Of a DNA stretch of 64,000 nucleotides, positions 1 to 64,000 are shown piece after piece. Under the pieces are notes generated by a model. It did no database searches, had not been told where the DNA came from, and saw only the letters and a list, made by a program, of their open reading frames with translations. The translations under genes and the position numbers were made by a program. The first letter of the stretch is position 1. Each line of letters begins with the position of its first letter. This stretch comes from Companilactobacillus formosensis (GTDB lineage Bacteria; Bacillota; Bacilli; Lactobacillales; Lactobacillaceae), in NCBI RefSeq assembly GCF_005405305.1, contig NZ_BJDU01000003.1, positions 62,001 to 126,000 on the forward strand, given 5' to 3'.

Positions 1-225
1 TTTAAAATAAAGGATTATAACGATGATTATGAATCAACATTAGGGTTTAACAATCGATGGAGTGGAGCCAATTTACTAGAATGTACAACAACGCATGAAG
101 AAGTTGATGCAGAAAATGGTGTTTTATACGAAGGAAAATACTACCTATCGGTAGGCGGCGACGACGAAGGCTTTTTTGAAATTCATTATTGCCCAGTGTG
201 CGGACGTAATTTAGGAGACGATTGA
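1..225 (+). CDS. Phage hypothetical protein, 5' truncated by window edge
   Basis: The frame starting at base 1 is open until TGA at 223-225 and gives at least 74 residues. No start codon is visible, so the gene begins before the window. The C-terminus has a CPVCGR motif, the shape of half a zinc ribbon, and the body is acidic. It abuts the next ATG directly, so the two are probably translationally coupled. I do not recognise the family; its place before ArpU suggests an early or middle small gene. Confidence 0.6.
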   Translation, partial: FKIKDYNDDYESTLGFNNRWSGANLLECTTTHEEVDAENGVLYEGKYYLSVGGDDEGFFEIHYCPVCGRNLGDD

Positions 226-384
226 ATGAAGTTTAATATAGTAGCTCCCAACGGATCAGAAGAAATTAAAGAGTTTGATTCTTACGAAGCGGTTAATCAT
301 TACATTAAAGTTAAGAACAATGAAATATACAGGAATGATGTCCAAGCCGAGAGATTGGATTTTCCATTGAAGGTGATTGAATGA
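226..384 (+). CDS. Phage hypothetical protein, 52 aa
   Basis: ATG follows immediately after the preceding TGA, and the ORF runs 52 codons. Its own stop overlaps the next gene's ATG as ATGA (381-384). This tight coupling on both sides is the main support for it being real. The product is small, soluble and charged, with no recognisable domain. Confidence 0.5.
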   Translation: MKFNIVAPNGSEEIKEFDSYEAVNHYIKVKNNEIYRNDVQAERLDFPLKVIE

Positions 385-776
385 ATAATCTATCGAATGA
401 AATAGCTCAACTATCAAAAGTTTTGCAAAAGCAGATTCCAAAAGGATATCAAGAACTGGTTACTGAATACGTTAGGCAAAATATTGCAGGTGCTATTTAC
501 GATTTATTAGCAATGGTAATTTGTGTATTAGCTGTTTACCTTATCGTTAAGACCGTAACTCATGCGGTTAATAATAAAAAGGAATCAATATTCTTTGAAC
601 ATGACAATTGGAGCGATCCAGACATAAGTCTCATTGGCATAGCGGCAACGGTTTTAGCAATTGTAACTATGGTTAGCGTACTGATTGTATTTGTAGCCGC
701 ACTTCTCGATATACAACAAGCAATTCAACACGCCGTAGCGCCAAATTATTATTTGATTAAATCGTTTATTAAATAG
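381..776 (+). CDS. Phage membrane protein, two predicted TM segments
   Basis: This is a 131-residue product with two strongly hydrophobic stretches at about residues 37-57 and 82-107, separated by a charged loop. The N-terminus is amphipathic. Its ATG overlaps the stop of the upstream ORF. I do not recognise the family. Location in the small-gene cluster before arpU suggests an accessory or superinfection-type function, but nothing in the sequence shows this. Confidence 0.6.
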   Translation: MNNLSNEIAQLSKVLQKQIPKGYQELVTEYVRQNIAGAIYDLLAMVICVLAVYLIVKTVTHAVNNKKESIFFEHDNWSDPDISLIGIAATVLAIVTMVSVLIVFVAALLDIQQAIQHAVAPNYYLIKSFIK

Positions 777-793
777 AAGGACGGTGACGATGA

Positions 794-1156
794 ATGAGTT
801 TAATATCATCAATTTTGATTGGAGCACTTGGAGGAATTGCAACGGTTCTTTTATTAAATGCTTTTGATAATAAAAAACATAATGTGAAAACCTCCGAAAA
901 AAATCTCGGTAGAATTCCTAGCCGAGACGAGGCAAAGCTATCGTCGGTAGCTGTAATTAAACCAGCATTATTCATTCTAACCACGACAGACAAAGCTATA
1001 TTTAGTAAAGAAGATTCACCATCAATCACTATTTATAAGCAATCTGGAATTGTTGAAGTTGAAACCAATAAAGAAAGTATTATTTTTAGCATAATTAATA
1101 TTGAAAGAATCGATTATGATCCAGATAAATGTAATGTCTATTTTGAGGGAGAGTGA
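794..1156 (+). CDS. Phage hypothetical protein with N-terminal membrane anchor
   Basis: A 120-residue protein with a hydrophobic N-terminus (about residues 2-22) followed by a polar domain. An AGAAGGA-type ribosome binding site precedes it. An out-of-frame ATG at 790 gives only a 25-codon ORF, so 794 is preferred. The end overlaps the GTG start of the ArpU-like gene. Function unknown. Confidence 0.5.
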   Translation: MSLISSILIGALGGIATVLLLNAFDNKKHNVKTSEKNLGRIPSRDEAKLSSVAVIKPALFILTTTDKAIFSKEDSPSITIYKQSGIVEVETNKESIIFSIINIERIDYDPDKCNVYFEGE

Positions 1157-1590
1157 GCATTATTAAATTAAGACCAGATATACGAAGTAGATGTGAAAGC
1201 ATTCTTAGAGACTATCCTAGCGTTGATGGCTATATCTTAGATAGAAAACGTGAGCTTGCTTGCCAGCCTCATGAAGACGATGAGAATGTAGGTGGTGGGA
1301 AGTCATCTAAGATATCACGTCCACAAGAAACGTACGTTATCACGTTAGACCAAGATATGCGTTTAAGAATGCTAGAGAATCAGAAGAAGGCAGTGACTGA
1401 CTGCTACTTAGAAACTGATGAGGACACCAGAACTATAATCAGAGAATTGTATTTCAAGAAACATCCGACGTATACGATCAGTGGATTGTCGATTAATCAA
1501 AAAGTTAACGTGTCGATAGCAACCGCTAAACGTTTGAGAACTAGATTTTTAATTGAACTATCTGAAAAGCTAGGCATGTTTGAACCTTAA
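1153..1590 (+). CDS. arpU: ArpU/RinA-type phage late transcription regulator
   Basis: This 145-residue protein has the layout of the ArpU family: a charged N-terminal half and a C-terminal region that looks like a sigma-factor-region-4-type helix-turn-helix (about residues 95-140, around SIATAKRLRTRF). In related Gram-positive phages such proteins sit just before the packaging genes and activate late transcription. Here too a candidate promoter with a direct repeat follows at 1,600-1,654, then the HNH and terminase genes. The start is GTG, overlapping the previous stop, with a GAGGGAG motif upstream. The family call rests on remembered sequence type and position. Confidence 0.75.
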   Translation: MSIIKLRPDIRSRCESILRDYPSVDGYILDRKRELACQPHEDDENVGGGKSSKISRPQETYVITLDQDMRLRMLENQKKAVTDCYLETDEDTRTIIRELYFKKHPTYTISGLSINQKVNVSIATAKRLRTRFLIELSEKLGMFEP

Positions 1591-1599
1591 TGCTTTAAA

Positions 1600-1654
1600 T
1601 TGAGCTAAACGTGAGCTTTTTGACGGTACTTTAAGAGTTAAATTAGTAGTATAG
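1600..1654 (+). promoter_or_regulatory. Candidate ArpU-dependent late promoter with TGAGCT direct repeat
   Basis: TGAGCT occurs at 1,601-1,606 and again at 1,612-1,617, exactly 11 bp apart (one helical turn). TTGACG follows at 1,620-1,625, and weak -10-like hexamers lie around 1,643-1,652 (TTAGTA, TAGTAT). A direct repeat immediately upstream of a -35-like element, just downstream of an activator gene, is the expected geometry for an activated late promoter. The binding protein is inferred from position. Confidence 0.5.
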
Positions 1655-1678
1655 AAAGTTAGCAGGAAGTTAGCTTTC
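1654..1678 (+). other. 10-bp RNA hairpin at the start of the putative late transcript
   Basis: GAAAGTTAGC (1,654-1,663) can pair over all ten positions, two of them G-U, with GTTAGCTTTC (1,669-1,678) around the loop AGGAA. There is no T-tract, so it is not a terminator. A second inverted repeat, CATAAAC/GTTTATG, lies at 1,701-1,729. They open a long structured untranslated region. Confidence 0.45.
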
Positions 1679-1731
1679 TTACCTCATAAATTAACGACGA
1701 CATAAACGTGCGCGGAAAACATGTTTATGGT

Positions 1732-1822
1732 GCAGGCAATCTGGCTAAGCTAATAGAATCTAAGTAATGTAATCAATTATCATGTTCTGAATAGCTTTCG
1801 AGTTCAAATCTCGATACCTGTA
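1732..1822 (+). ncRNA. tRNA-like element A (91 nt)
   Basis: A perfect T-arm (stem TCGAG/CTCGA, loop TTCAAAT) is followed by TACCTGT, which pairs with GCAGGCA at 1,732-1,738 (six of seven positions including one G-U). The middle does not fold as a normal D-arm plus anticodon arm. A hairpin GTAAT/ATTAT with a 7-nt loop exists, but the loop GTAATCA has an atypical position 37, and an alternative stem AGCTA/TAGCT also forms. It may be a degenerate tRNA gene or a tRNA mimic. No CCA is encoded. An 8-bp hairpin TACGAGAG/CTCTCGTA (1,823-1,846) follows at once. Confidence 0.45.
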
Positions 1823-1876
1823 TACGAGAGTTAGACCACTCTCGTACATACACAATCCTCTGAAACAATAAAAGGT

Positions 1877-1965
1877 TGGATGGTGACTAGAGCGGTAATA
1901 GTAGTAGAAACTAGTGTATCTAAGGTAGTGATTCTACGTCGGTGGTTCGATTCCATCTCATCCAA
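1877..1965 (+). ncRNA. tRNA-like element B (89 nt) with enlarged anticodon arm
   Basis: The acceptor stem TGGATGG/TCATCCA is fully paired (one G-U). The D-arm ACTA/TAGT has a loop containing the GG pair, and the T-arm GGTGG/CCATC carries loop TTCGATT. Positions 8-9 are TG. Instead of a 7-nt anticodon loop, GTAGA and TCTAC enclose 24 nt, itself pairable as ACTA/TAGT, and the variable region is only 3 nt. This equals a canonical class I tRNA with about 17 nt inserted in the anticodon loop. Reading it as a class II tRNA-Tyr or tRNA-Ser gives no valid anticodon stem. Confidence 0.5.
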
Positions 1966-1991
1966 TTGGCTGGCGGAAAACAGCCTAAACT

Positions 1992-2015
1992 AAAGGGTGT
2001 CTATTCCCTTTTAAA
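1992..2015 (+). terminator. Weak terminator-like hairpin
   Basis: AAAGGG (1,992-1,997) pairs with CCCTTT (2,006-2,011) around an 8-nt loop and is followed by a very short T run. Another hairpin, GGCTG/CAGCC, precedes it at 1,968-1,985. Both lie between tRNA-like elements B and C, so they could separate or punctuate transcripts. The T-tract is too short for a confident call. Confidence 0.3.
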
Positions 2016-2044
2016 AAACAACAAATATCATTTTTGATAACTGG

Positions 2045-2112
2045 TAGTCAGTGGCGCAACGGGTAACGCTAAATATAATGATGCTGCATGGTTCGACTCC
2101 ATGCCTGACTAT
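2045..2112 (+). ncRNA. tRNA-like element C (68 nt) lacking an anticodon stem
   Basis: The 7-bp acceptor TAGTCAG/CTGACTA is perfect. T8-G9 are followed by a canonical-looking D-arm (GCG/CGC, loop with GGG), and the T-arm GCATGG/CCATGC has loop TTCGACT. Only about 15 nt remain for the anticodon arm plus variable loop, where 21-22 are normal, and they form no stem. Three arms are therefore tRNA-grade while the decoding arm is missing. Confidence 0.5.
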
Positions 2113-2154
2113 AGATACACGCGGTTACTCTACCGATACACAAAAGGAGCAAAC

Positions 2155-2196
2155 ATGGGAAGGACAACCCATTCAACCAAGGTCCACAACAGATAA
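2155..2196 (+). CDS. Possible 13-codon mini-ORF
   Basis: AAAAGGAG at 2,142-2,149 lies 5 nt before an ATG that opens a 13-codon reading frame (MGRTTHSTKVHNR). A strong ribosome binding site inside an otherwise non-coding interval is the only support. It may be a leader peptide, a remnant or chance. Confidence 0.2.
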   Translation: MGRTTHSTKVHNR

Positions 2197-2238
2197 CAAT
2201 CGTCTTGGCGGACGTTAAACAGCTGTTTTAACCCTCAG

Positions 2239-2263
2239 TGACCAGTGATGATAAAGCTGGTCA
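2239..2263 (+). other. 7-bp hairpin upstream of tRNA-like element D
   Basis: TGACCAG (2,239-2,245) and CTGGTCA (2,257-2,263) are perfect inverted repeats around an 11-nt loop, with no T-tract. A second small inverted repeat, GTTAAA/TTTAAC, lies at 2,214-2,232. Function unknown. Confidence 0.35.
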
Positions 2264-2271
2264 TGTGCTAT

Positions 2272-2403
2272 GTGGATGCATGGCTACTGCTAAGCAAAAA
2301 ATTCTCCCTTTGGATCATTACATAATAATTGTAGACATTCCTTTTTTTGAATACCAACTTGTTTCTAAGACTTAGCAATCCGGTTCGATTCCGAATATCC
2401 ACG
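2272..2403 (+). ncRNA. tRNA-like element D (132 nt) with ~75-nt insertion
   Basis: Acceptor strands GTGGATG and TATCCAC pair over seven positions (one G-U). The T-arm has loop TTCGATT and four of five stem pairs. The D region is reduced to CATGGCTAC. A perfect 7-bp stem TGCTAAG (2,288-2,294)/CTTAGCA (2,371-2,377) sits where the anticodon stem should be and encloses 76 nt of AT-rich sequence. The element may be a tRNA gene broken by an insertion or a large stem-loop tRNA mimic. Confidence 0.4.
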
Positions 2404-2414
2404 TATTAATTTTA

Positions 2415-2446
2415 GATCAGTCAATTGTTACTGGTCTTTTTATTTT
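2415..2446 (+). terminator. Rho-independent terminator fused to the next gene's RBS
   Basis: GATCAGT pairs with ACTGGTC (2,430-2,436, one G-U) around 8 nt and is followed by TTTTTATTTT. The T-tract runs straight into GGAGGA, the ribosome binding site of the gene at 2,459. The same tail recurs at 3,138-3,152, so this is a repeated terminator/RBS cassette. Confidence 0.65.
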
Positions 2447-2458
2447 GGAGGAGAGAGC

Positions 2459-2767
2459 ATGGTTAAACAATGCAAGCTGGTGATCGTTAGTAATTTCAGT
2501 GGCTTTAATGGCTATTTAAGAAAGCTAAGTCAATCAGTTAGTATCAATCACATTGACAAAAGTAAACATATTATTTACCCAGATGATAGTTGTCCAATCT
2601 ATGTTAAATCAGTTAACCAATTAGATACGATGGATGGATTTGGCAGAGAGATAACAGGTATGGAACTATTTATGTCTGAATCTCAAAAGCTAATTGACTT
2701 CGAAGAATTAGCTGGGTGGTTTCAGATGGTGGAACATAACAACCTTAAATATAAAGTGGAGGGCTAA
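2459..2767 (+). CDS. Phage hypothetical protein, 102 aa
   Basis: A good GGAGGAGAG site precedes the ATG. The product is soluble and mixed alpha/beta in appearance, with no motif I recognise. It is embedded between tRNA-like elements D and E, directly behind a terminator, so its expression may depend on readthrough. Confidence 0.6.
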   Translation: MVKQCKLVIVSNFSGFNGYLRKLSQSVSINHIDKSKHIIYPDDSCPIYVKSVNQLDTMDGFGREITGMELFMSESQKLIDFEELAGWFQMVEHNNLKYKVEG

Positions 2768-2778
2768 CGATTGAATAA

Positions 2779-2848
2779 CAATAGCTCATACTTCTTACAA
2801 CTACTCACTAGCTAAGAAAGCTGGTTCGATTCCATGCCTAGCTATTGT
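2779..2848 (+). ncRNA. tRNA-like element E (70 nt), degenerate
   Basis: CAATAGCT (2,779-2,786) pairs perfectly with AGCTATTG (2,840-2,847). A T-loop TTCGATT is flanked by only three good stem pairs. A hairpin TTCTTA/TAAGAA with a 15-nt loop occupies the middle, and there is no D-arm. The 3' half resembles element C (GGTTCGAyTCCATGCCT in both), which suggests common origin and decay of E. A competing hairpin TGTGGAA/TTCCACA overlaps its 3' end. Confidence 0.35.
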
Positions 2849-2894
2849 GGAAGTATTTCCACAGTGTATGAAATAAAAGTTTAATACTAATCGA

Positions 2895-2915
2895 AGTGAG
2901 GTTGTCTCCCTCACT
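2895..2915 (+). other. Hairpin resembling an anticodon stem-loop
   Basis: AGTGAGG and CCTCACT form a perfect 7-bp stem around the 7-nt loop TTGTCTC. By geometry position 33 is T and the triplet is GTC (Asp-like). It stands alone, 5 nt before tRNA-like element F, without its own acceptor or T-arm. The resemblance may be coincidental. Confidence 0.3.
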
Positions 2916-2920
2916 CTGGC

Positions 2921-2987
2921 AGCGTGAATGGTTGGGAAGCTAAGAGATCATATCTCTTGCGTTCAGGTTCGAACCCTGGACACGCTA
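2921..2987 (+). tRNA. tRNA-like element F, anticodon CAT, shortened D-arm
   Basis: This is the most tRNA-like member. The acceptor AGCGTGA/ACACGCT pairs at six of seven positions. The anticodon stem AAGAG/CTCTT carries the 7-nt loop ATCATAT, giving anticodon CAT with T33. The variable loop is 4 nt, and the T-arm TCAGG/CCTGG has loop TTCGAAC. Only about 14 nt lie between the acceptor and the anticodon stem, so the D-arm can form at most three weak pairs (TGG/CTA). It could be a minimal tRNA-Met or tRNA-Ile2, or a decaying gene. No CCA is encoded. Confidence 0.5.
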
Positions 2988-3003
2988 TAATCGTTGGTGG
3001 TGT

Positions 3004-3048
3004 GGAAAGTTATAGAAAGGTGCGAGGCAACGGCTCGTGGGACTTTCC
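3004..3048 (+). other. Two-level stem-loop between tRNA-like elements F and G
   Basis: GGAAAGT (3,004-3,010) pairs perfectly with ACTTTCC (3,042-3,048). Inside, GCGAG/CTCGT forms a 5-bp stem with a 7-nt loop GCAACGG. The arrangement resembles an acceptor plus one arm without a T-arm. There is no T-tract. Confidence 0.35.
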
Positions 3049-3053
3049 AAGTT

Positions 3054-3106
3054 AGTGTGAATGCAAATGGCGTGCACGTCGATAGGTTGGATTCCTATCC
3101 ACACTT
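3054..3106 (+). ncRNA. tRNA-like element G, minimal (53 nt)
   Basis: The acceptor AGTGTGA/CCACACT pairs at six of seven positions, with the same mismatch position as element F. The T-arm stem ATAGG/CCTAT is perfect, with loop TTGGATT (the usual C56 is G). Only 21 nt separate the two arms, and they can form a single TGCA/TGCA hairpin with a 7-nt loop. It is acceptor plus one arm plus T-arm, far shorter than a normal tRNA. Confidence 0.4.
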
Positions 3107-3113
3107 TATTATT

Positions 3114-3147
3114 AGCTGATAGATAATATCTATCGGCTTTTTATTTT
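3114..3147 (+). terminator. Rho-independent terminator fused to the next gene's RBS
   Basis: An 11-bp stem, AGCTGATAGAT (3,114-3,124) with ATCTATCGGCT (3,128-3,138), closes a 3-nt loop and runs into TTTTTATTTTGGAGGA. That tail is identical to the one at 2,437-2,452. It ends the tRNA-like interval before the membrane protein gene. Confidence 0.7.
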
Positions 3148-3159
3148 GGAGGATAAGTA

Positions 3160-3363
3160 ATGAATAACAACGATAGCAATACAACTAAAACAGGCTTAGG
3201 GTTTCTATCCATTCTCACTCTCATCTTTGTCGTGGCTAAGATATTCAATCTAATTCAATGGCCATGGTTACTTGTGTTCGTTCCACTGTGGGGACCAGTC
3301 CTAATACTTATTGTCTTTAGCTTATTAGCATGGTTATTCTTCTATCTACACGGTGATTTATAA
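3160..3363 (+). CDS. Small phage membrane protein, 67 aa
   Basis: A polar N-terminus (about 12 residues) is followed by two hydrophobic segments with the aromatic/proline motif IQWPWLL and FVPLWGP between them. Small phage and plasmid proteins of this shape are often annotated as Tmem_185A-like (fragile-X-F-associated); I recall this but cannot test it. GGAGGA lies 7 nt before the ATG. The stop overlaps the start region of the HNH gene. Confidence 0.6.
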   Translation: MNNNDSNTTKTGLGFLSILTLIFVVAKIFNLIQWPWLLVFVPLWGPVLILIVFSLLAWLFFYLHGDL

Positions 3364-4205
3364 TGCCAAAACCAAAGAAATTAATGGTCATCAATGGAAA
3401 ACGGCAACTTGTTCCTATTGATTACCAGACCCGAGTTGAAACGGACAAAGCATACAACAAGAAACGCAACCACGAGAATAAAGAGTACGTGTCCTTTTAT
3501 AAGACCACAGCATGGCTACACACCAGGCAACAGGTACTGACACGTGACTACTCAACCTGTGTGCGATGTGGATTGTCTGGCAATATTGTGGATCATATCG
3601 TTCCATCGGAAGATGATTGGGAAGACAGACTTAACATAGATAACTTAGAGACATTGTGCCAAAGATGTCACAACTTAAAGACTAAACGTGAATGGATAAA
3701 GAAACACAAAGGACGTGATAGAGCTATGAAGATACATGTAGTGATAGGCTACCCAGCTAGTGGTAAGTCTACCTATGTTGCTAGACATATGACATCACAT
3801 GATCTTGTGTATGATTATGATTTACTTACATCATCGTTAGATGGTTCAATGCTTAACGTCTTGAACACAAATGATGTTGAAGCTAACAGCCGAACGATTC
3901 ATAAGCACAACATAGATGTGAACGATTATGTTCAGATTATATATGAGACGATATTACGAAAGATTAAAGCAGAAAAGACTTTCAATAATGTTTGGTTGAT
4001 CATGACCAAGCCTGATGAAAGGTTGACTACATTACTATCATCTAATGATGTTGATTGGTTGATGTTAGATACTACGAAGGATGAGTGTATCAGTAGACTA
4101 CATAGACTACATAGAGATACAACTGATTCATATAAGATCATGAATGATGTTGATAGATTGATTGATGAATTAGATTTAGAAATTAAAAAAGTAAAAACAA
4201 ATTAA
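3363..4205 (+). CDS. HNH endonuclease fused to a P-loop kinase-like domain
   Basis: Residues 45-115 form an HNH nuclease: a CVRC pair, the core VDHIV, and NLETLCQRCHNLKT with the second zinc-binding CxxC. Phage HNH proteins of this type work with terminase at cos cleavage. From residue 122 a second domain begins, MKIHVVIGYPASGKST, with a Walker A motif, and continues for 158 residues like a nucleotide or polynucleotide kinase-type P-loop fold (YDYDLL could be a kinase aspartate). Most packaging-associated HNH proteins are single-domain and about 100-170 residues. An internal ATG at the domain border could also yield the P-loop part alone. Confidence 0.8.
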   Translation: MPKPKKLMVINGKRQLVPIDYQTRVETDKAYNKKRNHENKEYVSFYKTTAWLHTRQQVLTRDYSTCVRCGLSGNIVDHIVPSEDDWEDRLNIDNLETLCQRCHNLKTKREWIKKHKGRDRAMKIHVVIGYPASGKSTYVARHMTSHDLVYDYDLLTSSLDGSMLNVLNTNDVEANSRTIHKHNIDVNDYVQIIYETILRKIKAEKTFNNVWLIMTKPDERLTTLLSSNDVDWLMLDTTKDECISRLHRLHRDTTDSYKIMNDVDRLIDELDLEIKKVKTN

Positions 4206-4474
4206 ATAAAATTATTTTCTTTTAATTTAATAAATTAAATTTAGTTTTATTTTTTTCTTTTTGTTTCGAACCAGAAAAAAATATCTATGAGGCTTGAGAT
4301 TCTGACCGGATAGGTGAGGACATTTTTCTGGACATACCCCCCTCAAAGTCAACGGGGGCGTAGATTCTCCCTGCTTCTTGAACGCACGTCCTCTTTTTTG
4401 CGTCCCAAATTCTATTAATTAAAAGGCCCAAAGTGGAGAATAGTACCCAATATTATAAGAAATAATATACAAAA
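4206..4474 (+). other. Non-coding gap between HNH and terS, candidate cos region
   Basis: After an AT-rich stretch, the gap holds ACCGGATAGGTGAGGACA and GGACATACCCCCCTC, followed by a G-rich run. C-rich sequence at this position, between the HNH gene and terS, is typical of cos sites in Gram-positive cos phages. The exact cut and overhang cannot be read from one strand. An RBS and start for terS follow. Confidence 0.4.
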
Positions 4475-4501
4475 GTGGCGATTGAGATTGGAGGTGGTGA
4501 T

Positions 4502-4957
4502 ATGGTGGGCAAAGGTCGTAAATATAAGGTTTTGGAACAGTCTGAAGCTAACTTAACCAAGCAGCAACAAGAGGCAAAATTCAATGCTGAAATACTTGCT
4601 AGTGATGGCTACAAGTTACTGCAAAATTCACCTCCTAATAGACTCTCTGGAGTTGCAAAAGCGGAGTGGAAACGAATTATACCAGACCTTAAAAACTTGC
4701 CTGTAAGAGCAGTCGATAGGGCAATGGTTGAACAATATTGTTTTTGGTATTCGCAATTTGTGGACTTGAGTAAGCGGCTTGAAATGATTGCAGATTTAGA
4801 CGATCGTATGAAAGTTTTAAACACATTGGACAAAGTTTCTAAGAATATTCGCTCTGCTGCTAGTGAAATAGGGCTCACTGTGGATTCAAGAATGCGTATG
4901 AATGTACCTAAGAAAGAAGACAAGCCTAAAACACTTGCCGATAAATTAGGCTTTTAA
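4502..4957 (+). CDS. terS: Terminase small subunit, P27-like
   Basis: The 151-residue protein has a basic N-terminus and a helical middle (WKRIIPDL to FWYSQF) typical of P27-family small subunits, which recognise the packaging site and load the large subunit. ATG 4,502 is preferred over an upstream GTG at 4,475 because GGAGGTGG ends 4 nt before it, and the longer reading would place that site inside the gene. terL follows after 12 nt. Confidence 0.85.
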   Translation: MVGKGRKYKVLEQSEANLTKQQQEAKFNAEILASDGYKLLQNSPPNRLSGVAKAEWKRIIPDLKNLPVRAVDRAMVEQYCFWYSQFVDLSKRLEMIADLDDRMKVLNTLDKVSKNIRSAASEIGLTVDSRMRMNVPKKEDKPKTLADKLGF

Positions 4958-4969
4958 GGAGGTGGTAGC

Positions 4970-6664
4970 ATTCAAGATTATATTAACAAGGTTTTAAATG
5001 GTGACATACTCACATGTAAATCGGTTTTAAACGCCGTAAAACGTCACGAAAATGACTTGAAACGTACTAAAGACCCTGACTTTCCATATGAGTTTGACCA
5101 AGAACTTGCCAATAAAGCAGTTAAATTTATCGAGATGTTGCCAGACCCTAAAGGTGGCACTCATAAACTAGCCGGTTTCCAGAAATTTATTATTGAAAAC
5201 ATATATGGCTGGGTTAGAAAAGATAATCATGGATTACGTCGCTATCACAAGGTGTTTGTTTCAATGGCAAGAAAACAGGGTAAAACCCTATTAATTGCTG
5301 GGATTATCCTGTATGAATTTCTATTTGGTAAGAATCCAGAACGTTCCAGACAGATATTTTGTACCGCTAATGACAAGGAACAAGCTAAGATTGCATTTGA
5401 AATGGCTCGTAAGCAATTAGACCAGTTGCGTGCTAGATACCCAGATGTTAAGAAGTCAACCAAGAAAATTCGCGAGTTACTTATTAACTTGGATGACGAT
5501 TCTTATGTTCGTCCTCTCTCTCGTGATACTGGAGCAATTGATGGATTTGAACCACAACTTGGAGTCCTGGATGAATACGGAGCAAGCAAGACAAATGAAA
5601 TGATGGAACTACTCGAATCTGGTCAAGGTCAACTTGATAATCCTTTAATTGTTATTATTTCAACAGCCAATTTTAATATGAATGCACCCATGTTCACTGT
5701 GGAATATCCACGAGCTAAAGAGATTCTTAAAAATAAAATTACTGATGATCAGTATTTTGCTTTCATCGCTGAGCAAGAATCGATTGAAGAAATTGAGAAT
5801 CCAAACATGTGGATTAAATCTAATCCATTACTTGAGGTTAAAGGATTGCAAAAGAAATTGAATAAGTATCTGGCTAAACGTTGGGAAGTTGCAAAGCAAA
5901 CTGGCGAAAAAAACGCCGTATTAGTTAAGAATTTTAATATGTGGCGTCAAGCAGAAGAGAATTCATTTATCGATATTGAAGCGTGGAAAAATGCTGAAGT
6001 AGACATGCCAGACATAACAGGTAAACGTGCCTGGATTGGTATTGATGTTGGTAAGAGTTCTGATTTATTTGCGGTTGATTGGTTGGTTCCTATCGATGGT
6101 ATTTGGTACCTGGATAATTACGATTTTGTTGGAACTAAATATGGATTAGATGCCAAAATCAAACGAGATAGAATGGACTATCGAAAGTTTGAAGAACTTG
6201 GATATTGTGAGATTACTAAGCTTGAGTCAGGAGTAATTGACCAGGATAGAGTTTACGAATGGCTAGAGAATTTCATAGCTAGAAATGATTTAGATGTCCA
6301 GGGTATTTACTTCGACCCTTACCAATATGGACCGTTGATGGCAAAAATTGAAAAAAATCATCCAGAATGGGAACAAGTTTCAATTAGACAAGGGACCATG
6401 ACATTATCAGCACCAACTAAACAATTTAGAGATGATATTATTTCTGGCAAGATTAAGCATTCTAAGAATGCAATTCTTACTACTGCTGCTACTAATGCTG
6501 TGGTAATGACTGATAACAACGGTGTTCGTATTGACAAGAATAAATATTCAAATAAGATTGATCCGATTGATGCGGCTCTCAATCCTTATGCAATCTGCTT
6601 CACTGAAAATATAGATAATTACTTAACTGATGATTATGTTATGAGTGCTGATTTTGGATTTTAG
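4970..6664 (+). CDS. terL: Terminase large subunit, probable ATT start
   Basis: The 564-residue packaging motor has an N-terminal ATPase (Walker A-like SMARKQGKT, Walker B VLDEYG) and a C-terminal RNase H-like nuclease (acidic residues in GIDVGKSSD, YFDPYQYG and KIDPIDAALNP). The longest ATG/GTG/TTG frame begins only at TTG 5,057. However, the same frame is open upstream to ATT 4,970, AAGGAGGTGG ends a few bases before it, and the extra 29 residues (xQDYINKVLNG...) match the family's usual N-terminus as I know it. Translation therefore most likely starts at ATT. Confidence 0.9.
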   Translation: MQDYINKVLNGDILTCKSVLNAVKRHENDLKRTKDPDFPYEFDQELANKAVKFIEMLPDPKGGTHKLAGFQKFIIENIYGWVRKDNHGLRRYHKVFVSMARKQGKTLLIAGIILYEFLFGKNPERSRQIFCTANDKEQAKIAFEMARKQLDQLRARYPDVKKSTKKIRELLINLDDDSYVRPLSRDTGAIDGFEPQLGVLDEYGASKTNEMMELLESGQGQLDNPLIVIISTANFNMNAPMFTVEYPRAKEILKNKITDDQYFAFIAEQESIEEIENPNMWIKSNPLLEVKGLQKKLNKYLAKRWEVAKQTGEKNAVLVKNFNMWRQAEENSFIDIEAWKNAEVDMPDITGKRAWIGIDVGKSSDLFAVDWLVPIDGIWYLDNYDFVGTKYGLDAKIKRDRMDYRKFEELGYCEITKLESGVIDQDRVYEWLENFIARNDLDVQGIYFDPYQYGPLMAKIEKNHPEWEQVSIRQGTMTLSAPTKQFRDDIISGKIKHSKNAILTTAATNAVVMTDNNGVRIDKNKYSNKIDPIDAALNPYAICFTENIDNYLTDDYVMSADFGF

Positions 6665-6681
6665 GATTTTAGGAGATGAAA

Positions 6682-6849
6682 ATGAAAAATATATTTAAAT
6701 GGATAGCTTTGAACTTGCCACAAATTTTATTGATTTGCGGTTTTTTTGTGTTCTCGATTGGCTGGTATTTCGTTAGTTTACCAGCTGGGTTGATTGCAAC
6801 AGGAATTTCATTGATTATCCTAGCATTTTTAATAATTAAATCTGACTAG
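6682..6849 (+). CDS. DUF1056-like small membrane protein
   Basis: This 55-residue ORF is almost entirely two hydrophobic helices and begins MKNIFKWIALNLPQ. Small DUF1056 proteins are typically encoded between terL and portal in lactobacillus and lactococcus phages, as here. AGGAG lies 6 nt before ATG 6,682; an in-frame ATG at 6,676 would abut the site and is less likely. Role unknown. Confidence 0.7.
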   Translation: MKNIFKWIALNLPQILLICGFFVFSIGWYFVSLPAGLIATGISLIILAFLIIKSD

Positions 6850-6864
6850 AAGGGAGGTGAATAG

Positions 6865-8136
6865 ATGAGCTTTTTTAGAAGTTTAAATGATTCTAGCAAT
6901 GATTGGGCTATGGACTATTTGAATAACGGTATTTTGCCAAGCAATCGAAATTTTATGGGAATCGGTGCTTTGAATAATTCAGATGTATTGACTGCTGTTT
7001 CGATTGTGGCTGGTGATGTTGCTAGATTCCCTATTTTGCAAATTAGAGATAGTGATGATTCAATTGTGGACGAGAATACTGTTACCTACCTATTAAATAA
7101 GAAATCTAATGATGATAGTTCCGCATACTTCTGGAAATTTGCCATGATGGTTAATGCGATTTTGACTGGTAATTCGTACACACGTATTATTCGTGACCCT
7201 ACGACATACGGTAAGAACGCTGGTAAAGCAATAGAATTAGAATTTTTCCCACCTTCACAAGTGGCAATTAATTATCGAGATAGACCAGGTGTAAAACGTG
7301 AATATTACTATACGTTTTACCCGGAAGATGACAGAAAGTCGTTTGATTTAGAACCAGAAGATGTTATACATTTTAAATTCTTTAGTTCCGACGGGATTGT
7401 TGGTAGGTCGCCACTTTTATCGCTTGGAGACGAAATCAATTTACAAAAGTCTGGTGTTGATACGCTAGGACGATTCTTTAAGTCAGGTCTTAAAGGCTCA
7501 ATTTTAAAGGTTAATGGAGCTAAGCTCAGCAAAGAAGCACGTAGAAAGATTAGAACTGATTTTGAATATGCTCAAGAAGGCGATTCAAACGGTCCTATCG
7601 TTACTGATTCGACAATGGACTATCAACCATTAGAAGTAGATACAAGCGTTCTGAATTTAATTAATTCCAACAATTGGTCCACATCACAGATTGCTAAAGC
7701 AATGAGAATACCAGCCTATAAATTGGCAATTAATTCTCCTAACCAATCGGTGAATCAGTTAGCGGCTGGATATATCAGTAATGACTTGCCGTTTTACTTT
7801 GAGCCAATCGTTAGTGAATTTGAAATGAAATTACTGACTGATAAAGAACGTCACAAGTACCATTTTGAATTTGATACTCGTAAACAAACAGCAAGACCAG
7901 TCACTGAACTGATGGCTATGGTCGAACATAATGTCTTAACGCCTAATGAAGTTAGAGCCGAATTAGGTAAGAAAGCTGATGATAAAACTTCTGAAATGAA
8001 TGAATATCAATCAACATTAAACACAGTTTCTTTGGGCTTGAAAGATGAATATCAAAAGAATAATAAGGCTCAACCGAAAGGAGGTGATGTTAATGGAACT
8101 AAGAACAACACAAACCAAAGTGGAAGTCAGAAGTGA
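6865..8136 (+). CDS. Phage portal protein, HK97 type
   Basis: The 423-residue protein has the size and order of HK97-like portals, which form the dodecameric vertex ring through which DNA enters and leaves the head. Recognisable stretches are NNSDVLTAVSIVAGDVARFP near residue 40 and the QKSGVDTLGRFFKSGLKG region in the middle. GGGAGGTGA precedes the ATG. The 3' end overlaps the protease gene by 44 nt. Confidence 0.88.
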   Translation: MSFFRSLNDSSNDWAMDYLNNGILPSNRNFMGIGALNNSDVLTAVSIVAGDVARFPILQIRDSDDSIVDENTVTYLLNKKSNDDSSAYFWKFAMMVNAILTGNSYTRIIRDPTTYGKNAGKAIELEFFPPSQVAINYRDRPGVKREYYYTFYPEDDRKSFDLEPEDVIHFKFFSSDGIVGRSPLLSLGDEINLQKSGVDTLGRFFKSGLKGSILKVNGAKLSKEARRKIRTDFEYAQEGDSNGPIVTDSTMDYQPLEVDTSVLNLINSNNWSTSQIAKAMRIPAYKLAINSPNQSVNQLAAGYISNDLPFYFEPIVSEFEMKLLTDKERHKYHFEFDTRKQTARPVTELMAMVEHNVLTPNEVRAELGKKADDKTSEMNEYQSTLNTVSLGLKDEYQKNNKAQPKGGDVNGTKNNTNQSGSQK

Positions 8137-8704
8137 CGAAGAAAATTCACGAACGGTTGAAGGCTATGCACTTAAATTTAATACACGTTCACAACCTTTA
8201 GCTGACAACTATTTTATCGAAACACTAGATAAACGGTGCCTTGATAATACTGACATGAGTAATGTGGTAGCCACTTTTAACCACGATCAATCTAAATTGT
8301 TAGGTCGTTCAGGTGTCAATTTAGCTTTGACCAAGGACGATACCGGATTGAGATTTAAAATTGATTTACCAAATACTACAACTGCAAACGATGTGCTAGA
8401 AGAAGTCAGAATGGGAATCTTGTCTCAATGTTCTTTCGCATTCTCGTTGCCAGACGATGGTAGCGGAAGCGAATGGCATGAGTCAGATATTGATGGTGTG
8501 GAGTATGAAAGAACAATTCTCTCAATCGATAAATTGTATGATGTTTCGATTGTTACCACACCAGCCTATGCGGATACAAACGTGTCTGTAGGCAAACGTT
8601 CAATGGAAGTAGTTAACAAACTAAAAGAAGAACCGTTAATTAAAGCCAGAGAGCTTAAACGACAAGAAGCTTTACGAAAACTAAATGTGGATTATTTGAA
8701 ATAG
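8093..8704 (+). CDS. Prohead protease, HK97 family (S78)
   Basis: The 203-residue maturation protease has the family features VEGYALKFN at the start, a His in TFNHD and a Ser in QCSFAF, the likely catalytic pair. It processes the capsid scaffold during head assembly. ATG 8,093 is chosen because AAAGGAGG ends 8 nt upstream; the frame extends further 5' inside portal but without a better site. It sits between portal and capsid as expected. Confidence 0.87.
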   Translation: MELRTTQTKVEVRSDEENSRTVEGYALKFNTRSQPLADNYFIETLDKRCLDNTDMSNVVATFNHDQSKLLGRSGVNLALTKDDTGLRFKIDLPNTTTANDVLEEVRMGILSQCSFAFSLPDDGSGSEWHESDIDGVEYERTILSIDKLYDVSIVTTPAYADTNVSVGKRSMEVVNKLKEEPLIKARELKRQEALRKLNVDYLK

Positions 8705-8760
8705 GTTGCTGAGCTTAATCGGTGACCTTTTTAATACTCAAAAAATAAGGAGATTAGTTA

Positions 8761-9894
8761 ATGCTAACAGAAATTATTAAAGAATTACGCAATAAAATTG
8801 CGGATCAAGAAGAAAAAAGAAGTAAGAAAGCAAAAGAAACTCGCTCAATTCTTGAAAACAAAGAATCTACAGACGAAGAAATTGCTTCTGCTAATAAGGC
8901 TGCAAGTGAAGTTCGTAAAATGGACGAACAAATCGAAGCTGACAAAGAAAAGCTTAGAAACTACGAAGCTACTGCTAAGACCCCTGACAATCACAAAGAA
9001 CCAGAAGGTAGAAAAATTAGTGCAGAAGATGAAGAAAAGCGGTCATTGAATGAATTCTTACATTCTAAGGGTGAAGTTCGTGATGGTATCACAAGTCCTA
9101 ACGTTGGTGTAACAATTCCAGAATCAATTGTTTATAATCCTGAAAACGAAGTTAAATCAGCAACTGACTTATCTCAATTGGTTCAACACTTTGCAGCTAC
9201 AACAGCAAGTGGTGAATATCCAATTTTGAAACGTGCAACAGCAACACTAAATACCGTTGAAGAATTGGCAAAGAATCCTGAACTAGCAAAGCCTGATTTT
9301 GAAAATATTCCATGGAAGATTAATACATATCGTGGTGCTATTCCAATTTCAAACGAAGCTATTCAAGATTCAGCCATTGATTTAACTGGATTGGTATCTA
9401 GAAACGCTCTAGAACAAAAGATCAATACAACTAATGTTGCTATTTCAACAATTCTTAAATCATTCACAGCAAAAACAGTGACCGGCGAGTCTGTAGACGA
9501 TATTAAACATATTCTCAACGTTGACCTTGATCCTGCTTATAATAAGTCAATTGTTGCATCACAAAGCTTCTATAACTATCTAGACACTCTAAAGGACAAT
9601 AATGGCCAATATTTACTACATCAACCAATCGCTGACGGTTCACCAGTCACATTGCTAGGTGTTCCTGTGATTGTAGTTGAAGATACTGCCTTGGGTCTAG
9701 CTGGAGAAGCTCACGCTTGGATTGGTGATTTGCAACGTGCCGTTGTTATGGCTGACAGATTGGATATTCAAGTACGTTGGGTAGACAACGATATTTACGG
9801 TCAATATCTACAAGCAGTTACACGTTTCTGTGCTGTAAAAGCTGATGAAAACGCTGGTTACTTCTTAACACAAGGTGAAGCCCCAAAAGCGTAA
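8761..9894 (+). CDS. Major capsid protein, HK97 fold
   Basis: Residues 1 to about 95 are a highly charged coiled coil, acting as the scaffold (delta) domain. The HK97-fold capsid domain follows (NVGVTIPESIV onward to KADENAGYFLTQGEAPKA). The protease probably cleaves near the KRSLNEFLHSK junction (inference). AAGGAGATTAGTTA precedes the ATG. The last codons contain CCCAAAA at 9,882-9,888, a -1 slippery heptamer in the correct register, which would join the protein to the Ig-like domain encoded just downstream. Confidence 0.9.
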   Translation: MLTEIIKELRNKIADQEEKRSKKAKETRSILENKESTDEEIASANKAASEVRKMDEQIEADKEKLRNYEATAKTPDNHKEPEGRKISAEDEEKRSLNEFLHSKGEVRDGITSPNVGVTIPESIVYNPENEVKSATDLSQLVQHFAATTASGEYPILKRATATLNTVEELAKNPELAKPDFENIPWKINTYRGAIPISNEAIQDSAIDLTGLVSRNALEQKINTTNVAISTILKSFTAKTVTGESVDDIKHILNVDLDPAYNKSIVASQSFYNYLDTLKDNNGQYLLHQPIADGSPVTLLGVPVIVVEDTALGLAGEAHAWIGDLQRAVVMADRLDIQVRWVDNDIYGQYLQAVTRFCAVKADENAGYFLTQGEAPKA

Positions 9895-10148
9895 CGGGCG
9901 TGACATTGGATAATTCAAAACTAGTTTTAAAAGTAGGTGATATAGCCACTTTAAAGCCAAGCATTGAGCCATCTGATGCGGATAATTTGAATTATTCATT
10001 TAGTACGTCCGATTCTAAGGTTGCTACAGTGACACCAAAAGCTGGTAAGGTAACTGCTGTTTCTGCTGGTACAACAACTATAACAGTAACAACAGAAGAC
10101 GGTAGTAAGACGGCAACTTGTGAAGTTACAGTAACAGCCACCGAATAG
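9885..10148 (+). CDS. Ig-like (Big_2) extension of the capsid protein via -1 frameshift
   Basis: The -1 frame is open from 9,879 to the TAG at 10,146-10,148. Slippage at C_CCA_AAA gives ...APK then SVTGVTLDNSKLVLKVGD..., a Big_2/Ig-like domain of about 85 residues with typical SSDSKVATVTPKAGKVTAVSAG-type strands. The VTGVTLD beginning of such domains is encoded before the GTG at 9,900. That, and the lack of a ribosome binding site there, favours expression as a minor capsid fusion rather than a separate gene. Ig-like decorations on phage capsids are thought to bind carbohydrates at the cell surface. Confidence 0.75.
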   Translation, partial: KSVTGVTLDNSKLVLKVGDIATLKPSIEPSDADNLNYSFSTSDSKVATVTPKAGKVTAVSAGTTTITVTTEDGSKTATCEVTVTATE

Positions 10149-10159
10149 GAGGTTAGTTA

Positions 10160-10501
10160 ATGGAAGAAAATACCAAACTTTTAACCGACCAGCAATTTAA
10201 AACACTAAAACTTTACTGCAAGATTGACCAGGACTTTGATGATGATGTTTTAAATGAATTGATTGAATCCGGAGCTAGCGAGATTGCTCACGCTATTTCT
10301 AGCACAAAACAACCTAGTGATTTTATTTCTGATCATAGATTCTTTGTTGCTCTCATGAAATATGTTGAAGAAGACTACTACTATCGTGGAACTGGTTCGG
10401 AGGTCATGAGATTCCCATTACAAAACACAACAATCAACAATGTTATCAGTCAATTGCGTGCTGAGGAGGTCGATAGTAATGAGACTGACTCACATGACTG
10501 A
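10160..10501 (+). CDS. Head-tail connector (gp6-like)
   Basis: The 113-residue mostly helical protein has the DDDVLNELIESGASEIAHAI signature of the phage gp6-like connector family, which forms the adaptor ring under the portal. TAGGAGGTTAGTTA provides the ribosome binding site. It lies directly after the capsid region and overlaps the next gene. Confidence 0.75.
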   Translation: MEENTKLLTDQQFKTLKLYCKIDQDFDDDVLNELIESGASEIAHAISSTKQPSDFISDHRFFVALMKYVEEDYYYRGTGSEVMRFPLQNTTINNVISQLRAEEVDSNETDSHD

Positions 10502-10817
10502 GCGTATTGAATTTCTTGGAAGTAAAGAAGTTCAAAATAAATACGGCGTGATGGTTCCACAAAAGGATGTGCCATTATTTAGCTGTTGGGCAGAAGTTCT
10601 TAATACTCCAATTAGGGAGTTTAAAGACGCCACGACTAAAGTTGGTAATCGTAAGGAATCACCTAATTTCGCTATTAAGTTTGAGCCTCAAAGATTGATT
10701 GATTCATCCTGGAAAGTAAAGTGGCGTGGAAACATTTATCAAATAACCGGAATTGATGAGGATTTTGATAAGCGGGATTTAACTAAATTGGAATGCAAGG
10801 CGGTGGATGGAAAATGA
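10479..10817 (+). CDS. Head closure / head-tail joining protein
   Basis: The 112-residue product is beta-rich (RIEFLG, CWAEVLNTPIREF, VKWRGNIYQITGIDEDFDKRDLTKLEC), matching the SPP1 gp16-like stopper family. The open frame extends upstream to 10,440, but GAGGAGG at 10,463-10,469 points to ATG 10,479. Its stop overlaps the next ATG as ATGA. Confidence 0.75.
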   Translation: MRLTHMTERIEFLGSKEVQNKYGVMVPQKDVPLFSCWAEVLNTPIREFKDATTKVGNRKESPNFAIKFEPQRLIDSSWKVKWRGNIYQITGIDEDFDKRDLTKLECKAVDGK

Positions 10818-11191
10818 CAGTAACTGGAGCTGAAGAACTTTTAAGTAACATTAAAATGCTTGAAGCAGGTTATGACCGCAAGGCTAGAAAAGCGGTACGG
10901 GATGGTGGTAAGCATTTTGGTGAAACATTGGCACAGAATACGCCTGTCAGCACCGAAGACCACTCTGGAAAGGGTCCATTACGTGATCACATGAAAGTTG
11001 GAAGTGTTTCAGTTAAAACTGGTGAATATGAAGTACCAGTTGGATATGACCGGACTAAAGGACCTATTGCTCACTTTCCAAACTCTGGAACTTCCAAGCA
11101 AGACCCACAACATTTTATCGAGAAAACTCAAGACGGAACTAGAGATGCCGTACTTCAAATATTTGTTGATAACTTAAAGGTTGGTGACTGA
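10814..11191 (+). CDS. HK97 gp10-like tail-connector protein
   Basis: The 125-residue protein contains AEELLSNIKMLEAGYDRKARKAVRDGG and a later VGYDRTKGPIAHFPNSGTSKQDPQHFIEKT, typical of the HK97 gp10 family acting at the head-tail interface. ATG 10,814 overlaps the preceding stop, and AAGGCGG lies upstream. An in-frame ATG at 10,793 has no site. Confidence 0.78.
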   Translation: MTVTGAEELLSNIKMLEAGYDRKARKAVRDGGKHFGETLAQNTPVSTEDHSGKGPLRDHMKVGSVSVKTGEYEVPVGYDRTKGPIAHFPNSGTSKQDPQHFIEKTQDGTRDAVLQIFVDNLKVGD

Positions 11192-11192
11192 T

Positions 11193-11606
11193 ATGAATGA
11201 GTACGACGTTTTTAGCTTTTTAAATTCTGATGAGATCAATAATTATATGAATGAAATTCGTGGGAATGAAATCGATGTGCCTCAAATATATACAGGCACA
11301 CCAGACCAGGGCTTTATCCAAAATAAAAACGCCCCTTGGATTCGAATTACTGCAATTCCAGGTGACGAGGTAACTTATGCCGATGATAAACGTTTAATTG
11401 AATATCCACGAGTTCAAATAGATTTTTGGATATTGAATTATAAGGTTGAAGAATTATTAAAGTTAGAACAAATGATTTACGATAAAATGTTTGCTCACGG
11501 ATTCGAACGATATTACAAAAATCACAATCGTGATGTTGACATGACGGACCTACAAATGGTCCAAGGAAACTTTGAATATCAAGGTTTTAGTCCAAACGAG
11601 GACTAA
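11193..11606 (+). CDS. Tail completion / DUF806-like protein
   Basis: The 137-residue protein occupies the tail-terminator slot between the gp10-like gene and the major tail protein. Sequence such as VPQIYTGTPDQGFIQNKNAP and RVQIDFWI resembles DUF806 proteins of lactobacillus phages. It probably caps the tail tube (inference from position). ATG 11,193 is preferred to TTG 11,181. Confidence 0.65.
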   Translation: MNEYDVFSFLNSDEINNYMNEIRGNEIDVPQIYTGTPDQGFIQNKNAPWIRITAIPGDEVTYADDKRLIEYPRVQIDFWILNYKVEELLKLEQMIYDKMFAHGFERYYKNHNRDVDMTDLQMVQGNFEYQGFSPNED

Positions 11607-11644
11607 GGCTTTTTTTAATACAAAAAAACAAGGAGATTTATTAA

Positions 11645-12238
11645 ATGGGAAAAGCAAAATTTGGTGCATCTAATTTTTATTATGGAGTCGTAAAGGATGA
11701 TTTAGTGGCCGATGGTCCTAAGAAAATGCCAGGACTAACTGAAGCAAAAATGGATTTAAAAAATGAAATGAAGGCTATTGCGGCAGATGATGGTCCATAT
11801 GTAACTCTTTCTGGTGGTATTTCAGAAGCCACTTTGGATATCAAGTTATTAGATATTGCTTCCGAAGCGAGAAAAGATTTCTTTGGGATTGAAGTCAAAA
11901 ACGGAGTTGAACTTTATAACAAGAACCTAAAGCCTAATGATATTGCAATCATGTTTGACACAAAAATGGATGACGGTACAAAGATTCACGTAGCAATGCT
12001 TAAAGGTAAATTCTCACTACCTGGTGTTGATACTAAGACCGTAGACGGTACTCCTGATCCAAATGCTGATGAAACTACAGGTACATTTGCTCCTCGTGGA
12101 GATTCAGAAGATGGAATCATGGTTGCAATTGGTCGTGAAGACAATGCTGACTTTGACTTAGAAAAGTTTAAGAGCTTCGTATTTCCTAAGACGGCAGACG
12201 ACTACACAGCTTTAGATACACCTGCACCTGAGGCGTAA
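11645..12238 (+). CDS. Major tail (tube) protein
   Basis: The 197-residue protein begins GKAKFGASNFYYGVV and contains GLTEAKMDLKNEMKAIAADDGPY, as in phi13/TP901-type tail tube proteins that polymerise around the tape measure. AAGGAGATTTATTA is the ribosome binding site. No Ig-like domain or obvious slippery extension is seen at its end. Confidence 0.85.
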   Translation: MGKAKFGASNFYYGVVKDDLVADGPKKMPGLTEAKMDLKNEMKAIAADDGPYVTLSGGISEATLDIKLLDIASEARKDFFGIEVKNGVELYNKNLKPNDIAIMFDTKMDDGTKIHVAMLKGKFSLPGVDTKTVDGTPDPNADETTGTFAPRGDSEDGIMVAIGREDNADFDLEKFKSFVFPKTADDYTALDTPAPEA

Positions 12239-12306
12239 TTGATTAAGAGCATACTCCCTCTCTGGTAGCGGTGGCGGACGGAATTGAATTTAAAGGAGAA
12301 ATATAT

Positions 12307-12648
12307 ATGGCTTATGAAGTTAACTTAATTATCAATGGAAAGAAAGAACAATTTAAACGTACTGAACCACCTTTTTTGAAGGAAATTACTAGAGCATTGG
12401 TATTACAACAGCATCAAGTTAGAATGTATGGCAAGAATGATGGCCCAACTGACAAAGACTTTGATAACAATTCAAAGGAAATTGCTAAATTTGCATCACA
12501 ATTCTTTAAGGACCAATTCACACAAGAAGACTTCTTAAACGGGGCAGACGGTGAAAATGTAACTGTTATCTCAAATATTATTGATCAATGTTTAGGAGTT
12601 AAGAACCCGGATGATATCGATACTGATAAGAGCAAAGCAAAAAAATAA
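12307..12648 (+). CDS. Tail assembly chaperone, short (G) form
   Basis: The 113-residue chaperone lies between the tail tube and tape measure genes. It binds the tape measure protein and tube subunits during assembly. AAAGGAG and the spacing support ATG 12,307; an in-frame GTG upstream is not needed. It ends SKAKK-stop, with a run of seven A (12,639-12,645) just before the TAA, the site for the -1 shift. Confidence 0.8.
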   Translation: MAYEVNLIINGKKEQFKRTEPPFLKEITRALVLQQHQVRMYGKNDGPTDKDFDNNSKEIAKFASQFFKDQFTQEDFLNGADGENVTVISNIIDQCLGVKNPDDIDTDKSKAKK

Positions 12649-12830
12649 CTGAGCAGACTTTAAAGGAATCGCTTAACAAACTCGATGAGTTTTATAAATC
12701 ATTAATGGGTCAGGGTTATAAATTAGCTGATTTGGATTCTATGACCATGGATGACGTTAAACGGATTAACCATATATATGAAGAGAAGGAAACCACCATT
12801 GATAAGGCGTTTCCTTTTTTGTTTGCCTAG
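12639..12830 (+). CDS. Tail assembly chaperone, -1 frameshift extension (GT form)
   Basis: The -1 frame is open from 12,630 to TAG 12,828-12,830 and has no plausible start of its own. Slippage on A_AAA_AAA at 12,639-12,645 joins the short form to about 61 more residues (ITEQTLKESLNKLDEFYKSL...). The fusion is about 174 residues. Programmed -1 shifting of the two genes before the tape measure is a hallmark of siphovirus tails. Both frame and site are directly visible. Confidence 0.85.
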   Translation, partial: KKITEQTLKESLNKLDEFYKSLMGQGYKLADLDSMTMDDVKRINHIYEEKETTIDKAFPFLFA

Positions 12831-12855
12831 ATTTCATAAAGAAAGGGGATAAGAT

Positions 12856-13906
12856 ATGGCTGGATCATTAGGACATTTAGCAGCTACTGTTAGCTTAAAT
12901 ATTGACCCTTTTAAACAATCATCAGCAGCTTTAATGTCCACGATTAAGAACACAAACACAGCGTTAAAACTGCAAGATAACTACGTAAAAGCCTATGGTA
13001 ATGCACTTAATTCAATGAGAACTCATTATTCTACTCTCTCTCAACAAATGAGCAACTATAATGCAAGACTTAAAGAACAAGAAGCAACTTATCAAAAACT
13101 TAATTCTCAGACTGCTAAGACAGCCGGTGAACAAGAGAAGTTAACTCGTAGACAGCAAAACGCTGCTAGTCAAATCAATAGAACTAAAAGTGCTATGAAC
13201 CAACTCGATTCCGAGATGGGACGTTTAGGACGTCAAATAGCACAACAAGAAACAAGTTGGTATAAAGCTGCTAACAATCTCAAGAAATTTAGTTCTGCGG
13301 CAACATCAGCTGGACAAAAAATGAGTTCAATGGGTTCAACTATGACCACGCGCGTTACAGCACCTATTGTGGCTGGTTTTGGTTATGCCGCTAAGTCTGC
13401 TATTGATTTTAATTCTCAAATTAAAAACATCGGTCCGCTATTACAAGCTAATGGCGAGAGTGCCGGACAAGTCAGACGTGAAATGACTCAAATGGCTGAT
13501 GCTTCTAAGAAGTGGTCAGTGCAATACGGTATTTCTACTAAGTCAATTAATTCTGGACTTGAAGAGTTGGTCAAACGTGGATATTCCGCTAAACAGGCAC
13601 TTGGAGCTATGCCAAGTATTTTGAATGCGGCTAAAGCTTCTGGCGATGATTTCAATTCTGTTATGACTGTTTCAACATCAACACTTGAACAGTTTGGATT
13701 GAAATCTAATACAACAGCTGGAATGCTTAAGAATACCCAACGTGTAACCGATAGTTTGACTTATACAGCTAATGCAACCGCTGCTGGATTCCAAGATATG
13801 GGCGATGCAATGACCTATGTTGGACCTACTGCACACGCGGCCGGAATTAGTTTGGAAGAAACAGCTGCTGCTATTGGTTTGATGAGTAATCAAGGTATCG
13901 AAGGGT
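12856..13906 (+). CDS. Tape measure protein, exon 1
   Basis: Exon 1 supplies 350 codons plus one base. An N-terminal coiled-coil region (about residues 30-150) precedes a conserved PhageMin_Tail-type domain (MTTRVTAPIVAGFGYAAKSA onward). The coding sense stays good up to SNQGIEG, then changes to intron sequence; the frame runs by chance to a stop at 13,989. AAAGGGG precedes the ATG. Ligation to exon 2 restores GIEG-SVAGTALRSALTRL, the continuous conserved sequence. Confidence 0.9.
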
Positions 13907-14229
13907 TAACGAGAATAATAAAAATCCTGCTCTCACTGGCCCGCTTAGAGAGTAATCTCTTTGAAAAAGAACTAATTCAATTCGGTTAACACTAAAATTA
14001 TATATAATCATGTCAAGACCGAGCCAAGCCGTGTAGGAAACTCACGGAAGGTGTAACGACTAGATAAATTACCCTAAGCAAACACTACTATGTTATATAG
14101 TAGTTTTTTTTGTATGGAAAAATATCCACGAAGAGTTAGCGCCAATTTTTATATTGGATGAAAATATAGTCTGAACATTATGGAAACATAATGAAGTACG
14201 AGATAAAGAACTCGTACGATAACACATTG
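13907..14229 (+). ncRNA. Group I intron in the tape measure gene (323 nt, no ORF)
   Basis: The sequence has the group I core: an R-like element AACGACTAGA near 14,056 and an S-like element AATATAGTC near 14,171, able to form P7 (GACTA/TAGTC). P2-like AGAGA/TCTCT, P5-like CCGTG/CACGG, a P8-like ACTACTAT/ATAGTAGT hairpin and P9-type hairpins (CATTATG-GAAA-CATAATG; GTACGAG/CTCGTAC) are also present. The exon ends in T and the intron ends in G, as required. P1 may pair GGGT with GCCC inside the intron. Removal restores the tape measure frame exactly. It carries no homing endonuclease. Confidence 0.9.
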
Positions 14230-17200
14230 CAGTCGCAGGTACAGCTTTACGTTCAGCATTAACAAGACTGATGAAACCATCGAAACAAAACGCTGCTGGA
14301 TTTAAAGAATTAGGTATTAACGTTGCTGAATTTAAGAAGGGCACATTAACGCTCCCTGAAATTCTTAACAAGATTAAGACTAATACCCAGGGCTGGACAA
14401 AAGAACAACGTGCGGCAGCTATTGCTACTGCGTTCGGTACAGAAGCCCAAGCTGGTATGAATGCTTTGGTATCAGAAGGTGGAGATGCCTTAACTGAGTT
14501 GACTGAGAAGACTGAAAAGGCTACTGGTTCAACTAAGAAAATTGCTGATACCATGAACAGCACTAAAGCCGCTCAGCTTGCTCAATTTAAAGAGTCACTA
14601 CACGTTTTAGCTATTACCATTGGTGATCAACTAACACCAACATTGATGCCACTTGTAAAAGATGCAACTCAAGTAGTTAAGGCGTTTGGTAATTTAGATA
14701 AGTCCACGCAACAGACTATTGTTAAAACAGCTGCATTTGCCGCTGCTATTGGACCATTATTATCAATTCTTGGTGGTGCAACTCGTGGACTAGGTGCATT
14801 ATCTGGTGCATTCGTAGCTCCATTGCTTGGAATGTCAAGAATGGTTGGTGCAAGTAAGCAGGGAGCTACTGGACTAGGTATCTTAAAGGCCGGATTCAGT
14901 AAAACTGCTTATGAAAGTGGAAACTTCGCTACTAAAGTTGGAACTACTGCTACTAGTGTTGCTACAACCAGTGAAAAAGTAGCTGGTTCAGCTAATACGT
15001 TCACTACTTTTGGAAGTAAAGTTAAAACTGCCGGCTCTGCTGTATTAACATTTGCCGCCGCTAATCCAGTAGCGACTGGTGCAATCGTATTGACTACTGC
15101 AGCATTAGTAGCTGGTGGTGTTTGGTGGGAAACATATGGAAAGAAAGCCTATGAATCAAGCCAAAGAGTAGCTAAATGGGGTTCTGATGTTGGAGCTAGT
15201 GCTGATAGATCATTAACCAAGATTCAAGGTTTCAACCGCCAAGCTAGTCAAGCATTAGGAGAGTTTGGTAACAATGCTCAAGCCAATGGTAAGACTGCTG
15301 CTAAAGCTTTTGAGAATATCGGTAAAGAGATTGAGAATACTGGGAAGAAAGCCAACCAAAGTTTAACAAAAGGCTTGAAAGACCTACCTGATACAGTTAG
15401 AAGTACGGTTGAAAAATCTGTTAATGAGCAAAAATCTGGCAACAACAAGATTGTTTCTCAATCAAGACAATTAAGCTCTAATGTAGCGGGTATTCTTCGT
15501 TCACACAATGGAAATGTTAAGAAACTAACTGATGAACAACGTACTTATATTCAAAACTCTCAAGAGAAATTAAGCAGTAACGAAATCAAATTGCTTGGTA
15601 TTACAGGCAAGAAGAAAGTTGCTGTAATGAAAGCTTTGAATGGTAGCGTCAAAGGTTTAACTGAACAACAAGCTCAGCAAACTATTGATGCACTTGAAAA
15701 GACATCCCTAAAGGAACAGCAAGCTTATCAAAAACAAGCTAAGTCATTAAAATCTTATCGTGACAAAGGGCTATTAAGCGAGAAAGCCTACAGCAAGGCC
15801 ATGTCTCAATTAAGGGACGGTCACAAGAATAGTTTGACTAAGAATTTACAAGCTATTGATAAGTTGGAAAATAATTACAGTGCTAGACATTCCACATCAC
15901 TTGAAGATTTGATGAACAAGGAAAAAATTACCTGGAACGATATAGATAAGACCTTAGATAATACAGCTAAGAACCATAAAGCTAAGCTTTCAGCAATCGC
16001 CCAGGAATACGGCAAGATTGGAACCGTTGCTAAAAAAGCTGGTTCAGATTGGAACTCATTAGTTCTAGATCCAAAAACTGGAAAGATTAAGACTAACGCT
16101 CAAGAAACAATCAACGATACAGCTAAGACTGAACAAGGTTGGGCAAGACTTAAATTTGATTTAAAGAATGCCAAAATCAACAGTAATGCTAAGTCGATGA
16201 TTGGTGAAGCTGCTATTCAATCTGGCCGTTGGGATTCACTACCATGGAATGAAAAGAAGGCAATGATTCGAGTTCAAGGTAATAAAGAATTAACTGGCGT
16301 AGTTAAGCAAATCAAAGATTGGGATAAGCTAACACCTGAACAGAAAACCGCTATTGTTCGAGCCAAGGGCCGAAAAGAACTTGCATTAGCTATGATTGAT
16401 GCAGGTGAGTGGAATAATTTAACTGTTAACCAAAAGGAAGCTTTAGTTAAAACTTCCGGCGAGAAAGATATGATTGATTTGCTTACAAAGGCTGGTGATT
16501 GGGACAAATTAAGTATCGGTGCTAAACAAGCCGTTATCGAAGGCAAGGGCAATGCCGAACTTGTTGATGAATTGAACAATTTAGGCGAGTGGAACAACTT
16601 AACACCTGAACAAAAATCATTGGTTATTAATAACAAAGCTACTGCACCTATTGTGGATGCGATGATAAAAGCTGGTACATGGAACGGGTTAACCTTGAAA
16701 CAACAGGATGCAATCATTCACGATAAAGCTACTGCTAAACTTGTCGAATCATTACAAAAATCTGGAATTTGGAATCAATTAGATTTAAAAACTCAAGATG
16801 CAGTTGTAAATGATAAAGCAACAGGAAAGATTGTTACAGCATTGGCAACTGCTGGTAAATGGCAAAACTTAGATGTTGGAGCCAAGGATGCAATTGTAAA
16901 TGATAAAGCCAGTGCTCCTATTATTGCTGCATTAGTTCAAGAAGGAAAATGGAACGGACTTCCTACTACTGAAAAAGATGCAATTATAAACACTGGCAAT
17001 AGTGCAATGGATTTAGCTAATTTGGTTGTTTCCTATGGTAATTTTGACGCATTATCTGACTCACAAAAAAATCTGATAATTCACGACCAGTCAGCCATGA
17101 CAGCTTTAAGAGAAGCCGGATATGGATTACAAAGTTATAATTTGAAACCAGCTCAACTCAAGCAATTAAAAGCCGAAAATAAAGACTTGATTTCTAAGAC

Positions 17201-18050
17201 TAAAGTCGGTAAAACTGCCGTCGTTCATTTTAATGGTCAATCCGTTGAAATTAAAAAATTAAAAGGTAACAATATTGATGTTTTAGGTAAAATTACTACG
17301 GCTAAAAACGCACTGAATCAGCACAACGCTAAAAAGGTAAAGATAAAGAAGCTTCCTGGTAATAACGTTGATTTATTAAACAAGGTAACAAATGCCAAGT
17401 CACATATTAATGGATATAACGGTTTAAAAGTTCCACCTAAACATTTACCAGCTAAAGATGATGCATCTGGCCCAGCCCACAATGCTACTAATGCTATTGG
17501 TGGATTCCAAGGCAAGCCTAACATCATTACTAAGACACTTAGAACGGTTGTCGAAACTGTTAAGAAAACATTGCACTTAGAAAATGGTACTAGCGATTTT
17601 AATTCTAGTGAAGTAGCTATGGTCAATGATCAACGTGGCTCAACATTCCGTGAGTTGATTCATCTACCAACCGGCGAAAGTTTCGTACCAACTGGTAGAA
17701 ATATATTAATGGCACTTCCACGACATTCACAAGTTGTGCCAGCTAATCAAACTAACCGTTTGCTAGGTGGAATTAAGCAATATGCTAACGGTACTCCTGG
17801 ATATTCAAGCGTTGTTAAAGACTTTACTGAATTAAGTCCAAGTCTTACTAATCAGACAACTCAATACTTTAATTCAAGTAACCCAGTCAATAACAGTCCT
17901 GTAAACAACCACAATGAATACACAATCAACATTCAAGCAGCTGTCTCAAGTGACATGGATATTAGAAAGCTAGCGGATAAGGTAATGAGAGAAATTAAGC
18001 GAAAAGATGATAGAAATATACTAGCTCAGGGAGGAGGAGTTAACTATTAA
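14230..18050 (+). CDS. Tape measure protein, exon 2
   Basis: Joined to exon 1 this gives a 1,623-residue protein, whose length would set tail length. Exon 2 begins with the second half of the conserved domain (SVAGTALRSALTRL, TKEQRAAAIATAFGTEA). It has hydrophobic helices (AAFAAAIGPLLSILGGA; ANPVATGAIVLTTAALVAGG) and a long helical region. About ten tandem repeats of 30 residues, built around GxWxxLxxxxKxAIV, run from about 16,140 to 17,090. The C-terminus (SFVPTGRNILMALPRHSQV) is typical of lactobacillus tape measure proteins. The stop overlaps the probable ATT start of dit. Confidence 0.9.
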
Positions 18051-18786
18051 AGATGGAGAATTTGTAATCGATAATATTTCAAGTGTGGATGTATTAAATT
18101 CACGTATTACATCATTTGTTAAAATTCCGCTTCCAAAGCGAAAAGGGAGTTTGACAAGTATTGATGGTTCTAGCAAAGCTTTAATTTCTGATGAAAATTC
18201 ATACGAGAATCGTGAATTCGAATTAGAATTCGCAACCATGGCTAAGACCGAACAGGAACGATATAACTTAGAGGGTCAGCTATTTACATTGTTTGACGGA
18301 TTTGATTATAAGCCATTTAGAATATATACAGACCCTAATTTTACATACTTTGTTAAGAACATCGATAATGTGGAAGTTGATAGAATTACACGTTTATCTA
18401 ATGCTAGAATCTATAAATATAAATTGTCAGCAGCAGCGTTTAAATATTTTGAAATCGATAAAGAATTAACTTTCTCAGAACCTTTTGAGCTAGTTAGTTC
18501 TTTTTTATTTGATGCGAAACCATATTTCAAAATTACTGGTAATGGCGCTGTTAAATTTCAAATTAATGATCGTACTTTTGATTTAAACATTGACGGTTTT
18601 ATTGAGTTGGATTCAGCTGAAGAAAACCAAGATGCTTTTAAGACCAAAGACGATGGGAGCATCACATTCGTTAATGAGAATACGACTATAGACGAATTTC
18701 CCTCTCTCTCTCGTGGAGTTAATAAAATCTCCTGGGATGGGGATGTATCACAAGTAATCGTTAGACCAAGGTGGCGAACAATATGA
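18046..18786 (+). CDS. Distal tail protein (Dit), probable ATT start
   Basis: The 246-residue hub protein attaches the baseplate to the tail tube. The frame is open 5' of GTG 18,085, and GGGAGGAGG at 18,030-18,038 points to ATT 18,046. The additional residues KDGEFVIDNISS fit the usual Dit start. The body (ITSFVKIPLPKRKGSLTSIDG) is typical of the Sipho_tail family. The gene overlaps the tape measure stop (ATTAA). Confidence 0.82.
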   Translation: MKDGEFVIDNISSVDVLNSRITSFVKIPLPKRKGSLTSIDGSSKALISDENSYENREFELEFATMAKTEQERYNLEGQLFTLFDGFDYKPFRIYTDPNFTYFVKNIDNVEVDRITRLSNARIYKYKLSAAAFKYFEIDKELTFSEPFELVSSFLFDAKPYFKITGNGAVKFQINDRTFDLNIDGFIELDSAEENQDAFKTKDDGSITFVNENTTIDEFPSLSRGVNKISWDGDVSQVIVRPRWRTI

Positions 18787-20501
18787 CACCAATTTTATAC
18801 AAAGCAGATGAAACTGATTTCACTAGTAATGGATTAGGTAAGATAACTGGGATTATTCAAAAGAGTGCTATTGTTCAAAATACACTGAATGGTGCTTATA
18901 CATTTGACTTTGAATTGGCCAAGAACAGTCGATTCTATAATGTTGTTAAAGAAGAAATGATAGTGAAAGTTAAACCTGATTCAGTTCGAGATTATGACCT
19001 GTTTATGATTACTGACATCGATAAGGATTCCACATCTGGATATGTCAAGGTTTCATGTAGTCATATTAGTGTGATTCTTAATAATTACATGGCTCAAAGT
19101 CAAATTCCAATTGATGGATTTACAGCATCGTATATTTTGGATTACATCAAGAATGCCACTAATACGCCAAGTCAGTTCAGCTTGACAACTGACATTGATG
19201 AGCAGTTTACAGACACTAACGTTATTTTTGAACCTAATACTAACATCAATGAAATGGTTCTAGGCTCAGCCAATTCAATTGCTAAAGTAACTGGTACATA
19301 CGTGTTAAAAGATAAATTCAATATGAATTTAACTAAGGCCGATGATTTTAAGACAATTGTTTTGAGAAAAGGAAAGAATATCTCAAATATATCTGTAAAA
19401 CGTTCACTTAATGGATTAGTAACAGCAATCATCCCTTATTACAAGCCTAGAGAGGGAAAAAATAAAGAACCCATTTATGGAAGTAAAATAAAAAGTCCAC
19501 TCTATTCAAAATACCAGCACGAGTATTTGAAAGCAGTGGACTTTTCTAGTGCAGTCGAAGGCGGAAAGGATTTCTCCGCGGAAGCAAACAATTATTTCAA
19601 TGACAATCCAGGAATCGATAAGCCAGCATATGATGTTGAAATCAATACATTTGAATATCGAAGTCTTAGAAAACAGAAGTTTGAACTTGCTGACTTTGCT
19701 AAGATTTATGATCCCGATTTTGATATCAATGTTCAACTAAGAATTTATGAAATGCAATTCGACCCTATTAATGAAAGTGCAACAGTCATTAAAGCAGGTA
19801 CTCAAGCTACATCAGTATTTCATAACTTAGAAAAGAAAATTGATAACGTTTCCGGAGATGTATCTGATGTAAAAGAGGATGTTAAAGATACAAATGATGC
19901 AATCGGCGACGTTCAAGATAATCTAGAAAGTACCGCAGCAGAAGCACAACGCCGCATTGACAAAGTTAAGCAGGACGTAGCTAACACTCAATCGGACATG
20001 ACCAAAGTCATGAACAATGGTGGGAACAATAAAATCGAGTGGTCACCAAATTTAATGAATGCCACTCAAATGAAAATTCACACTTCATATGGTTATTGGC
20101 TATTAGACGATGCTGGTGCAGGTTTCCACAAAAACGATGGAACTGTAATGAACGGGCTATCTGCTGATGGTCGAATTTATGCGGATTCTATAACCGGCAA
20201 TACTTTGACAGGTACTACCATCAATGGTGGAAACATTAATGGTGGAATTATTGACGGTGCTCAATTCGTAGCTGGGTCAATCAAAACTAAGTCACATGCT
20301 CAATTTCTTAACTCGGCTGGACAGGTTTCTACTTCAGTCGCTAGTTATGGTATTTCAACACCCGCTTTAACTGTGGACGGTGATATCGATAAGGCCGTTA
20401 ATGCTAACATTCAATATCTACACGTTAGTGGAAACATTTCCGGTAACGCGTCAGGACTGTATTTACAAGGACCCGTGTATGTGGATGGGAGAAAAATTTA
20501 A
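18783..20501 (+). CDS. Tail-associated endopeptidase-type protein (Tal)
   Basis: The 572-residue protein starts MTPILYKADETDFTSNGLG, as in prophage endopeptidase tail proteins that close the tail tip and help penetrate the wall. A coiled-coil segment (residues about 345-400) is followed by a beta-helix-like C-terminus rich in Gly/Asn repeats (TINGGNINGGIIDG). ATG 18,783 is preferred to GTG 18,771 because AAGGTGG lies 8 nt before it. It overlaps dit. Confidence 0.8.
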   Translation: MTPILYKADETDFTSNGLGKITGIIQKSAIVQNTLNGAYTFDFELAKNSRFYNVVKEEMIVKVKPDSVRDYDLFMITDIDKDSTSGYVKVSCSHISVILNNYMAQSQIPIDGFTASYILDYIKNATNTPSQFSLTTDIDEQFTDTNVIFEPNTNINEMVLGSANSIAKVTGTYVLKDKFNMNLTKADDFKTIVLRKGKNISNISVKRSLNGLVTAIIPYYKPREGKNKEPIYGSKIKSPLYSKYQHEYLKAVDFSSAVEGGKDFSAEANNYFNDNPGIDKPAYDVEINTFEYRSLRKQKFELADFAKIYDPDFDINVQLRIYEMQFDPINESATVIKAGTQATSVFHNLEKKIDNVSGDVSDVKEDVKDTNDAIGDVQDNLESTAAEAQRRIDKVKQDVANTQSDMTKVMNNGGNNKIEWSPNLMNATQMKIHTSYGYWLLDDAGAGFHKNDGTVMNGLSADGRIYADSITGNTLTGTTINGGNINGGIIDGAQFVAGSIKTKSHAQFLNSAGQVSTSVASYGISTPALTVDGDIDKAVNANIQYLHVSGNISGNASGLYLQGPVYVDGRKI

Positions 20502-20720
20502 ATGAAAAAATTAAATACAAATAAGGTAGCAGAAGTGACTGCTAACGAATTGATTGAAAAATATAAAGAAAAATTAACTCAATCGGATTCCGAAAACATG
20601 ATTATGGCTATTCAATTGCAAAAGCAACAAGCATTAATTAAAGAGGTGTTTAACAAGGCACCTGAGGCTTTTCCTGGCGATTACATTTTGAAGGAGGAAA
20701 ATAATGTTAAAAACAAGTAG
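20502..20720 (+). CDS. Small phage tail-operon protein, 72 aa
   Basis: The ATG directly follows the Tal stop. The product is helical (NELIEKYKEKLTQSDSENMIMAIQLQKQQ) and soluble. Small ORFs of this kind are common between Tal and BppU-type genes. Function unknown. The 3' end overlaps the next ORF. Confidence 0.6.
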   Translation: MKKLNTNKVAEVTANELIEKYKEKLTQSDSENMIMAIQLQKQQALIKEVFNKAPEAFPGDYILKEENNVKNK

Positions 20721-20916
20721 AACTGTGTATTTAAACGGGACATCTACAAACGAAAATAATGACGTGCTGGCAAACTTCAATGCAAACTTGAATGGTGCTG
20801 GTACTTTTAATATTTCCGAAACGATTATTGACAGATCAGATATGGACACAATCGAAAAAGACTTCGAAGAATTTCGAACACAAGCTAAAACTTTAATGGA
20901 AAAGGAGGAAAACTAG
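20704..20916 (+). CDS. Small phage tail-operon protein, 70 aa
   Basis: AAGGAGG precedes the ATG. The product has a short beta-like N-terminus (RTVYLNGTS) and an acidic helical C-terminus. The stop abuts the ATG of the BppU-like gene. No family recognised; probable baseplate accessory by context. Confidence 0.6.
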   Translation: MLKTSRTVYLNGTSTNENNDVLANFNANLNGAGTFNISETIIDRSDMDTIEKDFEEFRTQAKTLMEKEEN

Positions 20917-22593
20917 ATGGCATTACCGCCAATCATATTAGATACAGACAAGACAACTCCAATTTACGAGCTGCCTTTAAAGATTCGTCAAGGTGACACA
21001 GGCGACGAGCTACAAGTTACTTTAGGAAAGTCATTCGAAAAGTACACCGATTTATCCAAAGTTGATGTTGAACTCATCGCCAAAACACCCGACCAACGAC
21101 TAATTAAGCAGGCTGTGACCGATAAGTCGGGAAATACATTCAAAGTCAAGTTTCCAGATGAAATGTACACAAACGTTGGTGTCTTCAGAAATATGTATTT
21201 CAAAATCGGAGACGACTCCACATCAAGCGTGAAGTTAGTCGTGCTGCAAGGAATCGGATCAATAAAAGAAGCAGGCAGTTATATTGATGACTTTGAAACA
21301 TTAATCGAGGAAGCCGAATCTTATGTTTCAGCCTTAAAAGACTTTTCCGATAACGGAAATGCAAAGATTGATAATAAAGTTGCAGAATTAACCGGCAAGA
21401 TGACTGACTTCGTGGATAAGTCAAAGGAAGACTTAGATGCTGCTAAAAAGGCGTGGAGTACATTCCAAAGTAATTCACAGACAGAATTTACAGATGCTCA
21501 AAACAAACGAGCAAGTGACTTTAATAATCAAACAAGCGGCTTTGAAACTGATTTTGGTAAGCAAAAAGCAGACTTCGAAAACAGATTTAAAGCACTGTTG
21601 GCAACGCTACAAGGCGACTATGACGACTTCAAAGCATTAATTAATAAAGACGTTGCAGATTTAAATACATCTTTAGATAGTTTAGATAGCCAAGCAACAG
21701 ACGTTAAAAATAAATATGACGCTTTGAAAGCTCAATTGGATTTGGCCGCTCAAAATATTAGTGGTGTCAGGACTAACTTATACCAAGATACTCGTGATTT
21801 TGATAACCCTGGTTTATGGACTTACTTTTCGAACTGGCGTAAAACTGGTGAAAAATTTAATGGATTAACAGTCATGGAAACGAACGCTAATTGGCAGGGC
21901 TTAGGACAAAATTTACAAGCTAAGAAAGGTGATACTTATACCTTTTCAGTGTATGCCAGATACAAAAGTGGTGCTGGTGAATCTAGTATGTATTTTTCAC
22001 CCTCAGGTACGATTATTACAAACTATGGGAAAGTGGTGGTTTCTTTAAATGAGACATGGCAAAGGGTCTCAGGAACTGCGACCGTAACCACTGATGGCAT
22101 AATAAATGCGCGTATTGAAAAAACTAATGACAATATCAATACCTTGCTCATTGCAGGGCCAAAACTTGAAAAAGGACCCATAGCAACTGATTACTCGCTC
22201 AACCCACTAGATATTGCGACTGACGGAAGTGTTCAAACATCTATCAAAAACGCTTTAGCCGACTACTCCACAAATGCCGAGGTCGACAGTAAAATTTCTA
22301 CAGGTGTTGGACAAGCCAAAACATACGCCGAGCAAACCATTAAGGGAATTATCGGTGCGGCTCCCGAAACACTTGATACCATTGCGGAACTTGCTAATGC
22401 CGTGACTGAAAATAAAGACGGTGTTCAAGCTATCAATGAGGGAATCACGAAAAAAGCCGACAAGACGGACGTTACAGCACTTCAGAACACTGTTCAGACC
22501 ATGATCACTTCAATCAGTCAAGCCGACTATGATGCTTTAGTTAAAACTGGAACTGTTAATCCGAAAATTATGTATGTGATTCCTGATGCTTAA
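20917..22593 (+). CDS. Baseplate upper protein (BppU-like) with carbohydrate-binding-like domain
   Basis: The 558-residue protein opens with a BppU N-terminal-like domain (residues 1-120: PIYELPLKIRQGDTGDELQV, FRNMYFKIGDD). A long coiled coil follows (about 130-285). A beta-sandwich resembling a carbohydrate-binding module comes next (about 290-430: NPGLWTYFSNWRKTGE, YARYKSGAGESSMYFSP). The C-terminus is helical and resembles sequences often found at the end of phage fibres (TIAELANAVTENKDGVQ). It likely anchors or forms the receptor-binding fibre. Confidence 0.75.
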   Translation: MALPPIILDTDKTTPIYELPLKIRQGDTGDELQVTLGKSFEKYTDLSKVDVELIAKTPDQRLIKQAVTDKSGNTFKVKFPDEMYTNVGVFRNMYFKIGDDSTSSVKLVVLQGIGSIKEAGSYIDDFETLIEEAESYVSALKDFSDNGNAKIDNKVAELTGKMTDFVDKSKEDLDAAKKAWSTFQSNSQTEFTDAQNKRASDFNNQTSGFETDFGKQKADFENRFKALLATLQGDYDDFKALINKDVADLNTSLDSLDSQATDVKNKYDALKAQLDLAAQNISGVRTNLYQDTRDFDNPGLWTYFSNWRKTGEKFNGLTVMETNANWQGLGQNLQAKKGDTYTFSVYARYKSGAGESSMYFSPSGTIITNYGKVVVSLNETWQRVSGTATVTTDGIINARIEKTNDNINTLLIAGPKLEKGPIATDYSLNPLDIATDGSVQTSIKNALADYSTNAEVDSKISTGVGQAKTYAEQTIKGIIGAAPETLDTIAELANAVTENKDGVQAINEGITKKADKTDVTALQNTVQTMITSISQADYDALVKTGTVNPKIMYVIPDA

Positions 22594-22640
22594 GGAGGTT
22601 AGATTATGAATTTAAAAATTGATATAGGAGATATAAAATT

Positions 22641-23069
22641 ATGGGATTAATGCTTAATAATCAGCCAATCAAGGGTGAAGTACATTTAGGTAAACAGACT
22701 ATTGGAAAGATGTACTATAATAACAAATTGGTATATGAGAATATGTTGGCTAGTGGGACAGTTATTTGGGAAGGAGATACGAATGTCTCGGAAAAAGACA
22801 CTAGTAATTATAAGAATAATTACATAAAGCTTGAAAAAATAAATAATGATTGGAGTAACTTAGCAGGCTTGGAAATTAGTTGGTATATTGATCCCTCTCC
22901 TCAAATTCCATATAGTGCAACCGTGAAAAGAGAGGATTTAAAAAATCATTCATTTGTCGGTGTAAACAATGGAATAGAATTAGGAAACTGGAGCGAAAAT
23001 TCAAACGTTCTATACTTTAAGGTTAGTTATATCCAGGATTGCCACATTACCAAAATCACAGCCTTATAG
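22641..23069 (+). CDS. Phage tail-tip hypothetical protein, 142 aa
   Basis: The protein begins MGLMLNNQPIKGEVHLGKQTIGKMYYNNKLVYE, a short beta-repeat often seen at the start of small phage fibre proteins. A beta-rich domain with several Trp follows. A 14-codon ORF (22,606-22,650) with its own AAGGAGG overlaps its start and may be a coupling peptide. Function is inferred only from position between BppU-like gene and holin. Confidence 0.55.
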   Translation: MGLMLNNQPIKGEVHLGKQTIGKMYYNNKLVYENMLASGTVIWEGDTNVSEKDTSNYKNNYIKLEKINNDWSNLAGLEISWYIDPSPQIPYSATVKREDLKNHSFVGVNNGIELGNWSENSNVLYFKVSYIQDCHITKITAL

Positions 23070-23108
23070 GCTTATTTTTTTACGAAAAAACGGGGAGATG
23101 AAATATAT

Positions 23109-23528
23109 ATGTATGCACCATTACCAAACGTCGGTCCAATGAATTGGATTGACGCAATGGAACACTTAGACACAAATCCATTATTATTCACACTGGCAGT
23201 TTTAATTTTCGCTGATGTGATAACTGGAATTTCAAAATCACTAGTAACATCCACTACCGACAGTTCAATCGGAAAAAAAGGATTTGCTATTCATATCACG
23301 ATCATATTGCTAGTTTGGTTGCTTTATCCGTGGTCAATTGCTATCGGATATAAGTGGGTAGGCGATGCGGTTCTGTGGTTGTGGATTTTTATGTATGCTA
23401 CGTCAATCACAGAGAACGTAGGACAAATGGGCTTACCATTACCACACTTTATCAAGGATAGGCTTAATAAGCTTAGTGATTACGCTGAAAATGGCGAGCC
23501 AAAGAACGAAAATAAGGAGGACAAATAA
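23109..23528 (+). CDS. Phage holin
   Basis: The 139-residue protein has about three to four hydrophobic segments and a charged C-terminal tail. LLFTLAVLIFADVITGISKSL at residues 25-45 is characteristic of the phage_holin_4/TcdE-type family. Holins open the membrane for the endolysin. The stop overlaps the endolysin ATG region (AAGGAGGACAAATAATG). Confidence 0.85.
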   Translation: MYAPLPNVGPMNWIDAMEHLDTNPLLFTLAVLIFADVITGISKSLVTSTTDSSIGKKGFAIHITIILLVWLLYPWSIAIGYKWVGDAVLWLWIFMYATSITENVGQMGLPLPHFIKDRLNKLSDYAENGEPKNENKEDK

Positions 23529-24478
23529 TGAATTTTAATGTTGACAATACTTTTGAATTAGGAACTTATGAAGGTTCATCCCAACGTACAACTAATAAAT
23601 TTATTGTTTTGCACGAAACGACAAATATCGGCGCCAAAGCCAACGCAAGCTACTTCAAGAATAATTGGGCGACAACTCAAACGTACGTCCAATACGTCAT
23701 TGGTGACGGTGGCAAAATTTATCAAGTTGGTGCTGACGGCTATCAAGCCTGGGGAGCAGGTAGCTATGCTAATGCCAACTCGCCAGTTCAAATTGAACTA
23801 GCTAGAACTACCGATAAGGTCGCCTTTAAGAAGGACTACGAAGTGTTCGTTAATTTCGCACGTGCCAAGGCTCAAGAATTTAGCATCCCTACTACACTTG
23901 ATGCTTATGGAAATGGAGTTAAAACACACAAATGGATTAGCGATAACATCTGGGGTTCACATACTGATCCAGTGGTTAGCTACCTGGAACCATTCTGGGG
24001 TATTACACAAGACCAACTAGCTCATGACATTGCCAACGGAATCAGCGAACCAGTAGCACCTAAGAAGACGTTTACTAATATCAACAACGTTGTTACTGTA
24101 TTAAATGGCAATATCAAAGGCTATACGACATATAAGCTCGACGGTTCAGCTAACCCTACTACTAACATTGCCCCCAACACTGGCTGGGTATCATTGGGTA
24201 TCGAGATGATTAATGGCAAGCCTCATTACTTGATTGGTAGAGACATCTACATTCCTCAATCAATTACCACGTTCAAAGGCAAAGTACTGATCAATTCAGA
24301 CATCCCTGTACATGCCGTAAATCTCAAAGGCGAAGTAGTAGGTGCTAATCTCGATGGTGGTTCAGCCTGGAAGTATGTAGCGGTTGTTAACGTTCCTAAA
24401 GTTGGTTACTGCTACAAAATTGCCACGGACATGTATCTACCACTCAAATATGCTCAAGGCTCTGGATATAAAGGATAA
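23528..24478 (+). CDS. Endolysin, N-acetylmuramoyl-L-alanine amidase
   Basis: The 316-residue lysin has an N-terminal Amidase_2-type domain (about 20-170), with zinc-ligand candidates in VLHETTN, THKWISD and GSHTDP. The C-terminal part (about 185-316) has repeated YLIGRDIYIPQ / YKIATDMYLPL units like the SLAP-type wall-binding modules of lactobacillus lysins. There is no signal peptide, so export depends on the holin upstream. It is the last phage gene. Confidence 0.87.
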   Translation: MNFNVDNTFELGTYEGSSQRTTNKFIVLHETTNIGAKANASYFKNNWATTQTYVQYVIGDGGKIYQVGADGYQAWGAGSYANANSPVQIELARTTDKVAFKKDYEVFVNFARAKAQEFSIPTTLDAYGNGVKTHKWISDNIWGSHTDPVVSYLEPFWGITQDQLAHDIANGISEPVAPKKTFTNINNVVTVLNGNIKGYTTYKLDGSANPTTNIAPNTGWVSLGIEMINGKPHYLIGRDIYIPQSITTFKGKVLINSDIPVHAVNLKGEVVGANLDGGSAWKYVAVVNVPKVGYCYKIATDMYLPLKYAQGSGYKG

Positions 24479-24525
24479 ATTTTAAGCGGTAAATGCTAGA
24501 CAAATATAATAATATGCGTTATCTT

Positions 24526-24636
24526 AATGTTGTTCATTGATGTGGACAACATTATAAAACTATCTCGATTTTGAACTAGCTTTGATAGTGTCAGAATAGC
24601 CCATCATCTATTAATTTAGGTGGTGGGCTTTTTTTT
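24526..24636 (+). terminator. Terminator downstream of endolysin, preceded by a 10-bp hairpin
   Basis: AGCCCATCATC (24,598-24,608) pairs with the GGTGGTGGGCT side and is followed by eight T, a strong terminator for the late operon. A separate hairpin, AATGTTGTTC/GGACAACATT, at 24,526-24,553 lacks a T-tract. Confidence 0.8.
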
Positions 24637-24705
24637 AGTTGTCTAAAAATAAATAAAAAAATCATTGCATGGTAGATTGCAAATTTAATTCAATTATTTT
24701 TGTAT

Positions 24706-24740
24706 AAAAAAAATCGCTAGTCGTTTGACTGGCGATAAAA
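24706..24740 (-). terminator. Minus-strand terminator
   Basis: ATCGCTAGTC/GACTGGCGAT (24,713-24,736) forms a 10-bp stem with loop GTTT. Read on the minus strand it is followed by a T run (the A run at 24,706-24,713). It could end transcription of tRNA-Gly or, in the circular phage, a convergent gene. Confidence 0.6.
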
Positions 24741-24762
24741 CTTTGCTCCCACAAAATATTTT

Positions 24763-24882
24763 CGTGACACACACGTGACACACTTTTATGTATTATATAT
24801 GTGACTTATCGTAACTCATGAAAATAGAAACATTGATTTGTAGGCTTTTCATAAGCTATCGAAACTCATCGAAACTGATATA
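24763..24882. other. Candidate right attachment region (attR) with short repeats
   Basis: CGTGACACAC occurs twice in tandem (24,763-24,783). TATCGTAACTCAT (24,807-24,819) recurs as TATCGAAACTCAT (24,857-24,869), with ATCGAAACT again right after. Such arm-type repeats beside a tRNA 3' end at a prophage edge fit integrase-binding sites. The core duplication cannot be verified because the left end is outside the window. The rest of 24,479-24,882 holds only the terminators listed. Confidence 0.4.
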
Positions 24883-24953
24883 AGCGAACTACGAGAATCG
24901 AACTCGCGACACTAGCTTGGGAAGCTGGTATTTTACCATTAAACTAAGTTCGC
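24883..24953 (-). tRNA. tRNA-Gly (CCC)
   Basis: On the minus strand the gene starts GCGAACTTAGTTTAATGG. It has a 7-bp acceptor, a D-arm with GG, anticodon loop TTCCCAA (anticodon CCC, reading GGG), and T-loop TTCGATT with stem GCGAG/CTCGT. It is 71 nt including the discriminator; CCA is not encoded. Its 3' end faces the prophage, the usual orientation when a phage integrates into a tRNA 3' end. Confidence 0.92.
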
Positions 24954-25037
24954 ATTTGATAACTCTATAATTATACAATATTTTGATTCAAAATGATAAG
25001 AAATATTTAAAAAAGTCCTTTGAATTTACAATATAAA

Positions 25038-25066
25038 TTGATTTTTAGTTTTCATTACCATAAAAT
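25038..25066 (+). promoter_or_regulatory. Sigma-A promoter for the lipoprotein gene
   Basis: TTGATT (25,038-25,043), a 17-bp spacer and TAAAAT (25,061-25,066) form a good vegetative promoter about 50 bp before the start codon. Confidence 0.6.
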
Positions 25067-25118
25067 CAAGGGTGACGATGAATTTTTATCAATAAATTGC
25101 ATCAAGGAGAAGATAATA

Positions 25119-25595
25119 ATGAAAAAAACATTGGTTACTTTATTAGCCGCTGTTTCATTAATGGGTGGTTTTGCAACCGTAGCAACAGGTTGTTCAAATA
25201 ACAGTACTCAACAAGCTGAACAACATTCTGCTAAGAAGATCACAAAGAGTGAGATTAAGAATCAGGTATATGTTGGTGTCAGCAAGGATAACAAGGATGA
25301 GTACATCACTTTCTTTACTGGTAAAGATAAGAAAACTGTTCAATTTGTACGTGTAAGCAAGAACGGTTCAAAGAAGGTCATTACTGATTTCAAGAAAGCT
25401 AAGATCGTTATGGACAAAGATAATGCTAAGAAGTTCAAGATTGATGGCTTTAGAATTATCAAGGAACCTGATTTCAACTGGAAATTCACTAAGGTCGGCA
25501 AAACTACAATCAAGACTTCTGATGGCAAGCAATGGAAACTATATGAAGGTTCACATAAAGCCGCTATTAAATCAGTTCAAAAGAACGGAAAATAA
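25119..25595 (+). CDS. Small putative lipoprotein
   Basis: The 158-residue product has a lipoprotein signal: MKKTLVTLLAAVSLMGG, then a lipobox-like VATGC with Cys near residue 24. The mature part is Lys-rich and beta-like (YVGVSKDNKDEYITFFTGKD). I do not recognise the family. Start ATG 25,119 follows AAGGAGAA; a longer frame from 25,020 lacks a site and would bury the signal peptide. It is monocistronic between a promoter and a strong terminator, and is the first host gene after the prophage. Confidence 0.75.
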   Translation: MKKTLVTLLAAVSLMGGFATVATGCSNNSTQQAEQHSAKKITKSEIKNQVYVGVSKDNKDEYITFFTGKDKKTVQFVRVSKNGSKKVITDFKKAKIVMDKDNAKKFKIDGFRIIKEPDFNWKFTKVGKTTIKTSDGKQWKLYEGSHKAAIKSVQKNGK

Positions 25596-25607
25596 TTAAC
25601 ATTTTAA

Positions 25608-25657
25608 AAACCACTAGAATATCCCTTTTATAGGAGAGATATTCTAGTGGTTTTTTT
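25608..25657 (+). terminator. Strong Rho-independent terminator
   Basis: AACCACTAGAATATC pairs with GATATTCTAGTGGTT, followed by T7. It closes the lipoprotein transcript. Confidence 0.9.
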
Positions 25658-25805
25658 GTTGACCGTTCCAGCTAAATGTTCTTTGCTATGAAAAACGGAA
25701 TATTACGCCAAATGACTTAAGCAAGGACTTTTTTACATGATATTTTTTATTATTTCATAATCATATTTCAAAAAATATATCTTATACATATTGAAAATAA
25801 ATTTT

Positions 25806-25842
25806 AAGACTGCCAAATATTTTATTTAAGTAGTCTTTTTTT
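25806..25842 (+). terminator. Possible terminator in the gap before arcA
   Basis: AAGACT and AGTCTT flank an AT-rich 20-nt loop and a T7 run follows. The gap 25,658-26,128 otherwise holds AT-rich sequence and the arc control region; I see no gene in it. Confidence 0.4.
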
Positions 25843-25972
25843 AATAGATAATTAGTTTTTTAAATGAGCAAGATTTTGTAAATTAATTTATTTCAGAAAA
25901 GTATTTATAAAATTATATCCTGTTATTTCGACATTTCGAAAAATAATTTTTGATTAAAATTTCTCTAATTAG

Positions 25973-25986
25973 TGTAAACGCTTGCT
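25973..25986 (+). promoter_or_regulatory. Upstream cre-like site (CcpA)
   Basis: TGTAAACGCTTGCT matches the consensus TGNAANCGNTNNCA except for the last base. It lies about 70 bp upstream of the arc promoter. Confidence 0.6.
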
Positions 25987-26049
25987 AGGTATGAAGCGAA
26001 TTAGCTTTCCTTCAAAAATTAGAAAATATTTCATACTGGAATAGTTTCA

Positions 26050-26087
26050 TGAAATCGCTTGCAAAACCCATACCTGTCCGATATAGT
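26050..26087 (+). promoter_or_regulatory. arcA promoter overlapped by a perfect cre site
   Basis: TTGCAA (26,059-26,064), a 17-bp spacer and TATAGT (26,082-26,087) form the promoter. TGAAATCGCTTGCA (26,050-26,063) matches the cre consensus at every defined position and covers most of the -35 box. CcpA bound there would exclude RNA polymerase, which explains glucose repression of arginine catabolism. The sites are seen; CcpA control is inferred from other lactobacilli. Confidence 0.78.
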
Positions 26088-26128
26088 GGGTGTTGGTAAC
26101 GGAATTCAAAATTAAGGAGTGATTTTTT

Positions 26129-27358
26129 ATGACTATGCCAATCCATGTTACTTCAGAAATTGGAAAATTGGATGTCGTAATGTTGAAACGTCCCGGACAA
26201 GAAGTTGAAAACATTACACCCGACACAATGCCCCGACTATTGTTCGATGATATCCCATATTTGCCAATTGCCCAAAAGGAGCATGACAATTTTGCTCAAA
26301 TCTTAAGAGATAACGGAACAGAAGTTCTTTATCTTGAAGATTTAGCTGCCGAAGCTATCGATGCTGGAAATGTTAAAGAAGCATTTGTAGAAAAGATGCT
26401 TCGCGAATCAGATTACGCTGTTGGTGCTGATCATGACGCATTGAAGGAATTCTTGATGAGTCTTGATACGCACGCAATGGTAAATCAATTAATGATCGGT
26501 GTTCGTAAGAATGATATCGACTTCAAGCCAACTGACTTAGTTAGTGCCGCTGAAGATTCAGATTATCCATTCTTCATGGATCCAATGCCAAACCTTTACT
26601 TTACTCGCGACCCGGCAGCTTCAATCGGTGATGGTTTGAGCATTAACCACATGACTTTCGCTGCAAGACAACGTGAATCAATGTTTATGGAAGCAATTAT
26701 TAAATATCATCCACGTTTTGCAAACAAAGGCTTGCACGTATGGCGTGATAGAAACCACACACACCGTATCGAAGGTGGAGATGAATTAGTACTTAGCGAC
26801 CACGTATTAGCAATCGGTGTTTCACAAAGAACATCAGCAACTGCTATTCAAGACATCGCTAGAAACTTGTTCAAGGACAGCAAATATGACACAGTAATTG
26901 CTATCAAGATTCCACACAACCACGCAATGATGCACTTGGATACTGTATTTACAATGATCAACTACGATCAATTTACAGTTCACCCAGGAATTCTTGGCGA
27001 AGGTGGCAAGATTGATACTTGGACAATTCACCCAACTAAAGATGGTGATTTGACTTATGAACACAATCAAGATTTGAAGGCTGTTCTAAAGAAAGAACTT
27101 GGTCTTGATGATCTAGATTTGATTCCAACAGGTAATGGTGATCCTATCGTTGCTCCTAGAGAACAATGGAATGACGGATCAAATACTCTAGCTATTGCAC
27201 CTGGTGTCGTTGTTACTTATGATCGTAACTACGTTTCAAACGAAATGCTAAGACAACACGGCTTGAAAGTATTGGAAACAATCTCAAGTGAATTATCACG
27301 TGGTCGTGGGGGCCCTCGTTGCATGAGTATGCCATTAGTACGTGAAGACTTAAAGTAA
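26129..27358 (+). CDS. arcA: Arginine deiminase
   Basis: The 409-residue enzyme hydrolyses arginine to citrulline and ammonia, the first step of the ADI pathway. Family motifs are [19 protein letters not shown], the HLDTVF triad segment, and the C-terminal [10 protein letters not shown] with the nucleophilic Cys. Length is normal. AAGGAG lies 9-10 nt before ATG. It is first in arcA-arcB-arcD-arcT-arcC, under the cre-controlled promoter. Confidence 0.97.
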
Positions 27359-27422
27359 ATTTAATTTAATTAGAAAAAATGTGCTAGACTAGCTTTAACT
27401 CATCATTTTTGGAGGGATCATT

Positions 27423-28460
27423 TTGGATTATAAAGGAAAAGAAACATCAGTATTTCAAGGCAGAAGCCTTTTAGCTGAAAAAGACTACACACCTGCAGAA
27501 TTGGAATACTTAATTGATTTTGGACTTCATTTAAAAGCTCTTAAGAAAAAGGGCATACCACATCATTATCTAGAAGGTAAGAACATTGCCTTACTATTTG
27601 AAAAGACATCAACAAGAACACGTTCAGCTTTTACTATAGCTGCTATTGACTTAGGTGCTCACCCCGAATTTTTGGGTGCCGGCGATATTCAACTAGGTAA
27701 AAAGGAAAGTGTTGAGGATACAGGACGTGTTCTAGGTAGCATGTTTGACGGTATCGAATTCCGTGGATTCTCACAACAAGTTGTTGAAGATCTTGCTAAA
27801 TACTCAGGCGTTCCAGTTTGGAATGGTTTGACAGATGAATGGCATCCAACACAAATGCTAGCTGACTTTATGACAATGAAGGAAACATTTGGCAGCATCA
27901 AAGGTAAGACTTTGACATTCGTTGGTGATGGTAGAAACAACATGGCTAACAGTTTCTTAGTTACAGGTTCAATGCTTGGAGTTAACATCCACATCGTTGC
28001 ACCTAAGGAATTGTTCCCAGATCAAAGCGTTGTTGACACAGCTAAGAAATATGCTGAAGAATCAGGCAGCAAGTTCTTAATTACTGATAACATCGAAGAA
28101 GGTGTTAAAGGTACAAATGTTATCTATACGGATGTATGGGTATCAATGGGTGAAGAAAGTCAATGGGATGAAAGAATTAAACTTCTCAAACCATATCAAG
28201 TAAACATGGATATGATCAAGAAGACTGGTCAACCTGATGACCAAATCATCTTCATGCATTGCTTACCAGCATTCCATGATACAAATACACAATATGGACA
28301 AGACATCAAAGACAAATATGGTCTAAGTGAAATGGAAGTAACAGACGAAGTCTTCAGAAGCAAATATGCACGTCAATTTGAAGAAGCTGAAAACAGAATG
28401 CACTCCATTAAAGCCATTATGGCAGCAACTCTAGGTAACTTGTTCATCCCTAAGGTTTAA
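27423..28460 (+). CDS. arcB: Ornithine carbamoyltransferase, catabolic
   Basis: The 345-residue enzyme cleaves citrulline with phosphate to ornithine and carbamoyl phosphate. The carbamoyl phosphate loop STRTR (in [12 protein letters not shown]), the HPTQ motif and the HCLPAFHD catalytic motif are all present. The start is TTG, after GGAGGG; no ATG fits. Placement in the arc cluster argues for the catabolic isozyme. A hairpin with T-tract follows. Confidence 0.96.
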
Positions 28461-28473
28461 TCAGTTATTGAAG

Positions 28474-28505
28474 AAGGGCTAATCGTAATGGTTGGCCCTT
28501 TTTCA
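28474..28505 (+). terminator. Internal terminator between arcB and arcD
   Basis: An 11-bp stem, AAGGGCTAATC with GGTTGGCCCTT, and loop GTAAT are followed by T5. It probably attenuates rather than blocks expression of arcD-arcT-arcC, since no clear second promoter is seen. Confidence 0.75.
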
Positions 28506-28541
28506 TTTTTTAATTTTTGAAAAAAATAAGGAATGATTAAT

Positions 28542-29954
28542 ATGGAAGAAAAGAAGGGTCTATCACTCGGAGCTTTAACAGCGGCTGTTGTTACAAGTTC
28601 TATTGGCTCAGGTGTTTTTACCTTAACCAGCTCACTAGCGTCAGGAGCAGCTCCTGGTCCAGTTTTGTTGGCATGGATCGTCGTTGGATTTGGAATTATG
28701 ATGTTAGCCATGTCGTTGAATAATTTGTTATTGAAACAACCAGAATCTGAGGGTATTCAGGCTTATGCGCAAGTCGGCTTCGGAAATTTTGCTGGATTCG
28801 TTAGTGGATGGGGTTATTGGCTATCAGCTTGGTTAGGAAACGTGGCCTTTGCGACCGTCTTAATGAGTTCATTAGGTTACTTTTTTCCAATCTTTAAAGG
28901 TGGACAAAACATTCCTTCGGTAATTTTTGCAAGTATCGTTTCTTGGATGTTGACCTTTATCGTTAATCGCGGGGTTGAATCAGCTGCTGCGATGAACACA
29001 ATTATTACTATTTGTAAGTTGATTCCATTATTTGCCTTTATCGTTGTCGGAATTTTCGTATTTAAAGGTGGAATCTTTACAGCTCACTTCTGGTCCAATG
29101 TAGCTAGTGGTGTGGCTGGAAGCAGCAATTTAGTCGAACAATTTAGATCATGTTTGATGATCATGATGTGGGTTTTCGTTGGTGTTGAAGGTGCTAGTAT
29201 GTTGTCATCTCGTGCCAAAAGTAAAAATGATGCCGGAAAAGCTACAATCATCGGAATTATCAGTTTACTAGTAATTTATGTTTTAGCTTCAGTTTTGCCA
29301 TATGGTTACTTGTCACAAAATGAATTAGCTAAGATCAATCAACCTGCTATGCTTTATATTTTCCAAGATATGGTTGGAAAATGGGGTGGTGCCTTTATCG
29401 GTATCGGCTTGATAATTGCTATTTTAGGTTCTTGGTTATCTTGGACAATGTTGCCAGCTGACACGACAATGTTGATGGCCGAAGAAAAAATGTTGCCATC
29501 TTCATTTGGTAAAAAGAATAAAAAAGGTGCGCCAACTTTCTCATTAGTTTTGACGGCCAGTTTGATTCAAATCTTCTTAGTGATCCTCTTATTCTCTGAA
29601 GAAGCTTACAATTTTGCCTTGTCACTTTGTACGGCTGCTATCGTAGTTTGCTATATCTTCGTTGGTTTGTATCAAATCAAATTCTCACTCCAAAATAAAG
29701 ATACGAAACAATTGTGGATAGGAATCTTTGCAGCAGCTTTTCAAATTATTGCCATTGCTTTAGCTGGTTTACATTACTTAATGCTAGTTTGTATCGGTTA
29801 TTTGCCAGGAATCTATTTCTACTATCGTGCTAAGAAAGAATACAATCTCGATGGTGGAAAACTAACAAAATCAGAGATTATGTGGTCAATAATTATCGTT
29901 ATGTTAGCAATCATTAGTATCGTTATGACTGCTACCGGCTCAATTAAAATCTAG
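28542..29954 (+). CDS. arcD: Arginine/ornithine antiporter
   Basis: The 470-residue APC-family carrier has about 12 hydrophobic helices. It starts with the AlbA-like consensus LTAAVVTSSIGSGVFTL, typical of basic amino acid antiporters that exchange arginine for ornithine without net cost. Also visible is GVEGASMLSSRAK. ATG 28,542 is preferred to 28,533, which abuts the AAGGA site. It follows arcB as in other ADI clusters. Confidence 0.92.
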   Translation: MEEKKGLSLGALTAAVVTSSIGSGVFTLTSSLASGAAPGPVLLAWIVVGFGIMMLAMSLNNLLLKQPESEGIQAYAQVGFGNFAGFVSGWGYWLSAWLGNVAFATVLMSSLGYFFPIFKGGQNIPSVIFASIVSWMLTFIVNRGVESAAAMNTIITICKLIPLFAFIVVGIFVFKGGIFTAHFWSNVASGVAGSSNLVEQFRSCLMIMMWVFVGVEGASMLSSRAKSKNDAGKATIIGIISLLVIYVLASVLPYGYLSQNELAKINQPAMLYIFQDMVGKWGGAFIGIGLIIAILGSWLSWTMLPADTTMLMAEEKMLPSSFGKKNKKGAPTFSLVLTASLIQIFLVILLFSEEAYNFALSLCTAAIVVCYIFVGLYQIKFSLQNKDTKQLWIGIFAAAFQIIAIALAGLHYLMLVCIGYLPGIYFYYRAKKEYNLDGGKLTKSEIMWSIIIVMLAIISIVMTATGSIKI

Positions 29955-29966
29955 GAAGTGTTGAAT

Positions 29967-31073
29967 ATGAAAATAGCTGGATTTGGTGTTGAAGAGTGGT
30001 TAAATGTCCACGAACGAGAGGCCAAGTATGATTTGGCTCAAAGTACGATCACATCATTTTCAATGGATGAGATCAAGAAATTGACCCAAGCTGATATTTA
30101 TAATCAACTTAACGAACAAAAGATGAATTATGGTTGGATCGAAGGTTCACCAACTTTTAAAAAAGAAGTAAGTAAAATGTATCAGAATGTTGCTCCCGAC
30201 AATATTCTGCAAACAAATGGTGCTACTGGTGCTAACCTCTTGGCGATTTATTCTTTGATTGAACCAGGGGATCACGTTATCAGCGTTTATCCTAGTTATC
30301 AACAGCTTTATGACATCCCGAGATCATTAGGAGCTGAGGTTAGCTTTTGGAAATTACGTGAAGATAAGAACTGGTATCCAGACATCGAGGAATTAAAGAA
30401 ATTGATTCGTCCTAATACTAAGATGATCTGCATTAATAACGCGAATAATCCAACTGGAACGATTTTAGATAGGAAGTTCTTGGAACAAGTCGTTGAAGTT
30501 GCTAAAAGCGTTGGTGCTTATATTTTAGTGGATGAAGTTTATTTACCATTTGATGACAGTGTTGATTTTGCCCCAATCGTTGATTTGTATGACAAGGGAA
30601 TTTCCACTAATTCATTGTCCAAAACTTACTCAATGCCAGGAATTCGAGTAGGATGGACAGCTACTAATTCACAGCTCGCTGATCTTTTTAGAAAATATCG
30701 TGATTATACGATGATTTGTTCTGGAGTTTTCAGCGACCAGATGGCATGTTTGATTTTGGAAAATAAAGAAAAAGTATTAGATCGTAATAAAAAAATCGTG
30801 CTCGATAATTTAGCATATTTCAAAGACTGGGTTCAAAAAACAGATAAGATTAGTTGCGTTTTTCCAAATGGGGTGTCGACGTCATTTGTGAAACTTGAAA
30901 CTAAGAAATCTAGTTTGGAATTTTGTAAAGATTTATTGAAAGATACTGGGGTCCTACTAGTCCCAGGAGAAGCTTTCGATACACCGGGATATGCCAGATT
31001 AGGATATTGTGCACCACATGAGACCTTAACTAAAGGTTTAGAAGTTTTAGGAGATTATTTACAAGCTAATTAG
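29967..31073 (+). CDS. arcT: Class I/II aminotransferase of the arc cluster (ArcT)
   Basis: The 368-residue PLP enzyme has fold type I motifs NNANNPTGT, VDEVYLPF and the Schiff-base lysine in TNSLSKTYSMPGIRVG. An aminotransferase of this type is a regular member of lactobacillus arc clusters, but its substrate is not established. ATG 29,967 is chosen with GGAAGTG upstream; the arcD stop is only 12 nt before. Confidence 0.85.
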   Translation: MKIAGFGVEEWLNVHEREAKYDLAQSTITSFSMDEIKKLTQADIYNQLNEQKMNYGWIEGSPTFKKEVSKMYQNVAPDNILQTNGATGANLLAIYSLIEPGDHVISVYPSYQQLYDIPRSLGAEVSFWKLREDKNWYPDIEELKKLIRPNTKMICINNANNPTGTILDRKFLEQVVEVAKSVGAYILVDEVYLPFDDSVDFAPIVDLYDKGISTNSLSKTYSMPGIRVGWTATNSQLADLFRKYRDYTMICSGVFSDQMACLILENKEKVLDRNKKIVLDNLAYFKDWVQKTDKISCVFPNGVSTSFVKLETKKSSLEFCKDLLKDTGVLLVPGEAFDTPGYARLGYCAPHETLTKGLEVLGDYLQAN

Positions 31074-31106
31074 GCGATTTTTTCGCTCATTTTGAGGAGA
31101 GTTATT

Positions 31107-32048
31107 ATGACAAAAGAACGTATCGTGGTTGCTTTAGGTGGTAACGCTATTTTAAGTAAAGATGCTAGTGCAAAAGCTCAACAACACGCTGTTATGCAAA
31201 CTTGTGAGTCACTAGTAGAATTTGTTAAGAGTGATAAAGATTTGATCATTACACATGGTAATGGTCCACAAGTTGGTAATTTGTTGTTGCAACAAGCCGC
31301 AGCCGACAGTGAAAAGAATCCAGCTTTGCCATTAGATACTTGTGGTGCTATGACAGAAGGTAGTATCGGTTACTGGTTCCAAAATGCCATGAAAGAAGTT
31401 ATGCTCAAAAATGGTATTAACAAGCAAGTTGTTACTTTGATCACACAAACGATTGTTGACCAAAATGACCCAGCTTTCAGTGATCCTACAAAGCCTATTG
31501 GACCTTTCTATACTGAAGATGAGGTTCCAAGTCTTCAAGAAGAACATCCTGATTGGGTAATTGTTGAAGATGCTGGCCGTGGCTATCGTCGTGTCGTTCC
31601 ATCACCAAAGCCCGTTGAAATTAATGAATATCCAGCCATTGAAGCTATTTCTAAAGCTGGTGTTATTCCAATTGTTGCCGGTGGTGGCGGTATTCCAGTA
31701 GTGAAAGATGGAGACAGACTAATTGGTAAAGAAGCTGTTATCGATAAAGATTTCGGTGCTTCTAAGATTGCTCAATTAGTTGATGCTGATAAATTAATTA
31801 TTTTGACTTCCGTAGGTGGGGTCTTCTACAATTTCGGCAAGCCAAACCAAGAAGAGATTTTTGACGTAACAGCCGATGAAATCCAAAAACACATTGACAA
31901 TGAGGAATTTGCTAAAGGTAGTATGATGCCTAAGGTTCAAGCTGCCGTAGCCTTCGTTAAAGCCACAGGTAAGCCGGCTGTAATTGGAGCCTTGGATGAT
32001 GTTAAAGAAATCATTGCTGGTAATAAGGGAACAGTTATTCACAAATAA
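31107..32048 (+). CDS. arcC: Carbamate kinase
   Basis: The 313-residue kinase transfers phosphate from carbamoyl phosphate to ADP, yielding the ATP of the ADI pathway. Motifs: VVALGGNAIL at the N-terminus, THGNGPQVGNLL, and GGGGIPV. GAGGAGAG precedes ATG 31,107; the frame open from 31,092 lacks a better site. It is last in the cluster, unlike the common arcABC order. Confidence 0.95.
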   Translation: MTKERIVVALGGNAILSKDASAKAQQHAVMQTCESLVEFVKSDKDLIITHGNGPQVGNLLLQQAAADSEKNPALPLDTCGAMTEGSIGYWFQNAMKEVMLKNGINKQVVTLITQTIVDQNDPAFSDPTKPIGPFYTEDEVPSLQEEHPDWVIVEDAGRGYRRVVPSPKPVEINEYPAIEAISKAGVIPIVAGGGGIPVVKDGDRLIGKEAVIDKDFGASKIAQLVDADKLIILTSVGGVFYNFGKPNQEEIFDVTADEIQKHIDNEEFAKGSMMPKVQAAVAFVKATGKPAVIGALDDVKEIIAGNKGTVIHK

Positions 32049-32051
32049 TTA

Positions 32052-32080
32052 TTGTTATTAGCAAATTAATGTGCTATCAT
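32052..32080 (+). promoter_or_regulatory. argS promoter
   Basis: TTGTTA (32,052-32,057), a 17-bp spacer and TATCAT (32,075-32,080) lie just upstream of the T-box leader. Confidence 0.7.
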
Positions 32081-32088
32081 ACTTGTGC

Positions 32089-32281
32089 AAAAGAGGGAAT
32101 AATTAATCATAAGATTTTAAGCGAGGTCATGTCTTGGTGAGAGTTGACCAAATCAAAGATTAAGTCGCGCCCTTCTTATAAAAATGAATAATCAATTAAT
32201 GAGTGGATATTAATCAATTAGAGTGGTACCGCGGGAAATCTCGTCTCTTTCAATATAGTTTATTGGAAGAGGCGTTTTTTT
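32089..32281 (+). promoter_or_regulatory. T-box leader of argS, candidate specifier CGC
   Basis: AAGAGGG near 32,091 pairs with CCCTTCTT near 32,170 to close stem I. On the 3' side, just before the stem, lies CGC (32,166-32,168), an arginine codon in the specifier position. The T-box sequence AGTGGTACCGCGGG is at 32,222-32,235. A terminator of about 14 bp with T8 follows (32,242-32,281). Uncharged tRNA-Arg should stabilise the antiterminator and allow argS expression. Confidence 0.88.
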
Positions 32282-32299
32282 TATCTAAAGGAGGAAAAT

Positions 32300-33994
32300 A
32301 TGGATTTTAAGAAACAAGTAGTAGATGCACTAGTTAAAGTTTTACCAGAGGGAATTACTGAGGAACAAGTTACAAAATTGATCGAGAAGCCTAAGACTTC
32401 AGATTTAGGTGACTATGCTTTCCCAACATTTATCTTGGCTAAGACATTGCATAAAGCACCTAACATGATTGCTGAAGAATTAGTTGGCAAAATCGATACA
32501 ACTGGTTTTGAAAAAGTTGTTAATACTGGTGCTTATATCAATTTCTTCCTAGATAAAGAAGCCTTTTCAAAAGATATCTTAAAGACAGTACTAACTGAAC
32601 AAACAAATTATGGTAATGCTGATCAAGGTAAGGGACGTAACGTTCCAATCGATATGTCATCACCTAACATTGCTAAGCCAATGTCAATGGGACACTTACG
32701 TTCAACAGTTATTGGTAACTCAATTGCTAAGATCATTTCAAAACTAAATTACAACCCAGTTAAGATCAATCACTTAGGTGACTGGGGAACTCAATTTGGT
32801 AAGTTGATTGTTGGATACAAATTATGGGGTTCTGTTGAAGAAGTTGAAGCTGATCCTATTAACAATTTATTGAAGTATTACGTACGTTTCCACAAGGAAG
32901 CTGAAGAAAAGCCAGAACTTGATGACGAAGCTCGTGCTTGGTTCAAGAAGATGGAAGATGGCGACAAAGAAGCTTTGGCACTTTGGACATGGTTCAAGGA
33001 ACTTTCATTAAAGGAATTCCAAAAGATTTACGATCGTCTAGATGTTCAATTTGATCACTTTACAGGTGAATCATTCTATAACGACAAGATGGATGCTATC
33101 GTTGATACACTTGGAGAAAAAGGCCTTCTAAAAGAAAGTCGTGGTGCTGAGATCGTTGACTTGTCAGAATACGACTTATCACCAGCTTTGATCAAGAAGA
33201 CTGATGGTGCCACACTTTACATCACACGTGACTTGGCAGCTGCTAAGTACCGTAAAGATACTTTCGACTTCGTTAAATCACTTTACGTCGTTGGTAGCGA
33301 ACAAGCAGAACACTTTACAAAACTTAAGATTGTTCTTAAGAAAATGGGTTACGACTGGTCTGACGATATTGACTACATCCCATTTGGTTTGATTACAACA
33401 GGTGGTAAGAAACTTTCAACTCGTTCAGGTCGTGTTATCTTGCTAGAAAACGTTCTAAATGATGCCGTTGACTTAGCTAAGAAACAAATTGAAGAAAAGA
33501 ATCCAAACTTGAATAACAAAGATGCTGTTGCTGAAGCAGTTGGTGTTGGTGCGGTAGTCTTCCATGACTTGAAGAATGACCGTCGTGATAGTTTCGACTT
33601 TAATCTTGAAGAAGTTGTTCGTTTTGAAGGTGAAACTGGTCCTTACGTTCAATACACAAATGCCCGTGCATTAAGTATTTTGAGAAAAGCTGGCGATGTA
33701 GACTACAAGGATGCTAAAGACTTAGCTCTTACAGATCCAGAAGCTTGGGACACTATCAAGATGCTTCAAAACTTCCCAGACGTTGTTAAACGTGCTGCTA
33801 AGGATTATGAACCATCAGTTGTCGCTAAGTATGTTCTAAAGCTTGCTAAGAGCTTTAACCAATACTATGCACACAGTAAGATTTTGGCCGATGACGAAGG
33901 TCTTAAAGCAAGACTTGCACTTGTTAAGTCAGTTTCAATTGTTCTACAAATGTCACTTGGTCTATTAGGTGTTAAAGCTCCAGAAGAAATGTAG
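32300..33994 (+). CDS. argS: Arginyl-tRNA synthetase
   Basis: The 564-residue class I synthetase has the HIGH-type motif in SPNIAKPMSMGHLRST, a KMSKS-like KKLSTRSGR, and the C-terminal anticodon-binding helical domain. Length is normal. AAAGGAGG precedes the ATG. It lies directly downstream of the arc cluster but has its own promoter and T-box, so it responds to arginine shortage while arc consumes arginine. Confidence 0.96.
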   Translation: MDFKKQVVDALVKVLPEGITEEQVTKLIEKPKTSDLGDYAFPTFILAKTLHKAPNMIAEELVGKIDTTGFEKVVNTGAYINFFLDKEAFSKDILKTVLTEQTNYGNADQGKGRNVPIDMSSPNIAKPMSMGHLRSTVIGNSIAKIISKLNYNPVKINHLGDWGTQFGKLIVGYKLWGSVEEVEADPINNLLKYYVRFHKEAEEKPELDDEARAWFKKMEDGDKEALALWTWFKELSLKEFQKIYDRLDVQFDHFTGESFYNDKMDAIVDTLGEKGLLKESRGAEIVDLSEYDLSPALIKKTDGATLYITRDLAAAKYRKDTFDFVKSLYVVGSEQAEHFTKLKIVLKKMGYDWSDDIDYIPFGLITTGGKKLSTRSGRVILLENVLNDAVDLAKKQIEEKNPNLNNKDAVAEAVGVGAVVFHDLKNDRRDSFDFNLEEVVRFEGETGPYVQYTNARALSILRKAGDVDYKDAKDLALTDPEAWDTIKMLQNFPDVVKRAAKDYEPSVVAKYVLKLAKSFNQYYAHSKILADDEGLKARLALVKSVSIVLQMSLGLLGVKAPEEM

Positions 33995-34007
33995 GATGAA
34001 CTGAATT

Positions 34008-34928
34008 GTGAATCGAAAAATTTTTGACGAATTATCAGAAATAAAAACAACCACACTAGATTTAGCATGGTTGTTGCTGGCAATAAGTTTTATATATTTG
34101 AATTATCAAACGTTTAATATTTGGTATGGTATTTTAGGCTTTATCGCCGTATTCTTCATACACCTGTTCATTAACTTTCATAATAATTATATGGATTATA
34201 AGAACTCTCAGAGTGAGGAATATCGTCAAAAAATCAGTACCATTGGTATTAATCGCGAATCACTGGCAATAGTCAAAAAATGGATGTTCGGTTTGGCCAT
34301 TTTTCCATTAATAATTGGAGCCTTTCTGACGTATCAAACTAGTTGGATAACCTTGATGATCGGGGTCATCGGGGTTGCCATTGGCTTGTTATATTCAGCA
34401 GGTCCTAAGCCACTCAATTCTACCTTTATCGGAGAAATCGTGGTGGCTATTGCCATAAGCCAATTGATTCCAATAGCCTACTCCTATCTTGGGTTATTCG
34501 GGTCAGGGAAATTTGATTCTAGTACTACCATCTCAATTGTTTTGGCCTGTCTGCCTAACACTTTTGCATTCCTATGTGCAGAGTTGAGTAATGGTACTTG
34601 TGACTTAGAAGCAGATCTCAAAAATGGTCGTAACACATTGGTTAGTAAAGTAGGGAAAGCCAATGCCTTAAGTTTATTCAAAGCAAGTTGGGCGATAGCC
34701 TTTCTGTTAGTGCCCATCTTAGCTCTGACAAAAGTAGTACCTTACATTACACTATTGATCGTGCTACTTTATCCAAACATTTGGGACGATTTTCGTCCTT
34801 ATCTAAAGGAACAAGTAAAAACAAAAACTTATCCTTTAGTAATTAAAGCTGTAAGTAAATTCTCGGTAACGTATATTTTATTGATTGCTGTCGGGGCGAT
34901 TATTAAATTAGTTATGTCAGTGTTATAG
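34008..34928 (+). CDS. UbiA-family prenyltransferase (MenA-like)
   Basis: The 306-residue protein has about eight membrane helices and the two acidic motifs of UbiA enzymes: a weak first one in NFHNNYMDYK and a clear second one, CDLEADLKNGRNTL. MenA attaches a polyprenyl chain to dihydroxynaphthoate in menaquinone synthesis. No other men gene is in the window, so the quinone could come from other cells or other loci. Start GTG 34,008, 13 nt after argS. Confidence 0.75.
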   Translation: MNRKIFDELSEIKTTTLDLAWLLLAISFIYLNYQTFNIWYGILGFIAVFFIHLFINFHNNYMDYKNSQSEEYRQKISTIGINRESLAIVKKWMFGLAIFPLIIGAFLTYQTSWITLMIGVIGVAIGLLYSAGPKPLNSTFIGEIVVAIAISQLIPIAYSYLGLFGSGKFDSSTTISIVLACLPNTFAFLCAELSNGTCDLEADLKNGRNTLVSKVGKANALSLFKASWAIAFLLVPILALTKVVPYITLLIVLLYPNIWDDFRPYLKEQVKTKTYPLVIKAVSKFSVTYILLIAVGAIIKLVMSVL

Positions 34929-34994
34929 TTGCAGCCTTCTCAGAAAGAGTCCATAAAAATCACTCCTAAAACTTCTTTCTGAACATAAAAGAAG

Positions 34995-35030
34995 AGCTCA
35001 CCTAATTGTCGGGATTAGGTGAGCTTTTTG
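34995..35030. terminator. Bidirectional terminator
   Basis: A 12-bp stem AGCTCACCTAAT/ATTAGGTGAGCT has T5 on the plus strand and a T-rich tail on the minus strand. It overlaps the last codons of the convergent pseudouridine synthase gene. Confidence 0.85.
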
Positions 35031-35916
35031 GTTGCTTTAAATAAGCACATATTAGATTATACATATTTTTTGATAACTTTGCTGAAATAATTTGGGATTT
35101 TTCACTAAAAGGTTGTTGAAAAACCAATTTATGAGCAAATAATAATAAATTTCCAGTTTTTTTATGGGGATTATAGAGTGGGTCATTGACGATAGGCCAG
35201 CCCTGACTAGCAAGGTGAATTCTCAACTGGTGAGTGCGACCGGTCAATAAATTCAATCGTAATAAGGCGTAGTCGTTATTTTTTTGTATGACTTTAAATT
35301 TTGTTACTGAATCTAAGCCAGTAGAACTGATGATTTTTTTGCGAACATCATTTGGATCTTGACCAATTGGTAGGTCGATCGTACCAGAATCGGGTATTTT
35401 TTTGTCTAATTTGACTAAAGCTAAATATTCGCGATGTAATGTTTTAGTGGTTAGCTGACGATTGAAGATAGGAACTAGGTACGGAGTTTTTGAAATTAAT
35501 ACTAAACCAGAAGTTTCCATGTCGATTCGATGGACCATGTAGGGATGCCCATTAGTTAAGTAAGTTTCTACGTCGTTCATCAAAGAATCGTCTTCCGTCT
35601 TAATATTTGGATGGGTCTTTTTTCCGGCTTTTTTATTGACGACGAGGATATCATCATCTTCATAAACAATGTCCACTGGGTCATTGCCGGGCAAATAATG
35701 TTGTTCTGATCGAGGTGGAAAATTGAAATTTAAAGTTATTTTGTCTTGATTGTGAACAATCGTATTAAAAGAATGATAAGTTCCATTGATTAAAACGTCT
35801 TGTTGAACGCGGAAAAAATGCTGCCATTTCTTGGGAATCAGCCATTTTTTTAGTAATTCACGGATAGTTAGATTTTCACCGTTTTCTTGATGATAAGTTA
35901 TGTTTTTTTGATACAT
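35002..35916 (-). CDS. RluA-family pseudouridine synthase
   Basis: The 304-residue enzyme has an S4-like N-terminus (residues 15-70) and the catalytic motif MVHRIDMETSGLVL with the essential Asp. LLTGRTHQLRIHLASQGWPIVNDPLY is also diagnostic. It isomerises uridine in rRNA or tRNA; the exact site cannot be told. It is convergent with the prenyltransferase and divergent from the penicillin-binding protein gene. Confidence 0.9.
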   Translation of the reverse strand: MYQKNITYHQENGENLTIRELLKKWLIPKKWQHFFRVQQDVLINGTYHSFNTIVHNQDKITLNFNFPPRSEQHYLPGNDPVDIVYEDDDILVVNKKAGKKTHPNIKTEDDSLMNDVETYLTNGHPYMVHRIDMETSGLVLISKTPYLVPIFNRQLTTKTLHREYLALVKLDKKIPDSGTIDLPIGQDPNDVRKKIISSTGLDSVTKFKVIQKNNDYALLRLNLLTGRTHQLRIHLASQGWPIVNDPLYNPHKKTGNLLLFAHKLVFQQPFSEKSQIISAKLSKNMYNLICAYLKQPKSSPNPDN

Positions 35917-36005
35917 AAAGTAATTAGCTCCTTAAAGATTTAAGACAAATTAAAAAACACTCTCAATATGTGATAAAATTTGTTCTTATATAGAGGTATT
36001 GAATA

Positions 36006-38078
36006 ATGAATAAAAACAATGGTTTTTGGGAATGGTTTAAACCCAAATTACTAGTTGCGTGGTCTTTTATAAAAAAATATTGGAAGAGATTCCAAATTAC
36101 TCGTTGGATTATTTTGGTCGTTATGATCGTGATTTTGGTTTTAAGTGGTTATTGGACTTATAAAGCCAAAACTTCCAATGTGTCGGATTTACAGTCTTCT
36201 TTGCAAACAAAAACGACGATCATCGATAAAGATGGTGATGATGCCGGTCAATTGTATGCAAGCAAAGGGACTTACGTTAGTTATGGGAAAATTTCTAAGA
36301 ATATTCAAAATGCGGTTATTTCGACTGAGGATCGAACTTTTTGGACTAACCCAGGTTTTAGTATCAAAGGATACATTCGAGCCGCTTTAGGTTATATCAT
36401 TCACCATGGTATTACTGGTGGTGGTAGTACGTTGACTCAACAATTGGCAAAGAATTCCTTGTTAACACAAAAACAAACTTTGGCTAGAAAAGGTGAAGAG
36501 TTATTCCTTTCGATTGAAATAAATCGAGTATATTCAAAGAAACAAATTTTAACGATGTATTTGAATAATGCTTATTTTGGTAATGGTGTTTGGGGAGTTC
36601 AAGATGCTTCTGAAAAGTATTTCGGAAAAAATGCATCAGAACTAAATCCTGCCGAAGGGGCTGTTTTAGCCGCTATTTTGAAAGCACCTAATTATTATAA
36701 CCCAATTGATAGCATGAAAAACTCACTAGCTCGACGTAATTTAGTTTTAGGGTTGATGGTTGATAACAATAAATTGTCCGCTTCACAGGCAAATTATTAT
36801 AAAAATACTTCCATTAACTTGAATGATAATTATGAAGTCAGCAGTTCTTATAAGTATCCTTATTTCTTTGATGCTGTTATTGCTGAAGCTGTTGATAAAT
36901 ATGGTCTTAAAGAAGACGATATTTTGAATAAAGGTTACAAGATCTATACGACTTTAGATCAAGAAATGCAGACATCGATGCAGAAGACTTTTGATAATAA
37001 TTATTTGTTCCCGGCTAATGCAGCTGATGGAACAAAGGTTCAAGGTGCATCGGTCGCAGTTGATCCGAAAAGTGGTGGTGTTTTGGCCGTTATCGGTGGA
37101 CGTGGAGATCATACATTTAGAGGATGGAATCGAGCTACTCAATTAGCACGTCAACCAGGTTCAACGATTAAGCCTTTAGCAGTTTATACACCGGCAATTG
37201 AAAATGGTTATAGTTATGATTCAAAATTGCCTAACCAAATTACTAGTTTTGGTAAGAATAAATATTCACCAACCAATGCTGACGGAATTTATTCAGATAC
37301 GATTCCAATGTATAAGGCACTTTATCAAAGTGAAAATGTGCCTGCCGTAGCTTTATTGGATAAAATTGGTGTCAAAAAGGGTGTTGATTCTGTCGAAAAC
37401 TTTGGTATCAAGGTGCATAAGTCTGATCAAAACTTGGCTTTAGCACTAGGTGGTTTGGAATATGGTGTTTCGCCACTTCAAATGGCTAGAGCATATACGG
37501 CTTTTGCCAATGAAGGGAAGCTTGCTAGTACGCACTTTATTACCAAGATCGTTGATTCAACCGGAACAGTCGTTGTTGACAATAGTAATTCTTCTACTAA
37601 GCAGATTATTAGCAAGAGTACTGCTAAAGAAATGACTAGTATGATGCTAGGAGTCTATAACGAAGGTACTGGTAAGTATGCTAAACCTTCAGGTTATCAA
37701 ATTGCTGGTAAGACTGGTTCGACAGAAGTTCCTCAATCATGGGGTTATGCCGGAACTAAAGATCAGTGGATGATAGGTTACACACCAGATGTTGTAGTTG
37801 CTAGTTGGATGGGATTTGATAAATCTGATCAAAATCATTTCCTAACTTCGGCTAATGAAAACGGCATGTCAACATTATTTAAGAATGAAATGTCAAATAT
37901 CCTACCAGAAACTAAACAAACTAGTTTTGGAGTCAAAGATGCCACAACGCTAGCTAATGCGACTGATACGGATGATGATGACAATGATATTTCAAAATCC
38001 ATCCAAGATGGAGTAAATAACATTAAAAATAAAGCCACAGAATGGTACAATGATATTAAGAACTTTTTTGGTCAATAG
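36006..38078 (+). CDS. Class A penicillin-binding protein (PBP2A-like)
   Basis: The 690-residue bifunctional wall synthase has a cytoplasmic N-terminus and one TM segment (about 35-53). The glycosyltransferase domain has catalytic Glu in STEDRTFW and GGSTLTQQLAKN. The transpeptidase domain carries SxxK in PGSTIKP, SEN and the KTGST box. The C-terminus is an acidic linker (TDTDDDDND) and a short helix. Followed after 9 nt by the ylbF homologue, a usual arrangement in lactobacilli. Confidence 0.93.
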   Translation: MNKNNGFWEWFKPKLLVAWSFIKKYWKRFQITRWIILVVMIVILVLSGYWTYKAKTSNVSDLQSSLQTKTTIIDKDGDDAGQLYASKGTYVSYGKISKNIQNAVISTEDRTFWTNPGFSIKGYIRAALGYIIHHGITGGGSTLTQQLAKNSLLTQKQTLARKGEELFLSIEINRVYSKKQILTMYLNNAYFGNGVWGVQDASEKYFGKNASELNPAEGAVLAAILKAPNYYNPIDSMKNSLARRNLVLGLMVDNNKLSASQANYYKNTSINLNDNYEVSSSYKYPYFFDAVIAEAVDKYGLKEDDILNKGYKIYTTLDQEMQTSMQKTFDNNYLFPANAADGTKVQGASVAVDPKSGGVLAVIGGRGDHTFRGWNRATQLARQPGSTIKPLAVYTPAIENGYSYDSKLPNQITSFGKNKYSPTNADGIYSDTIPMYKALYQSENVPAVALLDKIGVKKGVDSVENFGIKVHKSDQNLALALGGLEYGVSPLQMARAYTAFANEGKLASTHFITKIVDSTGTVVVDNSNSSTKQIISKSTAKEMTSMMLGVYNEGTGKYAKPSGYQIAGKTGSTEVPQSWGYAGTKDQWMIGYTPDVVVASWMGFDKSDQNHFLTSANENGMSTLFKNEMSNILPETKQTSFGVKDATTLANATDTDDDDNDISKSIQDGVNNIKNKATEWYNDIKNFFGQ

Positions 38079-38087
38079 GAGGACTAT

Positions 38088-38429
38088 ATGAACATTTACG
38101 ATAGCGCCAATCAACTTGAACAAGACTTAAGAAAGACAACTGAAGTTGCTGAATTAAAGCTTGCTTTTGAAGCTGTTAAGGCTAATGACTTGGCATACAA
38201 ACTTTTTGATAAAGTTCAAAACAAACAATTTGAATTACAACAAAAACAAATGCAAGGTCAAGAAATTACAGACGACGACATTAAGGCAATGCGTGAACTT
38301 ACAGACCAACTTTCAAATTACAGTGAAATCCAAAACTTAATGGAAAAAGAGCAAAAGATGAATTCTATGATGGATGAGTTGAATAAGATTATTTCAAAGC
38401 CTATCGCAGAAATTTATCAAGATAAATAA
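38088..38429 (+). CDS. YlbF/YmcA-family protein
   Basis: The 113-residue all-helical protein matches the YlbF/YmcA family in length and pattern (KANDLAYKLFDKVQNKQFELQQKQMQG). In Bacillus these proteins form a complex influencing RNase Y and development. AGGAGG precedes the ATG. The hairpin AAGGACTT/AAGTCCTT follows it (38,431-38,473). Confidence 0.8.
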   Translation: MNIYDSANQLEQDLRKTTEVAELKLAFEAVKANDLAYKLFDKVQNKQFELQQKQMQGQEITDDDIKAMRELTDQLSNYSEIQNLMEKEQKMNSMMDELNKIISKPIAEIYQDK

Positions 38430-38430
38430 C

Positions 38431-38473
38431 AAGGACTTAGGGCTTAAGTAATTTGCTCAAGTCCTTTTCTTTT
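38431..38473 (+). terminator. Weak terminator after the ylbF homologue
   Basis: AAGGACTT and AAGTCCTT form an 8-bp stem with a large loop, followed by TTCTTTT. The T-tract is interrupted, so readthrough into yhaO is likely. Confidence 0.5.
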
Positions 38474-38487
38474 ACAGGGGAGTAGAA

Positions 38488-39648
38488 ATGAAGTTTTTAC
38501 ATGCAGCAGATTTACATTTAGACACGCCATTTGTAGGTATTAATGATTTTTCCAAAGAATTGCAAAAGAAACTGCAAGACTCGACTTATCAAGCTGCTAG
38601 AAATCTTTTTAGTACAGCTTTGAAAGAGCAAGTAGATTTTGTTATTTTGGCGGGAGATATCTTTGACGACACCGACAGTTCATTGAAGGCACAAATGTTT
38701 TTACGCGATGAGTTTGAGAAACTAAGGCAAGCAGGCATCGCGGTCTATTTGATTTACGGTAATCATGATTATTATCGTAATAATTTTGCTGTAATTAACT
38801 TTCCTGAAAATGTCCATATTTTTGGACAAGATGTTTCGACTGAGACTTTAATGTCCAGTGATGGTGTAAAAGTTGGTATTACTGGTTTTAGTTACTATCA
38901 ACAACACATTAATCAAACGGTTGTTAAGAATTATCCAAGTCGTGGCGATTTTGATTATCAAATTGGAATCTTGCATGCTGGCGTTGGTGATGACAATTAT
39001 GCACCATTTCAGATCAATGACTTGATCAAAAAAGGTTATGACTATTGGGCATTAGGCCATATTCACAAACGAGAAGTCCTATGTGACAGTCCAGCAATCG
39101 TCTATCCTGGCGATATTCAAGGCCGTAATCAGAATGAAACTACCCCTAAGGGATTTTATATAGTAACAGTTGAAGATCAATTGACTAAGTTGAAATTCGT
39201 TAAGAGCAGCGTTTATACGTGGGACAAGGTAGAATTAAATGTTAAAAATGATTCGATTGATAAGTTGATAACTAAAATCACTGATAGTTTAAATCAATCG
39301 GATACATTGTTGACCTTGACGATTAATAATGCTCAAAACTTATCTGATGATGTCATTAAAACTATCAAGCGCAATGAATTGCAACATCATTTTGCAAGTG
39401 TGAATACACCGAGTGTGTTGTACAAGATTATCTTGAGGTTTAATGACAACCCACAGTTATCTCAAATTGATCAAAAATACTGGAAACAAGCGCAAAGTCA
39501 AACTATAGATCTGGATAAGATCAAAGATTTAGATAGTAAATTATATGCCGAAAATATTATTCGAGATCACATCAATGATCGTGACTTCTTAAAAAATATT
39601 ACCGAATTAGTAAAGAATACAATTAATCAAAAATACACTGGAGAATAA
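38488..39648 (+). CDS. yhaO: Metallophosphoesterase, DNA repair exonuclease YhaO
   Basis: The 386-residue SbcD/Mre11-like protein shows the full metal-ligand series: ADLHLDT, GDIFDD, GNHDYY, LHAGV and GHIHK. It probably acts with YhaN (SMC/Rad50-like) as a nuclease complex at DNA ends. yhaN starts 3 nt downstream, so they are co-translated. Confidence 0.9.
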   Translation: MKFLHAADLHLDTPFVGINDFSKELQKKLQDSTYQAARNLFSTALKEQVDFVILAGDIFDDTDSSLKAQMFLRDEFEKLRQAGIAVYLIYGNHDYYRNNFAVINFPENVHIFGQDVSTETLMSSDGVKVGITGFSYYQQHINQTVVKNYPSRGDFDYQIGILHAGVGDDNYAPFQINDLIKKGYDYWALGHIHKREVLCDSPAIVYPGDIQGRNQNETTPKGFYIVTVEDQLTKLKFVKSSVYTWDKVELNVKNDSIDKLITKITDSLNQSDTLLTLTINNAQNLSDDVIKTIKRNELQHHFASVNTPSVLYKIILRFNDNPQLSQIDQKYWKQAQSQTIDLDKIKDLDSKLYAENIIRDHINDRDFLKNITELVKNTINQKYTGE

Positions 39649-39650
39649 TC

Positions 39651-42074
39651 GTGAAATTAGTTAAAGCGAAAATATACGGTTTCGGTAAATGGATCGACCA
39701 AGAATTTAACTTTGCCTCAGATTATCAAGTTATTTTTGGTTTTAACGAAGCTGGTAAAACAACACTTTTGAATTTTATCCAAAGTATTCTCTTTGGATTT
39801 GCATCAGCTAGAGGAGATAACAAATATTTACAATACAAGCCCAAAAATGGTGGTCGCTATGGCGGAGAACTATTATTTTTGGCACCGGATCAAAGCCATT
39901 GGACAGTTCGTCGAGTTGATGGCAAAGGTGACGGTGAATTGTCAGTTTTTCATGATGATCAATTAGTTACTAGTGAATCACTCAAACAAATTATCGGAAA
40001 TTTCACCAAAGAAGATTTCGAGAATACGCATGTTTTTGATGATAAAAATATTTTGTCAATTTACAGTTTAAATGAACAACAACTAGAGACTGAAGTCATG
40101 TCGATCGGTGCTGTTGGTAGTAAAGAATGGCTAAAGGTAGCTGATAAATTGTCACATGATGCTGATGATCTTTATAAGCCAAGGGGACAAAAGCAACCTT
40201 TGGTTGTGAATCTAAAGAAACGTAATGAGCTATTAGAAGAGAAGTCAGAAATTGAAAATCAACAAGTAGCTTACCAACGCGTAAAGCAACAATTAGAAAA
40301 GATACAAAAGGATTTTGATGATAACGCGATTTCTTTAAAAAAGGCTACCGAATCTGAAAATGATTTGCGTAATTTAGATAAGAAGTGGTACCGTTTCGAT
40401 CAATTGCAACAACAAAATGATCCTAAAAACGAAGTAGAAAGTATTAGTAATGCCGATTGGGAAAATGTGTTAAAAGCTAATCAGGAATTAAGTACTTTAA
40501 AAGATACCGCTACAACGAGCAAAGTTTCCAATCTAGATAATGTTGAAAAACAAATTTTAAAAAATTATCATCAAAACCAAACACGTTTGGACTATATTCG
40601 TAATCAAAAATTTGAATTACAAAACTTGCAATTTCATCGGGATGATATGAATACCAAATTATTACGGGTAGATACTCAAGTAGATCAGTTATTTAAGAAT
40701 CATCCGGACCTTTCGGAAGATATGTTGCCTTTGACGGGTGAAGAAATTGATCAAATGACGCCTGCGGAAAACAATAACAATAATATATTTTTATTGATTT
40801 GCGTAGTGGCAGTCATTTTAGCCTTAGTTGTAAATAATCCACTCAAATTAATTTTGATTATTGCAGCAATTGCTAGTGGAGTTTGGTATTGGTACCAGAA
40901 TCAATCAAGCAATCAAACGGATTTGAATAGTTTGCCATTTATTAAACAAAAAGGTTACGCCAATGTTTCACGCGAAAATATCATTGGTTTACAGGGTACG
41001 GTAATAGCATTGGATAACTTCCACGGTACTCAAAAAGGTCTAATTGATGGAATCAAAGGTATCGAAATTGATTTAAATAAATGGCGAAAGATTTTGATAG
41101 AACTAGACGTTTTGGATGATTCTTATAAAGATGATAATTATAATGAACAAATAGAAAAATATTTTGCTCGTTTGGATGCTATCAAAGCTAAAGCTGATTT
41201 GGAACAAAAAAATCAAGCTGCTACTAAGCAAATGAATGAGCAAAGAAATCAACGTTTGGAAGAATTGAATAATGAAATCTTTGCTGTTCTTCAGAAATAT
41301 CATGCAGTCAATATGAATGAATTTATGAGACTACATACACAGCAAGTTCAAAATCAAAAGATTACTGATCAAATCAAACAAGATAAAGACTTCTTGGGAC
41401 GAGATTTAGAGTCTTTAAAAGCTTATCCAACACATCAGTCGTTGATTGAAAAGTTGGCCGCAGTCACTAAGCAAACAAGTTCTTTAACTGAAAAAAATAA
41501 TGAATTAAATCGTCAGATCGGTTCATTAAAGGAACAAATGCAACAAATTTATGATAATAATCATTATCAACGCGTGGTTTTAGCATTGGCTCAAAACAAG
41601 CAGGATATTCTGGAGAACTATGATGAATGGGTATCAAAGAAGTTAGCTAGCGATTGGATCAGAAATATGTTGAACGTGGCGACGGAAAATCGTTATCCTA
41701 AGATGTTGGAAAGAGCAGCTGAATATTTTGCTTTGTTGACTAATGGAAATTATTCTAGAATTGATTTTAATCAAAAAAATTTAACAGTGCTGAGTGCAAA
41801 TAAAATTCGTTTTGATGTTCATGAGCTATCAAAAGCTACAACGATTCAGTTGTATCTAGCTTTGAGATTAGCCTTTGTAACAGAAATTTCAGATTTGATC
41901 AAATTGCCAATTTTGATTGATGATGCTTTTGTTGATTTTGATGTTTCTAGAACAAAGAATGTTTTTAAATTGATTCAAGAAATTGCTAAAAATAATCAAG
42001 TGATTTATGTAACAGCTAATGAACCAGCTGCTGTTTCACAAGAACACATTTTGACTTTGGGGGGGAAATGTTAG
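39651..42074 (+). CDS. yhaN: Rad50/SMC-like ATPase YhaN
   Basis: The 807-residue protein has Walker A GFNEAGKTTLL near residue 30 and Walker B PILIDDAFVDFD near 750, separated by long coiled coils. A central hydrophobic hairpin (about residues 377-418) is probably membrane-embedded, as in other Firmicute YhaN proteins. The start is GTG. It pairs with YhaO. The 3' end overlaps the start of yhaM. Confidence 0.88.
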   Translation: MKLVKAKIYGFGKWIDQEFNFASDYQVIFGFNEAGKTTLLNFIQSILFGFASARGDNKYLQYKPKNGGRYGGELLFLAPDQSHWTVRRVDGKGDGELSVFHDDQLVTSESLKQIIGNFTKEDFENTHVFDDKNILSIYSLNEQQLETEVMSIGAVGSKEWLKVADKLSHDADDLYKPRGQKQPLVVNLKKRNELLEEKSEIENQQVAYQRVKQQLEKIQKDFDDNAISLKKATESENDLRNLDKKWYRFDQLQQQNDPKNEVESISNADWENVLKANQELSTLKDTATTSKVSNLDNVEKQILKNYHQNQTRLDYIRNQKFELQNLQFHRDDMNTKLLRVDTQVDQLFKNHPDLSEDMLPLTGEEIDQMTPAENNNNNIFLLICVVAVILALVVNNPLKLILIIAAIASGVWYWYQNQSSNQTDLNSLPFIKQKGYANVSRENIIGLQGTVIALDNFHGTQKGLIDGIKGIEIDLNKWRKILIELDVLDDSYKDDNYNEQIEKYFARLDAIKAKADLEQKNQAATKQMNEQRNQRLEELNNEIFAVLQKYHAVNMNEFMRLHTQQVQNQKITDQIKQDKDFLGRDLESLKAYPTHQSLIEKLAAVTKQTSSLTEKNNELNRQIGSLKEQMQQIYDNNHYQRVVLALAQNKQDILENYDEWVSKKLASDWIRNMLNVATENRYPKMLERAAEYFALLTNGNYSRIDFNQKNLTVLSANKIRFDVHELSKATTIQLYLALRLAFVTEISDLIKLPILIDDAFVDFDVSRTKNVFKLIQEIAKNNQVIYVTANEPAAVSQEHILTLGGKC

Positions 42075-43012
42075 TGCCTAAACATATAATAGACTTTAAT
42101 AAAGGCGAAAACATGAGCTTGGAAGTAATCATCAAGCGTTCCGATTTTCGTTTAGCAAAAAATGGGAAAAACTTTCTATCATTAGTTTTTGAAGATAAGT
42201 CAGGACAAATTCCAGGCAAGTATTGGGATGCCAGTGAAGAAGATGCCAAGAGATTTCATGTCGGAGCAGTAGTACAGCTAGAAGGTCGTCGTGATGTCTA
42301 TCAGGGTAAACCACAAGTTAATATCACTCGTCTAGGTTTGTTAGATCCTAGCACGGTTGATATGTCACAATTCGTTCAGACAGCACCAATGAAACGAGTT
42401 GATATGGAAAATGAATTTGATGATGTATTTTTACAAATTACTAATGGGGCTTGGAATCGGATTGTCAGATATTTGTTCAAAAAATATCATGATCAGTTCT
42501 TTACTAGTGCAGCCGCTAAGAGTAATCATCACGATTTTCAAGGTGGTTTAGCATATCACACCTTGAGCATGGTGAGAATGGCAGAAAGCATCTCTGATCA
42601 GTATCCACAAATCAATCGAGCACTCTTGCTTGCAGGAGCTTGTTTGCACGATTTTGGTAAGATTATTGAACTATCTGGTAGCCTAGACATTGAATATACC
42701 TTTGAAGGTAATATGCTTGGACACATTACGATTGTGGATGAAGAAATCGTCAAAGCAGCGACTGATTTGGATATTAGTTTAGATAGCGAAGACATGATTT
42801 TATTGAGACACATGATTTTATCACATCATGGTTTATTAGAATATGGTTCACCAGAACGTCCTAAATTATTGGAAGCTGAAGTATTACACAATATTGATAT
42901 GATGGATGCTTCAATCAATATGATTACTAAAGCTTTGGATAAGACGGAGAATGGTAAATTTTCTGAACGTGTTTTTGGATTGGATAATCGTTCATTTTAC
43001 AAACATAGCTAA
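42074..43012 (+). CDS. yhaM: 3'-5' exoribonuclease YhaM
   Basis: The 312-residue enzyme has an N-terminal OB-fold (LSLVFEDKSGQIPGKYWDAS) and an HD domain (GLAYHTLSMVRMAES, ACLHDFGKI). YhaM trims single-stranded RNA 3' ends. GTG 42,074 gives MPKHIIDFNKGE, matching the family start, after a GGGGGGAA site; ATG 42,068 is the alternative. Last gene of yhaO-yhaN-yhaM, closed by a long terminator. Confidence 0.92.
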   Translation: MPKHIIDFNKGENMSLEVIIKRSDFRLAKNGKNFLSLVFEDKSGQIPGKYWDASEEDAKRFHVGAVVQLEGRRDVYQGKPQVNITRLGLLDPSTVDMSQFVQTAPMKRVDMENEFDDVFLQITNGAWNRIVRYLFKKYHDQFFTSAAAKSNHHDFQGGLAYHTLSMVRMAESISDQYPQINRALLLAGACLHDFGKIIELSGSLDIEYTFEGNMLGHITIVDEEIVKAATDLDISLDSEDMILLRHMILSHHGLLEYGSPERPKLLEAEVLHNIDMMDASINMITKALDKTENGKFSERVFGLDNRSFYKHS

Positions 43013-43017
43013 AAAAT

Positions 43018-43066
43018 AATCCTCGTTGAAATGTAGTTTTGTATTACATTTCAACGAGGATTTTTA
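43018..43066. terminator. Bidirectional terminator
   Basis: An 18-bp stem (CCTCGTTGAAATGTA and its complement, extended by AAT/ATT) is followed by T5 on the plus strand and an A/T-rich tail on the minus strand. It serves yhaM and the convergent usp gene. Confidence 0.92.
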
Positions 43067-43069
43067 ATT

Positions 43070-43531
43070 TTATCTAACGACGATTACTGAAACAGGAGCT
43101 TTTTTTGCTAAACGAGGTCCAATTGTAGCGGTGATTTTAGAGTGTGGCAAAGCAGTATCAGCACCGGTAACAATCAAATCAGGTTTAAAATCAGGAATTG
43201 CACGATCAACAATTACATCGTCAACATCGCCTTCGTCATAAACCAAGGGGTCAACTTTTTTTAAACCTAGATTTTCAGCCATCTTGACGTAATTATCAAC
43301 GACATCCTGTAATTCGTCTCGTTTTTCTTTTAACTTTGCGGGGGTCAGCGAATCAAAAATATTAATATCATCACTCTCTAGAACGGAAACGATACCTAAA
43401 CGAGCATCGTAATCATGTGCCATAGTAGTAGCAAAACGAAAAGCTTTTATGGTAGATTCATTGTCATCCTCATCAACTGTTAAAAGGATACGACGGTATA
43501 CCAATGGGTCATTAAATTCTTGATAATCCAT
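43070..43531 (-). CDS. Universal stress protein, UspA family
   Basis: The 153-residue protein has the Usp alpha/beta pattern (YRRILLTVDEDD at the start, DLIVTGADT, PVSVIVVR at the end). The usual ATP-binding glycine motif is only partly conserved (GADTALPHSKITATIG), so nucleotide binding is uncertain. ATG 43,531 lies 6 nt from AGGAGG; the ATG at 43,537 would abut the site. Confidence 0.85.
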   Translation of the reverse strand: MDYQEFNDPLVYRRILLTVDEDDNESTIKAFRFATTMAHDYDARLGIVSVLESDDINIFDSLTPAKLKEKRDELQDVVDNYVKMAENLGLKKVDPLVYDEGDVDDVIVDRAIPDFKPDLIVTGADTALPHSKITATIGPRLAKKAPVSVIVVR

Positions 43532-43537
43532 AAACAT

Positions 43538-43811
43538 CCTCCTTTTAAAAACGTCTTACAATTCATATAATACCTGAAAACGTTGATATGACAAGCATAA
43601 AATACGTTGGGTTGCGAGGAGATAAGCTGGTATGTCATTGTCATAATGACGTATAGAAAAGTAGACAACTTGGATATTAAAGTTAAAGAAACTAAACTTT
43701 CTAGGCTAGGTTAGGTTTTAGACGGAGAATTTATTATAAAAATAAATAAATTTAGATTAAAGTTCAGAAAACATTTTGTTCCTAATGATGAATAAACATA
43801 AGAAAATATTG
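43538..43811. other. Non-coding gap between usp and prsA
   Basis: This AT-rich stretch separates the usp gene from prsA, both on the minus strand. It must hold the usp promoter (TA-rich boxes near 43,560-43,620 on the minus strand). I see no gene, repeat array or RNA structure apart from the prsA terminator at its right edge. Confidence 0.5.
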
Positions 43812-43846
43812 CAAAAAAAATAACGCTAAAAAAATTCAACGTCATT
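43812..43846 (-). terminator. prsA terminator
   Basis: On the minus strand AATGACG pairs with CGTTATT (one G-U) around 14 nt and is followed by an unbroken T run. Confidence 0.7.
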
Positions 43847-43857
43847 TTTATTATTTA

Positions 43858-44757
43858 TTATTTCTTAGAAGATGATGATGAAACATATCCTGAAAGAACA
43901 TCCTTCAAGTCACTATCTTTAATAGAAACATCAGCCTTCTTCAAGACTTTTGAAACAACCTTTTGCATAACAGTTGAATCTTGTAGCCATGAAGCATATA
44001 GCTTAGATTTAAGTTCAGCAGTGTGATCACTCATCTTACCCTTAGCAGGTTTCTTAAGAAGTTTGATAACACTGTAACCATAACTTGTCTTAACTGGTGT
44101 ATCTGTGTAATCGCCAACTTTATCTAGCTTGTATGCGGCTGTCTTAAAGTCAGTATCAACACTTGTACTATCGTTATCGAAGGCAGCTAACTTACCACCT
44201 TTGTTCTTTGTAGCTGAATCAGTTGAGTATTCTTTAGCAAGTTTTGAGAAGTCTTCGCCGTTTTGAAGTTTTGTAATAACTTCTTCAGCAGTAGCTTTCT
44301 TACTTACTAGGATTTGAGCAACTTGAATCTTAGGTTGGTAACTCTTCCATTCTTTCTTAAGATCCTTGTTTGTAACTTTCTTATTCTTCTTCAAAGCAAC
44401 TTTTGTAAGAAGGTTAGTACGGATATTCTTCTTGAATTGGGCAGTTGTCATACCGTTTTGTTGAAGAATTGAGCTGAATGATGAACCATATTGACTCTTG
44501 TACTTGTTGTATTCTTTGTTAACTTGTTTTGTGGAAACATCCTTACCATATTGATCTTCAAGAGCTTTAGTGATGATCATAGTTTGGAGGGTTTGTTTAC
44601 CTGATGAAGAACTCTTCATTTCCTTGTAGTATTCTTCTTGGGTAATTCTTCCACCCTTAAGAGTAGCAACAGTCTTGTTACCAGAACATCCAGCAACAAC
44701 TGTTATCATAAATAGACCAGCAATAGCTAAGATCCATTTAGTTAAACGTTTATTCAT
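43858..44757 (-). CDS. prsA: Foldase lipoprotein PrsA (peptidyl-prolyl isomerase)
   Basis: The 299-residue extracellular chaperone has a lipoprotein signal with lipobox VVAGC (Cys 24), an N-terminal chaperone region, and a parvulin-type domain (about 145-240: [35 protein letters not shown]). It assists folding of exported proteins. The tail is Ser/Lys-rich. It lies in the conserved prsA/ytxH-like/hit block, opposite ecsAB. Confidence 0.93.
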
Positions 44758-44863
44758 CTTTACACATCCTTAATTAATATGTCTACAATTGAAAAGACTA
44801 CCATAAAACTTCAGGAATAGTTTGTCATTTATTGAAAAAATCACAAAAAATTCATAATTTAGG

Positions 44864-45157
44864 CTAATTTTGCTTGAAACTAGCCAGATTTGCTTTCATT
44901 TCGGCAATCGAACTTTGCAATTCGTCTACATCAGGCTTGATGCTAGTAGAGTAGTCAGTGATGTCTTTTTGAATTCCAGAAATTACTTCTGGTACCACAG
45001 CAGCGTTTTTCTGCAAATCAGCTAATATATCTTTAAAATCTTTTATATTCTTAAATATCTTGGTATCATTAACACTAGGTGTGGCATCTTTTGATTGAAA
45101 TAGTCCAAGAGCAATTCCTGAAACAGTTCCAATCACAAATCCTGTAGAGAATTTCAT
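44864..45157 (-). CDS. YtxH-like small membrane-anchored protein
   Basis: The 97-residue protein has an N-terminal glycine-rich hydrophobic segment (STGFVIGTVSGIALGLF) and a helical, amphipathic remainder. It sits between hit and prsA, where lactobacilli often have such a gene. It is 2 nt from hit, so co-transcribed. Function unknown. Confidence 0.7.
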   Translation of the reverse strand: MKFSTGFVIGTVSGIALGLFQSKDATPSVNDTKIFKNIKDFKDILADLQKNAAVVPEVISGIQKDITDYSTSIKPDVDELQSSIAEMKANLASFKQN

Positions 45158-45159
45158 TC

Positions 45160-45588
45160 TTAGGCCTCCAAGTGTTGTTTGATATTGTCAGCACGTTTTT
45201 GGAGTTCTTCGTTACTTGCTAAACCAGTGTTGTCTCCCCAATGCATTGAAAAGTCATCATCTTTAGAATAACGAGGTACCAAATGGATGTGTGAGTGCAT
45301 AACGCTTTGATAAGCAATCTCACCATTATTTTGGCAAATGTTCATCCCAATGATCTTAGGGTTAGAAGCCTTGATGGCACGAGCAATCATAGGAATTTTC
45401 TTGAAAACACGTTCTGCCAAATCTTCGTCATAGGCAAAAATGTCTTTGACATGTTTTTTAGGAACTACGAGTGTGTGACCAGGTGTTACTTGAGAAATGT
45501 CAAAGAAAGCCTTGATATCATCATCCTCGTAGATCGTTGTACTAGGAATATCTCCGTTAATTATTTTGCAAAAGACGCAATCATCCAT
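45160..45588 (-). CDS. hit: HIT-family protein
   Basis: The 142-residue nucleotide hydrolase/transferase has the CVFCKI zinc-type start, GHTLVVPKKH and the histidine triad HSHIHLVP. ATG 45,588 (MDDCVFCK) follows AAAGGAG; the frame also runs from 45,606 but without a site. Divergent from ecsA, as in Bacillus. Confidence 0.92.
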   Translation of the reverse strand: MDDCVFCKIINGDIPSTTIYEDDDIKAFFDISQVTPGHTLVVPKKHVKDIFAYDEDLAERVFKKIPMIARAIKASNPKIIGMNICQNNGEIAYQSVMHSHIHLVPRYSKDDDFSMHWGDNTGLASNEELQKRADNIKQHLEA

Positions 45589-45678
45589 GTAAAAATCTCC
45601 TTTCAAAAAACAGCATTAGATTTACTATAATGCTATCATAATACACATATTAAAAACAGATAACAGGTGGTTTAATCC

Positions 45679-46413
45679 ATGACTTTAGAAGTAAAAGAAC
45701 TGACCGGAGGGTACGGTCAAGTATCAGTATTGAAAAAAGAAACCTTCACCGTTGAAAGTGGTCAAGTTGTTGGCTTGATTGGTTTGAATGGTGCTGGTAA
45801 ATCAACAACTATCAAACATATCATCGGTTTGTTGAATCCACGTGGTGGACAAATCTTGATTGATGGCATTAGTCTGCATGACGATGTGGAAAAGTATCGT
45901 AAAAAGATTGCTTATGTGCCAGAAATGCCAATCCTTTATCCTGAATTGACATTAAGGGAACATATTGATTTAACAATTATGGCTTATGATCTTGATCGAG
46001 ATAAAACGTGGGAAAATGCGAATAAATTATTAAAAACTTTTCGCTTGGACAACAAATTGGATTGGTTCCCACAGAATTTCTCAAAAGGTATGAAACAAAA
46101 GGTTATGATCGTCTGCGCCTTTATGACCGACGCTAGTTTGTTTATCATTGACGAGCCATTTACTGGACTAGATCCGTTGGCAGTCAATGATTTGTTGAAT
46201 ATTGTTGAAGCAAAGAAAAAAGCAGGGTGCTCAGTTTTGATGTCAACTCACGTGTTAGCTACCGTGCAAAACCATGCCGATAAATTTGTTTTGATCAATC
46301 ACGGACAAGTGCGTGCCGATGGTACCTTGGATCAATTAAAGGCAAAGTTCAACATGCAAGAAGACTCCAATCTTGATGATATTTATCTCAAGATGTCAAA
46401 TGAGGATCTCTAA
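45679..46413 (+). CDS. ecsA: ABC transporter ATP-binding protein EcsA
   Basis: The 244-residue ATPase shows Walker A GLNGAGKST, signature FSKGMKQK, Walker B LFIIDEP and TGLDPLA. EcsAB influences protein secretion and membrane protease activity in Bacillus; the substrate is unknown. It overlaps ecsB by one base (TAATG). Confidence 0.92.
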   Translation: MTLEVKELTGGYGQVSVLKKETFTVESGQVVGLIGLNGAGKSTTIKHIIGLLNPRGGQILIDGISLHDDVEKYRKKIAYVPEMPILYPELTLREHIDLTIMAYDLDRDKTWENANKLLKTFRLDNKLDWFPQNFSKGMKQKVMIVCAFMTDASLFIIDEPFTGLDPLAVNDLLNIVEAKKKAGCSVLMSTHVLATVQNHADKFVLINHGQVRADGTLDQLKAKFNMQEDSNLDDIYLKMSNEDL

Positions 46414-47630
46414 TGTTAAAACTTTGGAATGAAAGATTAAGAAGACATCAACTTAATCAATTCAAATATCTCAGATTGATTTTTAACGATAATTTTGTAT
46501 TGGCGTTTATTGTTTTGATAGGAGCTTTAGGTTTTTGGTATTCTAATTTATTAGGAACTATCAGTGGACCAATTATTCTGGGAAAGCCGATCGTAATTCT
46601 TTTGCTATTTTTGGCAGTTCAAGTGGGTGGCATTGCTACCTTGTTGGAAGACCCAGATAGTACTTTCTTGCTAGTTAAAGAAAAAGAATTTTATAAATAC
46701 TTTAAAGCAGCAAAAAATTACAGTGTTTTTGTGCCAATCGTAACTTTAATATTGGTCAATTTCTTATTGTCAGCATTTGCTTCTCGAGCAGGTGGAATGA
46801 AAATAATAGATATTGTCGTAGTGGCGATTGGTTTAATTATTTATAAATTAGGATTTTTGAACGTTAATTTGATGGAATTGTACGGTCAAGCTAAATTTGG
46901 CAATACTAGTATGCGTTTGATTTCTAATTTAGTACTGTTAGTATCGCTAATAATTTCGACCTATTTTTTCAGTTGGTTGATGATTATTGTAGGAGTGATC
47001 TTTTATCTTTATTTAAACGCTCGTACTAAGACACTTGAGACTAGTGGACAATTACAATGGAAATATGCAATTGAAACTGAGAATCAAAGAATGTTTCGTA
47101 TCAAACGTTTCTACAACTTGTTTACTGACGTACCTGGCGTTAATAGCAAAATTAAGCGTCGCAAGTGGCTAGATGGTTTATATAAGTCGATTAAACCAGT
47201 CAGTGGCAATACTTATTTGTACTTGTTTGCAAGAGGGTTTGTCAGAAATAATGAGTATATTGGACTATTTTTGCGTTTGACGATTATTCAAGCTATTATG
47301 TTGGCCTTGATTGATAGTTTCTATATCTCGTTAGTAGTAGAAATGTTATTTATTTATCTAGTTGGGTTCCAATTGAAACCTTACTTTAAAGAAGTTATGC
47401 AAAATCTAATGCAACGCCTTTATCCTATTAGTGGTAAGACTAAAATCAATGATTTTACTAAATTGAGTACGTTTATTTTATTAATTCAGTGGATTATCAG
47501 TGCATTAGCAGTATTATATAAGTTTGGGTTCAGTATCAATAGTTTGATTATCATCGTGGCTGGGTTAGCAGTCTTGTTCTTCGTCAACTATTTCTACATG
47601 CCAAGACAATTAAAAAAATATTTAGATTAA
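46413..47630 (+). CDS. ecsB: ABC transporter permease EcsB
   Basis: The 405-residue membrane protein has about eight to ten hydrophobic segments and the family pattern LWNERLRRHQLNQFKYLRLIFND at the N-terminus. It forms the membrane part of the Ecs transporter with EcsA. Confidence 0.9.
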   Translation: MLKLWNERLRRHQLNQFKYLRLIFNDNFVLAFIVLIGALGFWYSNLLGTISGPIILGKPIVILLLFLAVQVGGIATLLEDPDSTFLLVKEKEFYKYFKAAKNYSVFVPIVTLILVNFLLSAFASRAGGMKIIDIVVVAIGLIIYKLGFLNVNLMELYGQAKFGNTSMRLISNLVLLVSLIISTYFFSWLMIIVGVIFYLYLNARTKTLETSGQLQWKYAIETENQRMFRIKRFYNLFTDVPGVNSKIKRRKWLDGLYKSIKPVSGNTYLYLFARGFVRNNEYIGLFLRLTIIQAIMLALIDSFYISLVVEMLFIYLVGFQLKPYFKEVMQNLMQRLYPISGKTKINDFTKLSTFILLIQWIISALAVLYKFGFSINSLIIIVAGLAVLFFVNYFYMPRQLKKYLD

Positions 47631-47644
47631 TGGAGTAATTATTT

Positions 47645-48286
47645 ATGCGTTTAAGAAACAAACCTTGGGCTAAGGATATGATCAATGACAACTTAGACCT
47701 AATTTCCATTCAGCCAGAAAATATGCCTGGCAAATGGCAATCTCGTTTTGAAAAAGAACAACCTTTGTTTATTGAAGTAGGTTCTGGTAAAGGAAGATTC
47801 ATTACCGAGTTGGCTAAGCAAAATCCTCAAAATAATTATATTGGGATGGAAGTTCAAGAAGGTGCGATTGCTTTGCTACTAAAAAAGCAAGTTGAGTTAA
47901 AATTACCCAACTTGCAATTGTTGCTAGCTAATGGTGCTGATCTATCAGAATACTTTGCTGAAGATGAAATATCAGGAGTTTACTTGAATTTCTCTGATCC
48001 ATGGCCAAAGACTCGTCATGAAAAACGTCGATTAACTTATAAGTCATTTTTGAAACAATATCAATATATTTTAAAAGACGATGGTAATTTGCGTTTCAAG
48101 ACTGATAATCAAGGTTTGTTCGAGTATTCTTTGATCAGTATGAATAACTATGGTATGAAATTTGATGAGATTTCATTAGATCTTCATAATGATGAAGCAC
48201 TCAATCAAAATAATATTGAAACTGAATATGAAGAAAAGTTCTCAAAAAAAGGCTTCAGGATCAATTACCTGAAAGCCCATTTCTAA
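47645..48286 (+). CDS. trmB: tRNA (guanine-N7-)-methyltransferase
   Basis: The 213-residue SAM enzyme methylates G46 of tRNAs. Motifs: [12 protein letters not shown] (SAM binding), [16 protein letters not shown] (catalytic region) and [13 protein letters not shown]. It is 14 nt behind ecsB, probably in the same transcript. Confidence 0.94.
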
Positions 48287-48308
48287 AATTTGGTTTTATT
48301 AATTTAAT

Positions 48309-48623
48309 TTATTGTACTTTTTTAATGTTAAGCAATTCGCCGGTTAAAGCATCAGCGATGAAGTGATATTGGGCAACATCGAAGTCATCCATTGTGGTTA
48401 CGCCACCAACGATTCCCCAAGTAGCACGACCATTAACATCTACTCTTTGGTAGAATGGTTCGACCCATGAACCGATGACTTTACTATCTTCGCCCAAAAC
48501 GGACTTAACTTTGTCAATAATTTTTTCGCTATCTAGATGGTGTTTTACTAAGACTGTTGCGGCTGCTCCGGCGGCCAATACAGTACCAGCAACGATTAAT
48601 GAACCGATACCTTTTTTACTCAT
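48309..48623 (-). CDS. Small exported or anchored protein, PepSY-like
   Basis: The 104-residue product has an N-terminal hydrophobic segment (GIGSLIVAGTVLAAGAAATVL). The compact domain contains VNGRATWGIVGGV and FIADALTGELLNI, reminiscent of PepSY-type domains. ATG 48,623 is chosen because AAGGAGTG precedes it. Convergent with trmB. Function unknown. Confidence 0.65.
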   Translation of the reverse strand: MSKKGIGSLIVAGTVLAAGAAATVLVKHHLDSEKIIDKVKSVLGEDSKVIGSWVEPFYQRVDVNGRATWGIVGGVTTMDDFDVAQYHFIADALTGELLNIKKVQ

Positions 48624-48746
48624 AAAAATCACTCCTTGATTTCGATTTACTGATATATTACCACTATTATATATCATTCTCGGGCTCAAGAGCACTTAAT
48701 TGACCGTTTAACAAATAAAAAGTATCTTATTTATGAGGTGAATAAC

Positions 48747-49073
48747 ATGAAAACATTTGAAGACTATGGTGTAAAAGATTGGCACGAAGTAACTAAGGAA
48801 GGTAAGCATATCTTATTTTTCCACGCTGACTGGTGCCCAGATTGCAAATTTATCGAACCAAAGCTTCCAGAACTAGAAAAAGAGTACTCAGATTTTAATT
48901 GGATCAGTTTCAACCGTGATAATAACATGGAAATTGCTCAAGAATTAGGAATTATGGGCATTCCTAGCTTTGTTATTATTGAAAATGGCAAAGAAATTGG
49001 TAGACTAGTAAATAAAGATCGAAAAACTAAAGAAGAAGTTGAGACCTTTATTAACAGTGTAGTTAACAAATAA
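48747..49073 (+). CDS. Thioredoxin-like protein (YtpP type)
   Basis: The 108-residue thioredoxin fold has the redox motif WCPDC in FHADWCPDCKF and the cis-proline in IMGIPSFVII. It is likely a thiol-disulfide reductase. GAGGTG precedes ATG 48,747. A thioredoxin-like gene next to ytpR and murC is conserved in Firmicutes. Confidence 0.85.
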   Translation: MKTFEDYGVKDWHEVTKEGKHILFFHADWCPDCKFIEPKLPELEKEYSDFNWISFNRDNNMEIAQELGIMGIPSFVIIENGKEIGRLVNKDRKTKEEVETFINSVVNK

Positions 49074-49095
49074 TTAATCAAGTGAGGGAAAAAAC

Positions 49096-49728
49096 TTGCT
49101 ATTAAGCTTTTATAATCCAGATGTTTTAGGGGATGTTTTGATTGTTGAAACACAAGAAGATGTTGCAACTCAAGACACTACTCAAAAAGATAATGTAGTA
49201 CGAATTTTTAACGAAGAAAATGACCAAGCAATTGGTTTTAATTTCTTTGGTCTCGGAGAAAAACTTGGAATTCAAAATGAATCCGGTCAAGTCTTTCTCG
49301 ATGAACAACAAGTGGCAGTCTTAAACGACGCTCTTGAACAAGCAGGTTTTTCTGATAAGTTGGAAGCTGACAATAGTCCAAAGTTTGTAATTGGACATGT
49401 TGATGCAATCAAAGAACATCCTGATTCAGACCATTTGCACATTACTCAAACTGACGTCGGTTTCGATAAGCCGGTTCAAATCGTTTGTGGTGCACCAAAC
49501 ATTGATCAAGGACAATTAGTCGTTGTTGCTTTGCCTGGTGCTGTAATGCCTACTGGTGCCGAAATCTGGCCTGGTGAATTACGTGGTGTAGATAGTTTTG
49601 GAATGATTTGTTCTGCTCGAGAATTGGGTATTCCTAATGCACCACAAAAACGTGGAATTTTAGTGCTTGATGAAGGTAAAGCCGGACAAGCATTTGATTT
49701 TGAAGCAGCAAAGAATTTGTTCGATTAG
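49096..49728 (+). CDS. ytpR: tRNA-binding domain protein YtpR
   Basis: The 210-residue protein combines a variable N-terminal half with an EMAP/tRNA_bind OB-fold (about 90-205: [40 protein letters not shown]). This domain also occurs in PheRS beta and MetRS C-termini; the cellular role is not established. The start is TTG with GTGAGGGA upstream. Confidence 0.87.
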
Positions 49729-49741
49729 ATTAGGAGCTATT

Positions 49742-51073
49742 ATGGAAAATACAGTCTATCATTTTGTTGGAATTAAAGGAACAGGAATGAGTGCGTTGGC
49801 ACTTATTCTTAAAGACCTCGGATATGAAGTTCAAGGATCAGATATTGATAAATATACATTTACTCAACGTGGTCTTGAACAAGCAGGAATCAAGATTTTG
49901 CCTTTTGATGAAAAGAACATTCATGAAGGTTTGACAATAGTTAAGGGAAACGCTTTTAACGATGATCAAGTAGAAATTAAAAAAGCTAATGATATGCATT
50001 TACCAGTAATTACATATCCAGAATTAGTTGGTAAATTAGTTTCAGAATATACTTCCATCGGTATTGCCGGTTCTCATGGTAAGACAAGTACTACTGGTTT
50101 ATTAGCACATACTTTAAGTGGTATTGCTAAGACTTCTTACTTAATCGGTGACGGTACTGGTAAAGGAATCAAAGATGCTAAGTTCTTTGTTTTCGAAGCT
50201 GACGAATATCGTCGTCATTTCTTAGCTTACTCACCAGATTACTTAATTATCACTAACATCGATTTTGACCACCCAGATTATTTCTTTGGTGGTATCAACG
50301 ATGTTGTTGATGCTTTTGAATCTGAAGCAAGAAAAACTAAGAAGGGTATTTTCATTTGGGGTGAAGACAAGCACGCCAAATCAATCAAGGCTGATACACC
50401 AATTTACACTTATGGTTTGGATGAATCAGATTACATTCGTGCTACAAACATCAAACGTACCGTTAAAGGTTCATCATTTGATGTTTCTATCAATGGTGAA
50501 AACATTGGTAACTTCCAAGTTCCACTATTTGGTGAACACAATGTCTTGAATTCATTAGCCGTTATTGGTGTTGGTCATATGGAAAATCTTGACCACTCTT
50601 TGATTAACCGTGAATTACAAACTTTCAGTGGAGTTAAGAGACGTTTCAGCGAAAAGAAAGTTGCTGACCAAGTTATCATTGATGACTACGCTCACCATCC
50701 ACAAGAAATCAAAGCAACTATTGATGCTGCTAGACAAAAGTATCCAGATAAGAAGATCATTGCGGTCTTCCAACCACATACTTATACAAGAACTTTGGCC
50801 TTGATGGATGATTTTGCTAAATCACTCGATTTGGCAGATGAAGTTTACTTGACTAATATCTTTGGCTCAATTCGTGAAGCACATGGTGATATTACAAGTA
50901 AAGATCTCGGTAACAAGATTCATAAGGGTGGTAATGTTCTAACACTTGATGACATGTCACCATTATTGGAATATCACAATACAGTAATGATATTCATGGG
51001 TGCCGGTGATGTTCAAAAGTATGAAACAGCTTATGAACAATTGCTAAGTACTTTAAATCCTAATCAACAATAA
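49742..51073 (+). CDS. murC: UDP-N-acetylmuramate-L-alanine ligase
   Basis: The 443-residue cytoplasmic enzyme adds L-Ala to UDP-MurNAc in peptidoglycan synthesis. Motifs: nucleotide-binding [14 protein letters not shown] loop [20 protein letters not shown] and [13 protein letters not shown] 49,742 has TAGGAG upstream; the frame extends into ytpR without a site. Confidence 0.96.
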
Positions 51074-51077
51074 TAAA

Positions 51078-51118
51078 AATCCTTCAATTCAAAAATTTGA
51101 ATTGGAGGATTTTTTTTA
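51078..51118. terminator. Bidirectional terminator murC / GltS-like
   Basis: A 16-bp stem AATCCTTCAATTCAAA (with one mismatch at most) is followed by T8. The convergent carrier gene ends at its right edge. Confidence 0.9.
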
Positions 51119-52306
51119 GAGTAATTTTAAGAATACCGAGGCGATGATAACTGAGGCAACGGATACTGTCGCAAAGCCACCAACTAACATTTTTGGAAGA
51201 ATTTTTTCAGTTAAATATGCTTCTTCATCAGGATCTTTAGCAACCGTGTGGCAAACTTCTGTAGTCAAAATGAAATCAGCTGGGAAGCCAAAAAGTGCAG
51301 TTAATGAGCAAGCAAAGGCCATTTCACGGCTCATTCCAAAAGGTTTAGCCAAAATAAATGAAGCAATGAACATTCCCAAAATCCCTAATAGAATTAAAAT
51401 AACTATTTGTAAAATGATTTTTCCGATAATTTGTGGAGTAGTTAGGCTTAATTGTGAAAAGATATAGGCTAGTAAGCCATACATCAGCCAATTGAAAACT
51501 TTGGCCTTATTTAAAGCGTCAGTTTCCAAGAATCCCACTTGATGAGCGATGACACCAAAAACTAGACAAATTACATTAGCGTTGATGACATTGTGAGTTA
51601 AGACCCCAACCCAATTTGCTAAAAGTGCTATCAACGCGACTCTAGCGATAATGAAAATTGGACTTTGATATCTAGTGGGCAAATTAATTAATAATTTTTG
51701 TCGTTTTTCTGAAGATTGGTGTTGCTGAACGATTTTGACAGCTTCAGAGTTTGAATCATCTTTTTGTTTTCGATAGATTTTAGTTAATCGAAGACCTTCT
51801 TTTCGTAAAAGGACTGAAGTTAAAGGATAGCCGATCATTGAATGCATGATGAACATTGAAACTGGCAAAGCTACTAAGGTAGTTATGCCAGCAGCCTTTA
51901 AACCGTTAGTCATCAATAATGCGGCAACAATACCGCCTGTTAATGGAGGAACGGCAGCTACAACTGTTTTCCAATTGAAAAACAATGAACCAATGGTCAA
52001 AGTCAAAGCTAAGGTTCCAACGACGCCAAGTAAAGCGATGCAGACAGCTTTCCATTGCTTGAATAATTCCTTTAAATTCATCAATGTCCCCATTTGAACC
52101 AATAGCAATGACATGGCAACGCCAACGAATTGAGTGGTATAAGAGGCTTGTGGAACAACATTTTTTGGAAGAATCGTCCAGTAGCCGATGGTAAAGAGTA
52201 CGGCTGTAATAAAAATCGAAGGAACAAAAGCTTTTGTGGCAGCTGATACCCATTCACCAATCAATAAGAAAACCATAATTATGGTAAATGAAAGTAAATA
52301 GGTCAT
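51116..52306 (-). CDS. GltS-like membrane carrier
   Basis: The 396-residue protein has about eleven hydrophobic helices, with a charged cytoplasmic loop near residues 175-215. PPLTGGIVAALLMTNGLKAAG and the C-terminal FGFPADFILTTEVCHTVA resemble the two half-repeats of sodium:glutamate symporter-type (GltS/ESS) carriers. AGGAGG precedes the ATG on the minus strand. It is divergent from an amidohydrolase gene, so its substrate may be the compound that enzyme cleaves (inference). Confidence 0.7.
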   Translation of the reverse strand: MTYLLSFTIIMVFLLIGEWVSAATKAFVPSIFITAVLFTIGYWTILPKNVVPQASYTTQFVGVAMSLLLVQMGTLMNLKELFKQWKAVCIALLGVVGTLALTLTIGSLFFNWKTVVAAVPPLTGGIVAALLMTNGLKAAGITTLVALPVSMFIMHSMIGYPLTSVLLRKEGLRLTKIYRKQKDDSNSEAVKIVQQHQSSEKRQKLLINLPTRYQSPIFIIARVALIALLANWVGVLTHNVINANVICLVFGVIAHQVGFLETDALNKAKVFNWLMYGLLAYIFSQLSLTTPQIIGKIILQIVILILLGILGMFIASFILAKPFGMSREMAFACSLTALFGFPADFILTTEVCHTVAKDPDEEAYLTEKILPKMLVGGFATVSVASVIIASVFLKLL

Positions 52307-52496
52307 ATTATTTCCTCCTGCAAGAATTTTTATTTAAATTCTTACCGCAAAATTTATGTTCTTTTGACTAATAAATCAATTAAAAAACTACTTATATTAC
52401 AAAAAGTACAATTATGGATAAAATAAATTGATTATTTTGACAATTAAAATCATGGAACATAAACTCAAGGCAATAAAGTTCAGGAGGCATATGATT

Positions 52497-53696
52497 ATGC
52501 AAACTTTATATAAAAATTTTGATTTATTTGATGGTTTGAAACCAGAAATTCAAAAAAATGCTTGGTTTATTGTTGATAGCGAGTCTGGAGAAATTGTTAA
52601 ATTAGGTTTTAAAGATGCGCCAGACTGCGAGAAAGTCGTTGATTTAAAAGGCAAGTATGTCATGCCTGGTTTGATCAACTCTCACTTTCACTTGATGATG
52701 AATCCAATTACTAATAAATTGGAATACCTGTCCGAAGCTGAAGTTACTTTTACAGCTTTGAATAACTTAAAAGAAGCTTTAAAAGCTGGTGTAACTTACG
52801 TTAGAGATTGTGGCTGTGCCTTTGATGTGGATATTAAATTGCGTCGTTTGCAAGAAGAAGGTCAACTTGGTGGCACCGAGATCGTACCTTCAGGACGTCC
52901 AATGTGTATCACCGGTGGACACGCTGACTTTACCGAAGGCATTGATGGAGAAACTACGTGGGGTCATTTAGTCGATTCATCTGATGAGATGCGTCATGCG
53001 GTTCGTCGTCAATTTAAATTAGGAGCAAAAAACATTAAAGTTATGGCAACTGGTGGTGTCATGTCTGCAACTGATCAAATCGATGATACTGAATTTTCAG
53101 TCGATGAATTGAAGACCGCCGTCGCTGAGGCTCATACAAAGCATATGACCGTTGCTGCACACGCTGAAGGTACGCAAGGGATTCACAACGCCATTATTGC
53201 CGGTGTCGATTCAGTAGAACATGGTTGTTTGATTTCTGACGATGATATTGACTTGATCAAAGAAAAAGGAATTTATCTAACTCCGACTGTCATTGCAAGT
53301 TACACCATTCCAACTTATGGTGAAGGTAAGTTGCCATCATACATGGTTGATAAAGCTAGAGGATTTTTGGATAAATTTTATGCTCGTATGAAAGTCGTCA
53401 ATAAGGCGGGCGTCAAATTGGCTTTTGGTACCGATGCAGGAACCCCATTTAATCGTTTTGCTGATACACCAAAAGAATTGGAATTATTAACTAAAGTTGG
53501 AGCCAGCAATGCCGAAGTCTTATTAGCTGCTACTAAAAATAGTGCTCATTTGTTAAGAATCGATGATAAGTATGGTTCCATTCAAGAAGGTAAAATTGCT
53601 GATTTTCTAGTACTTGATCATGATCCATTAGCCGATGTTAAGGCGGTTCAACAAGTTGATAAAGATGTTTATAAAAAGGGCGTTTTAGTAAAATAA
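52497..53696 (+). CDS. Amidohydrolase (imidazolonepropionase/prolidase-like)
   Basis: The 399-residue metal-dependent hydrolase carries the binuclear centre motifs: SHFHLMM (HxH), the Lys in KNIKVMATGGV, VAAHAEG, SVEHG and the Asp in FGTDAGTP. The Lys position suggests a carboxylated lysine as in Xaa-Pro or Xaa-Arg dipeptidase-type members. ATG 52,497 lies 9 nt from AGGAGG; ATG 52,491 is the alternative. The substrate is unknown. Confidence 0.85.
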   Translation: MQTLYKNFDLFDGLKPEIQKNAWFIVDSESGEIVKLGFKDAPDCEKVVDLKGKYVMPGLINSHFHLMMNPITNKLEYLSEAEVTFTALNNLKEALKAGVTYVRDCGCAFDVDIKLRRLQEEGQLGGTEIVPSGRPMCITGGHADFTEGIDGETTWGHLVDSSDEMRHAVRRQFKLGAKNIKVMATGGVMSATDQIDDTEFSVDELKTAVAEAHTKHMTVAAHAEGTQGIHNAIIAGVDSVEHGCLISDDDIDLIKEKGIYLTPTVIASYTIPTYGEGKLPSYMVDKARGFLDKFYARMKVVNKAGVKLAFGTDAGTPFNRFADTPKELELLTKVGASNAEVLLAATKNSAHLLRIDDKYGSIQEGKIADFLVLDHDPLADVKAVQQVDKDVYKKGVLVK

Positions 53697-53757
53697 ATCC
53701 ATTTCTCTAGAAATAATATCTTTGTTTGTTTATAATAAACAACATAAATAAACCAAA

Positions 53758-53793
53758 AAAGCTATGACAGAGCAGATTGTCATGGCTTTTTTT
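53758..53793 (+). terminator. Terminator after the amidohydrolase gene
   Basis: AAAGCTATGACA pairs with TGTCATGGCTTT (one G-U) and is followed by an unbroken T run. Confidence 0.85.
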
Positions 53794-53816
53794 ACGGTTT
53801 GAAGAGAGGTATTGAT

Positions 53817-55214
53817 TTGAAAAATTCTGTATCAACAAGAGTAAAGTTGTCCATCTTGGCGGTTGGTTTACTATCATTTACTGGTATTTTGATTGAAACT
53901 TCAATGAATGTTACTTTCCCAACTTTGACAAAAGAATTGAATGTTTCTTTGGGAACAGTTCAATGGTTAACAACTGGTTATTTGCTGTTAACAACGATTG
54001 TTATGAGTACGACGGCTTACGTTTTAAAAAAGTTTAATCCTTTGAAAATTTTTATTTTTGCGGCAACGCTTTGTCTAGTCGGTTCACTAGTTTGTTTTAT
54101 GGCACCTAGTTTTCCAATTTTAATGGCTGGTAGATTACTTCAAGCCGTGGCAACTGGATTGTCGACACCGTTAATGTTTAATTTGATTTTTGAAGAAATT
54201 CCACCTACAAAATTAGGCCTTTACACTGGTTTGGCAGGAGTTGTTATTTCGTTAGCTCCTGCACTTGGTCCAACTTACGGTGGTATCATTAATCGTTTAT
54301 GGACTTGGAGAGAAATCTTTGTTGGTGTTTTACCGTTGATTATTATTTTATTTGTTATCGGCTGGTTTACGATTCGTGGCAAAGCTTATGGTACAGAAGG
54401 AATTTCTTTTGATTACTTGAGTGTTGTTGGTTTGGCTATTATTTTTTCAGCTATTTTATTTACTTTTGATCAAGCTGGCAGCCACGGCTGGTTATCAAGT
54501 CGATTCTTACTGTGGGTAATTATTTCAGCAATTATTATCGCCATCTTTGCTCGCTATAATCAAAAGAGTCAGCGACAATTGATTGATTTTTCAATTCTAA
54601 AATTGCCAGTTTTAAGATTGAGATTGTTTGGTTATTTTAGTTTGCAATTCATCAATATCGGATTATCGTTTGTTTTGCCAATTTTTGCTCAAACAGCATT
54701 AAAATTAGATTCTGCTCAAGCTGGATTGATGCTTCTGCCAGGCTCGCTTATGGGGGCAGTTGTGGGTCCTATTGCTGGTCATCTATATGACAAAAAAGGC
54801 GCTACTTTTCCTCTGATGATCAGTGGAATTCTTTTGACGAGTGGCTCATTATTGTTTTGGTTCCAGAGCGAGAAATTAACGTTGTTGAGCATAACTTTAA
54901 TTTATATTGTAGTTAGATTAGGCTTTAATTTTGGCTTTGGACCATCATTATCTGACGGAAGTATGCAAGTGCAAGGACGTAAAAAATCTGATCAAAATTC
55001 TTTGTTTAGTATGATGCAACAGTACGCTGGTTCTCTTGGTACGAATGTGTTATCAGTTGTTATTTCGGCAGTGGCATTAACTAGTGGTACTAAAAATGAA
55101 GTACTAAATACTGTTTTAGGAACAAAAATAGATTTCATCTTGTTAACAGTGTTATCGTTGTGCGTTTTGGTATCAGTGATCTACGTTTATTATCGTTATG
55201 AAAAAGAAGATTAA
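53817..55214 (+). CDS. MFS drug exporter, DHA2 (14-TM) type
   Basis: The 465-residue carrier has about 14 helices. The N-terminus has the DHA2 pattern LIETSMNVTFPTLTKELNVS and WLTTGYLLLTTIVMS, and motif C-like GPTYGGIINRLWTWRE follows. The substrate cannot be predicted. Start TTG 53,817 follows GAGAGG by 7 nt; TTG 53,799 is an in-frame alternative. Framed by terminators, so monocistronic. Confidence 0.85.
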   Translation: MKNSVSTRVKLSILAVGLLSFTGILIETSMNVTFPTLTKELNVSLGTVQWLTTGYLLLTTIVMSTTAYVLKKFNPLKIFIFAATLCLVGSLVCFMAPSFPILMAGRLLQAVATGLSTPLMFNLIFEEIPPTKLGLYTGLAGVVISLAPALGPTYGGIINRLWTWREIFVGVLPLIIILFVIGWFTIRGKAYGTEGISFDYLSVVGLAIIFSAILFTFDQAGSHGWLSSRFLLWVIISAIIIAIFARYNQKSQRQLIDFSILKLPVLRLRLFGYFSLQFINIGLSFVLPIFAQTALKLDSAQAGLMLLPGSLMGAVVGPIAGHLYDKKGATFPLMISGILLTSGSLLFWFQSEKLTLLSITLIYIVVRLGFNFGFGPSLSDGSMQVQGRKKSDQNSLFSMMQQYAGSLGTNVLSVVISAVALTSGTKNEVLNTVLGTKIDFILLTVLSLCVLVSVIYVYYRYEKED

Positions 55215-55220
55215 TTAATC

Positions 55221-55253
55221 AAAGTCCTGTGAAATTGAAACAGGACTTTTTTA
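55221..55253 (+). terminator. Terminator after the MFS gene
   Basis: AAAGTCCTGT pairs with ACAGGACTTT across a 9-nt loop and runs into T6. Confidence 0.88.
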
Positions 55254-55329
55254 GTTGGTCGTAAACTGTTACAACAACTCCGTATTTGTTAAAATAGAGA
55301 TAGTTAATTTCGGTTTTATTGGAGAATAT

Positions 55330-57987
55330 ATGTCAAAAAATAAAAAATTACTTTTAATAGATGGAAACAGTGTCTCATTTCGAGCATTCTTTGCGATGCA
55401 CAATGTTTTAGATAAATTTGTTAATGGCGAGGGTATCCATACAAATGCTTTGTACGCCTTTAATAACATGTTGGAATTAATTCTAAAGGATGAAAAGCCA
55501 ACTCATGCCTTGGTGGCTTTCGATGCTGGTAAAACAACTTTTAGAACTAAGATGTTTGAAGAATACAAAGGAACTCGAGCTAAAACTCCTCAAGAGTTAA
55601 TGGAACAACTTCCTTTGATTCAGGAAATGTTGAATTATCGTGGTATTAAGACTTATGAGTTACCTGACTATGAAGCTGACGATATCATCGGAACTATGTC
55701 GCACAAAGCTGAATTAGACGGCATGGACGTGACGATTATTACTGGTGATCGTGATTTGACGCAGTTAGCTACTGATAAAGTAACCGTTAAAGTCAATGTC
55801 AAAGGGGTAACTGAAACAGAAAGCTATACTCCTGAACACGTTCAAGAAAAATTAGGCATCACACCTAAACAAATCATTGATATGAAGGGGCTAATGGGCG
55901 ATAACTCTGATCATTATCCAGGTGTAGAAAAAGTCGGTGAAAAGACTGCTATCAAGTTGCTCAATCAATATGGCAGTGTTGAAGGTATTTATGAACACGT
56001 TGATGAGATGAAAAAGAGCAAGTTAAAAGAACATTTGATCAATGATAAAGACAAAGCTTTCTTGAGTAAGAAGTTGGCTACGATTGGTTTAGAAGCACCA
56101 GTTGAATTGCAATTGGCAGATCTTGAATATCGTGGTGATAATCAGGAACAATTGATGCAATTTTATCAAAAAATGAATTTCAAGACCTTTTTGAGTAGAA
56201 TGGACATTCCTCAAGAAGACACAGCTGAGAAGTTGGCTGATATTAAGGTTTTGGAATTAAATGATGCAGCAGTTGAAAAAATTGTTAATAGCGATAAAGT
56301 TCATACCTTGATCGTAGAAGGCTTTGGTGAAAATTATCATACATCACCAATTATTGGTCTATTGATCTCTGATGGCGAAAATTATTATGGTACGACTGAC
56401 TTTTCAATCTTAGAGAATGCTCAATTGAAGGATTGGTTAGCCGATAGTTCTAAAGAAAAATACTTATTTGATAATAAAGCAACTATTGCTCAATTGACTC
56501 GCTATGGCTGTAAATTAAGTGGCGTTACTTTTGATATGTTGCTAGTAGCCTATTTGTTAGATACTAATGACAATAAACAAGATATTGGTCTAGTTGCCAA
56601 AAATTATGATATTAATTTGCCTTCTGAAGAAGAATTTTATGGTAAAGGTGTTAAAAAGGCTGTTCCAGAAGATGATAAAGTCTTGTTGAACTTCTTGGCT
56701 CAAAAAGCTCAAGTAATTAATTCTTTAAAAGACAAAATGATGTCTGAATTAAAAGACAATGATCAAGATAGTTTATATGATGAGATTGAATTACCATTGT
56801 CAATCGTTTTGGCAGAAATGGAAATTAAAGGTATTACGGTTGAAGTCTCAAGACTAAAAGAGATGGAGAATACCTTTGCTACTCGTTTGGCCAAGATCGA
56901 ACAAGAAATTTATCAAGAAGCTGGCAAGGAATTCAACATCAATTCTCCTAAGCAGTTAGGGGTTGTCTTATTTGAAGATTTGAAATTACCAGTTATTAAA
57001 AAGACGAAGACTGGCTATTCAACTTCAGTCGATGTTTTGGAAAAATTAAAAGATAAATCTCCAGTAGTTCAAAAAGTGCTCGATTATCGTCAAATCTCTA
57101 AGATTCAATCGACATACGTCGTTGGTTTGCAAAAATTTGTTCAACCAGATAATAAGATTCATACTATTTACTTGCAGACTTTGACCCAAACGGGACGTTT
57201 ATCATCAATTGAACCTAATTTGCAAAATATCCCTATTCGAATCGATGAAGGAAAACAAATTAGAAAAGCCTTTGTACCACAGCATGAAGACTGGGAAATC
57301 TTTTCAGCCGATTATTCACAAGTTGAGTTGCGTGTCTTAGCACATATTTCTGGTGACGAACACATGCAAGAAGCTTTTAATGAAGATTATGATATTCATG
57401 CTCACACGGCTATGAGGATTTTTGGACTTGATAGTACCGATGAAGTAACACCTAATATGCGTCGCCAGGCTAAAGCTACTAATTTTGGTATCGTTTATGG
57501 AATCAGTGATTACGGCTTGTCACAAAATATCGGCATTAGTCGTAAAAAAGCGGCAGAGTTTATTGCTTCGTATTTTGAACAATATCCTGGTGTTAAAAAG
57601 TACATGGATGATATTGTTAAATATGCTCGTGAAAATGGCTATGTAGAAACAATCATGCATCGTCGTCGTTATTTGCCAGATATTCATTCTCGTAATTTTA
57701 ATATTAGAAACTTTGCTCAAAGAACAGCGATGAATACACCGATTCAAGGTAGTGCTGCTGATATCATCAAAGTGGCGATGATCAACATGCAAAAGATGCT
57801 AGAGAAGGAAAATCTCCAAGCTAATTTATTGTTACAGGTACACGATGAAATGATTTTCGAAGCACCAAAATCAGAAATTGCAACTCTTGAAAAATTAGTG
57901 CCAAGTGTAATGGATTCAGCAGTTAAACTCGATGTTCCTTTGAAAGTGGAAACTGCCCATGGCAAAACTTGGTATGAAGCGAAATAG
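55330..57987 (+). CDS. polA: DNA polymerase I
   Basis: The 885-residue enzyme has a 5'-3' exonuclease domain (1 to about 290: LLIDGNSVSFRAFFA, LPDYEADDIIG). Its 3'-5' exonuclease domain lacks the usual acidic residues, as in other Gram-positive PolA. The polymerase domain has FSADYSQVELRVLAHISGD, the O-helix RRQAKATNFGIVYG and LLQVHDEMIFE. ATG 55,330 follows GGAG. It heads polA-mutM-coaE-nrdR-dnaB-dnaI. Confidence 0.97.
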   Translation: MSKNKKLLLIDGNSVSFRAFFAMHNVLDKFVNGEGIHTNALYAFNNMLELILKDEKPTHALVAFDAGKTTFRTKMFEEYKGTRAKTPQELMEQLPLIQEMLNYRGIKTYELPDYEADDIIGTMSHKAELDGMDVTIITGDRDLTQLATDKVTVKVNVKGVTETESYTPEHVQEKLGITPKQIIDMKGLMGDNSDHYPGVEKVGEKTAIKLLNQYGSVEGIYEHVDEMKKSKLKEHLINDKDKAFLSKKLATIGLEAPVELQLADLEYRGDNQEQLMQFYQKMNFKTFLSRMDIPQEDTAEKLADIKVLELNDAAVEKIVNSDKVHTLIVEGFGENYHTSPIIGLLISDGENYYGTTDFSILENAQLKDWLADSSKEKYLFDNKATIAQLTRYGCKLSGVTFDMLLVAYLLDTNDNKQDIGLVAKNYDINLPSEEEFYGKGVKKAVPEDDKVLLNFLAQKAQVINSLKDKMMSELKDNDQDSLYDEIELPLSIVLAEMEIKGITVEVSRLKEMENTFATRLAKIEQEIYQEAGKEFNINSPKQLGVVLFEDLKLPVIKKTKTGYSTSVDVLEKLKDKSPVVQKVLDYRQISKIQSTYVVGLQKFVQPDNKIHTIYLQTLTQTGRLSSIEPNLQNIPIRIDEGKQIRKAFVPQHEDWEIFSADYSQVELRVLAHISGDEHMQEAFNEDYDIHAHTAMRIFGLDSTDEVTPNMRRQAKATNFGIVYGISDYGLSQNIGISRKKAAEFIASYFEQYPGVKKYMDDIVKYARENGYVETIMHRRRYLPDIHSRNFNIRNFAQRTAMNTPIQGSAADIIKVAMINMQKMLEKENLQANLLLQVHDEMIFEAPKSEIATLEKLVPSVMDSAVKLDVPLKVETAHGKTWYEAK

Positions 57988-57995
57988 GTGATAAA

Positions 57996-58823
57996 ATGCC
58001 AGAAATGCCAGAAGTAGAAACAGTCAGACGAGGATTGATTTCTCAAGTCAAAGGTAAAAAGATAACTCATGTTGAAATTCGTTATCCGAAATTGATTACT
58101 GGGAATGTTGACCAATTTATTGAATTTGTAACTGGAGCGACAATCACTGATGTTGGACGTCGAGCCAAATTTCTGTTGATTCATTTGGATAATGGTTATA
58201 CAATTATCAGTCATTTACGAATGGAAGGTCGTTATAAGATTTCTAATGACCCGAGGGCAATCGATAAGCATTCTCATGCCATTTTTACATTAGATAATGG
58301 ACAAAAGATGATTTATAATGATGTTCGAAAATTTGGTCGGATGCAGCTTTGGAATACTGACGATTTAAGCAATAATAAGTCGATTCAAAAGCTTGGACCA
58401 GAGCCTTTGTCAAAAGACTTTACTTTTGAAAATTTGAAGCCTAGAATTATACGTCATCGTAAAGACGTTAAGACCGTTTTATTGGATCAATCAGTAATGA
58501 GTGGCTTGGGTAATATTTATGTTGATGAAGTTCTTTGGAAGGTAAAAATCCATCCTGAGACACCTGCCAATCATTTAACTGATGAGGATATTCAAAGAAT
58601 AATTGAGGCGTCTAACGAAGAGATGAGACAAGCTATTCAAGCTGGAGGTTCAACGGTTCGTTCATACATCGATGCCAATGGTCACAAAGGTAATATGCAA
58701 AATAGCTTGAAAGTTTATGGTAAAGAGGGAACACCTTGTCCAAGATGCGGAACAAAAATCGAGAAGATTAAAGTTGGCGGTCGTGGTACGCATTTTTGTC
58801 CAAAGTGTCAAATAATCAAATGA
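57996..58823 (+). CDS. mutM: Formamidopyrimidine-DNA glycosylase
   Basis: The 275-residue repair glycosylase removes 8-oxoguanine and formamidopyrimidines. It has the catalytic N-terminus PEMPEVETVRRG after Met, a lysine in GRRAKFLLIHL, VMSGLGNIYVDE, and a C-terminal zinc finger (CPRCGTKI with CPKCQ). It is 8 nt behind polA and overlaps coaE by ATGA. Confidence 0.96.
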   Translation: MPEMPEVETVRRGLISQVKGKKITHVEIRYPKLITGNVDQFIEFVTGATITDVGRRAKFLLIHLDNGYTIISHLRMEGRYKISNDPRAIDKHSHAIFTLDNGQKMIYNDVRKFGRMQLWNTDDLSNNKSIQKLGPEPLSKDFTFENLKPRIIRHRKDVKTVLLDQSVMSGLGNIYVDEVLWKVKIHPETPANHLTDEDIQRIIEASNEEMRQAIQAGGSTVRSYIDANGHKGNMQNSLKVYGKEGTPCPRCGTKIEKIKVGGRGTHFCPKCQIIK

Positions 58824-59413
58824 GTAAAATATATGGATTAACTGGTGGAATTGCTGCCGGAAAATCAACTATCTTAGATTTTTTTAAAACATATGGTTGT
58901 AAGGTTTATGATGCTGATCAAATTGCACGCCAAGTCGTTGAAGTCGGAAGCGTAGGCTTAAAACAAATAGCTGAAGAATTTGGTCAGGAAGTCTTAAATG
59001 CTGATCAGACATTAAATCGAAAAAAATTGGCTGAGATTGTTTTTTCAGATAGCGAACAATTGAAAAAGTTGAATAATATTACTAGACCTTTGATCAAAAA
59101 GAGAATTTTAAAAATAATTGCTGATACTAAAGCATCAGATGAAAATACTCTTTCTATTTTTGAGATTCCTTTGTTGTTTGAGGGTGGATATCAGCAGTAT
59201 TTTGACGGTATAATAACTATTTACGTTAGTGAAGAAGTACAGCTAAAACGTTTAATGAATAGAAATAATTTAACTAGAGAAGTTGCTCTAGATCGTATCA
59301 ATTCACAAATGTCGATGTCAGAAAAACGAGATCGAGCTGATTTTGTAATTGATAATTCGGGTGATTTGACGCATTTAGCTGATGAGTTCGATAAGCTGAT
59401 ATCGCAGCTTTAA
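58820..59413 (+). CDS. coaE: Dephospho-CoA kinase
   Basis: The 197-residue P-loop kinase performs the last step of CoA synthesis. Motifs: GLTGGIAAGKST (Walker A), YDADQIARQVVE and IFEIPLLFEGG. ATG 58,820 overlaps the mutM stop; the longer reading frame into mutM is not used. Confidence 0.95.
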   Translation: MSKIYGLTGGIAAGKSTILDFFKTYGCKVYDADQIARQVVEVGSVGLKQIAEEFGQEVLNADQTLNRKKLAEIVFSDSEQLKKLNNITRPLIKKRILKIIADTKASDENTLSIFEIPLLFEGGYQQYFDGIITIYVSEEVQLKRLMNRNNLTREVALDRINSQMSMSEKRDRADFVIDNSGDLTHLADEFDKLISQL

Positions 59414-59434
59414 TTTGGAAAAGAGGTTAGAATT

Positions 59435-59908
59435 TTGATTTGTCCACATTGTCATCATGATTCATCAAAAGTAATCGACAGTCGTCCTAGCGATGAGGGA
59501 CGTGCTATTAGAAGACGTCGTGAATGTGAATTTTGCGGCACTAGATTTACAACATTTGAAAGACTTGAGAAGGCTCCATTATTAGTAATTAAGAAAAATG
59601 GTAATCGTGAAGAATTTAGTCGGGAAAAATTATTGCGAGGAATCGTCCGCGCAGCCGAAAAACGTCCAGTTACTATGGATCAAATGAATGGAATTGTCGA
59701 TAAAGTTGAAAATGAAATTAGATCAACGGGTGAGAGTGAAGTACGCTCACAATTGATTGGTGAACATGTCATGAAAATTTTAGCCAAAGTTGACGATGTC
59801 ACTTATATTCGTTTTGCTAGTGTTTATCGTGAGTTTAAAGATATGAACAGTTTCATGAAAGAAGTTCAAGAAATGATGGCGAACGGAAAAAATATTGATA
59901 AGAAGTAA
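59435..59908 (+). CDS. nrdR: Transcriptional repressor NrdR
   Basis: The 157-residue regulator has a zinc ribbon (CPHC and CEFCG, residues 3-34) and an ATP-cone domain. It senses nucleotides and represses ribonucleotide reductase genes. The start is TTG, after GAGG. Its place between coaE and dnaB is conserved. Confidence 0.95.
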   Translation: MICPHCHHDSSKVIDSRPSDEGRAIRRRRECEFCGTRFTTFERLEKAPLLVIKKNGNREEFSREKLLRGIVRAAEKRPVTMDQMNGIVDKVENEIRSTGESEVRSQLIGEHVMKILAKVDDVTYIRFASVYREFKDMNSFMKEVQEMMANGKNIDKK

Positions 59909-59919
59909 GAGGTGGGCTT

Positions 59920-61275
59920 GTGTCTAATAATTCAACCGATAGTTTTACACCCTTAGTGGGATATTGGTGCCTACCTAGCGGACGTCTCAATGATGAGGAT
60001 CGTCACATTTTAACGGATTTATATTTGCCAATTTTAGGTACAGAAGCATTCAGTCTGTATCTTTTGTTGTGGGAAAAATTACCTAATAAGGAATTGATCA
60101 CGCAACGTAAACCACATGCAGAACTATTGAGTTTATTGAGCATTGACTTGAAAAGATTTTATGAAGCGCGTATTAAGTGTGAAGCTTTAGGATTGATCCG
60201 TACTTTTAGAAAAAAAGATGAATTAGGACCTTACTACGTCTATCAACTGTTTGAACCCTTATTACCAGATGATTTTTTTAAAGATGATTTGTTAAGTATC
60301 TTTTTGTATGAACAAATCGGTGATAAAAAATATCGTTTGTTAGCTAATAAGTACAGTCATTCAGAACGGATTCTGCAAAATTCTGATGAGATTACTAAGG
60401 ACTTTTTAGAAGTTTTCAAATTGAATAATGATGATTTGATCAATACGCCTACTGATGTAGAGAATATCCGTAGTGAATTTTCAAAGACGGCTAAAACGCA
60501 AAAACCAGTTTTGAATGAAAATGATATCCAACCGCTTGATTGGGAACTAATTTCCGATCGAATCCAACAATCATTCAAGATCAGTCCAGATAATTTATTG
60601 GAAAATCAAGATTTGATTATTAATTTGCATGCTTTTTATGGTATCGATGAAATGACGATTATTGAATTTATTGGTAAAACTTGTGATATCGTCAATAATA
60701 AAATTGATCCTGATCGTTTAAAAAAATCTATCCAAGATCGATTTGAGAAAAATGCCAACATATCTGTACGTCGACAACCAGAAACAAATGAGCCTGAAGA
60801 CGATGACACGCACAACTTTAATCGTTCGGATCAATTGATTTTGCAACAGGCTAAGAAATTAACTCCAGCAGACTTTTTGGCTGCACAAAAGCAAAAGAGT
60901 GGTGGCTTTGTTGGTAAAGTTGAAGCTAATGCTTTACGAGATATGGCGATGAAAGCATATTTGCCATCTTCTGTTATAAATATTATGGTTTATTATATTT
61001 TACAAAGTGCATCAGTTTTATCGACACCATTTTTGGAAACAGTGGCTAATGATTGGCGTCAAAATGGCGTTAAAACACCAGAACAAGCATTGCAACGAAT
61101 CACAGACTTTCAAAATCGTCCGCGTGGTAAAAGACGTTACAATAACAAAAATCGTAAAGTTGAACAAGCAACTGATTGGTCTAAAGTTAAGGCAAATATT
61201 CCTTCAGATAAGCAAGGGGATAATGGCAAGCAATTGCAAAATAGATTAAAACGATTAAGAAATAAGGATAAATAA
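59920..61275 (+). CDS. dnaB: Replication initiation and membrane attachment protein DnaB
   Basis: The 451-residue protein belongs to the Gram-positive DnaB (not helicase) family used with DnaD and DnaI to load the replicative helicase. It has two DnaB/DnaD-type domains: the winged-helix N-terminus (GYWCLPSGRLNDEDRHILTD) and a C-terminal YxxxIxxxW-like region (about 300-400). The tail is basic. The start is GTG. Confidence 0.93.
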   Translation: MSNNSTDSFTPLVGYWCLPSGRLNDEDRHILTDLYLPILGTEAFSLYLLLWEKLPNKELITQRKPHAELLSLLSIDLKRFYEARIKCEALGLIRTFRKKDELGPYYVYQLFEPLLPDDFFKDDLLSIFLYEQIGDKKYRLLANKYSHSERILQNSDEITKDFLEVFKLNNDDLINTPTDVENIRSEFSKTAKTQKPVLNENDIQPLDWELISDRIQQSFKISPDNLLENQDLIINLHAFYGIDEMTIIEFIGKTCDIVNNKIDPDRLKKSIQDRFEKNANISVRRQPETNEPEDDDTHNFNRSDQLILQQAKKLTPADFLAAQKQKSGGFVGKVEANALRDMAMKAYLPSSVINIMVYYILQSASVLSTPFLETVANDWRQNGVKTPEQALQRITDFQNRPRGKRRYNNKNRKVEQATDWSKVKANIPSDKQGDNGKQLQNRLKRLRNKDK

Positions 61276-61276
61276 C

Positions 61277-62185
61277 ATGGAAAATTTAGGAAATAGACTG
61301 GCAGAATATTTAAATTCAAAAAATTTAACGGAGGATTATCGCCGTTTACTTAATGGTGCACTGAAAGATCCGGACGTGCAGAAATTTCTCAAAGAAAACA
61401 GTGATTCAATCAATCCCAATGCTCTTTCTACGAGTGCTGCTAGTATTTATGAATTTTATAATAATAAGAATCATGCCAGCGAATTATCTAAAGGCTATTA
61501 TCCTAAATTGATCGTTAATAACCACAATATTGAAGTGGCTTATTATCCTAATGAAAAAACTCAAAACAAGGAAAAACGGGATCAATACGAAACAGGTTTT
61601 GTCTTGATGGATATGCCATCTGATATTAGGAGAGCTAAATTGGATGACTATGGTGGCAGTGGTCGCCAAGATGCATTAGGAAAAGCTCTAGACTTTATTG
61701 ACAATTATTTGAATCAAAAAAATTTTGTGCCTGGATTATACCTAGCAGGAGATTTTGGTGTTGGTAAAACGTATTTGTTGGGTGCAATTGCTAATGAACT
61801 GTTTAAAAATGATATTCATACGACGATGATGCATTTTCCAACCTTTGCAGTTGAAATGAAAAATTCAATCGGTACGAACAGTGTCTTAGCTAAAGTTAAC
61901 AAAATCAAAGGTGCTGAAATTTTGATGTTAGATGATATTGGGGCAGACTCAATGTCTAGTTGGATCAGGGATGAAGTTTTAGGAGTTATCTTGCAATATC
62001 GTATGCAGGAAAACTTACCAACCTTTTTCTCTTCCAATTTCTCAATGAAAGAATTGGAAAAGCACCTTGCTATCAATCAACGTGGCGAAGAAGAACCAGT
62101 CAAAGCAAAGCGTATTATGGAGCGGGTTAGATACCTTTCTAGGGAAGTGATCGTAACTGGTCCTAACAGAAGATTTGAAAAATAA
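61277..62185 (+). CDS. dnaI: Primosomal protein DnaI (helicase loader)
   Basis: The 302-residue AAA+ protein has Walker A LAGDFGVGKTYLLG and Walker B EILMLDDIGAD. The N-terminal domain (1 to about 100) contacts the helicase. It loads the DnaC-type helicase at origins together with DnaB and DnaD. It starts 1 nt after dnaB ends. Confidence 0.95.
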   Translation: MENLGNRLAEYLNSKNLTEDYRRLLNGALKDPDVQKFLKENSDSINPNALSTSAASIYEFYNNKNHASELSKGYYPKLIVNNHNIEVAYYPNEKTQNKEKRDQYETGFVLMDMPSDIRRAKLDDYGGSGRQDALGKALDFIDNYLNQKNFVPGLYLAGDFGVGKTYLLGAIANELFKNDIHTTMMHFPTFAVEMKNSIGTNSVLAKVNKIKGAEILMLDDIGADSMSSWIRDEVLGVILQYRMQENLPTFFSSNFSMKELEKHLAINQRGEEEPVKAKRIMERVRYLSREVIVTGPNRRFEK

Positions 62186-62214
62186 CTTGCATTTCTGAAA
62201 AATAAATGTTTCAA

Positions 62215-62457
62215 TAAAGCCATGAAAGATAACACTTCGGTTCTAATTCAGGGAGGGTACGATTACTGGAAGCTTACCCATTACTGGAGTTACCACTTTC
62301 ACGCAAAACTGTATAATGGTCGGTTACTTTATAACCAAATGAGAGAAAACTGTTATTTGTTGTACAGTTTTAAAGTGGGTGGAACCGCGTAGAAAATACG
62401 TCCCTGAAGTATGCACATATCGATTGATATGGATATACTTCAGGGACGTATTTTTTT
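62215..62457 (+). promoter_or_regulatory. T-box leader of thrS, candidate specifier ACC
   Basis: TGAAAG near 62,223 pairs with CTTTCA near 62,297 to close stem I. ACC (62,292-62,294), a threonine codon, lies just before the 3' side of that stem, matching the layout of the argS leader. The T-box GGGTGGAACCGCG is at 62,377-62,389. A long terminator stem built on ACGTCCCTGAAGTAT follows, ending in T7. Uncharged tRNA-Thr should switch thrS on. No separate promoter is obvious; the leader begins within 40 nt of dnaI. Confidence 0.88.
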
Positions 62458-62486
62458 GTTATCTAATACTTAGGAGGAAATAGTCT

Positions 62487-64000
62487 ATGTCAAAAATCAA
62501 GTTAACATTCCCAGATGATTCAGTTAAGGAGTTTGACGAAGGCACAACAACCCTAGACGTTGCTAAATCAATCAGCACATCTCTAGGTAAAAAAGCTGTT
62601 GCCGGTAAAATCAATGATGTCCTAGTAGACCTAGAACGTCCATTGAAACAAGATGGTAAAATCGAAATTATCTCAGCAGAAGATAAAGAAGATGCACAAA
62701 AAGTATTGAGAAATACTGCTGCATTGGTATTCAGTGCTGCTGCTAAGAGTTTCAAGAAAGATCTTCACTTCGGTGAAAAGCACACAAATGATGATGGTTT
62801 CTTCGTAGATACTGATAGTGCTGATGGCCAAATCAGTGTTGATGAATTACCAAAGATTACTGCTTTGATGAACAAGATCATCAAAGACAATGACAAGATT
62901 GAAAGATCAATGATGGACAAGAAAGATCTTGCTGATATGTTCAAGGATGATCCATACAAGTCATCATTGATCAATGCAATTGACTCAGTTCAAATTCCTG
63001 TTTACAAATTAGATGATTTTGTTGACTTTGGTTACGATGCTGTACTTGCAAATCTTAAGGCTTTGAAGCATTTCGAATTACTTTCAGTTGCTGGTGCTTA
63101 TTGGCAAGGTAAGTCAAGTAATCCAATGCTACAAAGAATTTATGGTACAGCCTTCTATAAAGAAGATGGACTAAAAGCTGACCTCAAGCGTCGTGCTGAA
63201 ATTAAAGAACGTGACCACAGAACAATCGGTCGTGATCTTGATTTGTTCTTCGTTGACCCAGAAGTTGGTGCCGGTCTTCCATACTGGATGCCAAATGGTG
63301 CAACAATTCGTCGTGTTATCGAAAGATACATCATCGACAAAGAAGTTGCTTGGGGTTACCAACACGTTTACACACCAATCCTTATGAACTTGAATGCTTA
63401 TAAGACTTCAGGTCACTGGGCACACTACCGTGAAGATATGTTCCCACCAATGGACATGGGTGATGGCGAAATGCTTGAACTACGTCCTATGAACTGTCCT
63501 TCACATATTCAAATTTACAAGCACCACAACCGTTCATACAGAGATCTTCCACTTCGTATCGCTGAACTTGGTATGATGCACAGATATGAAAAATCAGGTG
63601 CTTTATCAGGACTACAACGTGTTCGTGAAATGACTCTAAATGATGGTCACACATTCGTTGCTCTTGACCAAATTCAAGAAGAATTCAAACGTACACTACA
63701 ATTGATGGTTGAAGTTTACAAAGACTTCGACATTACAGATTACACATTCCGTCTAAGTTATCGTGATCCAGCTAATACTGAAAAGTACTTCGATGATGAT
63801 GAGATGTGGAATAGATCACAATCAATGCTTAAAGCTGCTATGGATGACCTTGGCTTGAAGTACTATGAAGCTGAAGGTGAAGCTGCTTTCTACGGTCCAA
63901 AACTTGATGTTCAAACAAAGACAGCTCTTGGAAACGAAGAAACACTATCAACTATCCAACTAGACTTCATGCAACCAGAGAAGTTCCAACTAACATATGT
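62487..64000 (+). CDS. thrS: Threonyl-tRNA synthetase, 3' truncated by window, editing site degenerate
   Basis: The gene runs off the window after 504 codons. An N-terminal TGS domain (1-63) is followed by the N2 editing domain and the class II catalytic domain (motif 2 around [18 protein letters not shown]; zinc Cys in [10 protein letters not shown]). In the N2 domain the HxxxH motif reads NTAAL ([11 protein letters not shown] against RHSCAHLLGHA in E. coli). The CRGPH segment reads GYDAV. All four editing residues are therefore replaced, while the flanking [23 protein letters not shown] is well conserved. AGGAGG precedes ATG 62,487. Confidence 0.93.

What the first reader, a model, noticed from the sequence alone, without database searches (positions are those of the whole stretch)
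1591..3158. Array of seven tRNA-like elements with abnormal decoding arms in the late leader of a prophage
Seven elements (A-G) have a T-arm with TTCRANN-type loop (six exact, one TTGGATT) and a matching acceptor stem at the correct distance. Normal tRNA genes would also have D- and anticodon arms. Here the middle is missing, shortened, enlarged by 17 nt, or interrupted by about 75 nt; only F has an ordinary anticodon stem-loop (CAT). They sit between the late regulator and the packaging genes, interleaved with perfect non-terminator hairpins. A family of tRNA mimics (decoys for anticodon nucleases, processing signals for RNase P/Z in a long leader, or translation modulators) or a decaying tRNA cluster would both fit.
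Basis: partly seen in the sequence, partly recalled or inferred. Interest (0 to 1): 0.85.

Follow-up and report, generated by a model that had tools for sequence, protein, structure and literature searches.

The report
Phage tRNA-like RNAs without decoding arms
A stretch of prophage DNA just before the packaging genes encodes a row of RNAs that keep the top half of a transfer RNA but have lost or replaced the part that reads the genetic code, and related viruses carry such RNAs too, most likely as cutting signals or decoys rather than for protein synthesis.

Summary
Six of seven elements (A-D, F, G) in window 1591-3158 have a T-arm and a matching acceptor stem; E is a recombinant remnant. A strict scan finds 5 in the array against 0.022 per shuffled copy. 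They belong to a conserved family: 1.5 kb behind the late regulator, such elements occur in 26 of 28 Companilactobacillus, 63 of 80 Lacticaseibacillus-type and 78 of 80 L. plantarum-type loci, with 265 sense and 0 antisense hits. Within-family covariation is moderate. The anticodon arm is absent, over-sized, hexa-looped or replaced by a helix with an insert; ARAGORN of 171 distinct elements tRNA. Relatives lacking only that arm score as tRNA with Rfam's model, also in metagenomic viral contigs. A hairpin with a conserved AUGAUAA loop precedes some elements. Best explanation: non-decoding tRNA-like modules cut out by host RNase P and RNase Z, punctuating the late transcript and releasing small RNAs. 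Decoys are the main rival; decay is unlikely as the general account. Expression and processing were not testable, so function is inferred.

The parts
1153..1590 (+). late transcription regulator (ArpU/RinA-like)
   Evidence: PHROG 36, E 5.9e-21
1637..1655 (+). promoter-like motif GTTAAATTAGTAGTATAGA (inferred late promoter)
   Evidence: pattern TWAATTRRTAVYAT behind the regulator in 20 of 28 Companilactobacillus loci; similar motif in L. plantarum-type loci by eye; the sigma-70 consensus scan did not find it
1699..1731 (+). hairpin with CGCGGAAAA loop ending directly before element A
   Evidence: GGAAA-type loops at the same place in some relatives by eye
1732..1822 (+). element A: tRNA-like, second helix AAGCTA/TAGCTT (by eye) with long apical insert; relatives of 57 nt lack the insert
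1823..1846 (+). perfect 9-bp hairpin starting right after element A
   Evidence: sequence; fold
1877..1965 (+). element B: tRNA-like with over-sized anticodon-like arm; relatives of 81, 89 and 97 nt
   Evidence: weak tRNA-Sec match 17.6 bits, threshold 47
2046..2111 (+). element C: tRNA-like with ordinary D-arm, no anticodon arm; a type that recurs in Companilactobacillus
2239..2263 (+). hairpin with GATGATAAA loop upstream of element D
2272..2403 (+). element D: tRNA-like with helix TGCTAAG/CTTAGCA and long insert
   Evidence: TGTTAAG/CTTAACA in L099
2414..2437 (+). terminator-like hairpin before ORF 2459-2767
2459..2767 (+). small ORF (102 aa), no PHROG match
2772..2847 (+). element E: chimeric remnant, T-stem 3 of 5 pairs
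2921..2987 (+). element F: tRNA-Met-like (CAT), poor D-arm; same sequence in L200 and L206
3054..3106 (+). element G: tRNA-like with TTGGATT loop and no anticodon arm; alternative 5' strand at 2999
3114..3138 (+). terminator-like hairpin before the next ORF
3160..3362 (+). small protein of PHROG 1374
3363..4205 (+). HNH endonuclease / terminase small subunit-like protein (PHROG 4581)

Best explanation
The array is a set of non-decoding tRNA-like modules at the start of the phage late transcript. Each keeps the parts that host RNase P and RNase Z recognise (acceptor stem, T-arm, often a D-arm or D-loop-like part) and drops the anticodon arm or replaces it with a linker or a helix plus insert. 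Proposed working: the late regulator switches on a promoter just behind its own gene; the long leader folds; RNase P cuts at each 5' end and RNase Z after nucleotide 73. This separates regulator mRNA from packaging mRNA and frees small RNAs: the tRNA-like bodies and the hairpins between them. Lack of an anticodon arm keeps the copies out of translation. Shown by sequence: the family, its place and strand, its stems, moderate covariation. Inferred: transcription, cutting, benefit. I hold the family of non-decoding tRNA-like elements to be real at about 0.93 (lowered from 0.95 after the covariation recount); the number given here is for the processing mechanism.
For: Sense strand only: 265 sense and 0 antisense hits in 1.5 kb behind the regulator in 188 loci, 7 hits in 1.5 kb upstream. 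An element starts within 170 nt of the regulator in 74 of 80 L. plantarum-type loci (mostly 98-111 nt) and 59 of 72 Lacticaseibacillus-type loci (113 in 23, 134 in 15, 137 in 9), though in only 12 of 28 Companilactobacillus loci. Nucleotide 74 is T in 150 of 170 elements, and CCA is not among the 12 commonest 74-76 triplets; host tRNA genes look alike there (T74 in 24 of 27, CCA in 0 of 27). In the 30 of 75 L. plantarum-type rows printed, conservation stops right after position 73-74. Stems. Rfam's tRNA model accepts relatives lacking only the anticodon arm. Hairpins ending within 12 nt upstream: 47 of 75 clusters, shuffle mean 28.4, maximum 39. Hairpins starting within 6 nt downstream: 70 of 99, shuffle mean 56.4, maximum 69. 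Elsewhere some sit between late genes: head assembly and major head protein (L409), major head and tail protein (L361), 1.5 kb before terL (L397). RNase P cuts other small phage RNAs (PMC11143913, passages).
Against: No RNA data. Position is not universal: in 21 Streptococcus-type loci there were 14 hits downstream, 19 upstream and 1 antisense, and 6 of 16 named phage stretches had no element behind the regulator. Under another filter over whole loci, 2 antisense hits appeared in 28 Companilactobacillus loci. Some elements in other contigs lie by replication genes (L343, L366), a transposase (L384) or behind terL (L381). Ordinary tRNAs are mixed into the arrays. The downstream hairpin excess is small. 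A lone cutting signal would not need arrays, conserved hairpin loops or shared insert motifs. C-type acceptors have a mismatch at 7:66 in 11 of 11 stem rows.
Confidence: 0.45

Rival explanations
1. The elements are decoys or sponges: abundant, stable, CCA-tailed tops of tRNAs that occupy host factors binding the acceptor end and elbow (RNase P, RNase Z, CCA-adding enzyme, EF-Tu) or bacterial defences that attack tRNA acceptor ends.
For: Many copies, varied acceptor sequences, acceptor-end parts kept and anticodon loop lost. Cas12a3 binds acceptor, CCA and T-arm, and stepwise removal of tRNA loops did not impair its cutting (PMC12851939, passages). In contig L409 an element follows an abiF RNA by 4 nt; that abiF RNA goes with an abortive-infection gene is recalled.
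Against: No partner enzyme identified. The place behind the regulator and the linked hairpins are not required by a sponge. Expression and CCA addition unknown.
Confidence: 0.25
2. The elements are parts of larger structured small RNAs: the 5' hairpin with conserved loop, the insert and the second helix are the active parts, acting in trans or binding a protein, and the tRNA-like part only gives a stable, processed 3' end.
For: Hairpins with the AUGAUAA loop stand 21-27 nt (loop start to element start) before an element in 17 of 20 distinct GATGATAAA and 6 of 7 distinct TATGATAAC hairpins; stems vary with pairing kept; reversed-loop controls gave 0 hairpins in 36 occurrences. The second helix of the GTGAGA family is 6-9 bp in 9 of 9 distinct members.
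Against: Inserts vary greatly in length and sequence; many elements have no such hairpin and almost no insert.
Confidence: 0.2
3. A decaying cluster of former phage tRNA genes.
For: Ordinary tRNAs occur in neighbouring prophages at the same place; E is a broken chimera; covariation within the best-sampled element is only moderate.
Against: In the L. plantarum-type element 98.1% of cells stay paired (shuffle maximum 96.9) and 5 of 16 pairs change on both sides (shuffle mean 2.16, maximum 5), leaving out 4 rows of another sequence. The same anticodon-less form is kept across most L. plantarum-type loci. Similar forms recur in other viral contigs.
Confidence: 0.07
4. Chance pairing plus the eye of the reader.
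For: Stem pairing was part of the detection in most scans, and a few of the 171 distinct elements are overlapping or chance pairings.
Against: Shuffles, strand control, an independent covariance model in relatives and alignment anchored on the regulator only.
Confidence: 0.01

Closest known systems
Ordinary phage-encoded tRNA genes and tRNA islands
   Same: acceptor stem, T-arm, often D-arm, clustered, sense strand
   Different: no working anticodon arm in most elements; 144 of 171 not called by ARAGORN; usual place behind a late regulator in the lactobacillus phage sets
tmRNA tRNA-like domain
   Same: acceptor, T-arm and a second helix with long insert in place of the anticodon arm (A, D and GTGAGA-type)
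   Different: no tmRNA called; inserts much shorter; G3-U70 not present in D; a tag reading frame was not looked for systematically
Plant mitochondrial t-elements (recalled; search listing only)
   Same: tRNA-like shapes without decoding that serve as RNase P/Z cutting signals
   Different: here in phage DNA and in arrays; cutting not tested
Phage phi80 M3 RNA and P1/P7 C4 RNA (PMC11143913, passages)
   Same: small phage RNAs that RNase P cuts
   Different: no sequence comparison made; the passages seen do not describe arrays or T-arms
GOLLD and ROOL RNAs (PMC12286853, passages)
   Same: phage non-coding RNAs often near tRNA islands, GOLLD named partly for Lactobacillales; ROOL lies in the same cluster as an anticodon-less element in L398
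   Different: no match in the window or in 17 relatives; much larger
Latilactobacillus curvatus prophage tRNAs of non-assignable isotype (PMC10688831, passages)
   Same: possibly the same kind of object, seen as failed cloverleaf predictions
   Different: treated there as tRNA genes; three cases, no family drawn in the passages seen

Membership tests
Decoding tRNA gene | acceptor stem and T-arm with TTCRANN loop | tested here: met
   A-D and F, acceptors 6 or 7 of 7 pairs; G has TTGGATT; E fails
Decoding tRNA gene | anticodon arm with 5-bp stem and 7-nt loop | tested here: not met
   absent or abnormal in A, B, C, D, G; CAT loop in F only
Decoding tRNA gene | Rfam RF00005 score at or above 29 bits | tested here: not met
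   no array element; F 15.5 bits. Met by some relatives without anticodon arm
tmRNA | recognised tRNA-like domain and tag reading frame | tested here: not met
   ARAGORN reports no tmRNA; acceptor of D has G3-C70; reading frames in inserts not examined systematically
t-element / tRNA punctuation signal | cut by RNase P at the 5' end and RNase Z at the 3' end within a longer transcript | not testable with these tools
   needs RNA ends or in vitro cleavage
t-element / tRNA punctuation signal | acceptor and T-arm kept, between genes, sense strand | tested here: met
   gene contexts (not all late)
GOLLD / ROOL | match to the Rfam model | tested here: not met
   (ROOL only in the distant contig L398)
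tRNA pseudogene cluster | stems eroded without compensation | tested here: not met
   (moderate covariation); E alone fits

The most novel reading that the evidence does not exclude
Phages of several bacterial groups carry an overlooked class of RNA: composite modules of a conserved-loop hairpin and a tRNA top half without a decoding arm, strung like cassettes in their transcripts, swapped by recombination inside the near-invariant T-loop, and used as a changeable set of small RNAs against host tRNA-dependent defences, released by the host's own tRNA-processing enzymes.
Probability: 0.25. Interest if true: 0.92.

Novelty: new variant of a known kind. Interest (0 to 1): 0.8.

Why it matters
ARAGORN misses most of these elements, and no tRNA feature was annotated in the 16 named phage stretches fetched, so a common phage RNA may have been passed over. 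It gives a concrete reason for long untranslated stretches between late regulators and terminase genes, offers model phages (A2, PL-1, Lrm1, Sha1), and makes it testable whether phages use tRNA-processing enzymes to cut their own messages or to make decoys. It also bears on why some phage tRNA calls of undefined type do not fit codon usage.

Tried and rejected
Rejected or not borne out: tmRNA (no call); GOLLD/ROOL in the window; anticodon-nuclease decoys as the general role; decay as the general account; the idea that lack of CCA sets the phage elements apart from the host (host tRNA genes lack it too); enrichment of anti-Shine-Dalgarno motifs in the array (no clear excess over the other strand). 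GGAAA-loop hairpins are suggestive by eye, but a general scan tied only 2 of 33 to an element. The sigma-70 scan found 6 sites against 6.3 in shuffles, none at the motif. My first covariation count (10 of 16 pairs changed on both sides) was inflated by 4 rows of an unrelated sequence; without them it is 5 of 16. Glutamicibacter phage BIM BV-113, a relative of L344 (57% of the query at 87.6%), has an ordinary tRNA-Gln and no anticodon-less element in the 1 kb scanned. Of 82 pattern matches examined in viral contigs 39 failed the stem test, some lying inside ordinary tRNA-His genes. Neighbour gene families were searched for 30 proteins from 20 of 22 listed contigs; 12 of 30 had no match. DNA search with L361 found no named phage.
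Full report
WHAT IS THERE. The window is part of a genome whose same-genus relatives include Companilactobacillus species (the genus name comes from genome contigs records with matching contigs). The segment lies between an ArpU/RinA-like late regulator (1153-1590) and a small protein (3160-3362), an HNH/terminase-type gene (3363-4205), TerS, TerL and portal. My scanner asks for a T-arm and then a 3' acceptor strand that pairs upstream; it found A, B, C, D, F and a version of G. Under stricter rules it gives 5 in 1591-3158, against 0.022 on average and at most 1 in 1000 dinucleotide shuffles. ARAGORN reports only F, and Rfam's tRNA model reaches its threshold for none of the array.

E IS A REMNANT. 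E joins the start of a small ORF (82% identical to L200), a 26-nt piece identical to another element type (L219, L111), and a 39-nt piece identical to the 3' half of a C-type element and its following hairpin (L030). The last two overlap in the T-arm, so recombination in the near-invariant T-loop probably made it. This may also be a source of the mosaic look of these arrays (inference).

A CONSERVED FAMILY AT A CONSERVED PLACE. Pieces of the array match 17 of 41 genomes searched (own included), in 1 of 15 genera. Regulator relatives were found in 21 of 36 genomes of the genus. Scanning 1.5 kb behind the regulator gave at least one element in 26 of 28 Companilactobacillus loci, 63 of 80 Lacticaseibacillus-type loci and 78 of 80 L. 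plantarum-type loci. The Companilactobacillus loci were anchored at a fixed position, not at each stop codon, and many loci are close relatives. Sense hits were 67, 102 and 96; antisense hits in the same stretches 0, 0 and 0; hits in 1.5 kb upstream 1, 1 and 5. With another filter, one search gave 101 sense, 0 antisense and 3 upstream for the Lacticaseibacillus type, and one search gave 2 antisense hits over whole Companilactobacillus loci. An element starts within 170 nt of the regulator in 74 of 80 L. plantarum-type, 59 of 72 Lacticaseibacillus-type, but only 12 of 28 Companilactobacillus loci. Of 16 named phage stretches, 10 have elements: PL-1, A2, Lrm1, Sha1, Lb, LF1, two Latilactobacillus phages, JCL1032 (behind another activator gene) and Streptococcus phage Javan235 (an undefined tRNA by ARAGORN). 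JNU_P1, PSA, phiMH1, PK5.1, phiEG37K and PLE2 showed none behind the regulator, some of these stretches being cut by the record's end. None of the 16 stretches has a tRNA feature annotated. Against a fixed place: 21 Streptococcus-type loci gave 14 hits downstream (12 loci with a hit), 19 upstream and 1 antisense, several downstream ones being ordinary tRNAs by eye.

WHAT THE DECODING PART LOOKS LIKE. Among 171 distinct elements ARAGORN as tRNA, 7 as undefined and 144 not at all; a few of the 171 are overlapping or chance pairings. The forms seen, by eye: no anticodon arm, only a linker (C-type; the L. plantarum-type 60-mer; the L. brevis phage 58-mer); a 54-55-nt version in Lacticaseibacillus phages; a hexaloop arm; a 4-nt-loop arm; an 11-nt-loop arm; and a second helix directly before the T-stem with a long insert (A, D, GTGAGA-type). 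In the GCAACCG family of Lacticaseibacillus phages the stems stay nearly the same while the middle runs from 26 to 96 nt. Ordinary tRNAs (for example Asn, Gln, Thr, Tyr) are interspersed.

COVARIATION. In L. plantarum-type loci aligned by the regulator only, there are 46 distinct rows. Four are an unrelated sequence; without them, 42 rows form 98.1% standard pairs (shuffles 96.2% on average, 96.9% at most), and 5 of 16 pairs change on both sides (shuffle mean 2.16, maximum 5; 1 of 500 shuffles reaches 5). With all 46 rows the count is 10 of 16, inflated by the unrelated rows. Shuffles ignore relatedness, so this is moderate support. C-type elements found by their D-arm motif: 11 distinct stem rows, 89.4% paired against 87.3% (maximum 90.2), 3 pairs changed on both sides against 1.60: weak by itself; position 7:66 is always a mismatch. 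The second helix of the GTGAGA family was not used in detection; it is 6-9 bp in 9 of 9 distinct members with differing sequences, while 7.4% of shuffled middles reach 6 bp.

INDEPENDENT MODEL. Rfam's tRNA covariance model accepts anticodon-less relatives: 47.2, 55.2, 48.3 and 46.7 bits for elements of 58-67 nt in L229, L216, L208 and L207, among 17 loci searched; others, such as the Sha1 60-mer, were not called. In 11 of 13 further viral contigs the anticodon-less element scored 43.6-55 bits (one more in L366 at 38.1); L361 and L409 were not called. So these are tRNA relatives lacking the decoding arm.

BREADTH. Of 82 matches in the 80 stretches listed, 43 have acceptor pairing of at least 6 of 7 and at least 4 of 5 T-stem pairs; 29 of these 43 have linkers of 8 or 9 nt; 39 failed. 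Contexts vary: 1.5 kb before terL (L397), just behind terL (L381), between a head-assembly gene and the major head protein (L409), between major head and tail genes (L361), 1.6 kb behind a phage activator with a ROOL RNA between (L398), near DNA polymerase (L343), near a helicase loader (L366), near a transposase (L384). L366, related in part to Ligilactobacillus salivarius plasmids, carries rows of 42-47-nt minihelices of acceptor and T-arm only, with 12 distinct T-stems among 16 motif matches, one of which is not a minihelix.

NEIGHBOURING HAIRPINS. A hairpin with the loop [GT]ATGATAA[AC] stands before elements: 17 of 20 distinct GATGATAAA hairpins and 6 of 7 distinct TATGATAAC hairpins have an element starting 21-27 nt after the loop start (the script printed these distances 5 too low, as the window's own case, 2247 to 2272, shows). 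Stems vary while pairing is kept; reversed-loop controls gave 0 hairpins in 36 occurrences. In the window it stands before D. Hairpins of any loop end within 12 nt upstream of elements in 47 of 75 clusters against 28.4 in base shuffles. In L409 the upstream hairpin is an abiF RNA by Rfam, 4 nt before the element.

HOW IT MOST LIKELY WORKS. The parts kept are those that RNase P and RNase Z bind (established knowledge); the part lost is needed only for decoding. Nucleotide 74 is T in 150 of 170 elements, as in 24 of 27 host tRNA genes, none of which encodes CCA. The sense strand, the usual place behind the regulator, the stop of conservation after position 74 in the 30 of 75 L. plantarum-type rows printed and the flanking hairpins fit modules cut out of the late transcript, leaving defined mRNA ends and free small RNAs. 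What the small RNAs do is open: decoys for acceptor-end enzymes or defences is the main rival, a trans-acting small RNA the next. None of this was tested on RNA.

NOVELTY. Ten library searches and passages of eight papers showed no description of such a family. The nearest were prophage tRNAs of non-assignable isotype in L. curvatus and small phage substrates of RNase P. The library lacks most subscription papers, so this is not proof of novelty. I file it as a new variant of tRNA-like RNAs, not as tRNA, tmRNA, GOLLD or ROOL.

Noticed in passing
window 2239-2263; also L204, L210, L216, L223, L031, L055: Hairpins with a conserved AUGAUAA loop and varied stems stand just upstream of tRNA-like elements in phages of two host genera; possible protein-binding RNA.
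   Followed up: partly
L398 675-1247 (-) and 225-286 (-): ROOL RNA and an anticodon-less tRNA in one cluster behind a phage activator; a possible link between the two RNA classes.
   Followed up: no
L409 1866-1965: An abiF RNA match lies 4 nt before an anticodon-less tRNA between a head-assembly gene and the major head protein gene.
   Followed up: partly
L366 10650-13000 (-): Row of 42-47-nt acceptor/T-arm minihelices in a contig partly related to Ligilactobacillus salivarius plasmids; HEARO RNA at 7959-8172 of the same contig.
   Followed up: partly
L235 about 2600-2650: Minihelix-like element upstream of the regulator in Streptococcus phage Javan235 (by eye); the Streptococcus-type set has more hits upstream than downstream.
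   Followed up: no
window 24883-24953 (-): Ordinary tRNA-Gly (CCC) on the minus strand (61.1 bits).
   Followed up: no
L115 2443-2592 and L116 1732-1911: Small ORFs are annotated over the first tRNA-like element in phages PL-1 and A2 and may not be genes.
   Followed up: no
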